64,000 nt of DNA, from positions 1-64,000 of the IMG/VR virus record IMGVR_UViG_3300043567_000498. The stretch is one strand, 5' to 3'. The DNA is from a virus. The notes under the pieces are model-generated. The model was not told the DNA's origin, did not search any database, and saw only the letters and a list, made by a program, of their open reading frames with translations. A program made the translations under genes and the position numbers. This document shows, one piece after another, positions 1 to 64,000 of the stretch (the stretch's first letter is position 1; each line of letters starts with the position of its first letter).

Positions 1-16
1 CTTTTGGACAAATCAA

Positions 17-24
17 GATAAATA
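17..24 (+). promoter_or_regulatory. T4-type late promoter of gp48
   Basis: The sequence GATAAATA ends 14 nt before the gp48 ATG. It fits the NATAAATA late motif of T4-like cyanophages, and baseplate genes are expected to be late. Motif only; no start-site evidence. Confidence 0.55.
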
Positions 25-38
25 ACTAAAAAAGATAA

Positions 39-1016
39 ATGGTAAACGGATTTAATGTAACAGGAAGTTTATCACCTAATGCGGAAAGAATTGCTGCGGC
101 TGCTTCTGCCAAACTTTCTTCGTCTGCGGCACCTCTTAGATATCCACAGAAGAGTATTGGTAAAGATGATGACTACTTAGAAATAGGTGTGATTGAATAT
201 GTTGAAAATAAATCAACATTAGGGCAAGACAATCTTAAATTAAGGTCTCAAACAGAAGCAATACAACAATCCAACCAAAAACCAAAACAAACAATACAAC
301 TACCAATACCATCAAATATTGGAGATACAAATCAAGTTGATTGGGGTAATGGCAATACTTTAAATGCTCTTGAAGCTTTTGGAGTAGCAAATGTAGGAAA
401 CATTCTTGCAAGTAAGAATTTAGGAAAAGGTCTTATTGATGCTCTTAAATCTATTGGAGCAACCGCAAATAATGTTGCAATCCAAGGCGGTGGTCAAGAT
501 TTAGTCACTAATTATTTTAGTGCTGAGTTAATAAATTCATTAGGTGGAAACACATCTGCAGGAGGACTTCTATCAAGAGCAACGGGTCAAGTTTTAAATC
601 CAAACTTAGAATTACTTTTCAGTGGTGTTAATTTAAGGTCTTTTGACTTTGACTTTGATTTTGCTCCAAGAGATGAAAAAGAATCTAATATCGTTAAAGA
701 AATTGTAAGAATTTTTAAACAATCTATGGCTCCAAAAAGTGGGGGAACTGGTGCCGGTGCCGGTTTATTCATTAAGGCACCAAATGTGTTTCTTTTAAAA
801 TATAAGAGTGGAAATAAGGACCATCCTTACCTAAACAAATTTAAACCTTGTGCATTAACGAAAATGGGTATGAATTATACGGCTTCTGGTTCATATTCAA
901 CATATGCCGATAAAACTCCGGTTCATATGAGATTATCTGTTAGTTTTACCGAACTTAATCCAATTTATAATGAAGATTACAATAGCAATATTGGAAAACA
1001 AGCAGTAGGTTACTGA
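39..1016 (+). CDS. 48: baseplate tail tube cap protein (gp48-like)
   Basis: This 325-aa protein looks like the cyanophage version of T4 gp48, which caps the baseplate hub and nucleates the tail tube. The N-terminus is Ala/Ser-rich, the middle is variable and rich in Asn/Gly/Gln, and the C-terminal 130 residues are the best conserved part (FAPRDEKES motif, then a tube-like segment ending in FTELNPIYNEDY). The gene begins 14 nt after a late motif and ends one base before the gp53 ATG, so the two are probably co-translated. The identification rests on sequence character and on the gp48-gp53 order seen in cyanophages; gp54-like is the main alternative. Confidence 0.72.
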   Translation: MVNGFNVTGSLSPNAERIAAAASAKLSSSAAPLRYPQKSIGKDDDYLEIGVIEYVENKSTLGQDNLKLRSQTEAIQQSNQKPKQTIQLPIPSNIGDTNQVDWGNGNTLNALEAFGVANVGNILASKNLGKGLIDALKSIGATANNVAIQGGGQDLVTNYFSAELINSLGGNTSAGGLLSRATGQVLNPNLELLFSGVNLRSFDFDFDFAPRDEKESNIVKEIVRIFKQSMAPKSGGTGAGAGLFIKAPNVFLLKYKSGNKDHPYLNKFKPCALTKMGMNYTASGSYSTYADKTPVHMRLSVSFTELNPIYNEDYNSNIGKQAVGY

Positions 1017-1017
1017 T

Positions 1018-1665
1018 ATGTCTTACTTTAGAGAACTTCCGGACTTAGAATATCAATCACCCTTTGCTGATAGTAATTCTTCACAGAATTATGTAAGAGC
1101 AAAGAATCTATTTCGTCGTGTAAAACTTCGTGATGACTTACAGAATGTCTTCACTCTGTTTAATAAGTATCAAATTACAGAAGGTGCAAGACCAGATACT
1201 ATTGCAGAAGAAGTTTATGGTAAGGCAGATTATGATTGGGTAGTTTTATTGACTGCCGGTATTGTAAATGTAAGAGATGAATGGCCTCTTTCTAATAGAG
1301 ACTTGTACACATATGCAGAACAAGTTTATGGTGATGATTTAAATGCAATACATCACTATGAAACCACAGAAGTTAAAGATGCTAATGGAAGACTCATTCT
1401 TCCTAAGGGTAAAATTGTAGATTCAACTTTTACTATTCCAGATCCCGACGATTACTTGGCAACATTAAATCCTGTTGTTGGTATTAGTAATTATGAATAT
1501 GAGACGATAAAAAATGAAGAAAAGAGAACCATATATCTACTGAGACCTGATTATCTACAGCAATATTTAAATGATATGAGAAAGATTATGTATTATGATA
1601 AATCTTCTCAATATGTTGATAAGAAACTAATTCGTACCGAAAATACAAGAATTACGATGCCATAA
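1018..1665 (+). CDS. 53: baseplate wedge protein (gp53-like)
   Basis: This 215-aa protein resembles gp53, a wedge component that joins baseplate wedges around the hub. The diagnostic region is residues about 48-90, with the pattern ITEGARPDTIAEEVYGKADY followed by a WVVLL segment, typical of the gp53 N-terminal domain. It starts one nucleotide after the gp48 stop and ends just before a terminator hairpin. It faces gp32, so this is a convergent boundary between a late structural unit and the replication genes. Confidence 0.8.
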   Translation: MSYFRELPDLEYQSPFADSNSSQNYVRAKNLFRRVKLRDDLQNVFTLFNKYQITEGARPDTIAEEVYGKADYDWVVLLTAGIVNVRDEWPLSNRDLYTYAEQVYGDDLNAIHHYETTEVKDANGRLILPKGKIVDSTFTIPDPDDYLATLNPVVGISNYEYETIKNEEKRTIYLLRPDYLQQYLNDMRKIMYYDKSSQYVDKKLIRTENTRITMP

Positions 1666-1691
1666 AAAAAGGGGAGAAAAATCTCCCCTTT
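1661..1691 (-). terminator. Rho-independent terminator after gp32
   Basis: A perfect 10-bp stem (1668-1677 with 1682-1691) encloses an AAAA loop. On the minus strand it is followed by a T-run of about seven, so it terminates gp32 transcripts. On the + strand only three Ts follow, so it would be a weak terminator for gp53. Confidence 0.8.
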
Positions 1692-1704
1692 AGTGTATTA
1701 TGAA

Positions 1705-2613
1705 TCAGTCTTCGGCAAGTTTTGCAAAGTATGAGAGTGCATCATCATCCTCATCATCCTCAACAGGACGAGTCGGTTTCAGGTTGTTGAGTTCGCTACG
1801 CAGGTCTTCGGTCAGAGAAGGGGCAGGACCGCGATAGTCATCCTCATCCTCAACTTCAGAATCAATACGAGCAGACTTTCCACCCAGAACAGAATCAAGA
1901 CGCTTCTTCATTTCCTCATAGGACTTGAATTGGTCAGGAGAAACAAACTCGGCAAGAGAATATTGCTTCTTCCAAATTGCTTCCATAGCATCATCATCAT
2001 TCAGAAGAGCACCCTGAGCAGCAAACTCGCTGGAATCATAGTTCCTATAACCGGCAACATTCTTTGCCTTCAGTTTGAAGTTGGCACCAGTCCAGAAATC
2101 AAACGGATCGATGGGAGTCTCATCTTCAAACTCAGGTTGCATCGCTTCCGTGAGTTTGTCAAAGATTTTCTTACCATACTTGAACAGAAAGACTTTACCC
2201 TCATTTTCAGGATTAGTAGGGTCTTTCACGACATAAATGTTGCTCATATAAGTCAGTTTACGCTTCTGCTTACGAGCAACTTCTTTATTGGAATCCATAC
2301 CGGAATTCCAGAGACCAGAGTTGTGCTCACAGATAGGGCACTTTTGGTTCAGAGTGGTAAGGCACGAGTCAATCAACCAACCACCAGGACCCTGGAAGGC
2401 GTGAGAATAGACTTTAACGAACGGCAGGTCTTCACCATCAGGAGCAGGCAGGAAGCGAATGACGGCATAACCATTACCGCTTTTATCACATTCCAATTTC
2501 CATACACGGTCATCAGAAGAATTACCAGAATTATTCATTTTTTCGACTTCTTTCACCAGTTTTTCGGTGAGAGAACCAAGCTTGGATTGTTTTTTTAAGT
2601 CCGAAAAGCTCAT
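1705..2613 (-). CDS. 32: single-stranded DNA-binding protein gp32
   Basis: A 302-aa homologue of T4 gp32, the ssDNA-binding protein that coordinates replication, recombination and repair. The basic N-terminal segment (KKQSKLGSLTEKL) corresponds to the cooperativity domain. The zinc site is visible as H71, C84, C92 and C95 (T4 uses H64, C77, C87, C90). The end is a strongly acidic tail with a short terminal FAKLAED motif, the part that in T4 recruits partner replication proteins. It has its own consensus sigma70-type promoter about 45 nt upstream, consistent with early, high expression. The next gene downstream is convergent, and a strong terminator follows. Confidence 0.95.
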   Translation of the reverse strand: MSFSDLKKQSKLGSLTEKLVKEVEKMNNSGNSSDDRVWKLECDKSGNGYAVIRFLPAPDGEDLPFVKVYSHAFQGPGGWLIDSCLTTLNQKCPICEHNSGLWNSGMDSNKEVARKQKRKLTYMSNIYVVKDPTNPENEGKVFLFKYGKKIFDKLTEAMQPEFEDETPIDPFDFWTGANFKLKAKNVAGYRNYDSSEFAAQGALLNDDDAMEAIWKKQYSLAEFVSPDQFKSYEEMKKRLDSVLGGKSARIDSEVEDEDDYRGPAPSLTEDLRSELNNLKPTRPVEDDEDDDALSYFAKLAED

Positions 2614-2657
2614 TTTGGATTTTTTGGATAAATTGGATTTTGTTTTGCAACAACTTT

Positions 2658-2686
2658 ATTATAGAAGATCTATAAAGGGATGTCAA
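2658..2686 (-). promoter_or_regulatory. sigma70-type early promoter of gp32
   Basis: On the minus strand TTGACA (2681-2686) and TATAAT (2658-2663) are separated by exactly 17 bp (2664-2680). Both boxes are perfect consensus. The -35 box overlaps the stop codon of the upstream HNH gene. Confidence 0.88.
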
Positions 2687-3183
2687 GCCCTCGTCCAACC
2701 TTTATGTTGTTTTCTACCGTACTTCCCTCTTAGGGTAGAAGTCATAGCACCTTGATCTAAATTATTTTCAATACAAAATTTCTTTAAATTTGTTGTAGTA
2801 TAAATTTTCCCCGTAGGATCCTTCAGCGTCCAAATTATTGGATTTTTAGTATATTGATTTTGTCTTGCCATTCTATCATTTAAAGAACACAATAAAATAT
2901 TTTCGGATTGTGTTCCCCATTTTAAATTATTAACATTATTATTTTTTGGATTATCGTCCAAATGGAGAACATTTGGATAATTATTTGGATTTTCTAAAAA
3001 AGATTTAGCAACTAATCTATGCACATATTCAGAGACCCATTTATTATTATCATTTTTCATAGAAACAAAATTATATCCATAATTATTTTCATAAAAATTT
3101 ATATAATCTTTTTTAGATATGGAAAATACTTTACCAGTATCTTCTATAAGGTAATTAGAAAATTCTTTTAATTTGTTAAACAT
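2683..3183 (-). CDS. HNH homing endonuclease, free-standing
   Basis: A 166-aa protein with an HNH_3-type core around residues 50-95: VHRLVAKSF, then VLHLDDNPKNNNVNNLKWGT. This is the usual layout of phage HNH homing endonucleases. The C-terminus (KIYTTTNLKKFCIENNL then KGW) looks like a NUMOD-type DNA-binding module. It sits between DUF1825 and gp32 and is more A/T-rich in codon use than its neighbours, as expected for a mobile gene. It carries its own early and late promoter motifs, and its stop overlaps the -35 box of gp32. Target site unknown; it probably cleaves a nearby conserved gene in intron- or gene-less relatives. Confidence 0.82.
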   Translation of the reverse strand: MFNKLKEFSNYLIEDTGKVFSISKKDYINFYENNYGYNFVSMKNDNNKWVSEYVHRLVAKSFLENPNNYPNVLHLDDNPKNNNVNNLKWGTQSENILLCSLNDRMARQNQYTKNPIIWTLKDPTGKIYTTTNLKKFCIENNLDQGAMTSTLRGKYGRKQHKGWTRA

Positions 3184-3204
3184 TTTATGTCTTTTGCTTA
3201 TTAT

Positions 3205-3211
3205 TATTTAG
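3205..3211 (-). promoter_or_regulatory. late promoter motif before HNH gene
   Basis: CTAAATA on the minus strand, about 21 nt before the HNH start. This is a cyanophage late-motif variant, lying downstream of the early promoter at 3223-3251, so the gene could be expressed in both phases. Confidence 0.4.
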
Positions 3212-3222
3212 TAAAAGACATA

Positions 3223-3251
3223 ATTATAGCAAAAAATCGCTCATCAGTCAA
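3223..3251 (-). promoter_or_regulatory. sigma70-type early promoter before HNH gene
   Basis: TTGACT (3246-3251), a 17-bp spacer, and TATAAT (3223-3228) on the minus strand. The -35 box lies in the last codons of the DUF1825 gene. Confidence 0.75.
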
Positions 3252-3573
3252 GATACTTTTTGAGCGACTCAATGGTTTTTGTCATACTACTGAAAAGAAT
3301 ACTCATATCAGTCTCTGGCGGAAATCCCATCAGAGCAACGGACTTTCTCAGATTCTCTTTCATCTCAATTGCCTGAGGGTCATCTGAAAGAGAAAGTCTG
3401 GTATACATAATTCTCTGCTTCTCAAGCAGTCGTGTCATTTTTTCAATATGTTCCAGTTTGTCTTCTCGGGGCATCATACCAAAAGTTAAAATACTATTGT
3501 ATATAAACTCCTGAAGTTCATTAATTTCTTTTAGTTCTTCCTGAATAAGTTCAGAATCAAAAAAACTACTCAT
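3244..3573 (-). CDS. DUF1825-like cyanobacterial/cyanophage protein
   Basis: A 109-aa, highly helical protein beginning MSSFFDSELIQEELKEI, which matches the start of the DUF1825 family found in cyanobacteria and their phages. It has heptad-like stretches at residues 10-40 and 45-70, suggesting a coiled-coil or helical bundle, and no catalytic motif. It overlaps the end of gp59 by 8 nt, and its own end carries the -35 box of the HNH promoter. Its function is unknown; constant linkage to gp59/gp32 suggests a replication-linked role, which is inference. Confidence 0.65.
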   Translation of the reverse strand: MSSFFDSELIQEELKEINELQEFIYNSILTFGMMPREDKLEHIEKMTRLLEKQRIMYTRLSLSDDPQAIEMKENLRKSVALMGFPPETDMSILFSSMTKTIESLKKYLD

Positions 3574-4156
3574 TTATAATATCCCTCAAAATTCGCTTGT
3601 ACTGAAACACATCAATATTTAGAAATGGCGTATACTTCTTAATTTTTAAACTTACGGTTTCCCATATTGGGTCCAGAAGTTTCTTGTCAAATTGTTTCCC
3701 GAACAGGAATATTCTATCATAAATTACCAGAGTTTCAATACAAATCTTCCCGCTCAGGAATTTTTTTAGAATTGGTGGATGTCCTTTGGAGCAGTTCAAA
3801 GCATCTTCTAATTTTACTTCCGAGAACAATTCTGTTGATTGTTCCTTGAATAAGTAACTCAAACTCTGTTGTCTTCTCATCCATTCTTGGTAGTTTCTTT
3901 CTCCAGAATTGATAATTTCGCCAATCCATATGTTTTGAGGGTTGTCCGTGGATACAAAATTTGATACTAAAAAGTCTACTACTTGTTTATCGGAGTATTT
4001 ACGACTTGTTTTTTCAAACCAATACTTATCCTTTCTTTTATTAAAGGATGTTACACTTGCACGAGTCTTTGCACCGTACTTAAAGAAATCGTATTTTGGA
4101 TTTGTAAAATGAGATTTTAAGGCAAGATAATGTTGATAAGTTTCAAATGGTGACAT
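3566..4156 (-). CDS. 59: gp59-like helicase loader
   Basis: A 196-aa protein matching the T4 gp59 family, which loads the gp41 replicative helicase onto gp32-coated forked DNA. Visible family traits are the start MSPFETYQHYLALKSHF, a basic aromatic central region (KDKYWFEKTSRKYSD), and the C-terminal helical segment with KIKKYTPFLNIDVFQYKRIL. Length is close to T4 gp59 (217 aa). It overlaps the gp33 stop by one base (TGATG) and the DUF1825 gene by eight, so these form one translational unit upstream of gp32. Confidence 0.83.
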   Translation of the reverse strand: MSPFETYQHYLALKSHFTNPKYDFFKYGAKTRASVTSFNKRKDKYWFEKTSRKYSDKQVVDFLVSNFVSTDNPQNIWIGEIINSGERNYQEWMRRQQSLSYLFKEQSTELFSEVKLEDALNCSKGHPPILKKFLSGKICIETLVIYDRIFLFGKQFDKKLLDPIWETVSLKIKKYTPFLNIDVFQYKRILRDIINE

Positions 4157-4470
4157 CAGATAGGCAATTTCGCTTTAGAGGTTCGCTTCATAAAGTTAAG
4201 ACTAATCGCATCATACTTTAGTCTTTCTTTAAGAGGTTTAGAAACTAGTTTAGTAACCGATTCTACATCAATACCGTTGATTTCACAATAATGACAAATA
4301 GCATCAATATAATTGCAGTTTTCTTCTGCAACTATTTTTTCAATTTCTAAAGCAAACTTGGAAGGAGTAAGAAACTTATCTTCTATTGCTTTTTCTAATT
4401 CTTTGTTCGTTTCCGTTTGTTCCATAGATTCTATATTAATTTCTAGAAATGTCTCTAATATATTTGCCAT
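4156..4470 (-). CDS. 33: late-transcription accessory protein gp33-like
   Basis: A 104-aa acidic, helical protein resembling the cyanophage gp33 family. In T4, gp33 bridges RNA polymerase and the sliding clamp and co-activates late transcription with gp55. The core at residues about 35-85 (LTPSKFALEIEKIVAEENCN, then YIDAI and a helix-rich segment) fits the family, and the gene ends with FMKRTSKAKLPI. It is the first gene after a good early promoter, so the late-expression factor is itself made early. Its place directly before gp59 supports the call. Confidence 0.72.
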   Translation of the reverse strand: MANILETFLEINIESMEQTETNKELEKAIEDKFLTPSKFALEIEKIVAEENCNYIDAICHYCEINGIDVESVTKLVSKPLKERLKYDAISLNFMKRTSKAKLPI

Positions 4471-4491
4471 AATTTAAGAGTAATAATATGT

Positions 4492-4520
4492 ATTATAAAA
4501 TAAAATAATCGTTTAGTCAA
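4492..4520 (-). promoter_or_regulatory. sigma70-type early promoter of gp33-gp59 operon
   Basis: TTGACT (4515-4520), 17-bp spacer, TATAAT (4492-4497) on the minus strand, 22 nt before the gp33 ATG. The -35 box overlaps the stop of the upstream nuclease gene. Confidence 0.78.
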
Positions 4521-5194
4521 GCAGACATTAGTTCAAGTTTATCATTCACAAACTTTTTAATATATTCCACAACAAGTTTCATATATTTGTTCAGGTCTCT
4601 CTCTTCATAAACAACACATTCACCATTTTCACACGCCATAATAATTACAAGTTTTTTAACTTTAATATCTGTCATCTCGTAAAGTGCCATTCCATAGAAC
4701 ATAGCCTGAACGAAATAATTCTCAATCCAATCTCTTGGTTTTGGTTTTTTAGAAGTCTTAAAGTCTATGATGGCAAGTTCTCCATCAAACTCGGCAATAC
4801 AGTCAGTAGTACCGGCAACACCAAGTTGTTTACTATATAGAGCTCCTTCCAGACAGTAGATATTATTAATCCTATTCAGTTCTGATTTTGCAATCTTAAA
4901 AAGAAAATCTGATATGGGTTGAACCGGAGGAAGGTCTCTATTGTAAAGATAGTTCTCAACCAGGGTGTGCATATCAGTTCCACGACTGGTTGCTGCCTTG
5001 GTGATTTTATCTGCCTCTTCTACACCAACTCTCTTACGCCACTTGACAAAGATTTCCTTATTAAAATGACTGGTTACCGAAGTGATGGAGACCAACTTCA
5101 GCAGTTGGTCCTCATCTGGCACAGAATAATATCGGACTCCATCAATCGTTTCTCTTTCAAGTTGAGGAAGTACATTATCAAGATGATTAAACAT
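4517..5194 (-). CDS. PD-(D/E)XK superfamily nuclease
   Basis: A 225-aa protein with the layout of a PD-(D/E)XK exonuclease of the RecB/Cas4 type. The conserved pieces are a helix with RGTDMHTLVENYL (about residues 70-85), then GVAGTTDCIAEFDGELAIID followed by FKTSKK (about 130-160), where the first D, the second D and the lysine are the usual metal-binding and catalytic residues, and a following Q-x3-Y helix. It probably acts in DNA end processing or host DNA breakdown. It directly follows phoH (TAATG overlap) and precedes gp33. Confidence 0.75.
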   Translation of the reverse strand: MFNHLDNVLPQLERETIDGVRYYSVPDEDQLLKLVSITSVTSHFNKEIFVKWRKRVGVEEADKITKAATSRGTDMHTLVENYLYNRDLPPVQPISDFLFKIAKSELNRINNIYCLEGALYSKQLGVAGTTDCIAEFDGELAIIDFKTSKKPKPRDWIENYFVQAMFYGMALYEMTDIKVKKLVIIMACENGECVVYEERDLNKYMKLVVEYIKKFVNDKLELMSA

Positions 5195-5946
5195 TAAAAA
5201 CCTGCTTCTAGTTTAGCAATAATGTATTCTTTGACAAGTCCGGAACGAACAATATCATCTACACCAAACTCAATTATATCAAAAGATGGCATTTTACGCA
5301 ATACTGTCATAAAATCAACGATTCCATTACGCTCATTTGTTTTTTGAAGGTCACTCTGAGACGCATCTCCACAGAACATAATCTTTGAGTTCTCACCAAC
5401 ACGAGTGATAATAGAATCTAGTTCGTGATATGACATATTTTGGAACTCATCCACAATAATAATAGAATTATCAAGCGTGGTTCCTCTGAGGAATGAAGTA
5501 CTCCAGAACTTAATGGTTTCTTGAGACTTAAGATTGCCATAAAGCATCTCAAATTCAACATCATTTGAAAGTTGGAACATATACTTCACCATATTCTTAT
5601 AAGGAATCTGGTAAATATCCGACTTGTCATCATAAGAACCGGGAAGAAATCCAATTTCTCTTGTGGCAACTAATGACCTAACAAGATAGATTTTTTCAAA
5701 AGGTGTTTTTTCATCTAAGACTTCACGAAGAGCATTATAAAGGGTGATAAAAGTTTTACCAGTACCGGCACACCCGTAGGCAACTAAATGTTTTTGATTG
5801 GCATAAGAATCAAAAAGTTTCTTTTGATTTTCGGTAAGTGGATCAATATCTACTAGATATTCACCACTTAACGGTTTTTTACGCTTTGCTTGACGAGTAG
5901 TAAGATCAACACCGATTGGTTGCTCTGCTCTTTTTCTTCTTGCCAT
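5194..5946 (-). CDS. phoH: PhoH-like ATPase
   Basis: A 250-aa PhoH-family P-loop ATPase. Walker A is GCAGTGKT (residues about 58-65) and Walker B is IIIVDEFQNM (about 160-170), followed by sensor-like GDASQSD. PhoH is one of the commonest cyanophage auxiliary genes; the family is linked to phosphate stress and RNA metabolism in bacteria, but its phage role is unproven. The first 27 residues are basic. The gene lies between the 80-aa gene and the nuclease in a tight operon. Confidence 0.92.
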   Translation of the reverse strand: MARRKRAEQPIGVDLTTRQAKRKKPLSGEYLVDIDPLTENQKKLFDSYANQKHLVAYGCAGTGKTFITLYNALREVLDEKTPFEKIYLVRSLVATREIGFLPGSYDDKSDIYQIPYKNMVKYMFQLSNDVEFEMLYGNLKSQETIKFWSTSFLRGTTLDNSIIIVDEFQNMSYHELDSIITRVGENSKIMFCGDASQSDLQKTNERNGIVDFMTVLRKMPSFDIIEFGVDDIVRSGLVKEYIIAKLEAGF

Positions 5947-5952
5947 AAGTGT

Positions 5953-6195
5953 TTAGAGTTTTTGTACTTTTGATCCGGGCATCTTTTGGGCACGACCTAG
6001 GACATCGTTCCACGAAGGGTGCTTGGAGGTTAGTTTATTCCGCCAATCACCTACTTCACCAACATTCATTTGTGTTGGAATAAGTGGTTTGATGTGAGGA
6101 TTTTCTTTGAGATATGGGTCTTTGTCCGCCATATACATCCATTTCTCAAAGATTTCACCCGTTTCCGTATTCTCAAATCTATAAGTAGGGCACAT
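5953..6195 (-). CDS. conserved small cyanophage protein
   Basis: An 80-aa protein starting MCPTYRFENTETGEIFEKW. That start resembles an FmdB-type zinc-ribbon N-terminus but lacks the second Cys pair, so zinc binding is doubtful. The rest has a Pro/Asn-rich region (YLKENPHIKPLIPTQMNVG) and ends in a basic tail. It sits 7 nt before phoH and has its own CTAAATA motif. Cyanophages commonly carry a gene of this kind beside phoH; function unknown. Confidence 0.7.
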   Translation of the reverse strand: MCPTYRFENTETGEIFEKWMYMADKDPYLKENPHIKPLIPTQMNVGEVGDWRNKLTSKHPSWNDVLGRAQKMPGSKVQKL

Positions 6196-6217
6196 AAGTT
6201 ATAATAATTTACAAAAA

Positions 6218-6224
6218 TATTTAG
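6218..6224 (-). promoter_or_regulatory. late promoter motif before 80-aa gene
   Basis: CTAAATA on the minus strand, 22 nt before the ATG at 6195. Same spacing as other late motifs in the window. Confidence 0.45.
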
Positions 6225-6231
6225 GGGTATA

Positions 6232-6966
6232 TTAATTTATTTTTTTTCTTTCTTCCCATCTTTTTCTATTTGCTTCACCTATTTTTCTTTTATGTTCTTC
6301 GCTCATTTTTTTACCTTTATTAGGAGATGTTCTACCTTTTGCCGTTTCTTTTAATTTTTGTTTATGTTCTTCACTTCTATTTTTTGCATATTCGCTCAGT
6401 TTTCTTCGATGTTCTTCACTGAAAGGATCCATTTTTTTACCTCTATTCCAAGAACAAGAACTATTTCCCGTATTTGCTTCACTTATTTTTTGTTTATGTT
6501 CTTCACTCATTTCTTTTCCATACATAGGATTATTTTTACCAGTCTTTGATGCACTTAATTTTTTTCTAGTTTCTTCACTACAAACTCTATTTTTACTTGC
6601 TTTACTTAATTTTTTTCTAGTTTCATCTTTACATTTTCTACCTTTACTAAGTTCTCCAATTTTTTTTCTAGTCTCCTCAGAATGTTTATATCCACACATT
6701 CCCTCACCACCATCAGTTCTATTATGAAGAATACCAGTTCCTAAATCTAGTCTACCAAAGACAGCAATCATATACTTCTCGTGCTTGAACGCTTCTTCCT
6801 CTGTTATGTTTTGTTTCAGGAAGATTATTCTGGATTTATCTTTAGGAGCATTAACCCCCTTTAATCTTTTTCTATAAACCCTATCACCATTTCCCTTACC
6901 GACATAATAAGGAGTTCTATCTTCACGCAAATAAGCATAAGTATAAAATCTGTTAAGATTTACCAT
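6232..6966 (-). CDS. GIY-YIG homing endonuclease with NUMOD3 repeats
   Basis: A 244-aa free-standing homing endonuclease. The N-terminal GIY-YIG nuclease is seen as YTYAYLREDRTPYYVGKGNG, where the Y-x-Y and YYVGKG elements replace the classical GIY and YIG, followed by a KHEKYMI helix carrying the catalytic Glu. After NRTDGGEG, residues 90-244 are repeated NUMOD3-type DNA-binding units (HSEETRKKIGELSKG, HKQKISEANTG and similar, at least six copies). It separates thyX from the phoH operon. An exact late promoter and a long inverted repeat lie just before it. Confidence 0.9.
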   Translation of the reverse strand: MVNLNRFYTYAYLREDRTPYYVGKGNGDRVYRKRLKGVNAPKDKSRIIFLKQNITEEEAFKHEKYMIAVFGRLDLGTGILHNRTDGGEGMCGYKHSEETRKKIGELSKGRKCKDETRKKLSKASKNRVCSEETRKKLSASKTGKNNPMYGKEMSEEHKQKISEANTGNSSCSWNRGKKMDPFSEEHRRKLSEYAKNRSEEHKQKLKETAKGRTSPNKGKKMSEEHKRKIGEANRKRWEERKKIN

Positions 6967-6977
6967 AACTGCTCTTT

Positions 6978-7045
6978 AGTTGACTGCATTAATATTTATA
7001 AGGGAGAAGTTTAACCTCTCCCACCTGTAGAGATTGCAGTCAACT
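6978..7045 (-). repeat. 11-bp inverted repeat around late promoter
   Basis: AGTTGACTGCA at 6978-6988 is the exact reverse complement of TGCAGTCAACT at 7035-7045. A second stem (GGGAGA 7002-7007 with TCTCCC 7017-7022) lies between them. A transcript coming from thyX would carry both arms; one starting at the late promoter would lack the 5' arm. The 3' arm abuts the endonuclease ribosome-binding region. Confidence 0.85.
6993..7000 (-). promoter_or_regulatory. T4-type late promoter of GIY-YIG gene
   Basis: Exact TATAAATA on the minus strand, 26 nt before the ATG at 6966, inside the loop of the inverted repeat. Confidence 0.7.
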
Positions 7046-7070
7046 TCAGGCATTTTTATTTAGGTTTTGT

Positions 7071-7826
7071 TTAAGGTGAAAGTTTTGCTTTTCTAAGCCT
7101 CTTTTCCTCATAATAACTGAAGATTTCAGGAACCCATTCTTTCATTACAGGAACCATTCCTTCACAGAGAGCCTGAATTTCTACCTGAGCATCCAGTTTA
7201 GCACGAAGGTCAAGAAAGTGAAGTGCGGCACGAAGAGAGAATGAAACTACAAAGTTCTGGCGGATATTCTGAGGAAGATAATCACGGAGATGTTCCTCTG
7301 CCATACCACGCTGTTCGTAACCCTCAGCATACCTCTCAGATGCTGCCAGACAGAACTTTAACTGCCTTTCGTAGTCTTCCCTAGTCCACTCATACTTGTG
7401 CCCTTTACGGTCCAGGTAGAGACCTTCTGGACGCACATAATAAACTTCTTCAGGTTTCAGTTCACCCTTGGCAACTTTAAGTACACGACGACCGGTATAA
7501 CGCTGCGACTGAACATCAAAACTTACACCAACACGATGAGTTCGTGCCTGTACGATGACATTATGAACGAATCCAACACAGTCCAGAGAAATGGCAGGGT
7601 GCTCCAGCGGTCCCCAGTGCCCTCTTTCATTTGCCAGGAGTTGTTCAATCACCCACTTACCACAGTCCTTCTCACTTGGAGGAAACTTAGTATGAATGGG
7701 GTCTTCACTATAATCATTCTTACCTCCCTGATAAACCAGAGTTTGAGGAAGTTGTGTCTGACGAAGCATCACAACTTTCATATGTTGGTCAAGTTCAAGA
7801 AGGTCTTTTGCTTTAATTGGTTTCAT
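7071..7826 (-). CDS. thyX: flavin-dependent thymidylate synthase ThyX
   Basis: A 251-aa ThyX, which methylates dUMP to dTMP using methylene-tetrahydrofolate and FAD. The signature is at residues 95-110 (RTHRVGVSFDVQSQRY), a form of the RHRxxSxxxxSxRY motif. Residues 180-240 (RAALHFLDLR, then AQVEIQ) fit the C-terminal substrate region. It replaces the T4 td enzyme in many cyanophages and supplies thymidylate for phage DNA. Its ATG overlaps the stop of the 54-aa gene (ATGA), so it is translated within the operon starting at 8156-8184. Confidence 0.95.
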   Translation of the reverse strand: MKPIKAKDLLELDQHMKVVMLRQTQLPQTLVYQGGKNDYSEDPIHTKFPPSEKDCGKWVIEQLLANERGHWGPLEHPAISLDCVGFVHNVIVQARTHRVGVSFDVQSQRYTGRRVLKVAKGELKPEEVYYVRPEGLYLDRKGHKYEWTREDYERQLKFCLAASERYAEGYEQRGMAEEHLRDYLPQNIRQNFVVSFSLRAALHFLDLRAKLDAQVEIQALCEGMVPVMKEWVPEIFSYYEEKRLRKAKLSP

Positions 7827-7987
7827 TTTCCAAATCCTTTTGATGTTTTTGCTTCTAGTTCCGCAAGTTCTTCTTTTACAACTCGCAGTTGTGATTTCAT
7901 TTGCTTAAGTTGTTCATCGGAATATAGGTGGTCCTGCCTAATCAATCTTTCCAACAATTTTACAAGTTTTTTTGCTCTTAAAGACAT
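7823..7987 (-). CDS. small coiled-coil-like protein
   Basis: A 54-aa ORF read directly from the minus strand: it begins MSLRAKKLVKLLERLIRQ and ends AELEAKTSKGFGK. It is highly charged and almost wholly helical, with heptad spacing of Leu. Its TGA overlaps the thyX ATG (ATGA), and it starts 3 nt after the stop of the 47-aa gene. The overlap and position in the operon argue that it is real. Function unknown. Confidence 0.7.
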   Translation of the reverse strand: MSLRAKKLVKLLERLIRQDHLYSDEQLKQMKSQLRVVKEELAELEAKTSKGFGK

Positions 7988-7990
7988 TAG

Positions 7991-8134
7991 TTAAAAAACC
8001 TCATCATAGTCAACTTCTTCTGGACGAATATCATCATACTTATATTGCTGAGTATCTGGATATACTTCTGCCTTGAGTGCGTCCAAGAGCAGTTCCATAT
8101 TCCGAATAATTAATTTAAGTTTGTCCTTATCCAT
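7991..8134 (-). CDS. small conserved cyanophage protein
   Basis: A 47-aa ORF beginning MDKDKLKLIIRNMELLLDAL and ending with an acidic segment (YKYDDIRPEEVDYDEVF). It is the first gene after a perfect early promoter; the -10 box ends 21 nt before the ATG. The amphipathic N-terminal helix and acidic tail suggest a protein-binding role, but this is not recognised. Similar small genes are common near thyX in cyanophages. Confidence 0.75.
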   Translation of the reverse strand: MDKDKLKLIIRNMELLLDALKAEVYPDTQQYKYDDIRPEEVDYDEVF

Positions 8135-8155
8135 TTAGATTAATATTCTGTTTTG

Positions 8156-8184
8156 ATTATACAAAAAAAGAGAGGACTTGTCAA
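8156..8184 (-). promoter_or_regulatory. sigma70-type early promoter of thyX operon
   Basis: TTGACA (8179-8184), 17-bp spacer, TATAAT (8156-8161) on the minus strand. The -35 box is in the loop, and the spacer is the 3' arm plus T-run, of the terminator at 8163-8194. Confidence 0.85.
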
Positions 8185-8194
8185 TCCTCTCTTT
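8163..8194 (-). terminator. Rho-independent terminator of riboswitch operon
   Basis: A perfect 10-bp stem (8167-8176 with 8185-8194) and 8-nt loop, followed by a T-run on the minus strand. It lies 10 nt after the stop of the 28-aa membrane peptide. Confidence 0.82.
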
Positions 8195-8203
8195 AGAAAA
8201 ATA

Positions 8204-8290
8204 TCACTTATAAAGCCACTGAATATACATTGATAAAATAATAGTCAAAAGAACTATTCCGGCACTCATTGAGACTATGAGATTTGCCAT
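8204..8290 (-). CDS. 28-aa single-pass membrane peptide
   Basis: The ORF starts MANLIVSMSAGIVLLTIILS and ends MYIQWLYK: one hydrophobic helix with a short basic C-terminus, suited to an inner-membrane peptide. Its ATG overlaps the stop of the 32-aa gene (TAATG). It is the last gene before the terminator. Translational coupling supports expression; function unknown. Confidence 0.6.
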   Translation of the reverse strand: MANLIVSMSAGIVLLTIILSMYIQWLYK

Positions 8291-8388
8291 TATTTTGCTC
8301 CGATTAGTTGTGCTAATTGTGCTAAATGACGACGCTGTTCTTTTTGTTTTTGTTCTTTGATAAGTTGTAGGAAGTTGAGTTTTTTCAT
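8290..8388 (-). CDS. 32-aa basic helical peptide
   Basis: The ORF reads MKKLNFLQLIKEQKQKEQRR followed by HLAQLAQLIGAK: an amphipathic helix rich in Lys, Gln and Arg. GGAGG lies 8 nt before the ATG, and the ATG overlaps the TGA of the DUF4278 gene. It is the second gene under the putative glutamine riboswitch. Like its upstream neighbour it is Gln-rich. Not recognised. Confidence 0.6.
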   Translation of the reverse strand: MKKLNFLQLIKEQKQKEQRRHLAQLAQLIGAK

Positions 8389-8522
8389 CACTTCGCCTCC
8401 TTTACAAACTTAACCCCACGATAAGTCTCATTATACTGTTGGGGTTGCTGTTGCGCCTGCTGTTGTTGCTGGCGACGAACTTCGGTGTCATAAGAGACAC
8501 CACGATATACGACTTGTGACAT
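8388..8522 (-). CDS. Gln-rich DUF4278 (PirA-like) peptide
   Basis: A 44-aa ORF starting MSQVVYRGVSYD and containing a second YRGVKF near the end. Two YRGV motifs are characteristic of DUF4278, the family that includes the cyanobacterial PII-interacting regulator PirA. Between them is a tract of about 14 residues that is mostly Gln (10 of 44 residues overall are Gln). AAGGAG lies about 9 nt before the ATG, downstream of a leader matching the glutamine aptamer. Known: PirA in Synechocystis is nitrogen-controlled and binds PII. Inferred: this phage peptide may interfere with host nitrogen sensing. Confidence 0.75.
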   Translation of the reverse strand: MSQVVYRGVSYDTEVRRQQQQQAQQQPQQYNETYRGVKFVKEAK

Positions 8523-8548
8523 TAGGTTTTCTCCTTAGTTTTTAGGTT

Positions 8549-8655
8549 AAAGAGCGTTCCTTCAGTCGGCGTTTGCGTTCGCTATTTGCGAATAGCGAAT
8601 GAACGATCCGTTCCGCGTCGGCTTACTTCCGTCTGGATTATTCCAGATGAACGAT
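8549..8655 (-). promoter_or_regulatory. putative glutamine riboswitch (glnA / downstream-peptide type)
   Basis: The minus-strand leader contains, in order: CGTTCATC (8653-8646), a hairpin TCTGGA/TCCAGA, GACGGAAGTAAG (8633-8622), a variable stem region with a perfect 9-bp hairpin (8578-8586 with 8591-8599), and GAAGGAACGC (8563-8554). This order of conserved blocks is that of the cyanobacterial glutamine aptamers glnA and downstream-peptide RNA, where CGTTC pairs with GAACG to form P1. One change from the usual GGAAGUAGG core is seen (GGAAGTAAG). The insert between core and closing strand is long. It lies directly before a short DUF4278 peptide, as in the downstream-peptide class. Confidence 0.72.
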
Positions 8656-8662
8656 ACAATAT

Positions 8663-8691
8663 ATATTACCACAAAATCAAAAAAGTAGCAA
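8663..8691 (-). promoter_or_regulatory. sigma70-type promoter of riboswitch operon
   Basis: TTGCTA (8686-8691), 17-bp spacer, TAATAT (8663-8668) on the minus strand. A start 6-8 nt downstream would place the first transcribed base at the 5' edge of the aptamer. The stretch 8692-8780 holds no gene; it contains an A/T-rich imperfect hairpin (about 8750-8776) that may end transcripts from 9083. Confidence 0.5.
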
Positions 8692-8780
8692 CCGATACTA
8701 AAAATGTATCAGTACGCTACTGTTTTAAAAACCTTAAGGAGCAAAAATTTTGGGGGAATTTTTTTGCCCGATATGGGAAA

Positions 8781-9083
8781 TCACTTTCTCTTTTTCTTTT
8801 CGGGTGCTCTGTATCCCCAAATCTTAGGAGACACTCTTCCATATCCCCAATCAATTTTTGTAACTACATCTGGGCCGAACTTATCATAATACATATCAAA
8901 GATTTTAACTCTTGTACCACGACACAAATCCATATAAGAGTTTCCCTTTAATGTATAAGATACGATATATGCATCATTAGGAAAAGAAGGATCTTTAACC
9001 TGAGCAAGTGATGCGTTTTCAATCAGAATCTCACACCCATAACGAGGAGGAATATCTTTCTTTTCTTCCGGAGTCCATTCCAT
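8781..9083 (-). CDS. conserved cyanophage hypothetical protein
   Basis: A 100-aa protein starting MEWTPEEKKDIPPRYGCEIL. This ATG is chosen because GAGGAG lies 9 nt upstream; a longer reading frame would need a GTG at 9149 inside the previous gene. The middle (DAYIVSYTLKGNSYMDLCRG) and the aromatic segment (DMYYDKFGP) suggest a compact beta-rich fold, and the tail is very basic (PEKKKRK). Not recognised beyond being typical of T4-like cyanophages. It is the last gene of the glutaredoxin operon. Confidence 0.72.
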   Translation of the reverse strand: MEWTPEEKKDIPPRYGCEILIENASLAQVKDPSFPNDAYIVSYTLKGNSYMDLCRGTRVKIFDMYYDKFGPDVVTKIDWGYGRVSPKIWGYRAPEKKKRK

Positions 9084-9130
9084 AGTAGTTTTCTCCTCGG
9101 TGATATTGCTTTCTACATTACGAACTCTAC

Positions 9131-9712
9131 TCACGAACGACCTCCCCACACAATTTCTGGATATGCCTGAGCAACAATTTCTTTTGTAATCTTATATTTA
9201 GTTTGAAGTTTCTTATCCTTTACTAGGCATAGAATTTCTGCCTCTAGAGGATGAAGACCCTCCAGTACATTAATAAACATTGTTTCTCTACGAAGAGAAC
9301 TCAGTCCATCATTTCCACCTCTTACAAAATTATAAAATCTAGTGTACTCTTTACGAATTGAAGAAAATCCTTGGTCTTGAGAACCAAGTGAATTAGAACC
9401 CATTTCACTCATTTTACCCACGGCATCTTCTATTTTTTCACTTAGAGTTCCGCTGAATGAATTTTGCTCCCCAACACTTGAGTATGGAACAATTCCTTCT
9501 GGAAGAGCAGATATTACGCTCTCATCAAAGTTCCAAATAAAAATTGCTTTGAGTGATGGATCTGCATATTTTTTCAGAATCTCAACTTTTTTAATGTTGG
9601 TCCTCTGCTTGGATACAAGATTTAAAATCTCAAATACAAAAGGATTTGCCGGTAAATCTTCGTTTACTGAGGCGGTTGTTTTTGGTTTTGCTTTTGCCTT
9701 TGTCGCTGTCAT
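9131..9712 (-). CDS. DUF6433-like conserved cyanophage protein
   Basis: A 193-aa protein with a Lys/Ala/Thr-rich start (TATKAKAKPKTTASVNEDLP) and a conserved helical body: FEILNLVSKQRTNIKKVEIL, then YADPSLKAIFIWNFD, and near the end LHPLEAEILCLVKDKKL. This arrangement fits the cyanophage family DUF6433, often present in T4-like genomes with no assigned role. The conserved segment around EAEILCLVKDK could be an interaction motif. A CTAAATA late motif lies 32 nt upstream. Confidence 0.65.
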   Translation of the reverse strand: MTATKAKAKPKTTASVNEDLPANPFVFEILNLVSKQRTNIKKVEILKKYADPSLKAIFIWNFDESVISALPEGIVPYSSVGEQNSFSGTLSEKIEDAVGKMSEMGSNSLGSQDQGFSSIRKEYTRFYNFVRGGNDGLSSLRRETMFINVLEGLHPLEAEILCLVKDKKLQTKYKITKEIVAQAYPEIVWGGRS

Positions 9713-9744
9713 AATTGTTTAATATGTAATTATAATTGTAATGA

Positions 9745-9751
9745 TATTTAG
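9745..9751 (-). promoter_or_regulatory. late promoter motif before DUF6433 gene
   Basis: CTAAATA on the minus strand, 32 nt before the ATG at 9712. Confidence 0.4.
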
Positions 9752-9754
9752 AGT

Positions 9755-10000
9755 TTATTCTTCATCGTCGTCAAGATCTTCATCTCCATCATCAAAATAT
9801 CCTGGCTCAAATCTTACAGAAACAATTTCTTCATCAATAAGATCTCCGTCCTTATTATAAAACTCCGGATGATAGGCAATTTGCTTTGGTCCTTCCTGAT
9901 GAGTCATCATATATTCTCTACTGACCCAACCTAACAATAGACCCATTACAAAAAATAGTACGGTTAAGAATGAACCTATAACTAAACTAGTTGCCAACAT
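9755..10000 (-). CDS. single-pass membrane protein with acidic tail
   Basis: An 81-aa protein. Residues 2-27 form one transmembrane helix (TSLVIGSFLTVLFFVMGLLL), then a cytoplasmic-type domain with HPEFYNKDGDLIDEEIVSVR and a terminal run of Asp/Glu. AGGAG precedes the ATG at good spacing, 18 nt after the stop of the 58-aa gene. The HPEFYxxxGxLIDEE segment looks conserved in cyanophages. Function unknown. Confidence 0.7.
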   Translation of the reverse strand: MLATSLVIGSFLTVLFFVMGLLLGWVSREYMMTHQEGPKQIAYHPEFYNKDGDLIDEEIVSVRFEPGYFDDGDEDLDDDEE

Positions 10001-10018
10001 TTTTGTTCTCCTGGGAAA

Positions 10019-10195
10019 CTACTCGACTTTCCTTGACTTTATCGAAAATTCAAGATAGATGGTTACTTCTCGTTTGAAAAAGGAAATTATCTTCTCGAAT
10101 ATAAGATGAAAAAGTTTAGGTTGTTTTCTTTTTCCTCCAGTAAGTATAAGTTCTACACCACGATTGGGTGTTATGCTATTATTTATGTCTGGCAT
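10019..10195 (-). CDS. small protein coupled to glutaredoxin
   Basis: A 58-aa ORF beginning MPDINNSITPNRGVELILTG, followed by GGKRKQPKLFHLIF and ending IYLEFSIKSRKVE. Its ATG overlaps the last base of the glutaredoxin stop (TAATG), so it should be translated by reinitiation. The GGKRK stretch is strongly basic and the C-terminal half alternates like a beta strand pair. Not recognised; the coupling and spacing to the next gene support it as real. Confidence 0.65.
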   Translation of the reverse strand: MPDINNSITPNRGVELILTGGKRKQPKLFHLIFEKIISFFKREVTIYLEFSIKSRKVE

Positions 10196-10431
10196 TATAC
10201 AATCTGTTGTTCCTTCAGAAATTTAACAGTATCAGTACATCCGCCAAGTTTTTTATCATCACAAATAACTTGTGGGAATGTAGAACCTTCCCCAAACTCC
10301 GCATAGAACTCTTGTTTAGTGAAGTCATCTCCCAAATTATACACCACAAAGTTCTTTCCTGTCAACTCTAGTACCTGTTTGACTTTATAGCAATATGGGC
10401 AATCATTCTTAGTATATACGGCAAAGTTCAT
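10195..10431 (-). CDS. grx: glutaredoxin
   Basis: A 78-aa glutaredoxin, a glutathione-dependent thiol reductase that in T4-like phages serves ribonucleotide reduction. The active site is C11-P-Y-C14. The FPQVICDDKKLGGCTDTVKF segment carries the cis-Pro (TFPQV) and the GG-x-D glutathione-binding motif. The length is standard for the small phage enzymes. No ribonucleotide reductase gene is in the window. Confidence 0.93.
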   Translation of the reverse strand: MNFAVYTKNDCPYCYKVKQVLELTGKNFVVYNLGDDFTKQEFYAEFGEGSTFPQVICDDKKLGGCTDTVKFLKEQQIV

Positions 10432-10467
10432 TTTATTTTCCTCTTTAGTAAGTATATTTAATTTATA

Positions 10468-13347
10468 TTAAAAACCATCTTCGTGCCAAGAACAGACATC
10501 CAGATATGATTGAATTGTAAATCCCGGTTTGCAGGTCCAATCAAAATCTATACATTTTCTTGAAAAAGATTTAAAAATTAAAGGAGTTATTCTATCACTA
10601 AAATCCTTAGCATATTGCCAATTAATTGCATCATCATAAAGGTATTTCTCAGGTTCAATCAGCATTTTCTTAACACAGTCATCAAATTTAGCACAGTAAT
10701 GTGCTCCAATATAAGTCTCAGGTCGTGTCAAATAGTTTGAATATTCTGCAAGTTCATATTTTCCAATACGAACTTTATCAATAAGACTATTATACTCCAA
10801 AGGAATATCAAACAAGCAATAAAGATCCTTTGTTTCTCCCCAATAAATGTGATCTCTTGGATGAAAAAGTAATGAAGGAAACATTCCTGCAACAAAAATA
10901 TTATCATTTGTATGATTTTTCATAAAAAATTCATACATACTCATCATACTATTGTAATTATATTTTTGATCGGATCTCATCTTTACAGAAAACTTTGTTT
11001 CGCAGAGTTTAATTCCGGCAAAAGATGTTGTAATCTGTAAATTTTTATTGCAAGTTCCCGGAGTTAATGGATATACACTTCTAACATATTTAACTTTTGG
11101 TGAGCGATAATGGTCGGGCCTATCATCCCCCCAACAAGAAACGATTATATTATTTACAAAAGGTACTCTTAAATACTCATCAATAATCTCATCAGTGTAT
11201 TCAGTATATTTACCTTGAAGAATAATGTCTATTTTCTCACTTTCACTGACTTCAACAACATCTACACTATCTTCGGTTGAATTATTAAAGGTAAAGTAGA
11301 TAATAAACTGTCCAAGATAAGTATCTTTCCAATATTCTCTGAATCCGTAGAGGTAGGTATCATCAAAGATGTGTTCGGTAACTTCCTTACCGCTTCTTTC
11401 ATAAACGTGAAGTAAGTTACATTTGGTGAGATATAAATCTCGGAATTCAATGAACCTCTCTATTGCATCTTTATGGTCATTAATGTGCCATTCTCCAGCA
11501 CAGTGCTTGACATTTTTAATAATAAAATCGTAGTTTTCTTTCGTAAAAATAGAATACTCTCCACCTTCACAATCAATCTTTAAAAAATCAACTTGGGTAA
11601 TGTTGTTTTCTTCAATAATCTTTTTAAATGTTGTTGTGGAATATTCATTTCCATTATTTTCATAGATGTAGACACCCCTATCAGCAATCACAACACTATC
11701 ACTTTCAAAGTCTGAAATTGCCTTATTAATGAAAGTTACTGGACCATGCCCAACATTCTTTTTCAGAGAATGAATAAGAGTATTGGAAGGTTCAACACAA
11801 TATACTTGCTTGGGATTTTTACCTAAAATTGAATATGTAAATGAACCGCAGTTTGCACCGGCATCAATTACAATGTCTCCCGTCTTAATACGACAATGTT
11901 TCTCATATGTTCTCTCAATAAAATTCTCATTGGTAAACATCTGAGCATATTCTGGATCTGTTCCTCCCCAATCAAAATTGTCCGGAACCAAATAACTTGG
12001 AAAATACTTTTTAAGATTGTCCAAAACCGAACCACGATACTCATTTTGCATATCGTGGTTCTCATACAAATCCTTAAAGATTAAACCAGACTCTTCGTTT
12101 TTACCCCACCACCAACCAGAAACTGCTTTTTCAAACAGAAGACCATAAGTTCCAGGATATCCAACATCATGTTTAAGTGGAGGTAAATCCTTTTCTGTTA
12201 AATTCAAACCCTGAGTTGCTATAATATAAGCATCAGTCCACTGCTCTCTCTTACTATGAAACTTAGCAAGAAGATAATATGCTTCTGGACGATTTGGTAA
12301 GGTGTATACTGCATGTTGAAGTAAACCACGGGAAGTCAAATCTCTTGTTCCTTGCATTTCATAGCAAAAATGAGCCCATAATAGTGCCTCATAAGCAAGA
12401 TTTGGATCTTCTGCTCTTTCTGCACATCTTAAAAAGTATGAAAGTGCAGGTGCAGTATGCCTTTGATTCCAATACCAAGCACCCACTTTGAGATTATTTT
12501 CGGCATTTTCTGGGTCATTAGTATATTGTGTAAGAAGATACTCAATCTGATTCATCGTAAAATCTTGAGGTTCTTCTTCTTTTTCTTCTACTTTCTCAAC
12601 TGCAAATGATTTCATTTGTTCTTTGTTTTTCCAATAATTTAGAACAGTTTCTCTTGACTCATAATGACCTCTTTTTTGATTATTTTCAACTTCCCCATCT
12701 TCCTCTGGGGAAAATGTAGTAGCAAACTTGATATCTTCTACAAATAAAGGAATTACGGAACCACCTTTATTAATTGTTTCAAATAAAATATTTTCAACCA
12801 GAGGAACTGCATAATTATTAACACCGGGAATTTCAAGATGAAACTTTTTTTCGCCCCGACAATAGCTATCAATCAAGAGTTTTGCATAATCTCGTGTAAG
12901 AATATATGCAGTTGCCGCCCAATCATCCCATAATTTTTTTCTTATTTCAAATGTTTCATAGTTATCTCTGATTACTAGTAACTGCACATATAAGGAATCT
13001 TCGGGAATTGTTTCAATAAACTCTTCCCATGTAAAGTCCCAATATTGAATGGTTTCAAGACTTAAATCGTCTTCACAAAAGAATCCATAATCTTCATCGG
13101 TTTCTTCGTACCATCTACGAATTGCCTTAATGTGAGAGACTGCACAACCAATTGTCCCTCCATTCATTTGGTCTAAAAATTTTCCGGTAATTTCATCATC
13201 AGACTCAGAATATCTTTTGGATATAACTGCCTTTGGAGTAATTCCATATTCGGCAAACTGCTTCTCTAAATTTTGCTGCCTATCTACGCTTTCTTCTAAT
13301 GAAACATAGTAGACTGATGGAAAGTTTTCAAGTTTGTTATTTTTCAT
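10468..13347 (-). CDS. four-module glycosyltransferase/methyltransferase fusion
   Basis: A 959-aa protein with four recognisable parts. Residues about 10-215 are GT25-like (VYYVSLEESVDRQQNLEKQF, then GCAVSHIKAIRRW and FFCEDDLS with the acidic metal motif). About 270-400 is a helical repeat/TPR-like region. About 485-700 is an FkbM methyltransferase (DIVIDAGANCGSFTYS; VDFLKIDCEGGEY). About 715-959 resembles WavE lipopolysaccharide enzymes (DIILQGKYTEYTDE; GTCNKNLQITTSFAGIKL; KMRSDQKYNY). It probably builds and methylates a sugar structure. Whether the target is the virion, the host envelope or a free glycan is unknown. It is the last gene of the first glycan operon. Confidence 0.75.
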   Translation of the reverse strand: MKNNKLENFPSVYYVSLEESVDRQQNLEKQFAEYGITPKAVISKRYSESDDEITGKFLDQMNGGTIGCAVSHIKAIRRWYEETDEDYGFFCEDDLSLETIQYWDFTWEEFIETIPEDSLYVQLLVIRDNYETFEIRKKLWDDWAATAYILTRDYAKLLIDSYCRGEKKFHLEIPGVNNYAVPLVENILFETINKGGSVIPLFVEDIKFATTFSPEEDGEVENNQKRGHYESRETVLNYWKNKEQMKSFAVEKVEEKEEEPQDFTMNQIEYLLTQYTNDPENAENNLKVGAWYWNQRHTAPALSYFLRCAERAEDPNLAYEALLWAHFCYEMQGTRDLTSRGLLQHAVYTLPNRPEAYYLLAKFHSKREQWTDAYIIATQGLNLTEKDLPPLKHDVGYPGTYGLLFEKAVSGWWWGKNEESGLIFKDLYENHDMQNEYRGSVLDNLKKYFPSYLVPDNFDWGGTDPEYAQMFTNENFIERTYEKHCRIKTGDIVIDAGANCGSFTYSILGKNPKQVYCVEPSNTLIHSLKKNVGHGPVTFINKAISDFESDSVVIADRGVYIYENNGNEYSTTTFKKIIEENNITQVDFLKIDCEGGEYSIFTKENYDFIIKNVKHCAGEWHINDHKDAIERFIEFRDLYLTKCNLLHVYERSGKEVTEHIFDDTYLYGFREYWKDTYLGQFIIYFTFNNSTEDSVDVVEVSESEKIDIILQGKYTEYTDEIIDEYLRVPFVNNIIVSCWGDDRPDHYRSPKVKYVRSVYPLTPGTCNKNLQITTSFAGIKLCETKFSVKMRSDQKYNYNSMMSMYEFFMKNHTNDNIFVAGMFPSLLFHPRDHIYWGETKDLYCLFDIPLEYNSLIDKVRIGKYELAEYSNYLTRPETYIGAHYCAKFDDCVKKMLIEPEKYLYDDAINWQYAKDFSDRITPLIFKSFSRKCIDFDWTCKPGFTIQSYLDVCSWHEDGF

Positions 13348-13393
13348 TATTTTATGCGATTAGTAATTTTGTTCATTTTTATTAGTTTATTAA

Positions 13394-14737
13394 TCATTCC
13401 CTCATAAATTCTTCAATTGTTTGAGTAGAACCAATATTTCTCCACCAATCTACATTATTGTCATAAGATTCATAATGAGCCTCGTGAATTGGTTGTTTCT
13501 TTCCCTCCTCTGTATTTGGGTCTAGATATGAAGGTAGGAAACTCAAATCTTCAGTGAATAAGGGAGCAGTATAGACTTTACCTAATGCTGAGAATATAAT
13601 TGTTTCAATTACAGGAACCTTTGCCCAATCTTCTCTAAGATGAATATCCTCACCTTTTACATCTAGATGAAACTTACCATCATAATAATATGTATCAATT
13701 AGTTTTTTGACAAATCCTCTTTTAATAAGATACGCACAACCAGACCAATCGCACCAACAACGATTGCGGAAACCAATCTTAAATGTATTAAACTCATACC
13801 TCAACCAAGCAAGTTGAACAATCTCCCAGTCATCAGGAAGACTATTATAAAAATCATCCCAAGTAAAGTTCCAATATTGGATTAAGTCCATACTTAAATC
13901 ATCTTCACAGAAGAAAGCAACTTCCTCCTTAGTATTATCATACCATTCTTTAATTGCCTTCAGGTGTGAAGTAACAGGACCTCTACTACCGATAGTCAGA
14001 TAATCAATATAATCTGATATAATTTCGTGCTGAGTATCATCATACTTTTGAAAAATGTGACCTGTAATATTCTCAATACCAAACTGAGCAAACTTTTGAT
14101 GTAGTTTTTCTCTTCTTTCGGTACAATACTCAACACTAATATAATGAACTGGAGGTAGATTTTTCAGTTTAGATGGATCTGGTTTATAGTGAATCCAGCA
14201 CTTTTCATCGGAAATAAATTCAGTCAGCAATTCATTAACTGCTCGTTTTACACCTGGAAACCAATCGTATTCTTCGTGATAATAATCATGACCAGCAATA
14301 ATTCCACCTGGTTTGACTTTAGGATACCAAGCAATAATATCATCTCTAACATCCTCATACTCATGAGAAGCATCAATGAAAACAAAGTCAAGAGAATTAT
14401 CCTTGAATTTATTTACTGCCTCAAGAGAAGTCATCTTGAGAGGAAAATAATATTGCTCAACAGGTCTCATGTTGTCAATAAAAATATCATAGAGTTTTGG
14501 CAACTCTTTCATTCCTTCGTGCTCAACACTTCCTTCCCAAGTATCTACACAGAAGAACTCAATGTCCTTATTGGAATTGGCAATCTCAACGCACATATAT
14601 GCTGCCGATTTACCTTTCCAACAACCAACTTCTACGAAACGACTTCCCGAAGGAAATCGTTTTGCAACTCTAGAGTAAAGATTGGGATAAGAAAACCAAC
14701 CTTCACCAAAATTATCACTTCCGCAAATATGTTCCAT
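13394..14737 (-). CDS. methyltransferase-GT25 fusion
   Basis: A 447-aa two-domain protein. Residues 1-190 are a class I SAM methyltransferase of the Methyltransf_24 type (FVEVGCWKGKSAAYM for SAM binding, DFVFIDASHEYEDVRDDI, then GGIIAGHDYYHEEY). Residues 195-447 are GT25-like (VHYISVEYCTERREKLHQKF; SHLKAIKEWYDNTKEEVAFF; CEDDLSMDLIQYWNFTW). The GT25 half is a paralogue of the N-terminus of the 959-aa protein and of the 263-aa protein at 59687-60478. Its ATG overlaps the stop of the 552-aa gene by one base. Confidence 0.8.
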   Translation of the reverse strand: MEHICGSDNFGEGWFSYPNLYSRVAKRFPSGSRFVEVGCWKGKSAAYMCVEIANSNKDIEFFCVDTWEGSVEHEGMKELPKLYDIFIDNMRPVEQYYFPLKMTSLEAVNKFKDNSLDFVFIDASHEYEDVRDDIIAWYPKVKPGGIIAGHDYYHEEYDWFPGVKRAVNELLTEFISDEKCWIHYKPDPSKLKNLPPVHYISVEYCTERREKLHQKFAQFGIENITGHIFQKYDDTQHEIISDYIDYLTIGSRGPVTSHLKAIKEWYDNTKEEVAFFCEDDLSMDLIQYWNFTWDDFYNSLPDDWEIVQLAWLRYEFNTFKIGFRNRCWCDWSGCAYLIKRGFVKKLIDTYYYDGKFHLDVKGEDIHLREDWAKVPVIETIIFSALGKVYTAPLFTEDLSFLPSYLDPNTEEGKKQPIHEAHYESYDNNVDWWRNIGSTQTIEEFMRE

Positions 14738-16395
14738 TATTTCAATTCAAGCAATACTGATTCTGGGTTTCCATACAATCTACCATCCACCGCAATCTTA
14801 TGAGTGGGAATATATTTCTCAACCAATTCTGGCCAAGTACTTCCCATTTCATCGTGGAATTCAATTGCAATATATTTGAAGTCTACAAAACAACTTGCAT
14901 TTTCTAGTATATTTCTTTCGGCACCTTCAATATCAATCTTAAGGAAATCGTATTTCGGAAGATTCTCTAAAGTCGTTGTAGGAATGTCGTTGAACTGTAC
15001 ATTATGATTATCGGAATGCATATTATATCCACCTACATTTCCATCAGATTGACCCAATGAAATGAAGTCAGCACCATAATAAAGTGCTTTATTAATTACT
15101 TTAATACGATATTCGTTCTTAAATCTATCTTGAATAAAATTAAAGTTTACTGATACTGGTTCAAGAATCAAAGCAGTCTCCAATGATGAAATTTTATCAA
15201 ACATAATTTTAGGAACTTCCCCAGTGCATCCACCTACATCTAGAACTGATTTGATTTGTCTTTCTTTGAGAAATTCAATAATGTTGACATAAAAAGGTCG
15301 TGAAGTCCATTCTTCATTTGTATAATAGATATGACCTTCTAATGATTCTGTAGGATATCCAGTGAATGGCGGAAATGATTCTGGTTGAGATTCTGATGTA
15401 TTTTCAATCCCAATAAAATCCAATACAAATTCTTTGGATACCTTAACCAAATATGCTGCATTATCTTGATACCCAAAAGTAATCAGATAATTACCTTTAT
15501 ATTCTACCATACCAACGGCAAATTCAATCTCGGCATTCATAAATGAGAATTGCCTTGATACTTTAACAATATTCCATTCCTTGTCCCAGACAATGAAACG
15601 ATGACGATACACACCATCTTTTCTTCCAGCGGCACTTTGAGTCAGATAAGTTTCGTGAGTCAAACAGAATCTATAATTGTCACCCAGAGGAATAATCTGA
15701 GAACCACCACGAAGATCAGTGGTTCCAAAATCTTTCCAATCTCTTCTTAGAACAGTCTCTGTAGTATTCGTATCAATATTATATCTAACAATTTCAGTAC
15801 CATTTGTCCATTTCACATAATGATATGGCATATCAAGAATAGGCATCCAGTTCTTGTTGCAATACTCTTGGTCTGGAGGTGGGGCAGGAATACGATGTTG
15901 ACTTACTTCCTTTACACCATTTTCGGTAAATTCAATTTCGGAAAGTTCCATACGACCCGTTCCAATCGTATCCAGATCCCTCCTTACTCCAGTCATATAG
16001 AGTTTATTGTTCCAACGAACAATACGGCAATCTTCTAATCCCACAAAATCCCAAAGTTCTTTATCGGGAAAACTTGAGGTGTCTATACGATGATAAGATT
16101 TGATTCTCATATTATCATCCATTTCGCACAGATAATTCCAAGTGCGAAGACGCCAATCGTTTTCTGGATGAATATAAACGAGAGGGCCCCAAGGATGTTC
16201 AAATTTTCTTTTTTCTGAATGATAAAGAGTGTAATTAATGTTTCTAAGATTAACTAGTAACTTATCTCCATCAAGATAAATTGAAGGGTTTGTGAGTGCT
16301 GGTCCCTTAAGTTCTTCGTGTGGAAGAATAAGTGGATGAATTGATCCTCCATTCTCTAAAGCAAGTTTTACAAAGTTCAGTTCATCTACTGCCAT
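14737..16395 (-). CDS. glycosidase-like propeller fused to FkbM methyltransferase
   Basis: A 552-aa protein. The N-terminal 350 residues look like a five-bladed propeller of the GH43/GH130 sort, with NPSIYLDGDKLLVNLRNINY, then DFVGLEDCRIVRWNNKLYMT and repeated aromatic blades. The LEDCR motif recalls the GH130 phosphorylase active-site strand. The C-terminal 170 residues are an FkbM methyltransferase (SVLDVGGCTGEVPKIM; YDFLKIDIEGAERNIL). It is the first gene after a double early/late promoter. Whether the propeller is catalytic is uncertain. Confidence 0.7.
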   Translation of the reverse strand: MAVDELNFVKLALENGGSIHPLILPHEELKGPALTNPSIYLDGDKLLVNLRNINYTLYHSEKRKFEHPWGPLVYIHPENDWRLRTWNYLCEMDDNMRIKSYHRIDTSSFPDKELWDFVGLEDCRIVRWNNKLYMTGVRRDLDTIGTGRMELSEIEFTENGVKEVSQHRIPAPPPDQEYCNKNWMPILDMPYHYVKWTNGTEIVRYNIDTNTTETVLRRDWKDFGTTDLRGGSQIIPLGDNYRFCLTHETYLTQSAAGRKDGVYRHRFIVWDKEWNIVKVSRQFSFMNAEIEFAVGMVEYKGNYLITFGYQDNAAYLVKVSKEFVLDFIGIENTSESQPESFPPFTGYPTESLEGHIYYTNEEWTSRPFYVNIIEFLKERQIKSVLDVGGCTGEVPKIMFDKISSLETALILEPVSVNFNFIQDRFKNEYRIKVINKALYYGADFISLGQSDGNVGGYNMHSDNHNVQFNDIPTTTLENLPKYDFLKIDIEGAERNILENASCFVDFKYIAIEFHDEMGSTWPELVEKYIPTHKIAVDGRLYGNPESVLLELK

Positions 16396-16416
16396 AAAAA
16401 TATGAATGATTTGGAT

Positions 16417-16424
16417 TATTTATT
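16417..16424 (-). promoter_or_regulatory. late promoter motif of glycan operon
   Basis: AATAAATA on the minus strand, 21 nt before the ATG at 16395. Confidence 0.5.
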
Positions 16425-16431
16425 ACTTAGC

Positions 16432-16460
16432 ATTATAACTGATTTTTATATAAAAATCAA
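16432..16460 (-). promoter_or_regulatory. sigma70-type promoter of glycan operon
   Basis: TTGATT (16455-16460), 17-bp spacer, TATAAT (16432-16437) on the minus strand. A perfect 18-bp palindrome (16441-16458) fills the spacer and runs into the -35 box. Confidence 0.68.
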
Positions 16461-16463
16461 GTT

Positions 16464-16820
16464 TCAATAAATCTTAATTTCTTTATAGTTTGAATTAGTC
16501 AGTTCATTTATTTCTTTTTTTATCTGTGCTCTTCGGTCATTTAATTTATAAACACTACGAGCAAGTTCAACGAACTCTTCATCAAATCTTTGTTCTTTCT
16601 CCAACTTTCTCAACTGATCCTCTATTTTCCAAAGTTTTTCATTAACTTTCTTCAATCTCACTTCATATTCTAAAGTGTATTGAGTAAGAGTACTTTTAAT
16701 TCTATAAAGTTCTTCCAATTCCTTTTGAACATATTCATCGTCGGTGAATAAAGATTTAATTTGTAAAATAGTAATCTTATCTAATAATTCACCGACTGAT
16801 ACTGGAATTGTAATCTTCAT
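16464..16820 (-). CDS. DUF6165 family protein
   Basis: A 118-aa helical protein starting MKITIPVSVGELLDKITILQ, the typical DUF6165 opening, followed by long charged helices (ELEELYRIKSTLTQYTLEYE; KKVNEKLWKIEDQLRKLEKE). The family is usually found beside glycosyltransferases in bacteria and phages, suggesting a scaffold or adaptor of glycan enzymes. Its ATG overlaps the stop of the 510-aa GT2 gene (ATGA). Confidence 0.8.
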   Translation of the reverse strand: MKITIPVSVGELLDKITILQIKSLFTDDEYVQKELEELYRIKSTLTQYTLEYEVRLKKVNEKLWKIEDQLRKLEKEQRFDEEFVELARSVYKLNDRRAQIKKEINELTNSNYKEIKIY

Positions 16821-18349
16821 AGATTAAATTGGTTTTTAATAGTTTCAATTAATTGTGCATTTTTAGAAACAACACCAAGACCAAAGCAATGAGTAAAGGT
16901 TACTTTAGGTAAATCAATCTCTTCAAAAAATCTTTTTACTCCATATTCATTTCCATTATAATTTTCTACACAAGTATCGTGCATTAAAATTACACCATCA
17001 TCATTTAAAAATTTACTCCAGGTTTCAAAATCTTGTTTAATATCTTCATACTTATGACTTCCATCAATGTGAAGAATATCAATTTTTTTATCCCAGGTTT
17101 CTGCAACTTCGTTAAAGTCACCTTCAATAAGAGTTAGATTATCCTGAAGATGAAGTTTTTCTCTTTTTGTCGTTACAAACTGGTACTTAAGTCTTTGTTC
17201 ATCGGTTCCAACAAAGGAATCACCAACAAAGTTATCAATACCATATACTTTACCAATTCTAGGAATTGCTAGTGAAAATGTGGAAAATCCCCAATCAACA
17301 CCAAGGTCAACAGTAACTTCTGGTTTCATATAAGAAACTAACCATTCGGCAAACTGACGATGGCCAGACCAAGCAGTTGCTGGAGTATCATCTAGATTAG
17401 TCAGGAAAAGTTTATCAATGGCATCCATTCTTTCCTTAAGTCTTAAAGTCTCTGGATTAAATCCCGAAGCAAAGACAATAATGTTTGGGTTCTGTGTGAG
17501 TTTACCGATGTTAAGTAGATGAGTAAATGCCTTACCCATAACATCTCCACCAACATTCATTGCCTCACTTACTGCATGAAAGGCATAGTTGGATGCTTGC
17601 TGAATATTTTGAGTGCTAATGAGAGCAATACTACACATCATAAACACATCAATTCTGGTGGGGTCAAAGTATGCTCTAGAAAGATTTAGATACTCCTGAC
17701 CAAGTTCAAGTGCCTTATTGAGGTTCTTGACTTCAAAATAATGCTTGAAAATAAACCAAAGGTAATAAGTGTTTGACTTATCTTTTTCAAACTCTCTTTC
17801 GCAAATAGACAGATAGAAGAGTTGCTTGTCTACAGTGTTATGAACATTTTTAGTAATCTTAATTGTAGTATCAACTGCACTCTCATTCAAATGTTCTTCA
17901 GTTGGAATGAAGACTGGACTTTCATGAACGGCATTTACCCAAGTATAGTTCTTGGTTCTATGAAACCGAGTATGAGCAGTTTGACCTGGAGTTGGTTCTT
18001 GGTCTCCTACCTTATCATATCGTTCGTGCCTGAATGCTGTGAACTCTTCAGCAATCACATCAAGACCTTCTGGAAAGAACTCATCAACATCCTCATTAAA
18101 GTCTAAAGAAAATGCCCAGTCAGTCTTCACATAAGACAGTGCCAGATTTCTTACTTTGGAGAAATCAAATTCATCTCTCGTTTGTGGATGCTCATAGACT
18201 TCAATGCCTGCTTCCTTCAGTAGTTTTACTGTATTATCTGTGCTTCCAGTATCAACTACAACGGTATTTATAAACTTCTTGGAGATTTCAATAAATCTCC
18301 CAATGTTCTTCTCTTCGTTTTTAGAGATAGCATATAGTGTAATGTTCAT
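16817..18349 (-). CDS. GT2 glycosyltransferase with helical repeats and C-terminal methyltransferase
   Basis: A 510-aa protein. The ATG at 18349 is chosen because it overlaps the preceding stop as ATGA; a longer frame would start with TTG at 18361. The N-terminus is GT2 (YAISKNEEKNIGRF; TVVVDTGSTDNTVKLL; ALSYVKTDWAFSLDFNED). A helical TPR-like middle (about 190-320) follows. The C-terminus is a Methyltransf_24 type domain (VTVDLGVDWGFSTFSLAIPR; ILHIDGSHKYEDIKQDFETW; GVILMHDTCVENYNG). This glycosyltransferase-repeat-methyltransferase order recurs in the island and points to multi-step glycan assembly on one polypeptide. Confidence 0.82.
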   Translation of the reverse strand: MNITLYAISKNEEKNIGRFIEISKKFINTVVVDTGSTDNTVKLLKEAGIEVYEHPQTRDEFDFSKVRNLALSYVKTDWAFSLDFNEDVDEFFPEGLDVIAEEFTAFRHERYDKVGDQEPTPGQTAHTRFHRTKNYTWVNAVHESPVFIPTEEHLNESAVDTTIKITKNVHNTVDKQLFYLSICEREFEKDKSNTYYLWFIFKHYFEVKNLNKALELGQEYLNLSRAYFDPTRIDVFMMCSIALISTQNIQQASNYAFHAVSEAMNVGGDVMGKAFTHLLNIGKLTQNPNIIVFASGFNPETLRLKERMDAIDKLFLTNLDDTPATAWSGHRQFAEWLVSYMKPEVTVDLGVDWGFSTFSLAIPRIGKVYGIDNFVGDSFVGTDEQRLKYQFVTTKREKLHLQDNLTLIEGDFNEVAETWDKKIDILHIDGSHKYEDIKQDFETWSKFLNDDGVILMHDTCVENYNGNEYGVKRFFEEIDLPKVTFTHCFGLGVVSKNAQLIETIKNQFNL

Positions 18350-18918
18350 AATTTTTCCCAAGCAACATCGTATTTTTTATCAAGAGATTCAACTTGAGCA
18401 TAACCAAGTTGTTTAAATAAATTTTCAATCTCTTTTTCGTGAGAACCTAAATGCAGTTTCTCATACTCTATTTTGTTAATATCGTATTTAGTCCAATCTG
18501 TAGTTAATAATATCTCAGCATCAATACCTTCAATATCAAGAAGTAACCAATCTAATGTTGTAATCTCATATTTGTGAAATAATTGTTCAAGTGTTATACA
18601 AGGAATATCAAAACTTCTTAATCCTTCTGGGAAATAATACACTAATATATGTTCTTTAACTAATGATGCAACATGATACATTGGACCATCATTTTCATGA
18701 TAATATAGTTTTACTTTATCATCAGGATATGATGGAACTTTTATCGCAATATTCTCTACAATAACATTCTCATAACAAGAATAGCAGTTTAGTAAACTAC
18801 CAATATGAAGAGGATTTGCTTCTACAAATAAACCAAAATCTAATTCTTTATAGTTGTCTTTAAGATATTTTGATAGATGGTCGTCGCCTTTGTTAGACCC
18901 TATCTGCATCACTTTCAT
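18346..18918 (-). CDS. FkbM-type methyltransferase, small
   Basis: A 190-aa protein starting MKVMQIGSNKGDDHLSKYL, which is a variant SAM-binding motif. LFVEANPLHIGSLL is the acidic-loop strand, and LDWLLLDIEGIDAEILLTTD is the FkbM signature. The ATG at 18918 forms an ATGA overlap with the previous stop, so it is preferred to the TTG 15 nt upstream. It is a stand-alone version of the domain fused in the neighbouring genes. Probable O-methylation of a sugar; substrate unknown. Confidence 0.75.
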   Translation of the reverse strand: MKVMQIGSNKGDDHLSKYLKDNYKELDFGLFVEANPLHIGSLLNCYSCYENVIVENIAIKVPSYPDDKVKLYYHENDGPMYHVASLVKEHILVYYFPEGLRSFDIPCITLEQLFHKYEITTLDWLLLDIEGIDAEILLTTDWTKYDINKIEYEKLHLGSHEKEIENLFKQLGYAQVESLDKKYDVAWEKL

Positions 18919-19610
18919 AAAAATTCTTTCCAATCAATACAGGGAGATAATAAATCTGCTTGACAGTGTGTAGAATAACCGGGAATTGAAGATATAAGAA
19001 CTCTTCCCTTTTGTGCTAATTCTAAAAACTTTTGGTGGTCTGCTGATGGTTCCACTCCTGTAGAATATTTATGATGAACCGAAAAGTCCTTCATAAGAGT
19101 TGAAAACTTCACAGCAAAAGTATTTGTGGTGGAAGGAGTTGCCATCCAGTGAGATGATTTTGAGTGTAAGACCTTGGTTCTAAACTCACTATAAAACTCC
19201 ATATACTTATCACCGTGGTCATAAAGAGTTACATAATCAACACCAAGTTCAAATCCTTCCATCAAAATCTTATCCCAGTTTGGACGATGAACATAATCAT
19301 CTTCAAGAAAATAAATGATATCTTCTGCTGAATGATTTTGAGTTTGAATATACTTCAAAGTCTCAATAAAACTCTTTGCTTCTCCACCAGCATTTATAAT
19401 ATGAACATTCTCTTCTTGTGATAGGAAAGTATCTTCTATCTTACCATAGTGTTCATCGTAAATGAGTGTATAGTTTGTGGTTTCTGGATTGAGAGTGTTC
19501 TTGAAGTTTTGAAATACCTTTTCCTTATCCCACCATTCTGGTCTTTGTTTTCCCGGACTTTCCTGTATCTTAGAATAATAACAGTGCCTTAGATATACAT
19601 TAATTTTCAT
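18915..19610 (-). CDS. GT-A fold glycosyltransferase
   Basis: A 231-aa protein with glycosyltransferase features: DIIYFLEDDYVHRPNWDKIL (residues about 95-115) carries an EDD metal-binding motif, and SHWMATPSTTNTFAVKFSTL resembles acceptor-site loops of GT-A enzymes. The family could not be fixed by eye. It overlaps the upstream gene by 11 nt and the downstream FkbM gene by 4 nt, so it is firmly inside the operon. Confidence 0.68.
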   Translation of the reverse strand: MKINVYLRHCYYSKIQESPGKQRPEWWDKEKVFQNFKNTLNPETTNYTLIYDEHYGKIEDTFLSQEENVHIINAGGEAKSFIETLKYIQTQNHSAEDIIYFLEDDYVHRPNWDKILMEGFELGVDYVTLYDHGDKYMEFYSEFRTKVLHSKSSHWMATPSTTNTFAVKFSTLMKDFSVHHKYSTGVEPSADHQKFLELAQKGRVLISSIPGYSTHCQADLLSPCIDWKEFL

Positions 19611-20400
19611 TCAGTTTCTCCAAATCGTATTCGTTCCACCAAGACTTCCAATCAAGGAAGAAATCCTTATCCCATTCTGTTTGCATATGAAGTGCTAGTG
19701 AGGGAATAGGAGTAAAGCAATAATATCCTCTTTCATAATAGATTTTATCTATACTCTCCATTTCCATCGTTTCACTCACTTCACTTGTTCCCATTTTATA
19801 AAACAAGTCCCAGTGAAGTTTTATAATACTACTATGGGTCATCAAAGTCACTGCTGGATGAATGTTGGTTCTCCAGTAACGGTCTTTCCCAACAACAAGA
19901 TTACAGGGAACAGCAGTATTTTGAGGATCGTGATACTCTGCTGGTTTATTAAATGGAAAGATACTCGCAGGTTTTCCTAGATTACAACTAAACTGATTAA
20001 TAGCATCTATCATCAACTCAACAGAGTTTTGTTGATGAAGAAAGTCATCCTGAATAAAGTAGACCCAATCTTTTCCATAATCTCTGCCGTGTTCATAGCA
20101 ACGAAGTATAGAAGGCATTATACCATAAGTTTCAAGATGGGTCAAATTAACTTTGAACTTTGCCGTATCAATCAATCTTTGAAGAATATCTAGAAACTCT
20201 TGGTCTGAATGGTCGTCAAAAATTTGGAGTTCTATTTCATAATCTGGATATTGTTCTTGAGCATAGTTAAGACTATCAATTACAGAAAAAATACATCTTG
20301 ATGATACTTCTATCTTTGGTGCTTCACAATATCTTTCGTGACTATCATCTCGGTTTCCTTTTGAATGAGACTGAAGAACAACTAACAAATGAGTTTTCAT
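19600..20400 (-). CDS. GT-A fold glycosyltransferase
   Basis: A 266-aa protein. It begins MKTHLLVVLQSHSKGN and has a GT-A like core: SVIDSLNYAQEQYPDYEIEL followed by IFDDHSDQEF, then DWVYFIQDDFLHQQNSVELM with the QDD metal motif. The C-terminal ALHMQTEWDKDFF is rich in aromatic residues. The general arrangement parallels the 231-aa neighbour, so the two may be distant paralogues acting in succession. Its start overlaps the sulfotransferase stop (ATGA). Confidence 0.68.
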   Translation of the reverse strand: MKTHLLVVLQSHSKGNRDDSHERYCEAPKIEVSSRCIFSVIDSLNYAQEQYPDYEIELQIFDDHSDQEFLDILQRLIDTAKFKVNLTHLETYGIMPSILRCYEHGRDYGKDWVYFIQDDFLHQQNSVELMIDAINQFSCNLGKPASIFPFNKPAEYHDPQNTAVPCNLVVGKDRYWRTNIHPAVTLMTHSSIIKLHWDLFYKMGTSEVSETMEMESIDKIYYERGYYCFTPIPSLALHMQTEWDKDFFLDWKSWWNEYDLEKLNEN

Positions 20401-21179
20401 AAATCAAACTTGGAATATAGTTTTACATTTTCTTCTCCTATTATATCAATAGGATTTTGTGAGATTTTAGATAACTTTGGACGAATGGTATGAAGGTCTT
20501 TTAGTCCCCAGGCTTCGTCTTTCTGTTCTCCACAAGCATTCTCAATCTCATTGAAGTTATTGTCTTGAGGAGAAACTTCTAAAAACTCATAGACCTTATT
20601 GAGTTCTTCTTGTGGATTAGAAATGAGTTGACTATATTCTACCAGATGAACCCAGTCTGGATACTTTGTGAGACCATATACCATACTCTCATAAGATGGA
20701 GCAACATAATATCTCCAAATATAATCAGCACGATTGTTATTTGTGATTGGAAGATTGTCTCGTCTCAAATGATTATCAATAAAATTATCTTCGTGCTTGG
20801 TTCTTTCTATCAGTGAGATATAAGATGTAAGAACTTCTGGAATAGAACGATAAGTTGCTACAATCTTTGGTTTGTTTGAAAGAAACATTTGAACCGTATC
20901 AAGGTTCTTACCCCAAAATCTGTGCTTGTCTAGGATTGTTGACTTTGGAATATGATTATAAAAGTTCGCAAGAACTGCCTTGTAGACATTATAAGATATT
21001 GCTTTACGGTCAAAGGTAAACTGCTGGTCTACTTTATTGAATGATTGCTCAATATCAGTCACCACATCACCTAATGGAGATGTTGGTGATACATAAATGT
21101 CTGGATGTTGATTGAGTATAGACCCTAATAATGTAGAACCACTTCTTGGAAGTCCTCCAAGAAAATATAATGTCTTCAT
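20397..21179 (-). CDS. PAPS-dependent sulfotransferase
   Basis: A 260-aa sulfotransferase. The 5'-phosphosulfate binding loop is FLGGLPRSGSTLLGSILNQH at residues 6-25, and the 3'-phosphate binding region is near IVATYRSIPEVLTSYISLIE (about 110-130). The length is normal for the family. It would transfer sulfate from PAPS to a hydroxyl of a sugar or tyrosine. It lies first in the block after the RCC1 gene, with a CTAAATA motif just upstream, and is translationally coupled to two glycosyltransferases, which favours a glycan substrate. Confidence 0.85.
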   Translation of the reverse strand: MKTLYFLGGLPRSGSTLLGSILNQHPDIYVSPTSPLGDVVTDIEQSFNKVDQQFTFDRKAISYNVYKAVLANFYNHIPKSTILDKHRFWGKNLDTVQMFLSNKPKIVATYRSIPEVLTSYISLIERTKHEDNFIDNHLRRDNLPITNNNRADYIWRYYVAPSYESMVYGLTKYPDWVHLVEYSQLISNPQEELNKVYEFLEVSPQDNNFNEIENACGEQKDEAWGLKDLHTIRPKLSKISQNPIDIIGEENVKLYSKFDL

Positions 21180-21199
21180 AATATTTTGATTGTTATGAG

Positions 21200-21206
21200 T
21201 ATTTAG
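21200..21206 (-). promoter_or_regulatory. late promoter motif before sulfotransferase gene
   Basis: CTAAATA on the minus strand, 20 nt before the ATG at 21179 and overlapping the RCC1 stop codon. Confidence 0.45.
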
Positions 21207-22381
21207 ATGCCTGGGTCTTGGTAGGTGAGTGCTGCTGTATGAGCACTATCTCCAGAACTCACTTGTTTCCAGTTGGTTCCTCCGGCAAATGTGGTGACTG
21301 GAGTGGATACATCAGTTGTTGCTGCGTTTCCAAGTCTTCCATTAGCACCATAACCCCAAGTCCATAAGGTTCCATCGGTCTTGATTGCTGTTGTGTGATT
21401 AAATCCAGAACTGACTTGTTTCCAATTGGTTCCTCCAGCGAATGTGGTGACTGGTGTGAATTTAGTGGTAAATGGCGGCTCACCAGTTCCAAGTCTTCCA
21501 CTAAAAGAAAACCCCCAAACCCATAGAGTTCCATCGGTTTTGATTGCTGCTGGAGAGTATCCAGCAGCACCCACTTGTTTCCAGTTGGTTCCTCCAGCGA
21601 ATGTGGTGACTGGAGTAGATATATCGCCATTACTATTGTTTCCAAGTTGACCACTAGATCCTTTACCCCAAAGCCAAAGAGTTCCATCGGTCTTGATTGC
21701 TGCTGTAAACTCAAATCCAGAACTCACTTGTTTCCAGTTGGTTCCTCCAGCAAATGTGGTGACTGGAGTGGATCTACTAGTTGTGCCAGCATTTCCAAGT
21801 TGTCCACTAGCATTATTACCCCAAACCCATAAAGTTCCATCGGTCTTGATTGCTGCTGTCAAACCATTTCCAGCACTTACCTGTTTCCAGTTGGTTCCTC
21901 CAGCAGATGTGGTGACTGGAGTGGATCTATCGGTTGTTGCTGCGTTTCCAAGTCTTCCATTAGCACCATAACCCCAAGTCCATAAGGTTCCATCGGTCTT
22001 GATTGCTGCTGTCAAACCATTTCCAGCACTTACCTGTTTCCAGTTGGTTCCTCCAGCAAATGTGGTGACTGGAGTGGATCTATTGGTTGTTGATGCATTT
22101 CCAAGTCTTCCATAAGTTCCCGAACCCCAAACCCATAAAGTTCCATCGGTTTTTATTGCTGCTGTATGCGCGGCCCCACCACTGACTTGTTTCCAGTTGG
22201 TTCCTCCAGCAGATGTGGTGACTGGAGTGGATCTATCGGTTGTTGCTGCATTTCCAAGTATTCCAGTACCTCCAGCACCCCAAGTGAATAAGTTCCCATC
22301 ACGAAACAAATCAGCAGGCACAAAGACATCATCAAAACTATAGACAACTCCATTTTCCGTAAAGTTATAAAATGTAGGCAT
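21203..22381 (-). CDS. RCC1-repeat seven-bladed propeller protein
   Basis: A 392-aa protein made of about 50-aa RCC1/ATS1-type repeats. Each unit reads roughly TAAIKTDGTLWxWG, a variable loop, RLGN, STPVTTFAGGTNWKQVSxG. There are six full units plus an N-terminal half (FTWGAGGTGILG) and a C-terminal half (SAHTAALT), so the ends close a seven-blade ring. The first 25 residues are unique and could anchor it to a fibre. It is one of three paralogues. No enzyme motif is seen; a host-surface adhesin role is inferred from the setting beside fibres. Confidence 0.82.
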   Translation of the reverse strand: MPTFYNFTENGVVYSFDDVFVPADLFRDGNLFTWGAGGTGILGNAATTDRSTPVTTSAGGTNWKQVSGGAAHTAAIKTDGTLWVWGSGTYGRLGNASTTNRSTPVTTFAGGTNWKQVSAGNGLTAAIKTDGTLWTWGYGANGRLGNAATTDRSTPVTTSAGGTNWKQVSAGNGLTAAIKTDGTLWVWGNNASGQLGNAGTTSRSTPVTTFAGGTNWKQVSSGFEFTAAIKTDGTLWLWGKGSSGQLGNNSNGDISTPVTTFAGGTNWKQVGAAGYSPAAIKTDGTLWVWGFSFSGRLGTGEPPFTTKFTPVTTFAGGTNWKQVSSGFNHTTAIKTDGTLWTWGYGANGRLGNAATTDVSTPVTTFAGGTNWKQVSSGDSAHTAALTYQDPGI

Positions 22382-22405
22382 TAGGGACCTCTAAAGACTT
22401 GGAAA

Positions 22406-22759
22406 CTACTCTGATATCATAATTGGAGTATTCATTTTCTCTCCCCACTTTATAAACCAATCTTTTACATCAGCAGATATCTTTTTATTATTTATTCCAA
22501 CTGCCTTTAGATACTGCCCGTTCTCATTTTGTTCTACAGAGACCAATACATTACACTTATCAGGTCTCATTTCTTCTGGAAGTAAATGTTGAGACCAAGC
22601 ACACTGATAATTCCTACAGACTTCTGGTCGTGCCTTATGAACTCCACAACCACCTTCTTCTAGAAATCTACAAGATTGACTACACCCAAACTTCCATCCA
22701 AAAGCATCGCCCACCAACCAAGAACAGCAGGCAGTACATTCTCCACACTCACGAAACAT
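22406..22759 (-). CDS. YkgJ-type cysteine-cluster protein
   Basis: A 117-aa protein starting MFRECGECTACCSW. The ATG at 22759 is chosen because AAGGAGG lies just upstream; a longer frame would add a spurious hydrophobic leader. It has CxxCxxCC near the start, then C-x3-C (CSQSC), GGCGVHKARPEVCRNYQC: about nine Cys in the YkgJ (zinc/iron-chelating, UPF0153) pattern. The family is thought to bind iron or zinc; the role is unknown. It sits between an RCC1 gene and glycosyltransferase-like genes, near the Fe(II) oxygenase. Confidence 0.78.
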   Translation of the reverse strand: MFRECGECTACCSWLVGDAFGWKFGCSQSCRFLEEGGCGVHKARPEVCRNYQCAWSQHLLPEEMRPDKCNVLVSVEQNENGQYLKAVGINNKKISADVKDWFIKWGEKMNTPIMISE

Positions 22760-23429
22760 AATCACCCTCCTTAAAATAATAACTATAATTATTAAACTCA
22801 AAAGGATTTTCTTCAAATAATACATCATTATATAAAGTCTTTGGATAGCAACTATCACTATCACCAATCCATCTTTCCTTTTCCATTCTACACTCAGAGT
22901 TTAAGTATCGTGATTTGATTGTATTAATATAGGAAGCATTTGCCCACCAAAAATTTCCCATATAAGCATAAGTCTTATCATTTGGTATTAAAGAACCATC
23001 GGCACAAATACTTGGCCCAATAGTTCCCAAATGAGAACCAACACAAGTATAAGTATCTAGATACTTTATACATTCCTTCCATTTATCAATCACAAAATAT
23101 TCCATCATTAATCTCCAAGATTGAACCGAAAGTTCATTCTTTGTTGCTCCTTTGGTATGAAAATAAAGAACCTTATAATCTGGATTATTCTTACAGAAAT
23201 CATTAAGTGCTAATAAGGTGGTTTTTTCAGTTCCCCAATCTTCCTCCTTATTATACTTAACTATTACTTTATCAGGAACATTAAAAAGTTCTTGACTTCC
23301 ATTTACACTAAAATAAGTATAATCAGCATTTTGAAGTAATCCTGAAGCATATAATCTATGTAATTGTTGCTGGTAAATGAAAGCACCTATTCCCATTTGT
23401 CCTATATGATAAAAGATTGCTAGTTTCAC
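22749..23429 (-). CDS. glycosyltransferase-like protein
   Basis: A 226-aa protein beginning MKLAIFYHIGQMG. It has the segments YKVLYFHTKGATKNE and YMGNFWWANASYINTI followed by NDVLFEENPF, which occur in putative glycosyltransferases of phage and bacterial polysaccharide loci. No classic DxD is obvious. It overlaps the downstream Cys-cluster gene by 11 nt and the upstream gene by 4 nt. Function is inferred from segment similarity and context only. Confidence 0.55.
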   Translation of the reverse strand: MKLAIFYHIGQMGIGAFIYQQQLHRLYASGLLQNADYTYFSVNGSQELFNVPDKVIVKYNKEEDWGTEKTTLLALNDFCKNNPDYKVLYFHTKGATKNELSVQSWRLMMEYFVIDKWKECIKYLDTYTCVGSHLGTIGPSICADGSLIPNDKTYAYMGNFWWANASYINTIKSRYLNSECRMEKERWIGDSDSCYPKTLYNDVLFEENPFEFNNYSYYFKEGDYVS

Positions 23430-24211
23430 GAATGATACACTCCACCATTTTCACCGGACATTCCTTTGACCATCGTAAGACCAAGATTAGGAATATCAAT
23501 AACATTCTTCTTATTGATAAAACGATAAAGTGAATGTTCTACATCAGTTCCGGCAGTAAACTGTATCATTTTTTCCATATAAGTAAATGCTTTTTCAAGT
23601 GCTTCTATAGTATCAGTAAATAACATTCTATCAAAAGACCAAAGACCCGTAATCATCATACCCTTTGCTCCATAGAGATAAGCATAAACATTCTCAAGTT
23701 CTTTTTCATAGTTTTCCATTTCTTGTGAAAGGTAGTCATACTTTTTAATTACATACTTATTCTCAAGGAACTTACTTTGATAATCTTGAATATCAAAATC
23801 ATCATTCAGTAAATATCTACCAGTCAATTTGAATACTCTTTGACTATCATTAAAAATATTATGCTTTTGTATTACATAAAGAGTATTCAGTAATCCTCTT
23901 GTTTCTAATAGTGATTTGCCGTATGTAATCAGTTCTGGTCTTGCCTCAAGATTTTCATAGATTTGTTTGAGAACTGGTTCATCATAAAACTCCAGAAACA
24001 AATCCGTTTTTTCTTTGAGAATATCTTTTTGGTTTTCATCAATTGATTTAGAAGAACACTCAAATAAAACCACATAAGAATTATGAACTTTCTTACGAAT
24101 ACACTCAATCGTTTCTAAGGTTTGCTCAAATCTTTGTTGCTCATCATAGGCACTAAAATCTTTCTCTTGAAAGTGTTTGAGTGCCGAACCAACTAAAAAT
24201 AAAAATTTCAT
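23426..24211 (-). CDS. putative glycan-island protein, glycosyltransferase-like
   Basis: A 261-aa protein beginning MKFLFLVGSALKHFQEKDFS. It contains QRFEQTLETIECIRKKVHNS, VVLFECSS, a segment RVFKLTGRYLLNDDFDI that resembles the nucleotide-sugar region of some GT-A proteins, and a helical C-terminus (DTIEALEKAFTYMEKMIQFT). The family is not fixed. It is coupled to both neighbours by 4-nt overlaps (ATGA), so it works in the same pathway as the oxygenase and the 226-aa protein. Confidence 0.5.
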   Translation of the reverse strand: MKFLFLVGSALKHFQEKDFSAYDEQQRFEQTLETIECIRKKVHNSYVVLFECSSKSIDENQKDILKEKTDLFLEFYDEPVLKQIYENLEARPELITYGKSLLETRGLLNTLYVIQKHNIFNDSQRVFKLTGRYLLNDDFDIQDYQSKFLENKYVIKKYDYLSQEMENYEKELENVYAYLYGAKGMMITGLWSFDRMLFTDTIEALEKAFTYMEKMIQFTAGTDVEHSLYRFINKKNVIDIPNLGLTMVKGMSGENGGVYHS

Positions 24212-24666
24212 AAGTAATCCGTGTTAAAACTAATAATAATTCGTTCTTCAGTTTCTTCTTCTGTATAATGAACCAAATCACTTGAAAAGATAACCAATAG
24301 TCCTGGATAAGGATGAATTGAAGTATCTGGAAATATCAAAGGAGTGCTTCCAGAAATATAAAATGCTCCACTTACAATACTTTCTTCGTGCTTATGTGCC
24401 TTGAGTTTATTTCCTGCTTGTGAGATATTGAACCAACTATTGATAAACTTGAGTGGAGGAATATCATACTTATTACAATATAATCTAACATATTGTTTGA
24501 AAATATTCCGCAATCCAGTCAGTTCTGGATACATTAGAATAGGCATTCCATAATTATAAGTGGAAAACCCTTTAGTGACAAGTCCGTGAGAACTTGCTTC
24601 TATCTGTAAAAGTGTGTTCTTAATCGTATTTAGATTGAGAAAGGATAAGTTATATTCCTCTATCAT
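24208..24666 (-). CDS. 2OG-Fe(II) dioxygenase-like protein
   Basis: A 152-aa protein with the compact 2OG-FeII_Oxy_5 pattern: SWFNISQAGNKLKAHKHEES gives the H-x-H metal site; then VSGAFYISG, PLIFPDTS, PYPGLLVIFSSDLVHYTEEE with the distal His; and ERIIISFN with the Arg that binds 2-oxoglutarate. Such enzymes hydroxylate proteins or small molecules using Fe(II), O2 and 2-oxoglutarate and are frequent in cyanophages. Target unknown. It lies between a TPR/GT9-like gene (17-nt overlap) and the glycosyltransferase-like genes. Confidence 0.8.
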   Translation of the reverse strand: MIEEYNLSFLNLNTIKNTLLQIEASSHGLVTKGFSTYNYGMPILMYPELTGLRNIFKQYVRLYCNKYDIPPLKFINSWFNISQAGNKLKAHKHEESIVSGAFYISGSTPLIFPDTSIHPYPGLLVIFSSDLVHYTEEETEERIIISFNTDYL

Positions 24667-25990
24667 TTAGAAACTCTCCCAATTGCTTCAAAGGTTCGTC
24701 CCAGTTTCTTGGTTTCTTTTGCTTGAAGAGATGAACATTATCACCATACCACCAAGACTTTCCTGTTGAACTTGTCCATACATAATATTCCATAATTGGC
24801 ACAAACACACAAACTTTCTTACCTTGTGCTGCTGCGATATGAGCAATAGAAGTACACGAAGTAATCACCAAGTCCATTTGAGATACAATTGAAAATGTAT
24901 CCGTAAAGTCACGATTTGGAATATCAAAAGTCTTTACATCATAACCTTCTGGTGGTACTTGGTCTGGTAGTTGTAGGGAATATAAAGATGCTGGAGTTTT
25001 AGAAAGAATATCAAACAAAGGTTCTGGTTGAATAGAACGAAAATGTGCCTGCTCAAATCCAGAACCAGAGTTCCAAAACATTCCAATCTTATAGTTTTGG
25101 TCTTCTTGTAGATAAGAGTATTGCTTTTGTTTTTCTGGTAATGGGTTTAGATAAGGAGTTTGACCCAAATCTTCTACTTTTAGATTGAGATAATAAGGTA
25201 GAGCAAGAGCATAAACCCAGCAGGCATCTTCTGGAAACTCTGGTTTATCGTAGATACACACAGAGTGAAACCCATTATAGTTGAAGAGTTTCACCAGTTC
25301 TTTTCTTGTAGAAGTCCAGATTGGTTTCATACCAAGTTCTTTCAGGTGCTTCATAAAACGAATATGAATAACCTCATCACCAGCACCACACTGACTGTCT
25401 ATGATAATCGTTCTTCCAGGCTCTGGTGTTCCGTCCCACTTTGGAAATGGTGGAAGTTGTCGGTTCTTATATGCTTCCACTTCTCCTGCCTTGAGAAAGT
25501 GTTGAAGTCCTGTGCGAATATCATCCTTCCTGAAGTAATGACCCGATAAGTTGTGATATGCTTTTCTTTCTATCTCAGGTGGCAGTTTCTTTTTGAGTAA
25601 ATCAAATAAAAGTTTCTCTGCTTTATTATTTTGACCTAAAGCAGAATATGAAAATGTTTCCTCTAAAAGAAGTTCGGTATCTTGAGGATTTTGTGATTTG
25701 ATTTTTGATATTTGAGTGATTGCTTTTTCTGGATAGTTATTTTGATTGTATGCGTTGATAAGATTTTTTGATGTTGTATATTTTTCTTCTTTGGTCTTTG
25801 TGAGTTTGAGTGCTTTCTCGCCATAAGTAATCGCATTTGAGAAATCTTTAATCTCAAAGAAAATCTTTGCTACATCATCATATTGCTGAAAAGTTTCTGC
25901 TCTCTTTCCAAATGCCGAAAGAACTTGTGTTGTGAGTTCTTTTTCGTTGAATGAATACAGTGTTTTTGTGACCAACTCAAGGGGGTTCAT
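24650..25990 (-). CDS. TPR protein with GT9-like glycosyltransferase domain
   Basis: A 446-aa protein. Residues 1-170 are TPR-like repeats (VAKIFFEIKDFSNAITYGEK; KAEKLLFDLLKK; AYHNLSGHYFRKDDIRTGLQ). Residues about 185-446 resemble a heptosyltransferase-type GT9 or GT41-like GT-B C-terminus: RTIIIDSQCGAGDEVIHIRF, KIGMFWNSGSG, FSIVSQMDLVITSCTSIAHI with AAAQGKKVCVFVP. The TPR half may bring the enzyme to a protein substrate, as in O-GlcNAc transferases. It is the first gene after a late motif. Confidence 0.78.
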   Translation of the reverse strand: MNPLELVTKTLYSFNEKELTTQVLSAFGKRAETFQQYDDVAKIFFEIKDFSNAITYGEKALKLTKTKEEKYTTSKNLINAYNQNNYPEKAITQISKIKSQNPQDTELLLEETFSYSALGQNNKAEKLLFDLLKKKLPPEIERKAYHNLSGHYFRKDDIRTGLQHFLKAGEVEAYKNRQLPPFPKWDGTPEPGRTIIIDSQCGAGDEVIHIRFMKHLKELGMKPIWTSTRKELVKLFNYNGFHSVCIYDKPEFPEDACWVYALALPYYLNLKVEDLGQTPYLNPLPEKQKQYSYLQEDQNYKIGMFWNSGSGFEQAHFRSIQPEPLFDILSKTPASLYSLQLPDQVPPEGYDVKTFDIPNRDFTDTFSIVSQMDLVITSCTSIAHIAAAQGKKVCVFVPIMEYYVWTSSTGKSWWYGDNVHLFKQKKPRNWDEPLKQLGEFLNDRGI

Positions 25991-26015
25991 AAAGAATATT
26001 GAATGTATCTTGAGG

Positions 26016-26023
26016 TATTTATT
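26016..26023 (-). promoter_or_regulatory. late promoter motif before TPR-GT gene
   Basis: AATAAATA on the minus strand, 25 nt before the ATG at 25990, overlapping the RCC1 stop region. Confidence 0.45.
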
Positions 26024-27248
26024 AGAAACTTGCGAAGTCTACTGATTTTATTACTGCTGTATGAGCACCTCCAGCAGCCACTTGTTTCCAGTTGGTTCCT
26101 CCGGCAAAGGTGGTGACTGGAGTGGATGTGCTGGTTATTGTTGCGTTTCCAAGTTGTCCATTAGTTCCAGAACCCCAAGTCCATAAGGTTCCATCGGTCT
26201 TGATTGCCGATGTATGACTAGTTCCACAAGTTACTTGTTTCCAGTTAGTTCCTCCGGCAAATGTGGTGATTGGAGTGGATCTATTACCTGTAGCATTATT
26301 ACCAAGTTGTAAATTAGCATTATATCCCCAAGTCCATAAAGTTCCATCAGTTTTGATTGCTGCTGTATGAGCACCTCCAGCAGCCACTTGTTTCCAGTTG
26401 GTTCCTCCGGCAAAGGTGGTGACTGGAGTAGATCTACTACCGACAACACCATTTCCAAGTGATCCAGTAGTTCCCCCCCAAGTCCATAGAGTTCCATCGG
26501 TCTTGATTGCTGCCGTATGAGAACCTCCACCACTCACTTGTTTCCAGTTGGTTCCTCCGGCAAATGTGGTGATTGGAGTGGATCTATTACCTGTAGCATT
26601 ATTACCAAGTTGTAAATTAGCATTATATCCCCAAGTCCATAAAGTTCCATCAGTTTTGATTGCTACTGTATGGTTAGAAAAGGAAGTAGTACTAACTTGT
26701 TTCCAGTTGGTTCCACCGGCAAAGGTGGTGACTGGAGTGGATATATTGCCTGTTATTACTGCGTTTCCAAGTCTTCCATCACCACTAAAACCCCAAGTCC
26801 ATAAGGTTCCATCAGTCTTAATTGCTGCTGTATGTGAGTATCCACAACTTATTTGTTTCCAGTTGGTTCCACCGGCAAAGGTGGTGACTGGAGTGGATAT
26901 ATTACCTGTTGTTACTCCATTTCCAAGTCGTCCACTAGCACCTAAACCCCAAGTCCATAAGGTTCCATCAGTCTTAATTGCTGCTGTATGAGATCCACCA
27001 GCACTCACTTGTTTCCAGTTGGTTCCACCGGCAGAAGTAGTAACTGGAGTGGATATATTCCCTGTTGTTGCTCCATTTCCAAGTCTTGCATTAGCTCCAG
27101 CACCCCAAGTCCAAAGTTCTGGAGGAATTCCAATCCGTTGACCAATCTCAGGATAAACACTCATCAAATAATCTTTGGTGATTAACTTAGTACCTAAATC
27201 AACACTATTACTATCCCTAAAATTGGTTGTAACTCTTAAAGAACTCAT
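26022..27248 (-). CDS. RCC1-repeat seven-bladed propeller protein
   Basis: A 408-aa RCC1-type propeller, a paralogue of the 392-aa and 396-aa proteins. Six full HTAAIKTDGTLWTWG units and two half-units at the ends make seven blades. Two blades (around 26270-26370 and 26570-26670) are nearly identical in DNA, including the loop GYNANLQLGN, showing recent internal duplication or conversion. The N-terminal 40 residues (MSSLRVTTNFRDSNSVDLGT onwards) differ from the other two and may be an attachment segment. Confidence 0.82.
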   Translation of the reverse strand: MSSLRVTTNFRDSNSVDLGTKLITKDYLMSVYPEIGQRIGIPPELWTWGAGANARLGNGATTGNISTPVTTSAGGTNWKQVSAGGSHTAAIKTDGTLWTWGLGASGRLGNGVTTGNISTPVTTFAGGTNWKQISCGYSHTAAIKTDGTLWTWGFSGDGRLGNAVITGNISTPVTTFAGGTNWKQVSTTSFSNHTVAIKTDGTLWTWGYNANLQLGNNATGNRSTPITTFAGGTNWKQVSGGGSHTAAIKTDGTLWTWGGTTGSLGNGVVGSRSTPVTTFAGGTNWKQVAAGGAHTAAIKTDGTLWTWGYNANLQLGNNATGNRSTPITTFAGGTNWKQVTCGTSHTSAIKTDGTLWTWGSGTNGQLGNATITSTSTPVTTFAGGTNWKQVAAGGAHTAVIKSVDFASF

Positions 27249-27257
27249 TTTACTTTA

Positions 27258-27911
27258 CTATGGTGTTTGTGGTTGTTCTCTAATCACAACAGCATAAACA
27301 TCATCAATCGTATTACAGGCATCAATCTCTTGAAGTTTTGCTAATTCCCAATCAAATGCTTCTTGAACTTTTATATCAATTTGATTGAGAATATATTGAA
27401 GTTCTGTTGTGGTAATCTCTAACCAAGTATTCTGGAACTTAAAGTTATGAGGACCTGGAGATGCTGCTAACTTACTTGCTAATAGAAGTCTCTCATCTCT
27501 TGAGGTTGATACTTCTACCTCGGTTCCATTTATTGTAAGTGTGAGTATAGTATTTTCCTTTTCTCTTCTATATGGGGCAACTTCTTGCTTACGAAGTGTT
27601 TTGACTTCTTCTAAAGTCTTATCGGTAATTGGATATGTTAATAGGACTTTAGTGGGAACTCCATTTTCTTCAATAATTTCCCAAGAAAAGTTTCCTACAT
27701 TATGATACTTGGGGTCATTCTCTGGAATTACTCTTTCTGTTGGAACAAGATGAGTAAGTCCATCACTAAAATGAATAGGAAGTTGAGTAAAAGATTGATT
27801 TGATATTCTTTCTACCACTTCAAGTTCTTCTAATTCTTCATTAATATAACGAACATTTGCTCCAAAAGGACCAAGTTCTAATGCGTTGTTATGAATAAGT
27901 GCTATTTCCAT
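27258..27911 (-). CDS. DUF4376-like fibre-associated protein
   Basis: A 217-aa protein starting MEIALIHNNALELGPFGANV. The ATG at 27911 is preferred; a longer frame runs back into the RCC1 gene. The middle has TLEEVKTLRKQEVAPYRREK and the end IDACNTIDDVYAVVIRE, resembling DUF4376, which is often found in phage tail-fibre assembly or receptor proteins. It lies between two RCC1 genes and has a CATAAATA motif 13 nt upstream, so it is probably a late structural or assembly protein. Confidence 0.6.
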   Translation of the reverse strand: MEIALIHNNALELGPFGANVRYINEELEELEVVERISNQSFTQLPIHFSDGLTHLVPTERVIPENDPKYHNVGNFSWEIIEENGVPTKVLLTYPITDKTLEEVKTLRKQEVAPYRREKENTILTLTINGTEVEVSTSRDERLLLASKLAASPGPHNFKFQNTWLEITTTELQYILNQIDIKVQEAFDWELAKLQEIDACNTIDDVYAVVIREQPQTP

Positions 27912-27924
27912 CGGTCTTTTTAGG

Positions 27925-27932
27925 TATTTATG
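27925..27932 (-). promoter_or_regulatory. late promoter motif before DUF4376-like gene
   Basis: CATAAATA on the minus strand, overlapping the RCC1 stop and 13 nt before the ATG at 27911. Confidence 0.45.
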
Positions 27933-29118
27933 AGAATGGGAGATCTGCTGAGGTTCCTGCTTGGACTGCTGATATAGTACCACCTCCAGAACTCACTTGT
28001 TTCCAGTTGGTTCCACCGGCAAAGGTGGTGACTGGAGTGAGTTTATTGGTTGTAGTATTGTCTCCAAGTCTTCCAAAACTTCCAAAACCCCAAGTCCATA
28101 AGGTTCCATCGGTCTTAATTGCTGCTGTATGAGAATCACCACAATCTACTTGTTTCCAGTTGGTTCCACCGGCAAATGTGGTGACTGGAGTGGATCTAAA
28201 GGTTGTTGATGCGTTTCCAAGTCGTCCAGAATCTCCACCACCCCAAGTCCATAAAGTTCCATCGGTCTTAATTGCTGCTGTATGAGCATTTCCACCACTC
28301 ACTTGTTTCCAGTTGTTTCCACCGGCAAAGGTAGTGACTGGAGTGGATGTGTTTGTTGTTGTTGCATTTCCAAGTTGTCCAGAACTTCCACTACCCCAAG
28401 TCCATAAGGTTCCATCAGTTTTAATTGCTGCTGTATATTGATTACCAACACTCACTTGTTTCCAGTTGGTTCCACCGGCAAATGTGGTGACTGGAGTAGA
28501 TATACTACCTGTTGTTACTGCATTTCCAAGTCGTCCTTGACCTCCATTACCCCAAATCCATAAGGTTCCATCGGTCTTGATTGCTGCGGCATGAAGTTCT
28601 CCACAACTCACTTGTTTCCAGTTGGTTCCACCGGCAAAGGTGGTGACTGGAGTGGATCTATTGGTTCCATCATTAGTTCCAAGTCGTCCAAATCCCCCAT
28701 TACCCCAAGTCCATAAAGTTCCATCAGTCTTAATTGCTGCTGTATAAAGACCATCACAACTCACTTGTTTCCAATTGATTCCTCCGGCAAAAGTGGTGAC
28801 TGGAGTGGATCTAGTGATTGTATCATTAGTTCCAAGTAGAGGTGATAGGCTATTTCCAAGACCCCAAGTCCATAAGGTTCCATCGGTCTTGATTGCTGCC
28901 GTACCCTCATCTCCACCACTCACTTGTTTCCAGTTGGTTCCTCCAGCAAATGTGGTAATTGGAGTGGATCTATCGGTTGCAGCATTGTTTCCAAGTTTTC
29001 CATATTGTCCACTACCCCAAGCCCACAAAGCATCACCAACATACTGGTCAATCAACCAGTACTCGGTTACAAAATAATTCTCTAAGTCTCCTTCCGGTGA
29101 AAAAAATTGATTAGGCAT
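27928..29118 (-). CDS. RCC1-repeat seven-bladed propeller protein
   Basis: A 396-aa RCC1 propeller with six full TAAIKTDGTLWTWG units and two half-units. Loops after WG differ from blade to blade (LGNSLSPLLG, NGGFGRLG, GSGSSGQLG, GGDSGRLG) while the framework is nearly constant. The unique N-terminus is MPNQFFSPEGDLENYFVTEY. Its start overlaps the end of the S74 fibre gene by 8 nt, linking this propeller directly to a fibre gene. Confidence 0.82.
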   Translation of the reverse strand: MPNQFFSPEGDLENYFVTEYWLIDQYVGDALWAWGSGQYGKLGNNAATDRSTPITTFAGGTNWKQVSGGDEGTAAIKTDGTLWTWGLGNSLSPLLGTNDTITRSTPVTTFAGGINWKQVSCDGLYTAAIKTDGTLWTWGNGGFGRLGTNDGTNRSTPVTTFAGGTNWKQVSCGELHAAAIKTDGTLWIWGNGGQGRLGNAVTTGSISTPVTTFAGGTNWKQVSVGNQYTAAIKTDGTLWTWGSGSSGQLGNATTTNTSTPVTTFAGGNNWKQVSGGNAHTAAIKTDGTLWTWGGGDSGRLGNASTTFRSTPVTTFAGGTNWKQVDCGDSHTAAIKTDGTLWTWGFGSFGRLGDNTTTNKLTPVTTFAGGTNWKQVSSGGGTISAVQAGTSADLPFS

Positions 29119-29998
29119 CTAACTTTCTTTCCAGTTCTTCAATTCTAATTTGCTGTTCTTTGATTGCTTCAATCAATACACCAACAAGGTTTCCATAAGA
29201 AACTGTTTTCAATCCTCTATCATTAGTGCTTACAACTTCTGGAATAATTCTTTCCATTTCTTGTGCAATTACACCAATAGAACCCGTATTGTGTCCATCT
29301 GTCCAGTCATAACGAACACCATTCATTTGCATTACTAAATCAAGAGCATTTGCAATTGGTGTTATGTTGGTTTTTTGAGTTTCATCAGAGAGTGATGTGA
29401 ATACTGTTGCCGATAATGTTCCTGTAGATGGGTTAAATGTAAGTTTAGTTGAAGCAACATTAATAGTGCTACTAGTTCCAGAAGTTACATCTTCAAATAC
29501 TGGATATCTTGTAGCATTTGTTGAATTATCGTCACTAACAGTAATAGAACCTCCTCCACCGGCAGCAGCACCTTGAACACCTTGGTTACTTATACCTTGT
29601 ACACCTTGTTGTCCTTGTCTTCCTTGAAGTCCTTGAACACCTTGATTAGAAAGACCTTGTAGACCTTGTGTACCTTGAGAACCTAAAGTACCCTGAAGAC
29701 CTTGAGTACCTTGAGTTCCCTGAAGTCCTTGTCTACCCTGTAATCCTTGATTACCCTGAAGACCTTGAGTTCCCTGAAGACCTTGAGTTCCCTGAAGACC
29801 CTGAGTTCCTTGGAGTCCTTGTCTACCTTGGAGTCCTTGAGCACCTTGAGCACCTCCAGACCCAGTTGTCCAAGCAATACCAACTCCGGTAGATATTAAT
29901 ACAGAACCACCGATGCCAATTTGATTGGAACTATCATAAATTCCACCATCAATCTTAATATCACCATATATTCTTGTACCACCTTTGAGTTTTGCCAT
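29111..29998 (-). CDS. collagen-like fibre with S74 chaperone domain
   Basis: A 295-aa protein. Residues 1-50 form a short N-terminal head (RIYGDIKIDGGIYDSSNQIG), about 52-150 are Gly-X-Y triplets ([12 protein letters not shown]), and the C-terminal about 100 residues are a peptidase S74 intramolecular chaperone: LSDETQKTNITPIANALDLV, GSIGVIAQEMERIIPEVV, ending in a coiled-coil (KEQQIRIEELERKLDA). In this family the domain trimerises the fibre and then cuts itself off at the Ser of the SDE motif. A minor fibre or adhesin, probably trimeric. Confidence 0.88.
   Translation of the reverse strand: MAKLKGGTRIYGDIKIDGGIYDSSNQIGIGGSVLISTGVGIAWTTGSGGAQGAQGLQGRQGLQGTQGLQGTQGLQGTQGLQGNQGLQGRQGLQGTQGTQGLQGTLGSQGTQGLQGLSNQGVQGLQGRQGQQGVQGISNQGVQGAAAGGGGSITVSDDNSTNATRYPVFEDVTSGTSSTINVASTKLTFNPSTGTLSATVFTSLSDETQKTNITPIANALDLVMQMNGVRYDWTDGHNTGSIGVIAQEMERIIPEVVSTNDRGLKTVSYGNLVGVLIEAIKEQQIRIEELERKLDA
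29570..29850 (-). repeat. collagen-like Gly-X-Y tract in S74 fibre
   Basis: About 31 triplets built from [12 protein letters not shown] and GTL with few interruptions. Same triplet vocabulary as the two giant fibres. Confidence 0.85.
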
Positions 29999-30001
29999 TT
30001 C

Positions 30002-32827
30002 TTATGCCTGTGCCTCCGTCCAAGAAAGTCTTGCATTGATTGTTTGAGAAGTTCCCGCAAGATTAGTTGCAACAATAGTCACCATATCAGGTCCATCCGG
30101 ATAAACATTATTTACGGTTGTCGGAACAGTCAATACAGTTCCTCCACCTAAAATAGAATTTCCAAGGTCACGAACAAGATTGAGTTCTTTTGAGTTAACT
30201 CCATTTGGAACGAAGAATGAATAAATTTGTTCTCCACCAGTCACAGTTGTAGTTCCGGTATGTACGCAAATCTGAGAAAGAGATGAACCACCAGCGGAAG
30301 CGAAAGTTCCGGCACTTACTCTTCCATTTAAAATCAGAGCAATTCTAAAGTTAGCACTTGCAACCGCTCCAATTTCTCGAAGAGTTAATTGCATTCGGTT
30401 AATTAAATCTCTTGCTCCCAGTACTCCAGTCAGACCAGAATCAACACTCGGAGAAAGACGAAGAGAAATAAGAGCATTTGTTGCTCCAGCAGCAATACTT
30501 AGTGCGGTATTCATACCCGAAGTAAATATGAACGATTTATCATCATCAAATCCTCCATCCATAATGACCGAAGAACCCCAGTGTGCAATTGTTGCAGATG
30601 TTTGAGGTGCATGAAGTTCAACTGAAACTGGTGCTGTTGCACTAAAGGTAAATGTGGTTGCAGATGCGGTTCCACCACCACCAGTAAGACCACCAGGACC
30701 AGTTAGGTTGGTGACATTTCTCGTTAGAGTTGTAAATGTAGTTGCGGTTTTACCAGTATAATTAATGTATTCTACTGCTGCTCCAGTTCCTCCTGCCGCT
30801 CTTACTACAAGAGTTCCAGAAGATGGGAATAATGAAGTATCATTTACCGACATAGATGCGGTAACACCAGATGTTAATGTTGCAGTCAAATACGTAATTG
30901 GTGGAATTGTATTACACTCATATCTTGATGGAAGGTTTCCAGAACGCATATATGCTTCGGTTCTGAAGTTTGCATTTGGTGTTCTATGACAATAAATGAC
31001 TTCACCTCTTTGGTTCTTGAATCCATAACGAATTGCTCCTGCACCATACCAGGAATAATCCATATAAATCATCTGCATCTTGTTCAAATCCAGATTAAAT
31101 CCTGATGGTCCAGTTCCATCACACTTATCAATATTGAATTGAGATTGAGCAACTCGTGTATCAATTCTCTTTGTTATAATTATGGCACCACTTGAAATCG
31201 TAGTTCCTCTGTATTCTGGAGAAACAAACATAGAAGTGTCACTAGCAATCGTGAGAACTAGATATGACATTCCACGAATAACTACATAATCTCCTGGTTT
31301 GAGTTGAGAAGAAAACTTGGTATTTGTTCCAGTAATTGTTGCAGAACCTGCAGTAACTGATACTCCACCTGATAGTTGTTCTGTACTTGAACGTCTTACT
31401 GCGTATAAAGTTTGACCATCGTGCTCAAAGAAAAATCCATTTTGCTCATCAAACATTCCAATACGAATTCTGGAACCATACCAGGCGAATGGCGAAACAT
31501 TAATGGGAAATCCTGTTGCTGGAGATGATGCTGGTGTTGAACCAGCGGTGTAAGTAAATGTTAAATCAGTTGGAACTGTTGCTACGGTAAATGTTCCGTT
31601 ATATGCCGCTTGGTCAGCACCAGATACAATAACAGATGCTCCCGGACCTAAGTTATGTGGAAACTTACAGGTTACAGTAACAGTAGTTCCAGATGAAGTA
31701 ACATTATCAACAGAAAATCCTGCTTTGAGGTTTGTACCAGTACTGAACTGAACACCTTTACCAGACTGATAACGGAAGTATCTTCTTGTCTGACGAATCA
31801 GTTGATTATTATGATATGGAGTTCCCGAACTAAAACTTACACCACCATCATAAGGTCTGTGAATAGATGAAGTGTAAGGTCTTGCATAAAGATTTTGTGT
31901 CCCGCCAGTTGCTGTGATTTGTCCTGATGGTGCAACATCGGCAATAAAAGTGAAGGTATTTGATGTTGGTATGGTAGCAACAAAAAATGCTCCATTCGGT
32001 GGATTAGATGTTGCTGCTGTTGTATTTCTTACAAAAATACCATCACCAATAGAAAAACCATGAGGACCAGTAGTTGTACAAGTAACTGTGGTTCCAGAGT
32101 TAGTAAATGCAGCACCACCAGTTGCACTTACTGGAATTGCAGAACCAGTAAAGAAACTTCCAGAATAAACATAAGTCTTTGAGGCATCAAAAATTGTTGC
32201 GTTTACTACGTTTGCTCTGGCAACATAAGTAAAGTTTCCTGCGGCACTTGTTTCTGTAAGTTGCCAACCATTTGCAATTGGGTCTGTTGCGTCCTGAACA
32301 AAGATAGGAACACCAACACCTGGGTTTGCGGTTGATGTTACCGTAACAGTTCTAGTTCCTGCTCCTGCGATGTTAGTAATTGTAATAGGTGATGTTGCAT
32401 CATAAAAAGCACTTGGGCGATTGCTTAATAGTGTGGTAGTTTCCCATTTGGTGGGTTGAGTTCCATACTCAAAGTCAGTATCAATTAGTGACTGTGGATT
32501 AGAAATTCTCATCTTACCCACAGGGTCCATCAGAGTTTCTGATGGAGTTATATATTGCTCGTGGTCATCTACAACAAACTGGAGTTTATGAGTTGATAGC
32601 ATTCCAGTAGTATTATAATTCAAAACTACTGTCGTAGTATCGGCATTTCCATCAATTGTATAAGAAGTTGCCGTCAGATTTGAGTCTGAAAAGTTATAAA
32701 TTACCTGATTAGTTGTTACATTCGTAATCAGTATCAATCGTTCTCTCGGAGTTGCACGAGGAATAACTACAGTCTTTGTAGCAGGAGTAAATGTATATCC
32801 AGTTTCAAGTAATACCTGTCTTGCCAT
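30002..32827 (-). CDS. large virion structural protein, beta-rich
   Basis: A 941-aa protein beginning MARQVLLETGYTFTPATKTV, with RERLILITNVTTNQVIYNFS near residue 30. It is rich in Thr, Ser, Gly and short beta strands, and contains two or more repeated Ig-like or carbohydrate-binding-like modules (GVSVTAGSATITGTNTKFSS; TVTCTTTGPHGFSIGDGIFV; TVTCKFPHNLGPGASVIVSG). Proteins with this N-terminus are common among cyanophage structural proteins. A CATAAATA motif lies 21 nt upstream. Likely part of the fibre or tail complex; exact place unknown. Confidence 0.72.
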   Translation of the reverse strand: MARQVLLETGYTFTPATKTVVIPRATPRERLILITNVTTNQVIYNFSDSNLTATSYTIDGNADTTTVVLNYNTTGMLSTHKLQFVVDDHEQYITPSETLMDPVGKMRISNPQSLIDTDFEYGTQPTKWETTTLLSNRPSAFYDATSPITITNIAGAGTRTVTVTSTANPGVGVPIFVQDATDPIANGWQLTETSAAGNFTYVARANVVNATIFDASKTYVYSGSFFTGSAIPVSATGGAAFTNSGTTVTCTTTGPHGFSIGDGIFVRNTTAATSNPPNGAFFVATIPTSNTFTFIADVAPSGQITATGGTQNLYARPYTSSIHRPYDGGVSFSSGTPYHNNQLIRQTRRYFRYQSGKGVQFSTGTNLKAGFSVDNVTSSGTTVTVTCKFPHNLGPGASVIVSGADQAAYNGTFTVATVPTDLTFTYTAGSTPASSPATGFPINVSPFAWYGSRIRIGMFDEQNGFFFEHDGQTLYAVRRSSTEQLSGGVSVTAGSATITGTNTKFSSQLKPGDYVVIRGMSYLVLTIASDTSMFVSPEYRGTTISSGAIIITKRIDTRVAQSQFNIDKCDGTGPSGFNLDLNKMQMIYMDYSWYGAGAIRYGFKNQRGEVIYCHRTPNANFRTEAYMRSGNLPSRYECNTIPPITYLTATLTSGVTASMSVNDTSLFPSSGTLVVRAAGGTGAAVEYINYTGKTATTFTTLTRNVTNLTGPGGLTGGGGTASATTFTFSATAPVSVELHAPQTSATIAHWGSSVIMDGGFDDDKSFIFTSGMNTALSIAAGATNALISLRLSPSVDSGLTGVLGARDLINRMQLTLREIGAVASANFRIALILNGRVSAGTFASAGGSSLSQICVHTGTTTVTGGEQIYSFFVPNGVNSKELNLVRDLGNSILGGGTVLTVPTTVNNVYPDGPDMVTIVATNLAGTSQTINARLSWTEAQA

Positions 32828-32848
32828 TATTAGCGAATACCTTTTTTA

Positions 32849-32856
32849 TATTTATG
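32849..32856 (-). promoter_or_regulatory. late promoter motif before 941-aa structural gene
   Basis: CATAAATA on the minus strand, 21 nt before the ATG at 32827. Confidence 0.5.
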
Positions 32857-32868
32857 AGATAAACTAAA

Positions 32869-35157
32869 CTACAACCAGAAGCGGTTTGTTATAATCTTAT
32901 ATATCTGAAGTATTTCCAAGTCCGTTAATTGACGATTATAAGTCAGAAATTGTGCCACATTTCCATTCAAATATCCTGGTGCGGCATCCGCAAGAGAAGC
33001 ACCAAAAGACACATCAGAACCCGAGACAGTATTAATTGCCGTTGCTCCAGAAGTTACCGTCGTATCAGTTACCAAATAACCATCAATATAAAGTTTAATA
33101 CTACTTGCAGTTCCACTAGCAGGTGCCGATGCCGCAATCATATACCATGCACCATTCGTAACATTAGGAGCACTTGTATTGGCAAGAACACTTCCGGTGG
33201 CAATTTCTACTCTTGGTCTAAATGTTGTCGCATCTAATGATACATTCCATTTACCTCCAGTCGCAGTAGTACCCCAACCAAAAAGACGATACGCAATGTT
33301 TGGCACCCTTGCTCTGAACCAGATGATTGATGTTCTTGCTCCTGTTCCGGTTATTCCTTTATATCCACTGATGGTCATATAATCATTTGTACCATCAAAT
33401 GCTACTGAACCCTCTCGTATGATTGAAGAATATGTTGGTTCACCTAAAGGTACAGTACTTGCGGTTCTTCCATTTCCACTTAAGTCTGCTATGGTGAAAT
33501 AAGCAGGTGAAGATTGATCGGTGACATTAGTTGAAGGATAAGACCTACCAGCACCATAGATAATTCTTACGGCACCATTTGCACCACTACCTGGAGTATC
33601 TCCACCGGCAGCACCGGCACCACCACCACCATAAGCACCACCAGCACCATTAAGTGTACCAGAGTTACTACCATTAGTGCCACTAGAACCGGCAAGACCT
33701 CCGGTTCCAGCTCCACTTCCATTCCCACTAGTACCAGCACCAAGTATACCTACACCTCCACCACCGGCATTTTGTCCACCACCGCCACCGCCTCCGCCAG
33801 AACCATTAGTAGAAGCAGGAGTTAAGTCACCATCTTGACCTGTTCCGCCAGTTCCAGAATAACCACCGGCACCACCACCGCCAGCACCTTGAGTATTTCC
33901 ATCAGCAGTTGCCCCGCCAGCACCACCGGCACCTCCAGTACCAACAACTACAGTTCCTCCAGTACCACCGGCATTTCCATTGTCTGGACTTTGCCCGGCG
34001 CCACCTCCATTTGCGGCAACTAAATTTGTTCCACTCCTATGAATTCTAGATTGCCCACCAGCAGTATTGGAACCTCCACCAGAACCAACCACAACTGTAA
34101 GACTTTCTCCGGGAGTAACGGCAATAGATGCTTGATATGCAAGCCCGCCGCCGCCGCCACCAGAACCTGGTTCTTCTGGGTCAGTATCATTTCCACCTCC
34201 ACCACCTCCACCGACACAAACGGCAGAGATTGAAGTATAACCGGCAGGTACAACAAAGGTATAAGTTCCCGGTGTAGTATATAATTCCTGACTTACTGCG
34301 GCAATTTGAGTAACACTTGTAGAAATTCCGGCATCAATATACAGTTGCATTCCACTAGTAGTAACATCAGTTACAAATAAATCCATCTCATTAATTTCAT
34401 TATAAACAATCACAGACTTATCAGTATTTTGTCTCATATATCTTCCTTGCCCCGCACCAAAGAAAGTTCCTCCAAACTCATCATATACTAAGTCATAAGG
34501 TGGAAAGACATTTGCGGTGAGTGTAGTTGCAGCACCTACATTTTCACTAAATCCAGAACTATAATATGTTCCAAGTCCTGTGATGTTTGTGTTGGTTGTT
34601 GATGCCAGAACTCTACTAATTGCTGTGCCTGATGTTGGGGTATAATCAGTTACCAATGAACTTTTTTCTAATTGAACTCCCCAAAAATCTAAAACATAAT
34701 TTGTATTATTGTCGGAAAACAAATCTAAGAAAGTTTTTGCAGTTGCTGTTGGAACTCCACTTACAGTCACTCTTACCCATTGATTAGTAACTAATTGTGA
34801 TGAATAATCCGCAGAGGGATTTCCATCACCCAAATCTGTAAAAGCACTACCTGTTCCACTAATTTTTCTTACATAAAAACTTGTTATATAAGTATCAGTT
34901 CCATTAGGAGTAAGTGAAGGTATATTTACTCTCAACAATGCATTTGTTGTATTGTTGCAAGTAAATCTAACTGCAGTAGTTGTTCCATCAGGTGCATCAA
35001 TTCCTGTAGTTAATGTTGCTCCTGCAGGAAAATTATTAACCCAAGTAGCTGTATTGTATGTAGAGTATGAAACTAAATTCTCACTCATAGAGTAATCATC
35101 AAACTCATATGCGACTATAGATGCGTATTGGTCTAATCTTCCTACAATATCTGGCAT
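32869..35157 (-). CDS. fibre protein with glycine-rich region and LamG domain
   Basis: A 762-aa protein. The N-terminal 200 residues look like a carbohydrate-binding beta-sandwich (TTAVRFTCNNTTNALLRVNI; TDTYITSFYVRKISGTG). Then comes a region with TPGTYTFVVPAGYTSISAVC leading into a glycine-rich domain (about residues 310-540, many GGGG runs), like the polyglycine adhesin heads of phage fibres. The C-terminal about 190 residues are a LamG/concanavalin-like domain ([58 protein letters not shown]) related to the three stand-alone LamG genes. Probable receptor-binding fibre. Confidence 0.78.
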   Translation of the reverse strand: MPDIVGRLDQYASIVAYEFDDYSMSENLVSYSTYNTATWVNNFPAGATLTTGIDAPDGTTTAVRFTCNNTTNALLRVNIPSLTPNGTDTYITSFYVRKISGTGSAFTDLGDGNPSADYSSQLVTNQWVRVTVSGVPTATAKTFLDLFSDNNTNYVLDFWGVQLEKSSLVTDYTPTSGTAISRVLASTTNTNITGLGTYYSSGFSENVGAATTLTANVFPPYDLVYDEFGGTFFGAGQGRYMRQNTDKSVIVYNEINEMDLFVTDVTTSGMQLYIDAGISTSVTQIAAVSQELYTTPGTYTFVVPAGYTSISAVCVGGGGGGGNDTDPEEPGSGGGGGGLAYQASIAVTPGESLTVVVGSGGGSNTAGGQSRIHRSGTNLVAANGGGAGQSPDNGNAGGTGGTVVVGTGGAGGAGGATADGNTQGAGGGGAGGYSGTGGTGQDGDLTPASTNGSGGGGGGGGQNAGGGGVGILGAGTSGNGSGAGTGGLAGSSGTNGSNSGTLNGAGGAYGGGGAGAAGGDTPGSGANGAVRIIYGAGRSYPSTNVTDQSSPAYFTIADLSGNGRTASTVPLGEPTYSSIIREGSVAFDGTNDYMTISGYKGITGTGARTSIIWFRARVPNIAYRLFGWGTTATGGKWNVSLDATTFRPRVEIATGSVLANTSAPNVTNGAWYMIAASAPASGTASSIKLYIDGYLVTDTTVTSGATAINTVSGSDVSFGASLADAAPGYLNGNVAQFLTYNRQLTDLEILQIYKIITNRFWL
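33575..34220 (-). repeat. glycine-rich coding region
   Basis: Low-complexity coding DNA for G-runs with Asn, Ala, Ser and Thr between them, over about 210 codons. Glycine codons here are mostly GGT/GGC/GGA, raising local GC above the neighbours. Confidence 0.8.
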
Positions 35158-35161
35158 AATA

Positions 35162-38100
35162 TTATCCTGCCACGAAGTCTAAACTGTTAGTCGTGGAATT
35201 ATACTGTATATAGAAGTTAGTGGTTCCTGAAGTTCCACCAAATCTCATCTTGTTTGTTGAGGTTACTCTTGCATCACCAGCAATATCTGCCGTGAATGAT
35301 GGACTTGCGGTTCCTATACCAACATTACCAGTACTCAGAATCGTAACTCTTTCTGTATTATTTGAAGCAACTTTAACATTATATGCTCCCTGAGAACCTA
35401 GTGTAAGAGTTCCTCCGGAAGAATATAGATAAGTACCATCAGGGTCTCCGAATGGTCCACCACCGGCAAATGTGGTTCCATTAATTCCAAAGTCACCGAA
35501 ATAAGTTGTTCCTGCGGCACGGTCATTATTAACAATAACATCTGCAGAAGATGTAGATCCACTATTTTTATTCTGAACAACTACTTGTGCATAACTATTG
35601 ACACTATGAACAAAATTAGCAATAATATCAGTATCAGAGAAGTTAAGTTGACCTATACCTAAGAGACCATTTGTGCCACTTGAACTAGTTGGAGTACCGG
35701 ATAAGTAAAGAACAGAATCACTTGCAGTTCCACTAGCACTTAAATCTATCTGAGTAGCAGTTAAAGTAGTACCATTAAAAGTAAGATTAGCAGAACCGGT
35801 TGCAGTATTAGTACCATCCTTATAGACGACTTGATTGGCAGAACCAGCTACTGGACCTGTTAGACCTTGTAATCCTTGAGTTCCCTGAGAACCTAAAGTA
35901 CCCTGGAGACCTTGAGTTCCCTGAAGTCCTTGTGTACCTTGAGAACCTAAAGTACCTTGTAATCCTTGAGTACCTTGAGAACCTAAAGTACCCTGAAGAC
36001 CTTGCCTACCCTGCAATCCTTGATTACCTTGTAATCCCTGAGTACCTTGAGAACCTAAAGTACCTTGGAGACCTTGAGTACCCTGAGAACCTAAAGTACC
36101 TTGTAATCCCTGAGTACCTTGAGAACCTAAAGTACCCTGTAATCCCTGAGTACCTTGAGAACCTAAAGTACCTTGGAGACCTTGAGTACCCTGAGAACCT
36201 AAAGTACCTTGTAATCCTTGAGTTCCCTGAGAACCTAAAGTACCTTGTAATCCCTGAGTACCCTGAGAACCTAAAGTACCTTGTAATCCCTGAGTACCCT
36301 GAGAACCTAAAGTACCTTGTAATCCCTGAGTACCCTGAGAACCTAAAGTGCCCTGAAGTCCTTGTCTACCCTGCAATCCTTGATTACCTTGAAGTCCTTG
36401 TGTACCCTGAGAACCTAAAGTACCCTGTAATCCCTGAGTACCCTGAGAACCTAAAGTACCCTGAAGTCCTTGAGTACCTTGTAATCCTTGAAGTCCTTGA
36501 AGTCCTTGTGTACCTTGAGTACCCTGAAGACCTTGAAGTCCTTGTGTACCTTGAGAACCTAAAGTACCTTGTAATCCCTGAGAACCTAAAGTACCCTGAA
36601 GACCTTGAGTTCCCTGAAGTCCTTGTCTACCCTGCAATCCTTGATTACCTTGTAATCCTTGATTACCTTGTAATCCTTGTAATCCAGCAGCAAATGGAGT
36701 AGTCCAACTAACTCCGGCACCAGTAGAAATAAAGACACTACCAGCGGCACCTATATTTCCATAAAAATCTCTTAAGGATGAATCAAGTTCAATTAATCCA
36801 ACAAAAGTAGAAGCACCAGAAACTCTTACATCACCCTGAACTGTGAGTTTTGATGTTGGAAGTGTGGTTCCAATACCTACTTTTTCATTAATTCCATAAG
36901 GTGCTAATTGAATAGTTCCATCGGCATTTACATCAATACTTGGAATACCAGAAACATCATTAACTGAGAAGATAGAACCAGTAGTTAGATTATTTGTAAT
37001 ACTAAAGAGTTGCCCAGCAGAACCCTCAAAAGAAAGTGTTCCAGAGTTTAAAGTATCATAAGGAACAACATCAATGACAGTTCCAATTCCAAGTGCCCCT
37101 GTTGAAGGATTAATTTGAAGTCTTGTAGATGAAACTCTTAATGTGGTTTGAATACCTGAAGTTACACTTGATATTGCCACATACCAATTTGAATTTGTGG
37201 TAGTATCATCAAGTATTGTTACTCCACCATTATTTCCACCCTGAAGACCCTGAAGTCCTTGAGTACCTTGTAGTCCTTGAGCACCTTGTAATCCTTGAGT
37301 ACCTTGAAGTCCTTGTCTACCCTGCAATCCTTGATTACCCTGAAGACCTTGAGTACCCTGCAATCCTTGATTACCCTGAAGACCTTGAGTGCCTTGAGAA
37401 CCTAAAGTACCTTGAAGACCTTGAGTACCCTGAGAACCTAAAGTACCTTGGAGTCCTTGAGTACCCTGAAGTCCTTGAGTACCCTGAAGACCTTGAGTTC
37501 CCTGAAGACCTTGAGTTCCCTGAAGTCCTTGTGTACCTTGAAGTCCTTGTCTACCCTGCAATCCTTGATTACCCTGAAGTCCCTGAGTTCCTTGGAGTCC
37601 TTGAGTACCCTGAAGACCTTGCAAACCAGCCGCAAATGGAGCAGTCCAACTTACTCCTGTACCAGTAGAACTGAGAACACTACCAGCAGCCCCTACATTT
37701 CCATAAAAATCTCTTAATCCAGCGTCTAGTTCAACAGTTTGAACAAATGTAGAGAGACCAGTAATTCTTAATTGCGGAGAAGTTACGGTTAAATCAGTAA
37801 CTTGAATTCCACCAGCGGCAAGTCTCACCCCATTAGGAACTTGATTAGTGCCGACACCAACCGCATAATTAAATAACCAGGCATCAGTATTCAGTCCAGT
37901 AAAAGTACCAGACTTAATCCACATAATTTGTTTATATGTAGATGGAACGTCATCAGTACCAACACCAGCATTAATATCAAATAATGGACTTCCCTCTGTT
38001 GAAGCAACCGCAATACCACCGTGATTTGCTGTAGTATCATTTGAAATAACGGCACCACCAGCAGTAGTAGCAAGACCTACAATAATATCTTTATCTTTTA

Positions 38101-39505
38101 CTGTTAAAGTGGTAGAAGCAATAAGAACCGATGTTCCGCCAATCGTTACATTACCACCAACATAAAGATTAGTACCATCAAAAGTTAGATTACCAGAACC
38201 GGTTGGATTATTAGACCCATCCTTATAAACAATTTGATTAGCAGATCCTGCTACCGGACCTGTTAGACCCTGTAGTCCTTGAGCACCTTGTAATCCTTGA
38301 GTTCCCTGAAGTCCTTGTCTACCCTGCAATCCTTGATTACCCTGAAGACCTTGAGTACCTTGAGAACCTAAAGTACCCTGGAGACCTTGAGTACCTTGAG
38401 AACCTAAAGTACCCTGCAATCCTTGAGTACCTTGAGAACCTAAAGTACCCTGCAATCCTTGAGTACCTTGAGAACCTAAAGTACCCTGCAATCCTTGAGT
38501 ACCTTGAGAACCTAAAGTACCCTGCAATCCTTGAGTACCCTGAAGACCTTGAGTACCCTGAAGACCTTGAGTACCCTGAAGTCCTTGAGTACCCTGAGAA
38601 CCTAAAGTACCCTGCAATCCTTGAGTACCTTGAGAACCTAAAGTACCCTGCAATCCTTGAGTACCTTGAGAACCTAAAGTACCTTGAAGACCTTGAGTAC
38701 CCTGAAGACCTTGAGTACCCTGAAGTCCTTGAGTACCTTGAAGTCCTTGAGTACCCTGAGAACCTAAAGTACCCTGGAGACCTTGAGTACCTTGAGAACC
38801 TAAAGTACCTTGTAATCCCTGAGTACCTTGAGAACCTAAAGTACCCTGAAGACCTTGGGTGCCTTGAGAACCTAAAGTACCCTGAAGACCTTGTGTACCT
38901 TGAGAACCTAAAGTACCTTGAAGACCTTGTGTACCTTGAGTTCCCTGAAGTCCTTGTCTACCCTGTAATCCTTGATTACCCTGAGTACCTTGTAATCCTT
39001 GGAGTCCTTGCAAACCAGCCGCAAATGGAGTAGTCCAACTTACTCCGGCACCTGTAGAAATAAAGACACTACCAGCGGCACCTATATTTCCATAAAAATC
39101 TCTTAATCCGGCATCTAATTCTAGAGTTCCACCAAAAGTAGAGGCACCAGATACTCTTACATCACCGACAACATCTAACTTTGCTCTTGGACTTGTGGAA
39201 CCAATACCAGTATTTCCACCAAAAGGATTTAGTGCAATTGTTCTGTCAGCATTAACGTCAATAATCGGAATACCAGAGATTGGATTGACGCTAAAGATTG
39301 AACCAGAAGATAAGATATTACTAATAGAAAATAGAGTTCCTTCACTTCCTTGAAAACTTAGAGTGCCATTATTCGTCGGATATACAACCGCAGTAATAGT
39401 AGAAGGTCCAGTATTTGTACTTGCTCCTACAAAATCTATTTTTGGATCCGTATTAGTAGATCCTATACTTGGGGTTATAAGAATATCTTTATCCGAATTT
39501 GCCAT
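35162..39505 (-). CDS. giant collagen-like fibre protein (1447 aa)
   Basis: A 1447-aa fibre with three Gly-X-Y tracts separated by globular cassettes. The main repeat is 12 residues, GLQGTLGSQGTQ, in long arrays, mixed with GLQGTQ and GNQGLQGRQ. Spacer cassettes include [18 protein letters not shown] with a following beta domain, NNGGVTILDDTTTNSNWYVA, and repeated head modules (ELDAGLRDFYGNIGAAGSVF then ISTGAGVSW) before each tract. The C-terminus (NKMRFGGTSGTTNFYIQYNS) is a short beta domain. There is no Pro in the triplets, so stability must come from Thr/Gln, and Thr could carry sugars. Probably a trimeric long fibre or whisker. Confidence 0.88.
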   Translation of the reverse strand: MANSDKDILITPSIGSTNTDPKIDFVGASTNTGPSTITAVVYPTNNGTLSFQGSEGTLFSISNILSSGSIFSVNPISGIPIIDVNADRTIALNPFGGNTGIGSTSPRAKLDVVGDVRVSGASTFGGTLELDAGLRDFYGNIGAAGSVFISTGAGVSWTTPFAAGLQGLQGLQGTQGNQGLQGRQGLQGTQGTQGLQGTLGSQGTQGLQGTLGSQGTQGLQGTLGSQGTQGLQGTLGSQGTQGLQGTLGSQGTQGLQGTQGLQGTQGLQGTQGLQGTLGSQGTQGLQGTLGSQGTQGLQGTLGSQGTQGLQGTQGLQGTQGLQGTQGLQGTLGSQGTQGLQGTLGSQGTQGLQGTLGSQGTQGLQGTLGSQGTQGLQGTLGSQGTQGLQGNQGLQGRQGLQGTQGLQGAQGLQGLTGPVAGSANQIVYKDGSNNPTGSGNLTFDGTNLYVGGNVTIGGTSVLIASTTLTVKDKDIIVGLATTAGGAVISNDTTANHGGIAVASTEGSPLFDINAGVGTDDVPSTYKQIMWIKSGTFTGLNTDAWLFNYAVGVGTNQVPNGVRLAAGGIQVTDLTVTSPQLRITGLSTFVQTVELDAGLRDFYGNVGAAGSVLSSTGTGVSWTAPFAAGLQGLQGTQGLQGTQGLQGNQGLQGRQGLQGTQGLQGTQGLQGTQGLQGTQGLQGTQGLQGTLGSQGTQGLQGTLGSQGTQGLQGNQGLQGTQGLQGNQGLQGRQGLQGTQGLQGAQGLQGTQGLQGLQGGNNGGVTILDDTTTNSNWYVAISSVTSGIQTTLRVSSTRLQINPSTGALGIGTVIDVVPYDTLNSGTLSFEGSAGQLFSITNNLTTGSIFSVNDVSGIPSIDVNADGTIQLAPYGINEKVGIGTTLPTSKLTVQGDVRVSGASTFVGLIELDSSLRDFYGNIGAAGSVFISTGAGVSWTTPFAAGLQGLQGNQGLQGNQGLQGRQGLQGTQGLQGTLGSQGLQGTLGSQGTQGLQGLQGTQGTQGLQGLQGLQGTQGLQGTLGSQGTQGLQGTLGSQGTQGLQGNQGLQGRQGLQGTLGSQGTQGLQGTLGSQGTQGLQGTLGSQGTQGLQGTLGSQGTQGLQGTLGSQGTQGLQGTLGSQGTQGLQGTLGSQGTQGLQGTLGSQGTQGLQGTLGSQGTQGLQGNQGLQGRQGLQGTLGSQGTQGLQGTLGSQGTQGLQGTQGLQGTLGSQGTQGLQGLTGPVAGSANQVVYKDGTNTATGSANLTFNGTTLTATQIDLSASGTASDSVLYLSGTPTSSSGTNGLLGIGQLNFSDTDIIANFVHSVNSYAQVVVQNKNSGSTSSADVIVNNDRAAGTTYFGDFGINGTTFAGGGPFGDPDGTYLYSSGGTLTLGSQGAYNVKVASNNTERVTILSTGNVGIGTASPSFTADIAGDARVTSTNKMRFGGTSGTTNFYIQYNSTTNSLDFVAG
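35859..36687 (-). repeat. collagen-like tract 3 of 1447-aa fibre
   Basis: About 275 codons of Gly-X-Y, mostly the 36-bp unit for GLQGTLGSQGTQ, with synonymous variation between copies. Confidence 0.85.
37238..37627 (-). repeat. collagen-like tract 2 of 1447-aa fibre
   Basis: About 130 codons of Gly-X-Y, mainly GLQGTQ and GNQ/GRQ variants. Confidence 0.85.
38263..39017 (-). repeat. collagen-like tract 1 of 1447-aa fibre
   Basis: About 250 codons of Gly-X-Y with arrays of the GLQGTLGSQGTQ unit. Confidence 0.85.
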
Positions 39506-39527
39506 CCCCTATATTCCTTTTGTTAAG

Positions 39528-39535
39528 TATTTATT
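39528..39535 (-). promoter_or_regulatory. late promoter motif before 1447-aa fibre gene
   Basis: AATAAATA on the minus strand, 22 nt before the ATG at 39505. Confidence 0.5.
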
Positions 39536-39559
39536 AGACATTAAAGTGAGTAACATTTT

Positions 39560-40312
39560 TTAAATACCAAACCTACTGCGAGTTGCGTTGAAGTTTTGTG
39601 AGACTTCTGATGCTGTGAGTGCTCGTGTATACATTTTTAAAGTGGCAAAATTAAGATTTGAATGCCAACTATAATCTCCACCATAATTTGCAGTAGCAAT
39701 TCTTATACGGTTATCACTTGGAGTTCCTTCAGTTCCAGAAGTTATAGTTCCACTTGTTTGAGACACTCCATTTTTATATAAAGTTAAAGTCGTTCCATTT
39801 CTTACGGCAACTAACTGCGTCCAAACTCCAGAAGATGTATCCGAAAAAGAAAGTTCATAAACATTATTAACCCCAGAGGTTCTTCCCCATATCACATATC
39901 TATAAGATATCGAATCATAGTACCACATATTATGAAATCCAGTATATGTTGCTATTACACTTACATTTTCCGTTCCATTATAATTTGTGGGATTTCTATC
40001 ATTTGATTTAAACCACACTTCTGTTGTATGATTATTATGTAAATAATTTGCTGCTGTTAAAATTCCAGAAGTGTTTAATGTGGCATATCCACCATCTTCT
40101 GCTGTTGGTGGTAATGTTCTTGTAAATGCTATTGAACCACTATTTGATGAACTATAGGAATAATATGATGGATTAACAAGAGTAAAATTATTCCCATTAC
40201 CACTCAAATCAGTCCAAGTCGTTCCAGAACCAGGATATGAGTTTCTATCTGCCGCATCAAGTGCTAGAACTAATCCACTATCTACAATATCAGGACCTGA
40301 AGACGCTGCCAT
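39560..40312 (-). CDS. LamG/concanavalin-like protein
   Basis: A 250-aa single-domain jelly-roll protein of the LamG type. It starts MAASSGPDIVDSGLVLALDA with the family-wide DAADRNSYPGSGTTWTDLSG, has TTEVWFKSNDRNP in the central sheet, and ends LKMYTRALTASEVSQNFNAT. The two paralogues downstream share both ends. Such domains usually bind sugars or calcium, so it may be an adhesin tip or a fibre cap. It lies 12 nt after the next paralogue. Confidence 0.8.
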   Translation of the reverse strand: MAASSGPDIVDSGLVLALDAADRNSYPGSGTTWTDLSGNGNNFTLVNPSYYSYSSSNSGSIAFTRTLPPTAEDGGYATLNTSGILTAANYLHNNHTTEVWFKSNDRNPTNYNGTENVSVIATYTGFHNMWYYDSISYRYVIWGRTSGVNNVYELSFSDTSSGVWTQLVAVRNGTTLTLYKNGVSQTSGTITSGTEGTPSDNRIRIATANYGGDYSWHSNLNFATLKMYTRALTASEVSQNFNATRSRFGI

Positions 40313-40324
40313 TTTCTCTACCTC

Positions 40325-40996
40325 TTAGATATTAAATCTGCCTCTAAGGGCATTAAAGTTTTGTGAGACTTCTGATGCTGTGAGTGCTCTATTGTAGATG
40401 GAAACTTGTGCTATGTTTCCGTTCAAGTAATCAGGTCCATTAGGTCTTCTTCCAATTTCTATGGTATAAGATGGTTCTATAATAGAAGCAGGTATTGAAG
40501 TTGTATTTGTACTGTCTAATACTCCATTTCGGTACATTCTTATAGAAGTTGAAGGAGTCCAGGTTCCTACTAAATTAATCCAGGCACCAGTAGTAATAAC
40601 AGCAGAAGTACTTGCACCTGCATTATTTACAGCAAATCCTGCCAACCCAGCACCACTAACATTAAGGGCATATCCATTTACAGTAGAAGAACTCGTTTTA
40701 GTTACTATCCATCTATCAGCAACAGTAGTCTTTATCCAAGCAGAAACTGTTAGTCCTGCTGTTGGAAGTAAATTGGAGTCTGAAGTAAAATCAATAAAGT
40801 CATCAGTACCATCAAAAACAATAGATCCACCATTAGAACTACTAAAAGTCGGTCCAGTTGTAAGAGTTCCATTATTACCTCTACCACTCAAATCAGTCCA
40901 GGTGGTTCCAGAACCTGGATATGAGTTTCTATCTGCCGCATCAAGTGCTAATACTAAACCATTCGTAACTATCGGTGGTCCGTGAGAAAGTGCCAT
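40325..40996 (-). CDS. LamG/concanavalin-like protein
   Basis: A 223-aa paralogue of its two neighbours, starting MALSHGPPIVTNGLVLALDA and with GSIVFDGTDDFIDFTSDSNL, LTVSAWIKTTVADRWIVTKT and the shared end SIYNRALTASEVSQNFNALR. Its centre differs strongly from the neighbours while the first 60 and last 25 residues are nearly the same, so the sheet framework is kept and the binding face varies. It is followed at 2-nt distance by the third copy. Confidence 0.8.
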   Translation of the reverse strand: MALSHGPPIVTNGLVLALDAADRNSYPGSGTTWTDLSGRGNNGTLTTGPTFSSSNGGSIVFDGTDDFIDFTSDSNLLPTAGLTVSAWIKTTVADRWIVTKTSSSTVNGYALNVSGAGLAGFAVNNAGASTSAVITTGAWINLVGTWTPSTSIRMYRNGVLDSTNTTSIPASIIEPSYTIEIGRRPNGPDYLNGNIAQVSIYNRALTASEVSQNFNALRGRFNI

Positions 40997-40998
40997 TT

Positions 40999-41697
40999 TT
41001 AGATACCAAACCTACTACGAGTTGCGTTGAAGTTTTGTTGGATTTCTGATGCTGTGAGTGCTCTGTTGTATACAGAGACTTGTGATATGTTTCCGGGAAA
41101 GTAGTATGTATTAATTCCACCTACTGGTCTGAATCCTATCTGAAATGCAGCATTAGATTCAAATGAACCAGTTATAGAAGTTGTATTAGATCCAATATTA
41201 ATACTATCCGCATAAGCATTTATTCTATTTGAACCATTCCAAGTAAGTGTAAAATTATGCCAAGCACCATTATTATATCCAGAACCAAACTGAACACTAT
41301 CAATTGCCCCTGTTGCTGCCATATAAACTTCAAATCTTCCTCCATCAATTCTTAAACTTATGTCTATATTAACATTACCATTATAGTTGTCAAACAAATA
41401 ATATTCAAGAGTTCCAGTTGTTTTAAACCAAACACTAATAGTAAAAGAAGTAGATGCTGAATTGATACCTAACGAAGTTGCTGTAACAGTATTCACATAA
41501 TCATTCGTCCCATCAAAAACAATAGACCCACCATTAGAACTACTATAAGTCGGTCCATTCGTTAAAGTTCCATTATTTCCACGACCAGTCAAATCAGTCC
41601 AAGTGGTTCCAGAACCAGGATATGAGTTTCTATCTGCTGCGTCTAGAGCAAGAACTAATCCTGAAGTAACTATTGAGGGACCATAACCAATCGTCAT
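40999..41697 (-). CDS. LamG/concanavalin-like protein
   Basis: A 232-aa third LamG copy (MTIGYGPSIVTSGLVLALDA; GSIVFDGTNDYVNTVTATSL; FTISVWFKTTGTLEYYLFDN; ending VYNRALTASEIQQNFNATRS). It begins just after the stop of the giant fibre gene, so it may be the first translated adhesin partner of that fibre. The sharing of the NDY and WFKTTG elements with the 762-aa fibre suggests that these domains are exchanged between genes. Confidence 0.8.
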   Translation of the reverse strand: MTIGYGPSIVTSGLVLALDAADRNSYPGSGTTWTDLTGRGNNGTLTNGPTYSSSNGGSIVFDGTNDYVNTVTATSLGINSASTSFTISVWFKTTGTLEYYLFDNYNGNVNIDISLRIDGGRFEVYMAATGAIDSVQFGSGYNNGAWHNFTLTWNGSNRINAYADSINIGSNTTSITGSFESNAAFQIGFRPVGGINTYYFPGNISQVSVYNRALTASEIQQNFNATRSRFGI

Positions 41698-41698
41698 A

Positions 41699-44600
41699 TC
41701 AAATCTCCACTTCTAGGTCAGCAACGTCTTTTCTGATTGCGGTGAAGTCCCAATAGAACTCATAAGTTCCTCTGGTTCTCTTCGTTTGAATAGTGAAGTT
41801 GTTGTTTGCAACATCAATCTCTTCTACCCAAAGAACTTCTCCGTGCTTGATATTTGTGATATGAATATTCACTCCATCTTCCTTGACGAAAGCAGAGATA
41901 TAATCAGGAAGTTTCACAACGCACTTACCATTCTCAATCGTTCCTTTTCCAGTCAGGCGAATACCGTGATAAGGGCTTTCAAGAGAACCGTACTGGAGCG
42001 TTTTACCTGGTTTTGTTGGGTGAGGAACGACGAAGGACTTGGTTGTGGCACCGAAGGAACCAACAACGTGTAGTTTGTAGGATGGGTTTGTGGTTCCAAT
42101 ACCAACAGAACCAGAAACATAAGCACCCAAAGCAGTAGTAGCAGAACCAACTTGAAGTGCTTGTGATGAGGTTCCAGTAGAACTTGTTCTTCCAATAAAA
42201 AGTGCTGCTGCAGTGTGGTCCCATCTATATCTTTCTGCACCCAGAGTTTGGAATATAATTGGTGAATTATCATTATGATTTAATACAAATCCACTACCAC
42301 TTGATGATAATTGGGTTCTTCCACCAACATTCGTTGAATTACCTGATTCAGAAATTCCAACAGTACCAAGAACAGAAAGTTTACTAGTTCCTGGATTTGT
42401 GGTTCCTATTCCCAAATTGCCAGAATTATTAAATCTTGCTGCTTCAACTCCAGATGGAAGAAATGCTAAAAATCCAAGTCCAGTATTATTATCTCTTCCT
42501 ACTATTCTACTAACAAGATTTGTACCAAATCCAATATGTGCAGAAGTATTTACTGTAGCAGATGTACCATTGTCTAATAAAATACTACCACCAGAAACTT
42601 GTAGTTTATTTGCTGGATTTGTGGTTCCTACACCAACATTACCAGTTGAAGGATTAAAGGTCAGTTTGGTGCTGGAAACTCCAACATTTGTGGAAACTCC
42701 AGAAGTTACATCTTCAAATACAATATAACGAAGAGCATTTGTAGAAACATCATTAACAACAGTTACTCCACCATTATTATTTCCTTGAACACCCTGTAAT
42801 CCCTGAAGACCTTGAGCACCCTGAAGACCTTGGGTTCCTTGAGTACTTTGAGTACCCTGAAGACCTTGAGTACCTTGAAGACCTTGGGTACCTTGGAGAC
42901 CCTGAGTTCCCTGAAGACCTTGTGTACCTTGTGTCCCCTGAGTACCCTGTAATCCTTGAGTACCTTGGAGACCTTGAGTACCCTGTAATCCTTGAGTTCC
43001 CTGTAGACCTTGAGTACCCTGTAATCCTTGGGTTCCTTGGAGTCCTTGTGTACCCTGAAGACCCTGAGTACCTTGTGTTCCCTGTGTACCCTGAAGACCT
43101 TGAGTACCCTGGAGTCCTTGGGTTCCTTGAAGACCTTGGGTTCCTTGAAGACCTTGGGTTCCTTGAAGACCTTGGGTTCCTTGAAGACCTTGAGTTCCTT
43201 GAGTACCTTGAGTACCCTGAAGACCTTGGGTTCCTTGAGTGCCTTGAGTACCCTGGAGACCTTGAGTTCCCTGAGTACCTTGAGTACCTTGAGTACCTTG
43301 AGTTCCTTGAAGACCTTGGCGACCCTGAATACCCTGTGTTCCCTGGAGACCTTGTAGGGCGGCATTCTGTATTGTTGCTTTCTTTAACTGACCATCACTT
43401 ACATCATAAAGCAATAAGTAATCTCCAGACTGAACTTCTGGTGCAGTAAGTTCTACTCTGTCTGAAATAATTTGAGGAGCAACTTTTCTAAGTGAAGAAT
43501 CAGTAACTCCAGAACCGAGTGTTGTTGCGTTGAGAACTGATGTTCCATTAATCTCATAAGACTTACCAGATGCAAGATTCCAATCTTCACTTGAAGTTAA
43601 TGCTTGTGCAGTATGATTCCAAAGGATTGTCTTGACTATATTTGCAGAACCAATACCAATACCACCACCATCAAGAAGTAGACTTGTTCCTATAGTAGTC
43701 GCAATACCAACTCTTAGGTCCGCTAGTTCAATTGTGGTGGAGTTTATAATAGTTTGTGTTCCATCTACATATAAATCACCTTTGATTCTTACCACTCCAG
43801 TATCATTTCCAATTGCTGCTGGATCAATAATTAATTCTGCAGGTCCAGTAATAGTGTTAGTATTAATTCCAATACCAGTACCACTTACTCCACCAATTTG
43901 AACTGTTGAAGTGTTTTTATTGAATGTAAAGTTTGCGGAGGCACCAGAAACTCCATTATCATTAAAGATTACTTGAGTATTAGAACCTGCTACTGGACCA
44001 GTGATTCCTTGAGTTCCTTGAGTTCCCTGAAGACCTTGAGTTCCCTGAGTACCTTGAGTGCCTTGAGTTCCTTGAGTACCTTGAGTACCCTGTAGACCTT
44101 GAGTGCCTTGAGTACCCTGTAGACCTTGGCGTCCTTGAATACCCTGAGTACCCTGAAGACCTTGAGTTCCCTGAGTACCTTGAGTTCCTTGTAATCCTTG
44201 AGTACCTTGTGTACCTTGTGTACCTTGTGTACCTTGTGTGCCCTGAGTACCTTGAGTACCCTGTAGACCCTGAGTACCCTGTAGACCTTGAGTTCCTTGA
44301 GTTCCCTGAAGACCTTGAGTTCCTTGAGTTCCTTGAGTTCCCTGAAGACCTTGAGTTCCCTGAGTACCTTGAGTGCCTTGAGTACCCTGTAGACCTTGGC
44401 GTCCTTGAATACCCTGAGTACCCTGAAGACCTTGAGCTCCCTGAGTACCTTGAGTTCCTTGTAATCCTTGAGTACCTTGTGTACCTTGTGTGCCCTGAGT
44501 ACCCTGAAGACCTTGAATTCCAGCAGCAAAAGGCGTAGTCCAAGAAACTCCAGCACCAGTAGAAACTAAAATAGAACCAGCAGCACCTACATTATTATAA

Positions 44601-47600
44601 ATGTCCTTTAATGTAGAATTTAATTCAATAGGACTCTCAAAAACAAAGTTTCCAGAACCATCAATTTGAGCTCTTACTGCCGCATTACTAACATCAACAA
44701 AACGAAGATTTGGTGTTGAAGTATTACCATAAACATCAATATACCAAGCAGTTGCATTATCAGTTGCTCTACCAAAACTTAACTGACCACCTTCATTAGA
44801 TGTATCAACTCTACCTGCCTTGATTTCTCCACCAACAACATCAAGTTTAATTCCTGCTCCTGGACTTACTGTTCCAATACCAACACTCTGATTTACTGCA
44901 TCATATACAAAGTTAGTAGCACCCGCAGATACATTATTGTTGTTAAAAATAACTTGTTTGTCAGTACCAGCAACTGGTCCCGTTAAACCTTGAGTTCCTT
45001 GAGTACCCTGAAGACCTTGAGTACCTTGAGTACCCTGAGTACCTTGTGTTCCCTGAAGACCTTGAGTACCTTGAGTTCCCTGAGTACCCTGAAGACCTTG
45101 TCTTCCCTGAGTTCCCTGAAGTCCCTGAGTTCCTTGTAAACCTTGGGTTCCCTGAAGTCCCTGAGTACCTTGTAGACCTTGTGTACCTTGGAGTCCCTGA
45201 GTTCCTTGTAATCCTTGAGTACCTTGGAGTCCCTGAGTTCCTTGTAAACCTTGGGTTCCTTGAGTACCCTGAGTACCTTGAAGACCTTGAGTACCCTGTA
45301 ATCCTTGAGTACCTTGGGTTCCTTGAGTACCCTGTAATCCTTGAGTACCTTGGTTTCCTTGAGTACCCTGAAGTCCTTGAGTTCCTTGTGCTCCTTGAGT
45401 ACCCTGAAGACCCTGAGTTCCTTGTGCTCCTTGAGTACCCTGAAGACCCTGAGTACCTTGTGTACCCTGAGTACCTTGGAGTCCTTGAGTACCTTGTGTA
45501 CCTTGGGTTCCCTGAAGACCTTGAGTACCTTGTCTTCCCTGAGTACCCTGAAGACCCTGAGTTCCTTGTAATCCTTGAGTACCTTGGAGTCCCTGAAGAG
45601 CGGCATTCTGTATCGTTGCCTTTCCTACAACAGTTCCACTTACATCATAAAGTGCAATAAAGTCACCACTTTGAGGGTCTGTAACGGTAGGTAATCCATT
45701 AATATCAAGATTACTAGCAGTTCCATTAAATCTGGTTGCGGTAATTTGACTATCGGTAATATGAACTCCACCGACTGCCAAACGAACTCCATTTGGTACT
45801 TGAGTGCTTCCAATACCAACACCATAGTTGAATAACCATGCATCAGTAGTACCGGCACCCAAAGTACCACCCTTAATCCACATAATTTGCTTATATGTGG
45901 AAGCAATACTATCAATACCAACGACACTAATATCAACTAGTGGAGTACCTTCGGTAGAAGCAATAGCAATACCACCGTGATTTGCCGTAGTGTCTGTAGA
46001 AACATCCTGATTGAGGGCATTTGTTGTAAATCCTAATATAATATCTTTATCTCTAACAACTAGTTCATTAACAGAAATAAATGCCGTAGTACCACCGACA
46101 GTTATGTTTCCACTAACATTTAAATTTGAATTAATATTGGTAGTACCATTAACAGTAAGACCAGTAAATGTAGGAGTATCAGTTAGGGCGATTGTTGCGC
46201 CTACTCCGGTTGCGGTTGCGGTTAGATTTCCACTTACAAAGTTAATGGAATTAACACTATCCGGAGTTCCTACAACAGAACCTTCTTCACGAATTGTAAT
46301 ACCAGTAATTGCGCCAGCGGCAGCGGCAGGAACCCAAGTAGGTGCGGCACCAACTCCATTTGATTGAAGAACATACCCAGATGTGCCATTTGCCAAGAAT
46401 ACAGTATTATCAGGTGAAGACTGATAAGGTATATTACCAGTAGCACCGCCTTTTAGATTTGTGGCGATACCGGCATTAGAAACATAATCGGCAATTGTGA
46501 TAGTTGCGCCAGCACCAGATGCTGTTGCAGTTACATTTGGTCCTACAAAATTAACAGAATTAACACTATCTGTAGTTCCTACAACAGAACCTTCCTCACG
46601 AATTGTAATACCAGTAATTGCGCCAGCAGCGGCGGCAGCAACCCAATCTACTCCAGAACCAGTTGATGCGAGAACTTGCCCTGGTGCTCCAGGTTCATTA
46701 TCCTTATCAAAGAGAGAACCACGAAGTCTAATACCACCATTTACATCTAAGTTTGTTGTTGGAACTGTGGTTCCAATACCAACTCTTTGATTTACAGCAT
46801 CATATACAAAGTTAGTAGCTCCGGCAGAAACATTATTATTGTTAAAAATAACTTGAGAGTTAGAACCTGCTATTGGTCCCGTTAAACCTTGAGTTCCCTG
46901 AAGACCTTGAGTACCTTGAGTACCTTGGGTTCCTTGTAATCCTTGAGTTCCCTGAGTACCTTGGGTTCCTTGGAGACCTTGAGTACCCTGAAGACCTTGA
47001 GTACCTTGTGCTCCTTGAGTACCCTGAAGACCTTGAGTACCTTGTAGACCTTGAGTACCCTGAGTGCCTTGGGTTCCTTGTAATCCTTGAGTACCCTGTA
47101 ATCCTTGAGTACCCTGAAGACCTTGAGTACCCTGAAGACCTTGAGTACCCTGAAGACCTTGAGTACCCTGAGTACCTTGGGTTCCTTGTAATCCTTGAGT
47201 ACCCTGAGTACCTTGTGCTCCTTGAGTACCCTGAAGACCTTGAGTACCCTGAGTGCCTTGGGTTCCTTGTAATCCTTGAGTACCCTGTAATCCTTGAGTA
47301 CCCTGAAGACCTTGAGTACCCTGAAGACCTTGAGTACCCTGAAGACCTTGAGTACCCTGAGTACCTTGGGTTCCTTGTAATCCTTGAGTACCTTGTGCTC
47401 CTTGAGTACCCTGAAGACCTTGAGTACCTTGTGCTCCTTGAGTACCCTGAAGACCTTGAGTACCTTGTGCTCCTTGAGTACCCTGAAGACCTTGAGTACC
47501 CTGAGTGCCTTGGGTTCCTTGGAGACCTTGAGTACCCTGAGTGCCTTGGGTTCCCTGAAGACCTTGGGTTCCTTGAAGACCTTGAGTACCCTGAAGTCCT

Positions 47601-50600
47601 TGAGTACCTTGAACACCCTGAAGGGCGGCATTTTGAATTGTGGACTTCTTCAGAGTTCCATCAAGATTATCATAATAAAGAATATAATCATCGGCAGTTG
47701 CTGATACTTCAGGTCTATCGGAAATTAAACCTGGTGATACACTTCTAATACTTGATATTGTAACTCCTGTTCCTAGAGTAGTTGAAGAAAGTACTTCAAC
47801 TTCATTAATTTTATAAACTTTATTATTTTCTAAATCAAAGTTTTCACTTGATTTTAATGAATCACTTGAGAAATCATAGGTTAAAGTCTTACGAATATTA
47901 GTAGACCCAATACCGATTCCGGCACCATCAAGAAGTAAATTGGTTCCTACTGTTGTTGCTATGCCTATTTGAGCATCAGCAATCTCTACAATGGTAGAAT
48001 TAATTGTGGTTGTGGTTCCGTCTACATATAAGTCACCTTTAATTCTTACGACACCAGTATCAACACCTACACCAGCAGGGTCAATAATCAGTTCGGAAGG
48101 ACCAGTAATTGTATTGGTGTTAATGCCAATTCCAGTACCAGAAACTCCTCCAATTTGAACGGTTGAGGTATTTTTATTGAACGTAAAGTTAGAAGAAGCT
48201 CCAGAAACTCCTGCATCATTAAAAATTACCTCAGTATCAGAACCGGCAATAGGACCAATCAGACCCTGAAGACCTTGAGTTCCTTGAGTTCCTTGAGTAC
48301 CCTGAAGACCCTGAGTTCCTTGAGTACCCTGAAGACCTTGAGTACCTTGTGTACCCTGTAGACCTTGAGTACCCTGCTCACCTTGAATTCCTTGAGTTCC
48401 TTGAGTTCCTTGAGTACCCTGAAGACCCTGAGTTCCTTGAGTACCCTGAAGACCTTGAGTACCTTGTGTACCCTGTAGACCTTGAGTACCCTGCTCACCT
48501 TGAATTCCTTGAGTACCTTGAATACCTTGCTGTCCTTGAATACCTTGAGTACCCTGAAGACCCTGTGTACCTTGAGTACCCTGAAGACCTTGAGTACCTT
48601 GAGTACCTTGCGTACCCTGAAGACCCTGAGTTCCCTGCTCACCTTGAATTCCTTGAGTTCCTTGCGTACCCTGAAGACCCTGAAGACCCTGAGTTCCTTG
48701 AGTACCCTGAAGACCTTGGGTTCCTTGAGTACCCTGAAGACCCTGAGTTCCCTGCTCACCTTGAATTCCTTGAGTTCCTTGCGTACCCTGTAGACCCTGA
48801 GTACCCTGCTCACCTTGGATTCCTTGAGTACCTTGCGTACCCTGAAGACCTTGAGTTCCCTGAGTTCCCTGCTCACCTTGAATTCCTTGAGTTCCTTGCG
48901 TACCCTGAAGACCCTGAGTTCCTTGCGTACCCTGAAGACCCTGTGTACCTTGAGTACCCTGAAGACCTTGAGTACCTTGTGTACCCTGAAGACCCTGAAG
49001 ACCCTGTGTACCTTGAGTACCCTGAAGACCTTGAGTTCCCTGCTCACCTTGAATTCCCTGAGTTCCTTGAGTACCCTGAAGACCCTGTGTACCTTGAGTA
49101 CCCTGAAGACCTTGAGTACCTTGTGTACCCTGAAGACCTTGAGTTCCCTGCTCACCTTGAATTCCCTGAGTTCCTTGAGTACCCTGAAGACCTTGAGTTC
49201 CTTGAGTACCCTGAAGACCTTGGGTTCCCTGAGTACCCTGAAGACCTTGAGTTCCCTGAGTACCCTGAAGACCTTGAGTTCCCTGCTCACCTTGAATTCC
49301 CTGAGTTCCTTGAGTACCCTGAAGACCTTGAGTTCCCTGAGTACCCTGAAGACCCTGAGTGCCCTGAGTTCCCTGAAGACCCTGAGTGCCCTGAGTTCCC
49401 TGAAGACCCTGAGTTCCTTGAGTACCCTGAAGACCCTGAATACCTTGTCTACCCTGAAGAGCGGCATCCTGAATTGTTGATTTATAAATTTGATCAGTTG
49501 TGTTATCATAGATCAAAATCAAATCATCAGAAGTTACACTACTTGTAGATATTTGACCCTTAATTGCCTGTTTTGTAACAATACCATCAAAGTATGGAGA
49601 AGTTACTGTGGTATCAGTAACCTGCATACCACCAGCGGAAAGTCTTACTCCATTAGGTACTTGAGTAGAACCAATACCAACACCATAGTTGAATAACCAA
49701 GCATCGGTGGTTCCTGCTCCCAAAGTACCACCCTTAATCCACATAATTTGTTTGTATGTGGATGGAATACTATCAATACCAACGATACTAATGTCAATTA
49801 ATGGACTTCCTTCCGTAGAAGCAATTGCAATACCACCATGATTTGCGGTTATATCGGTAGAAATATCATTATCAAAAGCATCGGTGGTAATACCAAGTAT
49901 AATATCTTTATCATTAACTTTAAGTTCATTAACAGCAAGGAATGCCGTAGTACCACCAACGGTAATGTTCCCACCAACATATAAGTTAGAACCATCAAAG
50001 GTTAGGTTATTGGAACCGACAGGATTATTGGAACCATCTTTATAGATAACTTGGCCTGATGAACCCGCTACTGGACCTTCAATTCCTTGAGTTCCTTGTA
50101 ATCCTTGAGTACCTTGAGTACCCTGAAGACCTTGGGTTCCTTGAGTTCCTTGAAGACCCTGAGTACCTTGAGTACCCTGAAGACCTTGGGTTCCTTGAGT
50201 TCCCTGAAGACCTTGAGTTCCTTGAGTACCCTGAAGACCTTGAGTTCCTTGAGTACCCTGAAGACCTTGAGTTCCCTGCTCACCTTGAATTCCCTGAGTT
50301 CCTTGAGTACCCTGAAGACCTTGAGTTCCTTGAGTACCCTGAAGACCTTGAGTACCCTGCTCACCTTGGATTCCCTGAGTTCCTTGAGTACCCTGAAGAC
50401 CTTGAGTACCCTGCTCACCTTGGATTCCCTGAGTTCCTTGAGTACCCTGAAGACCTTGAGTACCTTGTGTACCCTGTAGACCTTGGGTTCCTTGAGTACC
50501 CTGAAGACCTTGAGTACCCTGCTCACCTTGGATTCCCTGAGTTCCTTGAGTACCCTGAAGACCTTGAGTACCTTGAAGACCGGCAGCAAAAGGAGAAACC

Positions 50601-51310
50601 CAACTAACTCCAGCACCAGTAGAAATTAAAATAGAACCAGCAATACCTACATTACCATATACGTCTACTACCGAAGATCCTAATCCAACAGGTCCACTGA
50701 AAGTAGATATACCAGAAACATAAAGATTGGTTAAAGAACCACCAGTACCAACTAATTCACCATTAACATAAAAGTTAGAGGAAGTTACAACACCAGTAAA
50801 ATATCCATCACCAGTTACCCAGAGTTTTGATGTAGGATTAACAGACCCTACACCAATATTTCCCGATACAGTTAGATTATCATCAATATTAGTTCTTCCG
50901 CTGTCAGAATTTAATTCTAAATTTCCAGAAGTACTATAAATTAAATTCGCAGCACCTACACCAATTTCAATATCATGAGCATCTACACCAGCATTAAATG
51001 TACCCTTTCCAAGAAAATTAGCATCTTTCCAACGATTTGCTCCAGAACCAATTTGAGGAGCTCTACCAATATCATAAACACCATCGCTAGATGGATATAA
51101 ATTTGAAGAGATTCTTCCAGGAATATTAATTAAATTAGAACTATTAGCACCAAGATTTGTATTGCCACGAACGTCTAAGTCATACTGGGCATCAAAGACT
51201 GTAGAACCAATACCTACACGTCCAATTACTTCTACTACCTGAGTTCCTTCACTATAAGAAGATAAACCTACTTGGAGTTTCCTTTGTCTGCCGCTGACGT
51301 ACTTATCCAT
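41699..51310 (-). CDS. giant collagen-like fibre protein (3203 aa)
   Basis: A 3203-aa protein, the largest gene in the window. The N-terminal about 240 residues are globular ([40 protein letters not shown]). Six Gly-X-Y tracts follow, mostly units of [18 protein letters not shown] and GTQGTQ. Between them are recurring cassettes: [39 protein letters not shown] with [15 protein letters not shown]; and [14 protein letters not shown] modules. The C-terminal about 120 residues form a conserved cap ([40 protein letters not shown]) seen at the ends of other cyanophage fibres. Triplets lack Pro. A long trimeric fibre is likely; tract length may vary by recombination. Confidence 0.88.
42784..43360 (-). 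repeat. collagen-like tract 6 of 3203-aa fibre
   Basis: About 190 codons of Gly-X-Y ending in [12 protein letters not shown]. Units of 18 and 27 bp with third-base variation. Confidence 0.85.
44003..44520 (-). repeat. collagen-like tract 5 of 3203-aa fibre
   Basis: About 170 codons of Gly-X-Y. A segment containing [12 protein letters not shown] occurs twice about 290 bp apart, suggesting block duplication. Confidence 0.85.
44977..45600 (-). repeat. collagen-like tract 4 of 3203-aa fibre
   Basis: About 205 codons of Gly-X-Y, with GAQ and GNQ triplets as rare variants. Confidence 0.85.
46876..47623 (-). repeat. collagen-like tract 3 of 3203-aa fibre
   Basis: About 250 codons of Gly-X-Y. A block of roughly 180 bp recurs almost identically (around 47050-47190 and 47240-47370). 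Confidence 0.85.
48262..49460 (-). repeat. collagen-like tract 2 of 3203-aa fibre
   Basis: About 400 codons of uninterrupted Gly-X-Y, the longest tract. It uses GIQGEQGTQ units repeatedly, placing Glu at regular points along the helix. Confidence 0.85.
50076..50583 (-). repeat. collagen-like tract 1 of 3203-aa fibre
   Basis: About 168 codons of Gly-X-Y with GIQGEQGTQ and GLQGTQGTQ units. Confidence 0.85.
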
Positions 51311-51313
51311 TTG

Positions 51314-51661
51314 TTAGTTAAGAGTTTCTAGAATGCTTGCTATGAACTTAATATCAGTATTATTACTTGCGGAAAATCTAAGGACATCACTTGATTCCAG
51401 AACTAACTTTCCTGCTAACAAATTTGCCGTATCATTTCCAGAGATAGGATAAGATAAAATAATTTCAGTTGTAACCGCAATTCCTGTTCTTTTATTGGTT
51501 CTTTGATGTGCGAATGAAACTGTTTGTGTTTGTGCTCCAATATTCGTTGCCTGTGCTAGAAGTACAACTCCAGTATATCCAACTGGAGCAGTATAAATGC
51601 CGACATTATTAGTATTACCAACAGTAGTAATCGTCTTGAATACATTAAGTGCTAATGCCAT
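51314..51661 (-). CDS. conserved virion-associated protein
   Basis: A 115-aa protein starting MALALNVFKTITTVGNTNNV. It contains IYTAPVGYTGVVLLAQATNI, VSFAHQRTNKRTG and LVLESSDVLRFSASNNTDIK, a beta-rich pattern shared by small cyanophage structural proteins. It lies 3 nt before the giant fibre gene and 3 nt after the 784-aa fibre gene, which suggests it takes part in fibre attachment. Function not established. Confidence 0.65.
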   Translation of the reverse strand: MALALNVFKTITTVGNTNNVGIYTAPVGYTGVVLLAQATNIGAQTQTVSFAHQRTNKRTGIAVTTEIILSYPISGNDTANLLAGKLVLESSDVLRFSASNNTDIKFIASILETLN

Positions 51662-51664
51662 TAT

Positions 51665-54019
51665 TTAATCTCCTCCTAGTGCTAGAATAAATGGTGTAAT
51701 GGTAGAAAATAAACTCTTAGAATAAAATGTACCAGATATAGTACCCGTCTGCTGATCAATTACAACGCCATCACCAATTCTAAAGTTTCCTGATTGGTCC
51801 GTACTCGTGAATACAACCAATCCACCATTACGAACATCGGTCTCATTCTCTTGAATTGGAACCCCACCTAATGAGGGAAGAGCAGTGTCAATATTTGTAC
51901 CAGAACCAATATATTCCAAAGAATGCCCTGATGCCAAAATACGACTCTGTTTAAAAAATGGAACCTGTGTTCCAATTCCAACCTCATAAGGAACATTATC
52001 ATTTACCGTAATAGTACAAATACCGGCAGAAATTGGAGTAGAACTTAATATTGAATAATAAGTTGGAACCATTAAAGGAACCGCTACTGCTGTATTTATT
52101 CCAACTTCAGGACCGGTTAATGTGACTGTTGGTGTATAAGTATATCCTCTACCCGTAGAAACCATATCAATTGCAACAACAGTACCATCTTTAACTTCCG
52201 CAACTGCCTGTGCAACAACTCCAAAATCAGTTTCTGGATCAGATATAGTAATTTCCGGAGAAAGAGAATATCCAGATCCACCATTAGTTATTAATATCTT
52301 TCCTACTGTATAGTAAAGTTTGTTAAAATATACGACCTGACCATCAAAGGGTCTTATGACATTAATTTTTGCCGTGCCGCTACCTACATAAGTATGAGGT
52401 AATGTAGAAACTCCAACATTACAAGTAAACACCGTACTTGCCATAGACACTTGTGGAAGTGAAAGGATATTCCCGGCACCAATACTAGTCGTAATAATTC
52501 CGACAAGATTATCAATAAAAGACCGAACATCGGCACAAGAAGCAGGACTCGTATTACTTCCGGTGAGTGGATCCGCAACAACATTCAAGTCTTTAACTGT
52601 TAGATTATTAGTAATTGCCAGTTTCATTAGTTCTCTGGCAGAAGTAAATCCAACTATTGTTTGTATCTCTTCTCCAACAAGACCATTATTTAAGGGAAGA
52701 CCATTTTCTCCAAAATAAGCTTTTGTTGCTTCAATAGAGTTTTCACTTGTAAAATCTCTTACATCTAGTGATACGGCATCTACAATATATCCAATATCTC
52801 TCTTACACTTATCTGGACTTGGATTTACAAAAGATGGGAATTGTGTGGTTATTTGATTATAAGAACTATCAATAATTTCTTGTCTATTTGCCCGAATTAA
52901 ATTATACGAATCAACATATCTTCCCGGAGCAACAGTTTTTGTTTCAAATATATATCCCTTTTTTCCGCTTGGGTATGTAACAATTCCGGGACCAGAAGGG
53001 CAACTAAATTCAAGTCCAGAAAGAGAAATACCCATACCAACCGAGAACTTATGAGCACTATCAGTATAGGCAGTTAAAAGTCCCGTCGTATTATCATAAA
53101 GAGCATTTACTATATTTAAAGTTGGTACATTTAAATCAAGAACAAAAGTATCAGCATTTTCTGCTGCAGCACTTGTGACTATTCCCGTATATTTTTTTGC
53201 TCCAACACCATCAGCAACAAGAGCATAGTTTCCAAAAGATGAGTTTGAGTTTGTAAGATCACAAGCACCACCAGATCCACAATAAACCGCTATGTCATTA
53301 CAAATTGTAAAGAGAGAAACTAACTGAGCATACCCCCCATTTGTGATTGAAACTCCAATTCCACCCTGATTATATTGAGTGAAGGAATCCGTAACCATAC
53401 TCCTAGTTGGACCTATGGCATCATTACCATCAATTTTCATTCCAATACTATTTGGAATGAAATTAGTACAGTTACGAATATATGCCGACTGACTTGAAAA
53501 TCCAATCGTATTTGGATTAAAAGCAAAAACTGCCTTACCAGGATTCAAAGATCCTGTATAAGACATTTCCGTTACATAATTTCCTTCTGTAACGTGAAAT
53601 AAATCTTGATTTGAATTTTGTGGAGATATTGATACTTCTCTTAAACTATCTCCAACAATTGAGACCTGTTTTGACAAAACTAAAGGATTATTTTCTATAT
53701 AAGATCCAGAAGCAACTCTAATAACGGATCCTTCTGTTGCGATTGAGAGGGCTGCTCCAACAGTTGCTTTTGCGTCTCCGAGTTTTTTTCCTGTGTTCGT
53801 ATCGTTTCCGTCTTTTGTGACATATAAAATATTAGTAACTGTTGCACCCGCACCGAGTCTAACAACTTCCGTAGAAATTCCAGTCTGCGAAAATCTATCT
53901 CTTAAAGTATAGACTTCTGCATCAAACGTATTTAAAGCTAATTCACCTGTTCTTAAATCAGAAACCGCAGGTCTTTTGCCGGGTACAGCAGACCTTTTAA
54001 TACGAATCGGAGTTGCCAT
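51665..54019 (-). CDS. tail fibre-like protein with beta-helix
   Basis: A 784-aa protein. The N-terminus (ATPIRIKRSAVPGKRPAVSD, LRTGELALNTFDAEVYTLRD) is the virion-attachment segment typical of cyanophage fibres. Residues about 65-330 look like a right-handed parallel beta-helix (YVTKDGNDTNTGKKLGDAKA; SVIRVASGSYIENNPLVLSK; NSNSSFGNYALVADGVGAKK), the pectate-lyase-like fold used by phage tailspikes. The rest is beta-rich and may be structural. No clear catalytic pair was identified. It heads the fibre block. Confidence 0.78.
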   Translation of the reverse strand: MATPIRIKRSAVPGKRPAVSDLRTGELALNTFDAEVYTLRDRFSQTGISTEVVRLGAGATVTNILYVTKDGNDTNTGKKLGDAKATVGAALSIATEGSVIRVASGSYIENNPLVLSKQVSIVGDSLREVSISPQNSNQDLFHVTEGNYVTEMSYTGSLNPGKAVFAFNPNTIGFSSQSAYIRNCTNFIPNSIGMKIDGNDAIGPTRSMVTDSFTQYNQGGIGVSITNGGYAQLVSLFTICNDIAVYCGSGGACDLTNSNSSFGNYALVADGVGAKKYTGIVTSAAAENADTFVLDLNVPTLNIVNALYDNTTGLLTAYTDSAHKFSVGMGISLSGLEFSCPSGPGIVTYPSGKKGYIFETKTVAPGRYVDSYNLIRANRQEIIDSSYNQITTQFPSFVNPSPDKCKRDIGYIVDAVSLDVRDFTSENSIEATKAYFGENGLPLNNGLVGEEIQTIVGFTSARELMKLAITNNLTVKDLNVVADPLTGSNTSPASCADVRSFIDNLVGIITTSIGAGNILSLPQVSMASTVFTCNVGVSTLPHTYVGSGTAKINVIRPFDGQVVYFNKLYYTVGKILITNGGSGYSLSPEITISDPETDFGVVAQAVAEVKDGTVVAIDMVSTGRGYTYTPTVTLTGPEVGINTAVAVPLMVPTYYSILSSTPISAGICTITVNDNVPYEVGIGTQVPFFKQSRILASGHSLEYIGSGTNIDTALPSLGGVPIQENETDVRNGGLVVFTSTDQSGNFRIGDGVVIDQQTGTISGTFYSKSLFSTITPFILALGGD

Positions 54020-54067
54020 TTATTACATTCGGTATTTACCAAAAAAGCAATATATATTGCCTTGATT

Positions 54068-54075
54068 TATTTATT
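54068..54075 (-). promoter_or_regulatory. late promoter motif before 784-aa fibre gene
   Basis: AATAAATA on the minus strand, 48 nt before the ATG at 54019. A weaker GTAAATA at 54034-54040 is closer, and a 14-bp palindrome (54048-54061) lies between them. Confidence 0.4.
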
Positions 54076-54446
54076 CAAGAAATATTATTACGTCTTGGGC
54101 GATAAGAATATAGATTTGTTGGTGCCTCTGGTTTCATCCATTCTTGTATTTTATCAAATCTCTCTTCACTATAAAAATCTTGCTGGACATACCATAGTTT
54201 CCAGTGCTCGTGCCCCTTGGATTGATTGCAGGAATGACAACAGGAAATTACATTCGTCTTTACATCAAGTCCACCCTTACATTGCGGAATGATGTGGTCC
54301 AGCGTGATATTCTCTTCCGAATCACAATAGGCACACTTGTGTTCCCATTGCTCTTTTATATTTTTCCTCCACATTCGTTTTGCTTCTGCTTTACTGGTCG
54401 TTTCTAGATTAAACAGATAGTCCTTAAACGAGTGTAGAGGAACCAT
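54075..54446 (-). CDS. HNH endonuclease
   Basis: A 123-aa HNH nuclease. The classical zinc-type core is visible: CAYCDSEENITLDHIIPQ, then CKGGLDVKTNVISCCHSCNQ, with the paired CxxC knuckles, the catalytic DH and the late Asn/His. The ATG at 54446 is taken; the longer frame starts with TTG. Small stand-alone HNH proteins like this occur in cyanophages, either as homing enzymes or packaging-linked nucleases. It lies between auxiliary genes and the fibre block, with an AATAAATA motif upstream, so it is probably late. Confidence 0.85.
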   Translation of the reverse strand: MVPLHSFKDYLFNLETTSKAEAKRMWRKNIKEQWEHKCAYCDSEENITLDHIIPQCKGGLDVKTNVISCCHSCNQSKGHEHWKLWYVQQDFYSEERFDKIQEWMKPEAPTNLYSYRPRRNNIS

Positions 54447-54465
54447 AAGTATTTGCAACTTATGA

Positions 54466-54582
54466 TTATTTATTCTTTGTTCTTATAACTTCTACGAGTT
54501 CTTTGAGTGTAATATAAATGTAATGAAACTCATCATAGTAAGTGATGTCAGAGTCTCTCTCAAAAAAGTTAAGTAGATTCAT
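54466..54582 (-). CDS. 38-aa small protein
   Basis: The ORF starts MNLLNFFERDSDITYYDEFH and ends TLKELVEVIRTKNK. Its ATG overlaps the stop of the 106-aa gene (ATGA). It is acidic and aromatic in its first half and helical and basic at the end. The coupled start supports it as a real gene; function unknown. Confidence 0.58.
   Translation of the reverse strand: MNLLNFFERDSDITYYDEFHYIYITLKELVEVIRTKNK
54467..54474 (-). promoter_or_regulatory. late promoter motif before HNH gene
   Basis: AATAAATA on the minus strand, 20 nt before the ATG at 54446 and overlapping the end of the 38-aa gene. Confidence 0.45.
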
Positions 54583-54899
54583 ACAACAAAAGGTTCTTGT
54601 TGTCTTTCTGGTAGTTTGATTTGTGGCAATGGTTCTCCAGGTCCATTGGCACCAGTTGCAGTTGGAATATCATAAGAACTACCAACACCACCTTGAACTA
54701 TCTCATTTGTTGGAAGTGCTTTAGGCATTTCTACATCAATTACTTGACCCATCAGAAACTTATTCCTTGTGATTTGTCGATTATGTGGGTCAAAATCAAA
54801 CATCAACATTGCATCTGACCACTCGGCACAATCTACAATTTTTCTTCCAGTTCTTTTATCAATCACTGAAAAATATTCTTCACTATTATACTTTTTCAT
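54579..54899 (-). CDS. conserved cyanophage hypothetical protein
   Basis: A 106-aa protein with [40 protein letters not shown], then FLMGQVIDVEMPKALPTNEI and a Pro/Gly-rich tail ending PERQQEPFVV. The DCAEWSDAMLM element and the tail look conserved among cyanophages. It overlaps the preceding gene by 14 nt and the 38-aa gene by 4. No function assigned. Confidence 0.68.
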   Translation of the reverse strand: MKKYNSEEYFSVIDKRTGRKIVDCAEWSDAMLMFDFDPHNRQITRNKFLMGQVIDVEMPKALPTNEIVQGGVGSSYDIPTATGANGPGEPLPQIKLPERQQEPFVV

Positions 54900-55131
54900 T
54901 ATTTGGTTGCGAAGGTACTACAGGATTGCGATTTACATTCTTAATCACAATAAAAGCATCGTTTTGATATGTGACAGTACCATAAGGTTTTGCCCATTTT
55001 GGATTTGCATCGGGATTTGTTTCAGTGCCAGTTGCGGCAACACCACCGACTTGTACTACAATCTCATCCGTTGGTTCCCATCCAAGATTTTGAATGGCAA
55101 CGGCAAGTTGTCCGAGCATTTCGGAACTCAC
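54886..55131 (-). CDS. small protein coupled to ferredoxin
   Basis: An 81-aa ORF. The best start is GTG at 55131, which overlaps the ferredoxin stop as GTGA and has AGGAGG just upstream; a longer frame would run back inside petF. It reads (V)[17 protein letters not shown], then [11 protein letters not shown] and [15 protein letters not shown]. The pattern suggests a small alpha/beta domain. Function unknown; coupling to ferredoxin hints at a linked role. Confidence 0.62.
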
Positions 55132-55418
55132 AGGTTCTCCTCCTGTTCGGTAAGAATGACACAATCAGACTTGGGATATGCCACACAAAGAAGTGCCCAT
55201 CCATCTGCCATTTGGTCATCATCAAGGAAAGATTGGTCTTCATTATCAATCTCACCAGAGACAACCTTACCGGCACAGGCAGAGCAGGCACCTGCCTTAC
55301 AAGAGAAAGGAAGATCAATTCCTGCCTCATCTGCTGCTTCTAGAATATATTGGTCTGCGGGACATTGAATAGTTTGTTCGGTTCCATCGGCGGAACGAAG
55401 AGTAACATTAAAAGTCAT
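55128..55418 (-). CDS. petF: plant-type [2Fe-2S] ferredoxin
   Basis: A 96-aa ferredoxin. Cluster ligands are C40, C45, C48 and C78 (CKAGACSAC, then [13 protein letters not shown]), the plant/cyanobacterial pattern. It carries electrons from photosystem I to reductases; in phages it may feed bilin biosynthesis or ribonucleotide reduction. Length matches host PetF. A TATAAT-like -10 lies in the 55440-55460 spacer but has only a weak -35, so promoter status is unsure. Confidence 0.93.
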
Positions 55419-55442
55419 AAAAGTTGTAGTGACTATGAGTAA

Positions 55443-55574
55443 TTATACCACTTTTTTATCTGTGGTGGAAGTGTTTGTTGGAAAATCCTTACGGTCTTGT
55501 ACAGGTCTGTAAAGTCCAGGCCAAGTATCTTGAATAATCTCTGCGAGTTTATATGGAGTTGTTGAGGATATCAT
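55443..55574 (-). CDS. 43-aa small cyanophage protein
   Basis: The ORF begins MISSTTPYKLAEIIQDTWPG and continues LYRPVQDRKDFPTNTSTTDK. Its ATG overlaps the stop of the phosphoesterase gene (TGATG), so it is translationally coupled. The N-terminal helix with an aromatic end looks like an interaction motif. Function unknown. Confidence 0.6.
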   Translation of the reverse strand: MISSTTPYKLAEIIQDTWPGLYRPVQDRKDFPTNTSTTDKKVV

Positions 55575-56278
55575 CAGTACTTTTCCAAACAATATACACC
55601 GTTCTTTTCTAAGATGGCAGAACAAGTATCCACAAAATCTCCACAACACATATAAGTGATTTTGCCAAAATTGCGAATATTTGCCGAATGTATGTGTCCG
55701 CAGATTACACCAGAATATTTCTTATCTCTTTGAGCACAATAAGAAGCAATATCAGTCTCATATTGATTGATATAGTTCTTACCACGCACACTATTCTTCA
55801 AAGCATAAACCAAAGAGAAACGGAAGAACCTCTCAAAAAATAAACTGAGTGGTGTAATGAATTCATATCCTTTATTAAAGATGAGTTGTTTCCAAGACCC
55901 AGAAGAATACTCAGAATACTTATCTCCGTGAATACAAAGAAACTTATTTCCCTTTGAATCCTTGTGCGTATATTCATCAACCATCTTAAAGTTCTTGTGT
56001 TCAAAATCAGTATAACGACGAATCATTCCTTCGTGATTTCCAAGAATATAAACAATCTCGGTTCCTTTCTTTGCGAGATTGAGAATCTGATGAACACATT
56101 CGGTGTGCTCTTTTTTCCAACGAGTATTATATTTTTCCATACAGTAGATGTCTATAATATCACCTACCAGAACTAACTTTTTGGTTTTGAGTTCTTTCAG
56201 AAACTTGAGAAACTTTTCAGTATTACATCGCGGAGTTCCCAAGTGAACATCAGATATGAAGACTGTATCGTAAGTCAT
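55574..56278 (-). CDS. metallophosphoesterase (LpxH-like)
   Basis: A 234-aa calcineurin-like phosphoesterase. All metal motifs are present: D-x-H in FISDVHLGTPR, GD in LVGDIIDIY, GNHE in YILGNHEGMIRRY, IHGD in LCIHGDKYSEYS, and GHIHSAN near the end. The arrangement resembles UDP-2,3-diacylglucosamine hydrolase and related phage enzymes. Substrate is unknown; lipid A, a cyclic nucleotide or a DNA end are all possible. Confidence 0.85.
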   Translation of the reverse strand: MTYDTVFISDVHLGTPRCNTEKFLKFLKELKTKKLVLVGDIIDIYCMEKYNTRWKKEHTECVHQILNLAKKGTEIVYILGNHEGMIRRYTDFEHKNFKMVDEYTHKDSKGNKFLCIHGDKYSEYSSGSWKQLIFNKGYEFITPLSLFFERFFRFSLVYALKNSVRGKNYINQYETDIASYCAQRDKKYSGVICGHIHSANIRNFGKITYMCCGDFVDTCSAILEKNGVYCLEKY

Positions 56279-56280
56279 AT

Positions 56281-56442
56281 TCAGAATCTTTTTGGAGTGT
56301 ATTCAATTCCTTCAAGAAGTGTATCTAACATCGCACCATATTCTTTGAATCTTTTGTCTCCTGCGATAAAGCATCTTTGACGCATCCAAAGAGCATCCGC
56401 AAGAAGTTTAATTTGCTCTTCGGAAAGTGATAGGTCTTTCAT
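56281..56442 (-). CDS. 53-aa small protein
   Basis: The ORF begins MKDLSLSEEQIKLLADALWM and ends LLEGIEYTPKRF. It is mostly helical (LWMRQRCFIAGDKRFKEYGA in the middle) and ends 2 nt before the phosphoesterase start, so they share a transcript. A TATAAT (56467-56472) with a poor -35 lies 24 nt upstream. Not recognised. Confidence 0.62.
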   Translation of the reverse strand: MKDLSLSEEQIKLLADALWMRQRCFIAGDKRFKEYGAMLDTLLEGIEYTPKRF

Positions 56443-56467
56443 TAGTAAGAAGTAACTGTTGTATGTA

Positions 56468-56533
56468 TTATAGCAGAGACATTATGAAAAGGAACAATCC
56501 AAATAACTGGAAGAGCAGGAGGATGAGGAGCAT
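56468..56533 (-). CDS. 21-aa hydrophobic peptide (possible)
   Basis: The ORF reads MLLILLLFQLFGLFLFIMSL plus L, one transmembrane helix with no charge. It begins 1 nt after the stop of the 51-aa gene. Such tiny membrane peptides are frequent near photosynthesis genes in cyanophages, but at this length chance cannot be excluded. Confidence 0.4.
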   Translation of the reverse strand: MLLILLLFQLFGLFLFIMSLL

Positions 56534-56534
56534 T

Positions 56535-56690
56535 TTATTGGTGCTTTTGTAAGTATGCAACCAAATCTTTAAGGTAGTCAGATGCTTTATCCCAATCCCC
56601 ATTAAACCTATCATTAAGTTCTTGATAAATTTTTTCTGCGTTTTCAGGTGCTAGATTGGTTGCCTCAATAAATCCTTCTTTAGTAATCAT
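56535..56690 (-). CDS. 51-aa small helical protein
   Basis: The ORF begins MITKEGFIEATNLAPENAEK, continues IYQELNDRFNGDWDKASDYL and ends VAYLQKHQ. It overlaps the end of the homing endonuclease gene by 11 nt. It is acidic and helical throughout, without recognised motifs. Position and overlap make it likely real; function unknown. Confidence 0.6.
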   Translation of the reverse strand: MITKEGFIEATNLAPENAEKIYQELNDRFNGDWDKASDYLKDLVAYLQKHQ

Positions 56691-57294
56691 AATGTTTTAA
56701 TGTTTTTTCTGTAAGGTTAATGATTTCAGTTATGGGTAATTCTACCACATAACACTCCGTATATCCACTGTCCGTGGTCTCAAAATCAATTTTATAATCT
56801 TGGTATTTTTGATGGATGAACTTTTCAAGATGATGAACTTGATAATGAATTCCTTTCCATATTTTAATTACACTATGTAATTTATTTTTGGTGTGATTTG
56901 CTAATTTATTGAAACTTCTACCAACCTTATAAACCAGTTTACCTTCAAGATAAACAATAACCAAATACAAATAATCAGTATCAAAATATCTTTCTTTCCA
57001 AGGGTTTTGACAATTATTGCCCTTTATTTTTTCTCCATATTTTTTGACTCTTTCATCAGTTTCTTTGGTTAATCCTTTATTCCAAACTTTTTGACCTGTT
57101 TTCTTTCCTTTATTCCAAGGTTCTTTACCTATTTGCCATTCAGAAAAGTTTCTTGTTATGCCAATTGTTTTAAGATACTTATATACAGAAACTCTTGGTA
57201 TGTTTAGTTGTCTTCCAATCTCGTGGGAGGATAAACCAGACAAATACATTTGCTTCCAAATCTCCCTATCCTTATCAGTATATCTTACATTCAT
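56680..57294 (-). CDS. putative homing endonuclease next to psbA
   Basis: A 204-aa protein. Residues 1-50 hold a helix-turn-helix (SSHEIGRQLNIPRVSVYKYL). Residues 50-90 are NUMOD3-like WNKG repeats (KEPWNKGKKTGQKVWNKGLT). The C-terminal half resembles a divergent GIY-YIG/T5orf172 nuclease: DYLYLVIVYLEGKLVYKVGR, HHLEKFIHQKY, DSGYTECYVV. An EDxHD/Vsr-like alternative cannot be excluded. The ATG at 57294 is preferred to a GTG at 57309, which would lie almost at the expected late start site. It directly follows the psbA terminator and has an exact TATAAATA, so it fits the free-standing endonucleases that target psbA in other cyanophages. Confidence 0.75.
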   Translation of the reverse strand: MNVRYTDKDREIWKQMYLSGLSSHEIGRQLNIPRVSVYKYLKTIGITRNFSEWQIGKEPWNKGKKTGQKVWNKGLTKETDERVKKYGEKIKGNNCQNPWKERYFDTDYLYLVIVYLEGKLVYKVGRSFNKLANHTKNKLHSVIKIWKGIHYQVHHLEKFIHQKYQDYKIDFETTDSGYTECYVVELPITEIINLTEKTLKHYDY

Positions 57295-57318
57295 TTGTGG
57301 TCTGCTCACGGATATTAT

Positions 57319-57326
57319 TATTTATA
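57319..57326 (-). promoter_or_regulatory. T4-type late promoter of psbA-linked endonuclease
   Basis: Exact TATAAATA on the minus strand, beginning right at the T-run of the psbA terminator and 24 nt before the ATG at 57294. Confidence 0.65.
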
Positions 57327-57352
57327 AAAAAAGAGACCTTTACAGGTCTCTT
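57326..57352 (-). terminator. Rho-independent terminator of psbA
   Basis: A 9-bp stem (57331-57339 with 57344-57352) with loop TTAC, followed on the minus strand by seven Ts. It lies 26 nt after the psbA stop. Confidence 0.88.
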
Positions 57353-57378
57353 CATTATATCACAATTTAGTGATTATA

Positions 57379-58667
<1,289 letters not shown>

Positions 58668-58830
58668 TTGTTTTAAAAGGGTAAGTATGATTCAGGGGGA
58701 CTGAATAGTTACAAGTATTCCCACGACACCCTCCATCGTGGGTATGAGGGATGCTTTACTTCTCTTGATCCCGGTTGGAGAAGACACTGGGTTTCAGAAT
58801 TGTTACGTTTCTTAACCCGTGTATGTATAT
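58668..58830 (-). promoter_or_regulatory. structured psbA leader
   Basis: About 157 nt of untranslated leader between the promoter and the psbA ATG. It has a 7-bp hairpin CCCACGA/TCGTGGG (about 58718-58740) and a 6-bp hairpin ATTCAG/CTGAAT (about 58690-58708), and no strong Shine-Dalgarno before the ATG. No small ORF was found here. Confidence 0.5.
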
Positions 58831-58859
58831 ATAATAACACTGTTAGGAAATCCTGTCAA
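58831..58859 (-). promoter_or_regulatory. sigma70-type promoter of psbA
   Basis: TTGACA (58854-58859), 17-bp spacer, TATTAT (58831-58836) on the minus strand. Confidence 0.8.
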
Positions 58860-58903
58860 TAGGTCCAATTACCTAAGTGGCACAGTATAAATAGAACCCT
58901 TTG

Positions 58904-59065
58904 TCAGCGGGCATATTCATTAATCTTATCCAGAACCATATTCAGATATTGATCGGCAAGTGATTTAGGATCAGACGTATATCCGATATGCTCATTTTGA
59001 AGTTTCTGCTTTAACTTCAATACCTGATACTTTATCTCATCCTTTGTTAATTGTCCCCTTGGCAT
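58904..59065 (-). CDS. 53-aa conserved cyanophage protein
   Basis: The ORF begins MPRGQLTKDEIKYQVLKLKQ and ends DQYLNMVLDKINEYAR. The MPRGQLTKDEIK start is a familiar opening among small cyanophage proteins. The protein is a single long charged helix followed by a second short helix. It starts at the edge of the hli terminator and lies 45 nt before the psbA -35 box. Function unknown. Confidence 0.75.
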   Translation of the reverse strand: MPRGQLTKDEIKYQVLKLKQKLQNEHIGYTSDPKSLADQYLNMVLDKINEYAR

Positions 59066-59103
59066 AAAAAAAATCCTTCTCTCCGTATTTAGAGAGAAGG
59101 ATT
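59064..59103 (-). terminator. Rho-independent terminator of hli operon
   Basis: A perfect 12-bp stem (59072-59083 with 59092-59103) with an 8-nt loop, followed by a T-run on the minus strand. The run ends at the start codon of the 53-aa gene, so that gene depends on read-through or its own start. Confidence 0.88.
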
Positions 59104-59110
59104 GATATAA

Positions 59111-59200
59111 TTATTTTTTTAATGTGAGTTTCAATATATTAAGTGCGATTGTGGATATAAAAAATCCACAAAATATTGCGACAATATCAGAACTCACCAT
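59111..59200 (-). CDS. 29-aa membrane peptide
   Basis: The ORF reads MVSSDIVAIFCGFFISTIAL then NILKLTLKK: one hydrophobic helix with a basic end. Its ATG overlaps the end of the 36-aa hli gene by 7 nt, and it stops just before the terminator. Likely a small inner- or thylakoid-membrane peptide; function unknown. Confidence 0.55.
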   Translation of the reverse strand: MVSSDIVAIFCGFFISTIALNILKLTLKK

Positions 59201-59304
59201 ACTCCGGGGATAATTTGTCCAGTCAGTGCATAGGCACCAAAGGCAGCGACGATACCGATCATCGCAAACCAACCATTAATACGCTCAACCTTTTCGTTAA
59301 ACAT
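59194..59304 (-). CDS. hli: high-light-inducible protein, 36 aa
   Basis: The ORF reads MFNEKVERINGWFAMIGIVA then AFGAYALTGQIIPGVW. It holds the chlorophyll-binding ExxN-x-x-x-AMIG helix of the Hli/Scp family (E-R-I-N-G then A-M-I-G). These single-helix proteins bind chlorophyll and protect PSII during photoinhibition and assembly, so they go naturally with psbA. GGAG lies upstream. It is shorter than most host Hlips, having almost no N-terminal extension. Confidence 0.92.
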   Translation of the reverse strand: MFNEKVERINGWFAMIGIVAAFGAYALTGQIIPGVW

Positions 59305-59315
59305 TTTTTTTCTCC

Positions 59316-59402
59316 TTAATAAGTTTCAGAAAGTTGATTGATAGAATGCGCCAGAAGCACAAAGAAAGAAATACTTGTTACAGTAAAAATGAGTTCGCCC
59401 AT
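59316..59402 (-). CDS. 28-aa membrane peptide between hli genes
   Basis: The ORF reads MGELIFTVTSISFFVLLAHS then INQLSETY. One transmembrane helix, acidic N-terminus. Its ATG overlaps the stop of the 69-aa hli gene (TGATG). It lies between two hli genes on one transcript, so it may join the same PSII complexes; that is inference. Confidence 0.58.
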   Translation of the reverse strand: MGELIFTVTSISFFVLLAHSINQLSETY

Positions 59403-59611
59403 CAGATTACACCAAAGAAGAGGTGCCCTGTGAGTGCATAAGAAATAAGTGCTGCAACGAAGCCCAGCATCGCAGTGCGTCCATTCAGTCGCTCTGCCCT
59501 TTCTGCGTGAGTCTCAAGTGCATAACGCTCTGCGTCGGACTGAGACACATACATTTCGGGTTCTTTGGCAAACATATTCTGTTGCCCAAATTCATTAGTC
59601 GTAACGGTCAT
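59402..59611 (-). CDS. hli: high-light-inducible protein, 69 aa
   Basis: A 69-aa Hli protein with a soluble N-terminus (NEFGQQNMFAKEPEMYVSQS) and the Hli helix AERLNGRTAMLGFVAALISY ending ALTGHLFFGVI. The E-x-x-N-G-R-x-A-M-x-G chlorophyll-binding motif is intact. It is the first gene after a perfect early promoter, with a leader of about 25 nt, and heads a four-gene unit of two hli and two membrane peptides. Confidence 0.95.
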   Translation of the reverse strand: MTVTTNEFGQQNMFAKEPEMYVSQSDAERYALETHAERAERLNGRTAMLGFVAALISYALTGHLFFGVI

Positions 59612-59637
59612 TGTAGTTTTATTAAGAACTGTAACAT

Positions 59638-59666
59638 ATTATATATGAGGAAAGAGGTCTTGTCAA
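59638..59666 (-). promoter_or_regulatory. sigma70-type promoter of hli operon
   Basis: TTGACA (59661-59666), 17-bp spacer, TATAAT (59638-59643) on the minus strand, perfect consensus. Confidence 0.87.
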
Positions 59667-59686
59667 GCACCCTAGGTCAGAAAACT

Positions 59687-60478
59687 TTAACTTTGAGGTT
59701 GAGAAGGATTAGTAATTCTGCCCAAATAAGGATCATAGTTCATTAAATCATCAATCTTTAAATCAGGTCCTTGATTCTCCCAGAAATTAAGAAGTCCATC
59801 ATGACTCTGGCGATGAAAGACATCAATATGCTCTGGATGAATAGAAGAACCTAGAGCAATCTTATAAAGGAATAAAGGAATTGAAAAAGTGTTTCCGGAA
59901 TTATAAATTAAGTCATCGGCAACTGCTCTTGGCTTTACTCCATTATCTAACTTGTACTTATCATCACGAACATGATGCTTAAGAATTTTTTCTGCATGAT
60001 GACGAGTGATTATATATGCGGCAGTTGAAAAATCATTTACAAATCTTTTATGAAGTTTAACATGTAAATCTCCTGTACAAATAATGGCAAGTTGAATTAC
60101 ATCATAATCATAAGGAACCTTGGAAATAAAATCATTCCAAGTAAAATCCCAACACCTTGCAAGTTGCAAATCCACATCGTCTTCCATAATAACCGCATAA
60201 GGACTATCGGAAGTTTCCACCCAATGCTTAAGTGCTTTAAGGTGGGAAGTAGTACATCCAATTTCTCCCGAAGTCATATTATCGGGATAACGACCCTTAA
60301 TAATATCACTCAAATCATCTTCTCTCCCATCATAGGCAGAAATGCGAGTATAGTTTTCAATATCCCAATACTTAAATTGCTCCTCCATATATTCCTTTCT
60401 TTCTGGTTGCCCATCAAGATTTAGATAATATATTGGACTCATATTTTTGAGTTTATATGCTGATTTATTTTTATCCAT
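59687..60478 (-). CDS. GT25-family glycosyltransferase
   Basis: A 263-aa GT25 protein: MSPIYYLNLDGQPERKEYME, SGEIGCTTSHLKALKHWVET, SPYAVIMEDDVDLQLARCWD with the EDD metal motif, then FSTAAYIITRHHAEKIL. It is a stand-alone version of the GT25 domains in the 959-aa and 447-aa proteins. The family includes LPS galactosyltransferases and the collagen galactosyltransferases of animals. It is the last gene of the right-hand glycan cluster. Acceptor unknown. Confidence 0.85.
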   Translation of the reverse strand: MDKNKSAYKLKNMSPIYYLNLDGQPERKEYMEEQFKYWDIENYTRISAYDGREDDLSDIIKGRYPDNMTSGEIGCTTSHLKALKHWVETSDSPYAVIMEDDVDLQLARCWDFTWNDFISKVPYDYDVIQLAIICTGDLHVKLHKRFVNDFSTAAYIITRHHAEKILKHHVRDDKYKLDNGVKPRAVADDLIYNSGNTFSIPLFLYKIALGSSIHPEHIDVFHRQSHDGLLNFWENQGPDLKIDDLMNYDPYLGRITNPSQPQS

Positions 60479-60481
60479 TTT

Positions 60482-61318
60482 TTAAATTTTATTATTATAA
60501 CAAGAATACTTACGAAGATACTTTTGACTTTGATAATAATTTACAAGTTGAGATTTATTTAATTTTTCTAGATAATTCCAAAGTTCCATGTTTTTTTGCA
60601 AATATGGATTATTATGATTGGAATTTTGACCTCGGGAATGTTCTAGATGGTAAACATAGTCGTCTATTCTTCCTACATTATACCCCATCTTATCAAATCT
60701 AAAGTATCTTTCTTTGTCTTCCGGTGACCAAGACACAAAGTTTTCATTTTCCATACCAGCATCAATGTAGGAATCTTTGTTAAAAAATTGCACATGCCCA
60801 TATTCTGCTTGATATGGTTTGAACTTTTGTTCTAAAATACTAAAATCAAATTCTTGATTTATAAATTTAGTAACTATTTCATCATCCGCAAATATTTGTT
60901 TTTGAAACATACCAAACCCATAGGGATAAACTACATCATAAGACTGATTTAGAATCATTTCACAAGACTTTTGATATGTTTCTGGTCTTAATAATACATC
61001 ACAATCATAATTTACAATAACTTTAGTATTAGAAATAGAAATCATTTCATTGATGATCTTCATCCTATGAAAAACAGGATCTTCCGATTGTTCAAAAAGA
61101 TAAATTAATTGTTTAATATCATCACCAACAAATTCTTCAATTTGAGGGAGAGCATAATCTTTAAAAAATTGATTTGAATCTACTTCTTTGACAATAATAT
61201 TAGTTTTAAAGGTCTTAATAAGAAAGCAAAGAACCGTAATTATGTTTCTAACCCTATCATCAGAGTCAATTCTGATAGGAATCATAAAAGTACAATCAGA
61301 TAAATCTATTTTTTTCAT
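60482..61318 (-). CDS. GT-A glycosyltransferase (galactosyltransferase-like)
   Basis: A 278-aa protein with MKKIDLSDCTFMIPIRIDSD, then KVIVNYDCDVLLRPETYQKS with the DxD-like CD motif, FNKDSYIDAGMENENFVSWS followed by PEDKERYFRF, which resembles the W-G-x-E-D substrate motif of GT7/GT27-type transferases, and RIDDYVYHLEHSRG. The C-terminal AT-rich tail is basic. It overlaps the fucosyltransferase gene by 4 nt. Confidence 0.75.
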   Translation of the reverse strand: MKKIDLSDCTFMIPIRIDSDDRVRNIITVLCFLIKTFKTNIIVKEVDSNQFFKDYALPQIEEFVGDDIKQLIYLFEQSEDPVFHRMKIINEMISISNTKVIVNYDCDVLLRPETYQKSCEMILNQSYDVVYPYGFGMFQKQIFADDEIVTKFINQEFDFSILEQKFKPYQAEYGHVQFFNKDSYIDAGMENENFVSWSPEDKERYFRFDKMGYNVGRIDDYVYHLEHSRGQNSNHNNPYLQKNMELWNYLEKLNKSQLVNYYQSQKYLRKYSCYNNKI

Positions 61319-62097
61319 ATTTTAATCCATCCATCCAAATATAAATCCTGTGTTTGATTTTTAGCAGTATTTCCACTTGTACCAAACCAGTGTAAAGGGG
61401 CAACTACTTTTTTAGATTTTGCCAACCATGCCCCCCACCAAGAGAAAGAAGAATTGGCAATAATATGATAATGGCACATGCTCATTAGACATAAATCAAC
61501 AAATCCATTATGAGATTCGGAAATCATAAATCTATCTGATTCAAATAAAGTCTGAGACTGACACCACCCAACATCATCGGAAAAAATCATTACCGGAATA
61601 TTAGTATTAAATTGCTCTAGTGCCTTTTCATAATATGAAAGATCACATGGCGGATGATTTATAGAATTAGAAACATAATCTGTTCTTCTTACATGTAGAG
61701 CAATAATCTCATCAAAATGAAAATTAGATGTGCAAGGTTCTAAAATATATTCTTTAAACTTAAAGTCTTCTCTGATACTATCTTCAATATGCTTAAAGTA
61801 TTTTTCACTCTGAAAGTATCCATGCAAATTTACATTATCTGGACAATTTCCAACATACTCAGAATCATAATGGAACTGCTTTTCTGTATAAAAATCTGCA
61901 GGAAAAAAACCCACATTTTTTAAATTATTAAGTTCAAATACATCAAATAATTTATTATCTTTCCATTTATCGCCATAGTCTGTTTTAGGAATACAGAAAT
62001 CATATCCTTTTGTTGCAGCAATACCTCTTAACGAAGCATATTGAAACATCTGATTTGCTAAACGTCCATTTTGTCCGAGATAATTAAATCCAATCAT
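61315..62097 (-). CDS. alpha-1,2-fucosyltransferase-like GT11
   Basis: A 260-aa GT11 enzyme. The GT11 N-terminal motif is GFNYLGQNGRLANQMFQYAS; the GDP-fucose motif is ALHVRRTDYV; then PVMIFSDDVGWC and YHIIANSSFSWWGAWLA, all family hallmarks. It would add fucose from GDP-fucose to a galactose or similar residue. It lies between the GT6-like and galactosyltransferase-like genes, so a fucosylated oligosaccharide is plausible. Confidence 0.9.
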   Translation of the reverse strand: MIGFNYLGQNGRLANQMFQYASLRGIAATKGYDFCIPKTDYGDKWKDNKLFDVFELNNLKNVGFFPADFYTEKQFHYDSEYVGNCPDNVNLHGYFQSEKYFKHIEDSIREDFKFKEYILEPCTSNFHFDEIIALHVRRTDYVSNSINHPPCDLSYYEKALEQFNTNIPVMIFSDDVGWCQSQTLFESDRFMISESHNGFVDLCLMSMCHYHIIANSSFSWWGAWLAKSKKVVAPLHWFGTSGNTAKNQTQDLYLDGWIKI

Positions 62098-62101
62098 TTT
62101 A

Positions 62102-62890
62102 TTAGGAATAAAGAACAGTTTTTTTATCGGCAGGAGAGTGAATCATCCTTGCGGAAAAATCAAACTCATTATCGGGATAATTTCCTGGTTTTGCAAATGA
62201 TGGGTGTAAAATATGAAAATCATCATAGTTTTCAATCCTATATCTATTTAAATGACTTTCATCATGAGCCGCTGCCATTACATTATTTTCCAAATCTTTT
62301 TTAATTCTTTCATCAAGTTCATCAATTAATTTAAAAATTTCTGGAATTTTACCACCCCAAATACATCCCTGAAGATATACATCGTCCTTTTCCTCTTCTT
62401 CAGTTACACATGATAAGGATCTTTTATTTCTTTCAAAAGGCAAATATTGAAGAAATTTACTCCAGTTGGCACTAAAAGTCGGATGTTGCACTCCGAAAAA
62501 TGGTTTTTCATCGTTGAAAAAATCTTGATATGTAATTAACTGATCGCAACAATACATATCAGCATCAAAGTATACATACCAATCATAATCCTTTAATTGG
62601 CTTTCAATTTTTTTGATTTCTCCAAATCTTCTCAATCCACCAATACTATTATACATCAAATTATACCAATTATCTGAAGAATAATCTGATGTGGTAATTT
62701 CAATATTTTCAGATGATGGTATAATTTTAATATTGTCTGGAATGTCATCTCCAAGATCTCCATCTGTAAAAACAAAAAAATCTTTCTGACATTCTGGAAC
62801 AAAATATTCCATAAGTGTTTCATAATATTTTGGAAAGAACTTGAGATAATTTCCAGTACCTATAAAATTAATAGCAATTTTTTTATTCAT
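62102..62890 (-). CDS. GT6-family glycosyltransferase
   Basis: A 262-aa GT6 protein. The ATG at 62890 is chosen: it overlaps the end of the GT4 gene by 8 nt, whereas the longer frame runs through that gene. It has IAINFIGTGNYLKFFPKYYE, DWYVYFDADMYCCDQLITYQ (D-x-D), VYLQGCIWGGKIPEIFKLID and AAAHDESHLNRYRI, the GT6 acceptor/catalytic segments known from A/B blood-group and alpha-1,3-galactosyl transferases. It should add Gal or GalNAc to an acceptor, possibly one already fucosylated by its neighbour. Confidence 0.88.
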   Translation of the reverse strand: MNKKIAINFIGTGNYLKFFPKYYETLMEYFVPECQKDFFVFTDGDLGDDIPDNIKIIPSSENIEITTSDYSSDNWYNLMYNSIGGLRRFGEIKKIESQLKDYDWYVYFDADMYCCDQLITYQDFFNDEKPFFGVQHPTFSANWSKFLQYLPFERNKRSLSCVTEEEEKDDVYLQGCIWGGKIPEIFKLIDELDERIKKDLENNVMAAAHDESHLNRYRIENYDDFHILHPSFAKPGNYPDNEFDFSARMIHSPADKKTVLYS

Positions 62891-63839
62891 GTTGACTATC
62901 GGCAATGATTTTTTGAATTGAAGGAATATAATGTTTTTGAAGAATCTCTTTCCAATCAAACTTCTTTGAATATTCTACAATTTCTTTTCTATTATTTACA
63001 GAATATTCTCTATTCTCAATAATTTTACTCTCAACATACTCCAAATCAGAGATTTTATTTTCAGGAATGACTGTAATAAATTCTTTACTAATATCTAAAT
63101 TTGCTCTTCCCCATTCGCAAACAACAACTCCAAGTCCAGCAGAGAGTGCTTCCATACAAACGAGTGGATGTGCTTCACCATCAGAAAGTAAAACAAGATT
63201 TCCATATTGAGTTAAGTCCTTATATAGTGTATCTTTATCCCATTCACCTAGATAATTTTTAGAAGTATCAAATCTACCATCGGCAATATTTCCCGCATAC
63301 CAAAGACTAGAAATAGACTGGAACATAAACTGACGTTTTCTATAATCTATCTTTGCAAGATAAATGGAACGATCCGGATATTCCGGATTATCTACATAAT
63401 CAAATTTAGATCTATTAACTCCATTTGGTGCCAGAAATAACTTATCTTCGGGGATATTCAACAATACTTTATACATATTCCGAATTCCATCAGATAAACA
63501 AAAAGTATTCGGTCTAAGACGAGCAAACTCATTAGCAATATTTACATATCCACCAAAGAGTTCGGGTCTTTCTAAGTAACCATAATGGCTTGTAATTGCC
63601 TTTGGTTGTTTGATATGGGGATATAAAGTAATAAATTCATCGTAATGAATGTGAACAAAATCAGATCCAAAAGAATCAATATCCTTTAGAATCTGATTAT
63701 AATCTTTAGTATTCACAATTTGAACTTGGTGCCCCAGAGATTCCAAAGCAATTTTAGTGTCCCATATAAGAATTTCTACCGCACCCCAAGCAAGAGGTGG
63801 AATAGGCATAATTCCAGGACCAATTAAAGATATTTTCAT
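62883..63839 (-). CDS. GT4-family glycosyltransferase
   Basis: A 318-aa GT-B protein starting MKISLIGPGIMPIPPLAWGA. DFVHIHYDEFITLYPHIKQP and NTFCLSDGIRNMYKV belong to the N-terminal domain. LFLAPNGVNRSKFDY is the hinge, and SDGEAHPLVCMEALSAGLGV is the E-x7-E nucleotide-sugar motif. It is shorter than typical GT4 enzymes (about 360-400 aa). It is the first complete gene of the right-hand cluster. Confidence 0.88.
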   Translation of the reverse strand: MKISLIGPGIMPIPPLAWGAVEILIWDTKIALESLGHQVQIVNTKDYNQILKDIDSFGSDFVHIHYDEFITLYPHIKQPKAITSHYGYLERPELFGGYVNIANEFARLRPNTFCLSDGIRNMYKVLLNIPEDKLFLAPNGVNRSKFDYVDNPEYPDRSIYLAKIDYRKRQFMFQSISSLWYAGNIADGRFDTSKNYLGEWDKDTLYKDLTQYGNLVLLSDGEAHPLVCMEALSAGLGVVVCEWGRANLDISKEFITVIPENKISDLEYVESKIIENREYSVNNRKEIVEYSKKFDWKEILQKHYIPSIQKIIADSQHE

Positions 63840-63842
63840 AAA

Positions 63843-64000
63843 TTATTTCCAATGAGTAAAATCTAAACCAATTTCTTTGAAATATTGAATCCAAGTTTCT
63901 GCAGTATCATACTGAGATGAACGACTGTACTCATGAAACTCAACGTAAAGTTTTTTAATTTTTTTAAAGGATCCACTCTTTTTCATATCTTCAAGGATGG
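63843..64000 (-). CDS. C-terminal fragment of a glycan-cluster gene
   Basis: The gene enters from beyond the right edge; only the last 51 codons are visible. They read ILEDMKKSGSFKKIKKLYVE, then FHEYSRSSQYDTAETWIQYF and end GLDFTHWK. The KKLYVEFHEYS element resembles the C-terminal strand of FkbM methyltransferases (compare AIEFHDEMG in the 552-aa protein), so a methyltransferase is likely but unproven. Confidence 0.5.
   Translation of the reverse strand, partial: ILEDMKKSGSFKKIKKLYVEFHEYSRSSQYDTAETWIQYFKEIGLDFTHWK

What the first reader, a model, noticed from the sequence alone, without database searches (positions are those of the whole stretch)
8388..8691. Phage glutamine riboswitch upstream of a Gln-rich DUF4278 peptide
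The minus-strand leader carries CGTTCATC, a hairpin, GACGGAAGTAAG and GAAGGAACGC in the order of glutamine aptamers (glnA and downstream-peptide classes). The downstream gene has two YRGV motifs of DUF4278, the family of the PII-binding regulator PirA, and about a quarter of its residues are Gln. So expression of a possible PII-interfering peptide may be set by host glutamine. The variable insert is unusually long and the core has an A in place of the usual second G. Aptamer identity is from memory of the consensus; the peptide's role is inference.
Basis: partly seen in the sequence, partly recalled or inferred. Interest (0 to 1): 0.88.

Follow-up and report, generated by a model that had tools for sequence, protein, structure and literature searches.

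The report
Phage glutamine sensor with nested aptamers
A phage of cyanobacteria carries, in front of a tiny gene of a nitrogen-linked family, an RNA glutamine sensor in which a second sensor appears to be built into a loop of the first, and in related phages whole small protein genes sit inside the sensor's loops.

Summary
The 'long insert' is a second aptamer copy. Two direct-repeat copies interlock: P3 of copy 1 pairs with P3 of copy 2, so the outer halves make a canonical glutamine-I aptamer and the inner halves a circularly permuted core in its P3 loop. The shared P3 covaries across cyanophages; RNAalifold finds the nested P1 stems unaided (73). In 250 sampled elements, outer/inner P2 loops are hairpin/hairpin in 81 (the window's form), hairpin/long 93, ORF/hairpin 21, ORF/long 44, outer unresolved 11 (103). 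136 of 147 long inner loops hold an ORF that starts near CGUUCA and stops inside the aptamer (52); these evolve as proteins, pN/pS 0.23 (66), while P2 pairs across them in 680 of 695 cells (109). A YRG-motif, DUF4278-like gene follows in 234 of 239 (65). The PirA link is unsupported; papers tie DUF4278 to IF17, an inactivator of glutamine synthetase. Ligand binding, switch direction and nested-protein function are untested. My literature searches found no earlier report.

The parts
8649..8653 (-). outer P1, 5' strand CGUUC
   Evidence: pairs with 8555-8559; given by RNAalifold on 63 elements; 99.4% of cells paired, nearly invariant, the strands being fixed by the search patterns
8632..8647 (-). 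outer P2 hairpin (an ORF in this loop in 65 of 250 elements)
   Evidence: covariation; ORF count
8624..8631 (-). outer core CGGAAGUA (position 22 and the 5' side of the loop-E motif)
   Evidence: sequence; residue roles by position from the glutamine-I structure as described in PMC6698751 and PMC5393176 (passages)
8616..8623 (-). shared P3, 5' strand AGCCGACG (copy 1)
   Evidence: covaries with 8564-8571; two positions are mostly C-A or A-C mismatches
8609..8613 (-). inner P1, 5' strand GAACG (copy 1)
   Evidence: hairpin with 8601-8605 over a GAU loop; invariant because the search patterns required it
8601..8605 (-). inner P1, 3' strand CGUUC (copy 2)
   Evidence: invariant because the search patterns required it
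8578..8599 (-). inner P2 hairpin UUCGCUAUU-CGCA-AAUAGCGAA; a long loop stands here in 146 of 250 elements, with an ORF in nearly all of those
   Evidence: covariation; loops and ORFs
8572..8577 (-). inner core CGCAAA (position-22 G kept, no loop-E motif)
   Evidence: inner C-G columns invariant in 63 of 63 although not part of the scan patterns
8564..8571 (-). shared P3, 3' strand CGCCGACU (copy 2)
8555..8563 (-). loop-E 3' side GAAG and outer P1 3' strand GAACG
   Evidence: the stop codon of nested ORFs overlaps here in relatives
8531..8554 (-). possible expression platform: CUCUUUA (8548-8554) can pair with UAAGGAG (8531-8537), covering the ribosome-binding site
   Evidence: direct complementarity; 59 of 174 distinct leaders begin CUC after P1 and printed examples of them show 7-9 bp stems; no consensus structure over all 174
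8388..8522 (-). DUF4278-like 44-aa peptide gene (phrog_5049)
8290..8391 (-). overlapping 33-aa peptide gene MKKLNFLQLIKEQ...; a stretch of similar look begins fused proteins in many relatives
   Evidence: the likeness is by eye
8691..8713 (-). terminator-like hairpin upstream, probably ending the previous unit

Best explanation
The leader is a fused double glutamine-I riboswitch. Outer aptamer: P1 = 8649-8653 with 8555-8559, a P2 hairpin, loop E, and a P3 whose loop is a second aptamer core in circular permutation (its P1 capped by GAU, its own P2, no loop E). Glutamine binding by the outer core is very likely by homology; binding by the inner core is plausible because the contact positions C1, G2, G22, C58 and G59 of the glutamine-I structure are all kept. 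Two sites linked by one helix should give a steeper response than one. By analogy with gifB and Prochlorococcus glutamine riboswitches, high glutamine most likely turns on the DUF4278-like peptide, and perhaps the next small gene (inferred). In most of the sampled relatives P2 loops hold complete small genes whose start codon lies in or beside P2 and, for the inner loop, whose stop codon lies in the aptamer core. Folding of the aptamer and translation of the nested gene should then exclude each other, so that the nested protein would be made when glutamine is low and DUF4278 when it is high (inferred). The window carries the compact form without nested genes.
For: Rfam RF01739 on both halves, and across the whole element at 38-47 bits in 6 of 20 compact relatives. 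Shared P3: on 63 elements the 26-pair nested structure is 93.7% paired against 82.9% in shuffles, 14 pairs changed on both sides against 8.2, covariation score 0.280 against 0.083 (0 of 500 shuffles reached any of these three) and at most 0.074 in slid controls. P3 combinations include AGUCG:CGACU, AGUCA:UGACU, GGACGG:CCGCCC..ACA:UG....ACG:CG.., CGCCG....CCGACG. RNAalifold by itself gives outer and inner P1. Single aptamers with P3 GGGAAACC or GGGAAACU stand before DUF4278-like genes in L287, L299, L302, L316, L326; the peptides of L287 and L299 are identical to those behind the fused elements of L213 and L229, so the fused form looks like an aptamer placed in the P3 loop. Ordinary tandems keep a local P3 plus GAA (11 of 19 loci, by eye; 4 of 255). 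Nested ORFs: 136 of 147 long inner loops have a start close behind CGUUCA and a stop overlapping the loop-E GAA/AAA; pN/pS 0.23, pN<pS in 92 of 92 nearest-neighbour pairs; inner P2 pairs across the loop in 680 of 695 cells against a shuffle mean of 511 and maximum of 556. YRG-motif gene in 234 of 239.
Against: RNA energies do not decide: with P1s and shared P3 forced -24.4, with tandem P1s forced -27.9, unconstrained -29.5 kcal/mol with nested P1s; modelled probabilities are about 0.2 for outer P1, 0.77 for inner P1 and 0.007 for the P3 pair looked at. RNAalifold did not add P3. P1 strands do not vary, because the patterns and the extraction fixed them. Two of eight P3 positions are mostly mismatched (unpaired in 52 of 62 and 42 of 54 rows with letters). 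For the 6-nt class of P3 the shuffle on its four distinct types is uninformative (486 of 2000 reach the observed value). The inner core lacks loop E, so its binding is uncertain. The SD stem can coexist with P1 and does not by itself explain an ON switch. No sigma-70 consensus promoter was found just upstream. 11 of 147 long inner loops do not have the ORF in the standard frame. No expression data.
Confidence: 0.75

Rival explanations
1. Ordinary tandem: two independent glutamine-I aptamers side by side, each with its own P1, acting as a pseudo-cooperative pair.
For: [quoted passage not shown] 157 doublets and 4 triplets (PMC9481103, passage). The energy of the tandem form is competitive. Rfam scores the halves separately in the window and some relatives.
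Against: Copy 1 lacks the 3' GAA of loop E and a local P3; copy 2 lacks AGUA. The two P3 strands covary with each other. True tandems keep local P3 and GAA.
Confidence: 0.12
2. One aptamer with a large P3 insert that only spaces the halves or carries genes; the inner core is degenerate and binds nothing.
For: The outer aptamer has every canonical element; the inner core lacks loop E.
Against: The inner C-G with position 22, which was not selected for, is invariant over 63 elements. Inner P2 is maintained by covariation even across long ORF-bearing loops.
Confidence: 0.3
3. The nested ORFs are ordinary genes that happen to lie between aptamer halves, with no regulatory link.
For: No expression data; the window has none; 81 of 250 elements have a hairpin in both loops.
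Against: Start and stop sit at fixed places in the aptamer in 136 of 147, P2 closes around them, and no nested ORF was seen among 159 local-P3 aptamers in held loci, 156 of which have the P1 5' strand within 60 nt.
Confidence: 0.25
4. One reading: a PirA-like PII-interfering peptide set by host glutamine.
For: Small DUF4278-like protein under a glutamine aptamer.
Against: The PirA paper does not mention DUF4278 and reports PirA absent from marine picocyanobacteria; DUF4278 is linked to IF17. PirA itself was not compared.
Confidence: 0.08

Closest known systems
Glutamine-I riboswitch (glnA RNA, RF01739)
   Same: P1, P2, core, loop E and terminal GAAGGAACG of the outer aptamer; ligand-contact positions; association with DUF4278 genes as in cyanobacteria (PMC6316151, passages)
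   Different: P3 loop contains a second, circularly permuted core; P2 loops can hold genes; the named carriers are cyanophages or marine viruses. Six bacterial or archaeal assemblies hold a fused-type element; two were tested and those contigs are cyanophage-like
Tandem glutamine riboswitches (PMC2864571; survey PMC9481103)
   Same: two copies in one leader
   Different: not two separate folds: strands of the two copies are exchanged through a shared P3
Glutamine-II (Downstream-peptide, RF01704)
   Same: precedes small DUF4278 proteins in marine picocyanobacteria (PMC6316151); GACGCA core as in many phage copies; matches just at or over its cut-off in 4 of 40 loci scanned
   Different: pseudoknot fold; no match in the window
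Group I introns with ORFs in peripheral loops (recalled)
   Same: protein gene carried in a loop of a structured RNA
   Different: no splicing; the RNA is a ligand sensor in a leader
IF17 (GifB), glutamine synthetase inactivating factor
   Same: DUF4278 part and glutamine riboswitch
   Different: the phage peptide is 44 aa, i.e. DUF4278 only; that part of IF17 is described as disposable for function but promoting stability (PMC6316151, passage)

Membership tests
Glutamine-I riboswitch (RF01739) | covariance-model score over the gathering cut-off | tested here: inconclusive
   36.8 bits (cut-off 35), but 26.9 and 33.1 and not listed
Glutamine-I riboswitch (RF01739) | three-way junction of P1, P2, P3 with conserved core and loop E | tested here: met
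   outer aptamer; loop E by sequence only
Glutamine-I riboswitch (RF01739) | binds L-glutamine | not testable with these tools
   no ligand assay
Ordinary tandem glutamine riboswitch | each copy complete, with its own local P3 and loop E | tested here: not met
Glutamine-II (RF01704) | covariance-model match | tested here: not met
   no match in window 8250-8850 at E up to 5
DUF4278 (PF14105) | score over the curated cut-off | tested here: not met
   20.1 bits against 25.3, and no match at E<=0.001 in the own record; 31 of 33 aligned peptides match at E<=0.01, so homology is likely although this member is below the cut-off
PirA | sequence similarity to PirA and PII binding | not tested
   PirA sequence not fetched; the passages seen do not support the link
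IF17 (GifB) | C-terminal GS-inhibiting part | tested here: inconclusive
   44 aa only, match limited to DUF4278 positions 4-56; no IF17 sequence compared

The most novel reading that the evidence does not exclude
A gene-regulatory architecture in which a metabolite aptamer is built around protein genes: two glutamine cores interlocked through one helix, with complete genes as their P2 loops, so that ribosome passage and ligand binding compete for the same RNA, and the nested proteins and the downstream DUF4278 protein are made at opposite glutamine levels. Its named carriers are cyanophages and marine viruses.
Probability: 0.45. Interest if true: 0.92.

Novelty: new variant of a known kind. 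Interest (0 to 1): 0.8.

Why it matters
It shows an unusual way to build a two-site RNA sensor (strand exchange between two copies plus circular permutation) and to couple a sensor to translation by placing the gene inside the sensor. It points to host glutamine as a signal read by many cyanophages during infection, and gives directly testable RNAs from isolated phages (P-SSM4, P-HM1, S-SSM7, S-PM2). It may also explain why family searches under-report these elements: a glutamine-family match reached its cut-off in 4 of 20 ORF-bearing loci and 10 of 20 compact loci.

Tried and rejected
Glutamine-II as the window's class: no match. Locus search with the 44-aa peptide alone: too short, error; not repeated. 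Energy comparison of nested and tandem folds: does not decide. P1 covariation: one scan for a G-C swapped P1 gave one locus, by its sequence a chance match. Consensus structure of the leader between P1 and the start codon: none over 174 leaders. Upstream promoter: no sigma-70 consensus at the element. Nested-protein function: of five inner proteins tested, three match phrog_504, one phrog_13397 and one (from L148) neither; 11 of 11 outer proteins match phrog_6471; all these families are of unknown function; Pfam nothing above cut-off; predicted helical hairpin, mean pLDDT 79; the two matches at E<=0.001 among viral models are uncharacterised cyanophage proteins; PDB second look has Z at most 4.1, a common arrangement; PDB sequence search, best E 0.56. 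DUF4278 peptide model poor, pLDDT 67, pTM 0.25, not searched further; no PDB sequence match at E<=1. Outer P2 around ORFs is weaker evidence than inner: the filter demanded the first three pairs; pair 4 fails in 16 of 62 and pair 5 in 7 of 62. Klahn 2018 (PMC6212724) is not held; I know it only through reviews.

262 junctions, 7 dropped for lack of a 3' half, 255 kept. Five whose 5' P3 segment ends in GAA were set aside: four are plain local hairpins; the fifth (L169) was set aside by the same rule although its P3 strands could also pair in the fused way. 250 fused, 215 distinct. The pattern misses elements with the first P2 pair reversed (3 of the 23 annotated loci fetched: L010, L019, L025). 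For alignment A1, 62 of 73 distinct compact elements plus the window were used. Outer-loop classes come (three P2 pairs and 30 or more codons required); the earlier, which wanted the stop at one fixed place, found 49 outer ORFs among 255, some of only 4-11 codons. 'Long' inner loops are those over 100 nt; they were not each checked for an ORF. One bacterial and archaeal assembly scan gave 19 loci: by eye 11 ordinary tandems, 6 fused (L267, L271, L278, L279, L283, L284) and 2 chance-like (L275, L281); two of the six were tested, four were not. My notebook says '11 of 20' compact loci with an Rfam glutamine match; recounting one search gives 10.

Full report
WHAT WAS CHECKED. The motifs of the finding are present on the minus strand as described. 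The 44-aa ORF 8388-8522 has two YRGV motifs and 11 Gln of 44. Rfam matches RF01739 twice, side by side: 8605-8655 at 36.8 bits and 8551-8607 at 33.1 bits against a cut-off of 35 in the search of the own record; a local scan gave 26.9 and 33.1 bits, and the default window scan listed neither. The record is a virus contig of 83,933 bases; its relatives by blastn are named as cyanophages or marine viruses, the best hit being S-SRM01 from a reservoir.

ANATOMY. Reading 23 annotated phage or marine-virus loci (L003-L025) side by side showed the same order, with local variants: CGUUCAUCC - P2 - GGACGCAAGUA - AGCCGACU - CGGAACG - GAU - CGUUCAUCC - P2 - GGACGCAA - AAGCCGACU - GAAGGAACG - usually an SD - DUF4278-like gene. 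Five of the 255 have a 5' P3 segment ending in GAA and were set aside: four are plain local hairpins of ordinary tandems, the fifth (L169) is unclear. 250 remain.

FUSED FOLD. In the 250, the stretch after copy 1's GUA is matched by the stretch before copy 2's GAAGGAACG. Pair types at P3 position 1 are A-U 193, G-C 12, G-U 5, C-G 3 of 215; at position 8 U-A 96, G-C 22, A-U 9 of 136. In the 9-nt class 817 of 1080 cells pair against at most 768 in 2000 shuffles; on its 24 distinct types 138 of 192 against at most 133. In the 6-nt class 340 of 340 pair against at most 339, but on its four types the shuffle is uninformative (486 of 2000 reach it). On a sequence-only alignment of 63 compact elements the nested 26-pair structure has 93.7% of cells paired (shuffles 82.9), 14 pairs changed on both sides (8.2) and a covariation score of 0.280 (0.083; slid versions at most 0.074). 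Two P3 positions are mostly mismatched, largely C-A or A-C. RNAalifold, not told the structure, pairs CGUUC of copy 1 with GAACG of copy 2 and GAACG of copy 1 with CGUUC of copy 2, but does not add P3. P1 strands are fixed by selection and give no covariation. Folding energies of the window do not separate nested from tandem. The outer half is thus a canonical glutamine-I aptamer, loop E included, with P3 opened to admit a second core. That core has the order GGAACG-GAU-CGUUCA-P2-GACGCAA, a circular permutation with P1 capped by GAU and without loop E. It keeps the residues that contact glutamine in the known structures (C1:G59, G2:C58, G22; PMC6698751, passages; long-range 23-55 pair and loop E in PMC5393176, passages). 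Of these only the G22 position was free to vary in my sampling of the inner core; the C-G that holds it is invariant in 63 of 63.

WHERE IT COMES FROM. Ordinary single glutamine-I aptamers are also common in viral contigs (scan, stopped at 120). In five loci (L287, L299, L302, L316, L326) a single aptamer with P3 GGGAAACC or GGGAAACU stands before a DUF4278-like gene; the peptides of L287 and L299 are letter for letter those behind the fused elements of L213 and L229. The fused form therefore looks like an aptamer copy placed in a P3 loop, or an unequal duplication with strand exchange. In one scan of a collection of 84,980 bacterial and archaeal species genomes 19 loci matched; by eye 11 are ordinary tandems (mostly SAR86 and SAR92), six are of the fused type and two are chance-like. 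Two of the six were tested: L278 is 98.1% identical to cyanophage P-TIM40 over 8 kb, and L284 matches cyanophages in patches.

GENES INSIDE THE APTAMER. Inner loop lengths are bimodal: 108 of 255 up to 100 nt, 147 longer. In 136 of the 147 an ATG lies close behind CGTTCA (3-5 nt in 144 of the 145 starts found) and the frame ends exactly where the last base of P3 meets GAA (UGA) or AAA (UAA). Of the other 11, four end at -16, one at -29 and one at -51 relative to that place, two run past it (L003 = S-SRM01, L126), one stops after 20 codons (L236), and two have no start within 13 nt (L088, L169). Most of the proteins end in ..DA(K/N/H/Q)(A/V)D or ..DAND because the aptamer core encodes that end. 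Among 129 distinct ORFs, 413 comparable pairs give pN/pS 0.23, as do 92 nearest-neighbour pairs, pN being below pS in all 92; third codon positions change most. Inner P2 nevertheless pairs across the long loop in 680 of 695 cells, 139 sequences, against a shuffle maximum of 556; UCUAU goes mostly with ..I-D-A, UCCCA mostly with ..W-D-A, UCCUU with ..K/E/R-D-A. Outer loops hold an ORF in 65 of 250, a hairpin in 174, unresolved 11; combinations outer/inner: hairpin/long 93, hairpin/hairpin 81, ORF/long 44, ORF/hairpin 21, outer unresolved 11. For outer ORFs the pairing evidence is weaker, since three pairs were required by the filter. No nested ORF was seen among 159 local-P3 aptamers in held loci (156 had the P1 5' strand within 60 nt). 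The window itself is hairpin/hairpin. GenBank already annotates some nested ORFs as hypothetical proteins (for example PSSM4_169.2 and 169.3). Many have a hydrophobic start (by eye); two Cys are invariant in 57 aligned inner proteins, and one is predicted as a helical hairpin. Function unknown.

DOWNSTREAM GENE. Of 239 fused elements with at least 130 nt behind them, 234 have an ORF with one to three YRG motifs, starting 28-66 nt behind the aptamer in the distinct proteins listed; the other 5 have a small helical-looking peptide instead, two of them like the next gene of the window. 31 of 33 such peptides match DUF4278; the window's own is below the cut-off. A review links type 1 and type 2 glutamine riboswitches to DUF4278 genes, DUF4278 to the N-terminal part of IF17, and describes both switches as activating expression on glutamine binding (PMC6316151, passages). 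PirA is not supported as the family.

MECHANISM. Shown here: nested covarying structure, coding of nested ORFs, gene context. Inferred: glutamine binding (strong for the outer core, moderate for the inner), ON regulation of DUF4278 by analogy, mutual exclusion between aptamer folding and translation of nested genes. The window and other leaders that begin CUC after P1 (59 of 174 distinct leaders) can cover the ribosome-binding site with CUCUUUA:UAAGGAG-like stems, as the printed examples show; this stem can coexist with P1, so the direction of switching cannot be read from it.

KNOWN OR NEW. Tandem glutamine aptamers are known (PMC2864571, PMC9481103; passages). Glutamine riboswitches in cyanophages and other marine phages are known (S-CREM1 paper PMC9964418; methylophage paper PMC9004378; PMC9602691; passages). 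The S-CREM1 paper and record list one 99-nt glnA element of 44.0 bits, which is the compact fused form read as one aptamer. I found no description of the interlocked fold or of genes inside the loops in ten searches; only listings, beginnings of abstracts and the passages cited were seen, supplements were not open to me, and subscription papers are mostly not held.

Noticed in passing
L285-L399 (viral contigs): Among the printed rows, many ordinary single glutamine-I aptamers in viral contigs precede very small ORFs of unlike sequence, so glutamine control of tiny phage proteins may be a wider habit (part of the list seen).
   Followed up: partly
window 8290-8522; loci such as L031, L045, L064: The DUF4278 peptide and a helical KKLNFLQLIKEQ-type peptide are separate genes in the window, but in many relatives one protein begins MNTLNLIRKQI... 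and goes on with two YRG motifs, as if fused (by eye).
   Followed up: no
window 8578-8599; outer loops of L007 and L221; tRNA-Ala of S-H9-1 and S-RIM50: The P2 hairpin TTCGCTATT-CGCA-AATAGCGAA or a close variant recurs in inner and sometimes outer loops, and its surroundings match annotated tRNA-Ala genes in two phages; the reason is unknown.
   Followed up: no
L012 1438-1623, L015 515-700, L023 1408-1605: manA RNA lies within about 1 kb of the glutamine element in 3 of 40 loci scanned.
   Followed up: no
window 57716-57988 and 58707-58794, minus: Group I intron (94.6 bits) and PhotoRC-II RNA (49.2 bits).
   Followed up: no
window 8156-8194, minus: A perfect TTGACA-17-TATAAT match overlaps a terminator-like hairpin of 12 pairs behind the small-peptide genes.
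   Followed up: no
L278 (assembly named Nonlabens xiamenensis, contig NODE_6): The 8-kb stretch read is 98.1% identical to cyanophage P-TIM40, so the 188-kb contig looks like a phage genome contaminating a bacterial assembly.
   Followed up: partly
window 6232-6966, minus: A 244-aa ORF with repeated SEEHRRKLSE-like motifs resembles a GIY-YIG homing endonuclease (recalled, not tested).
   Followed up: no
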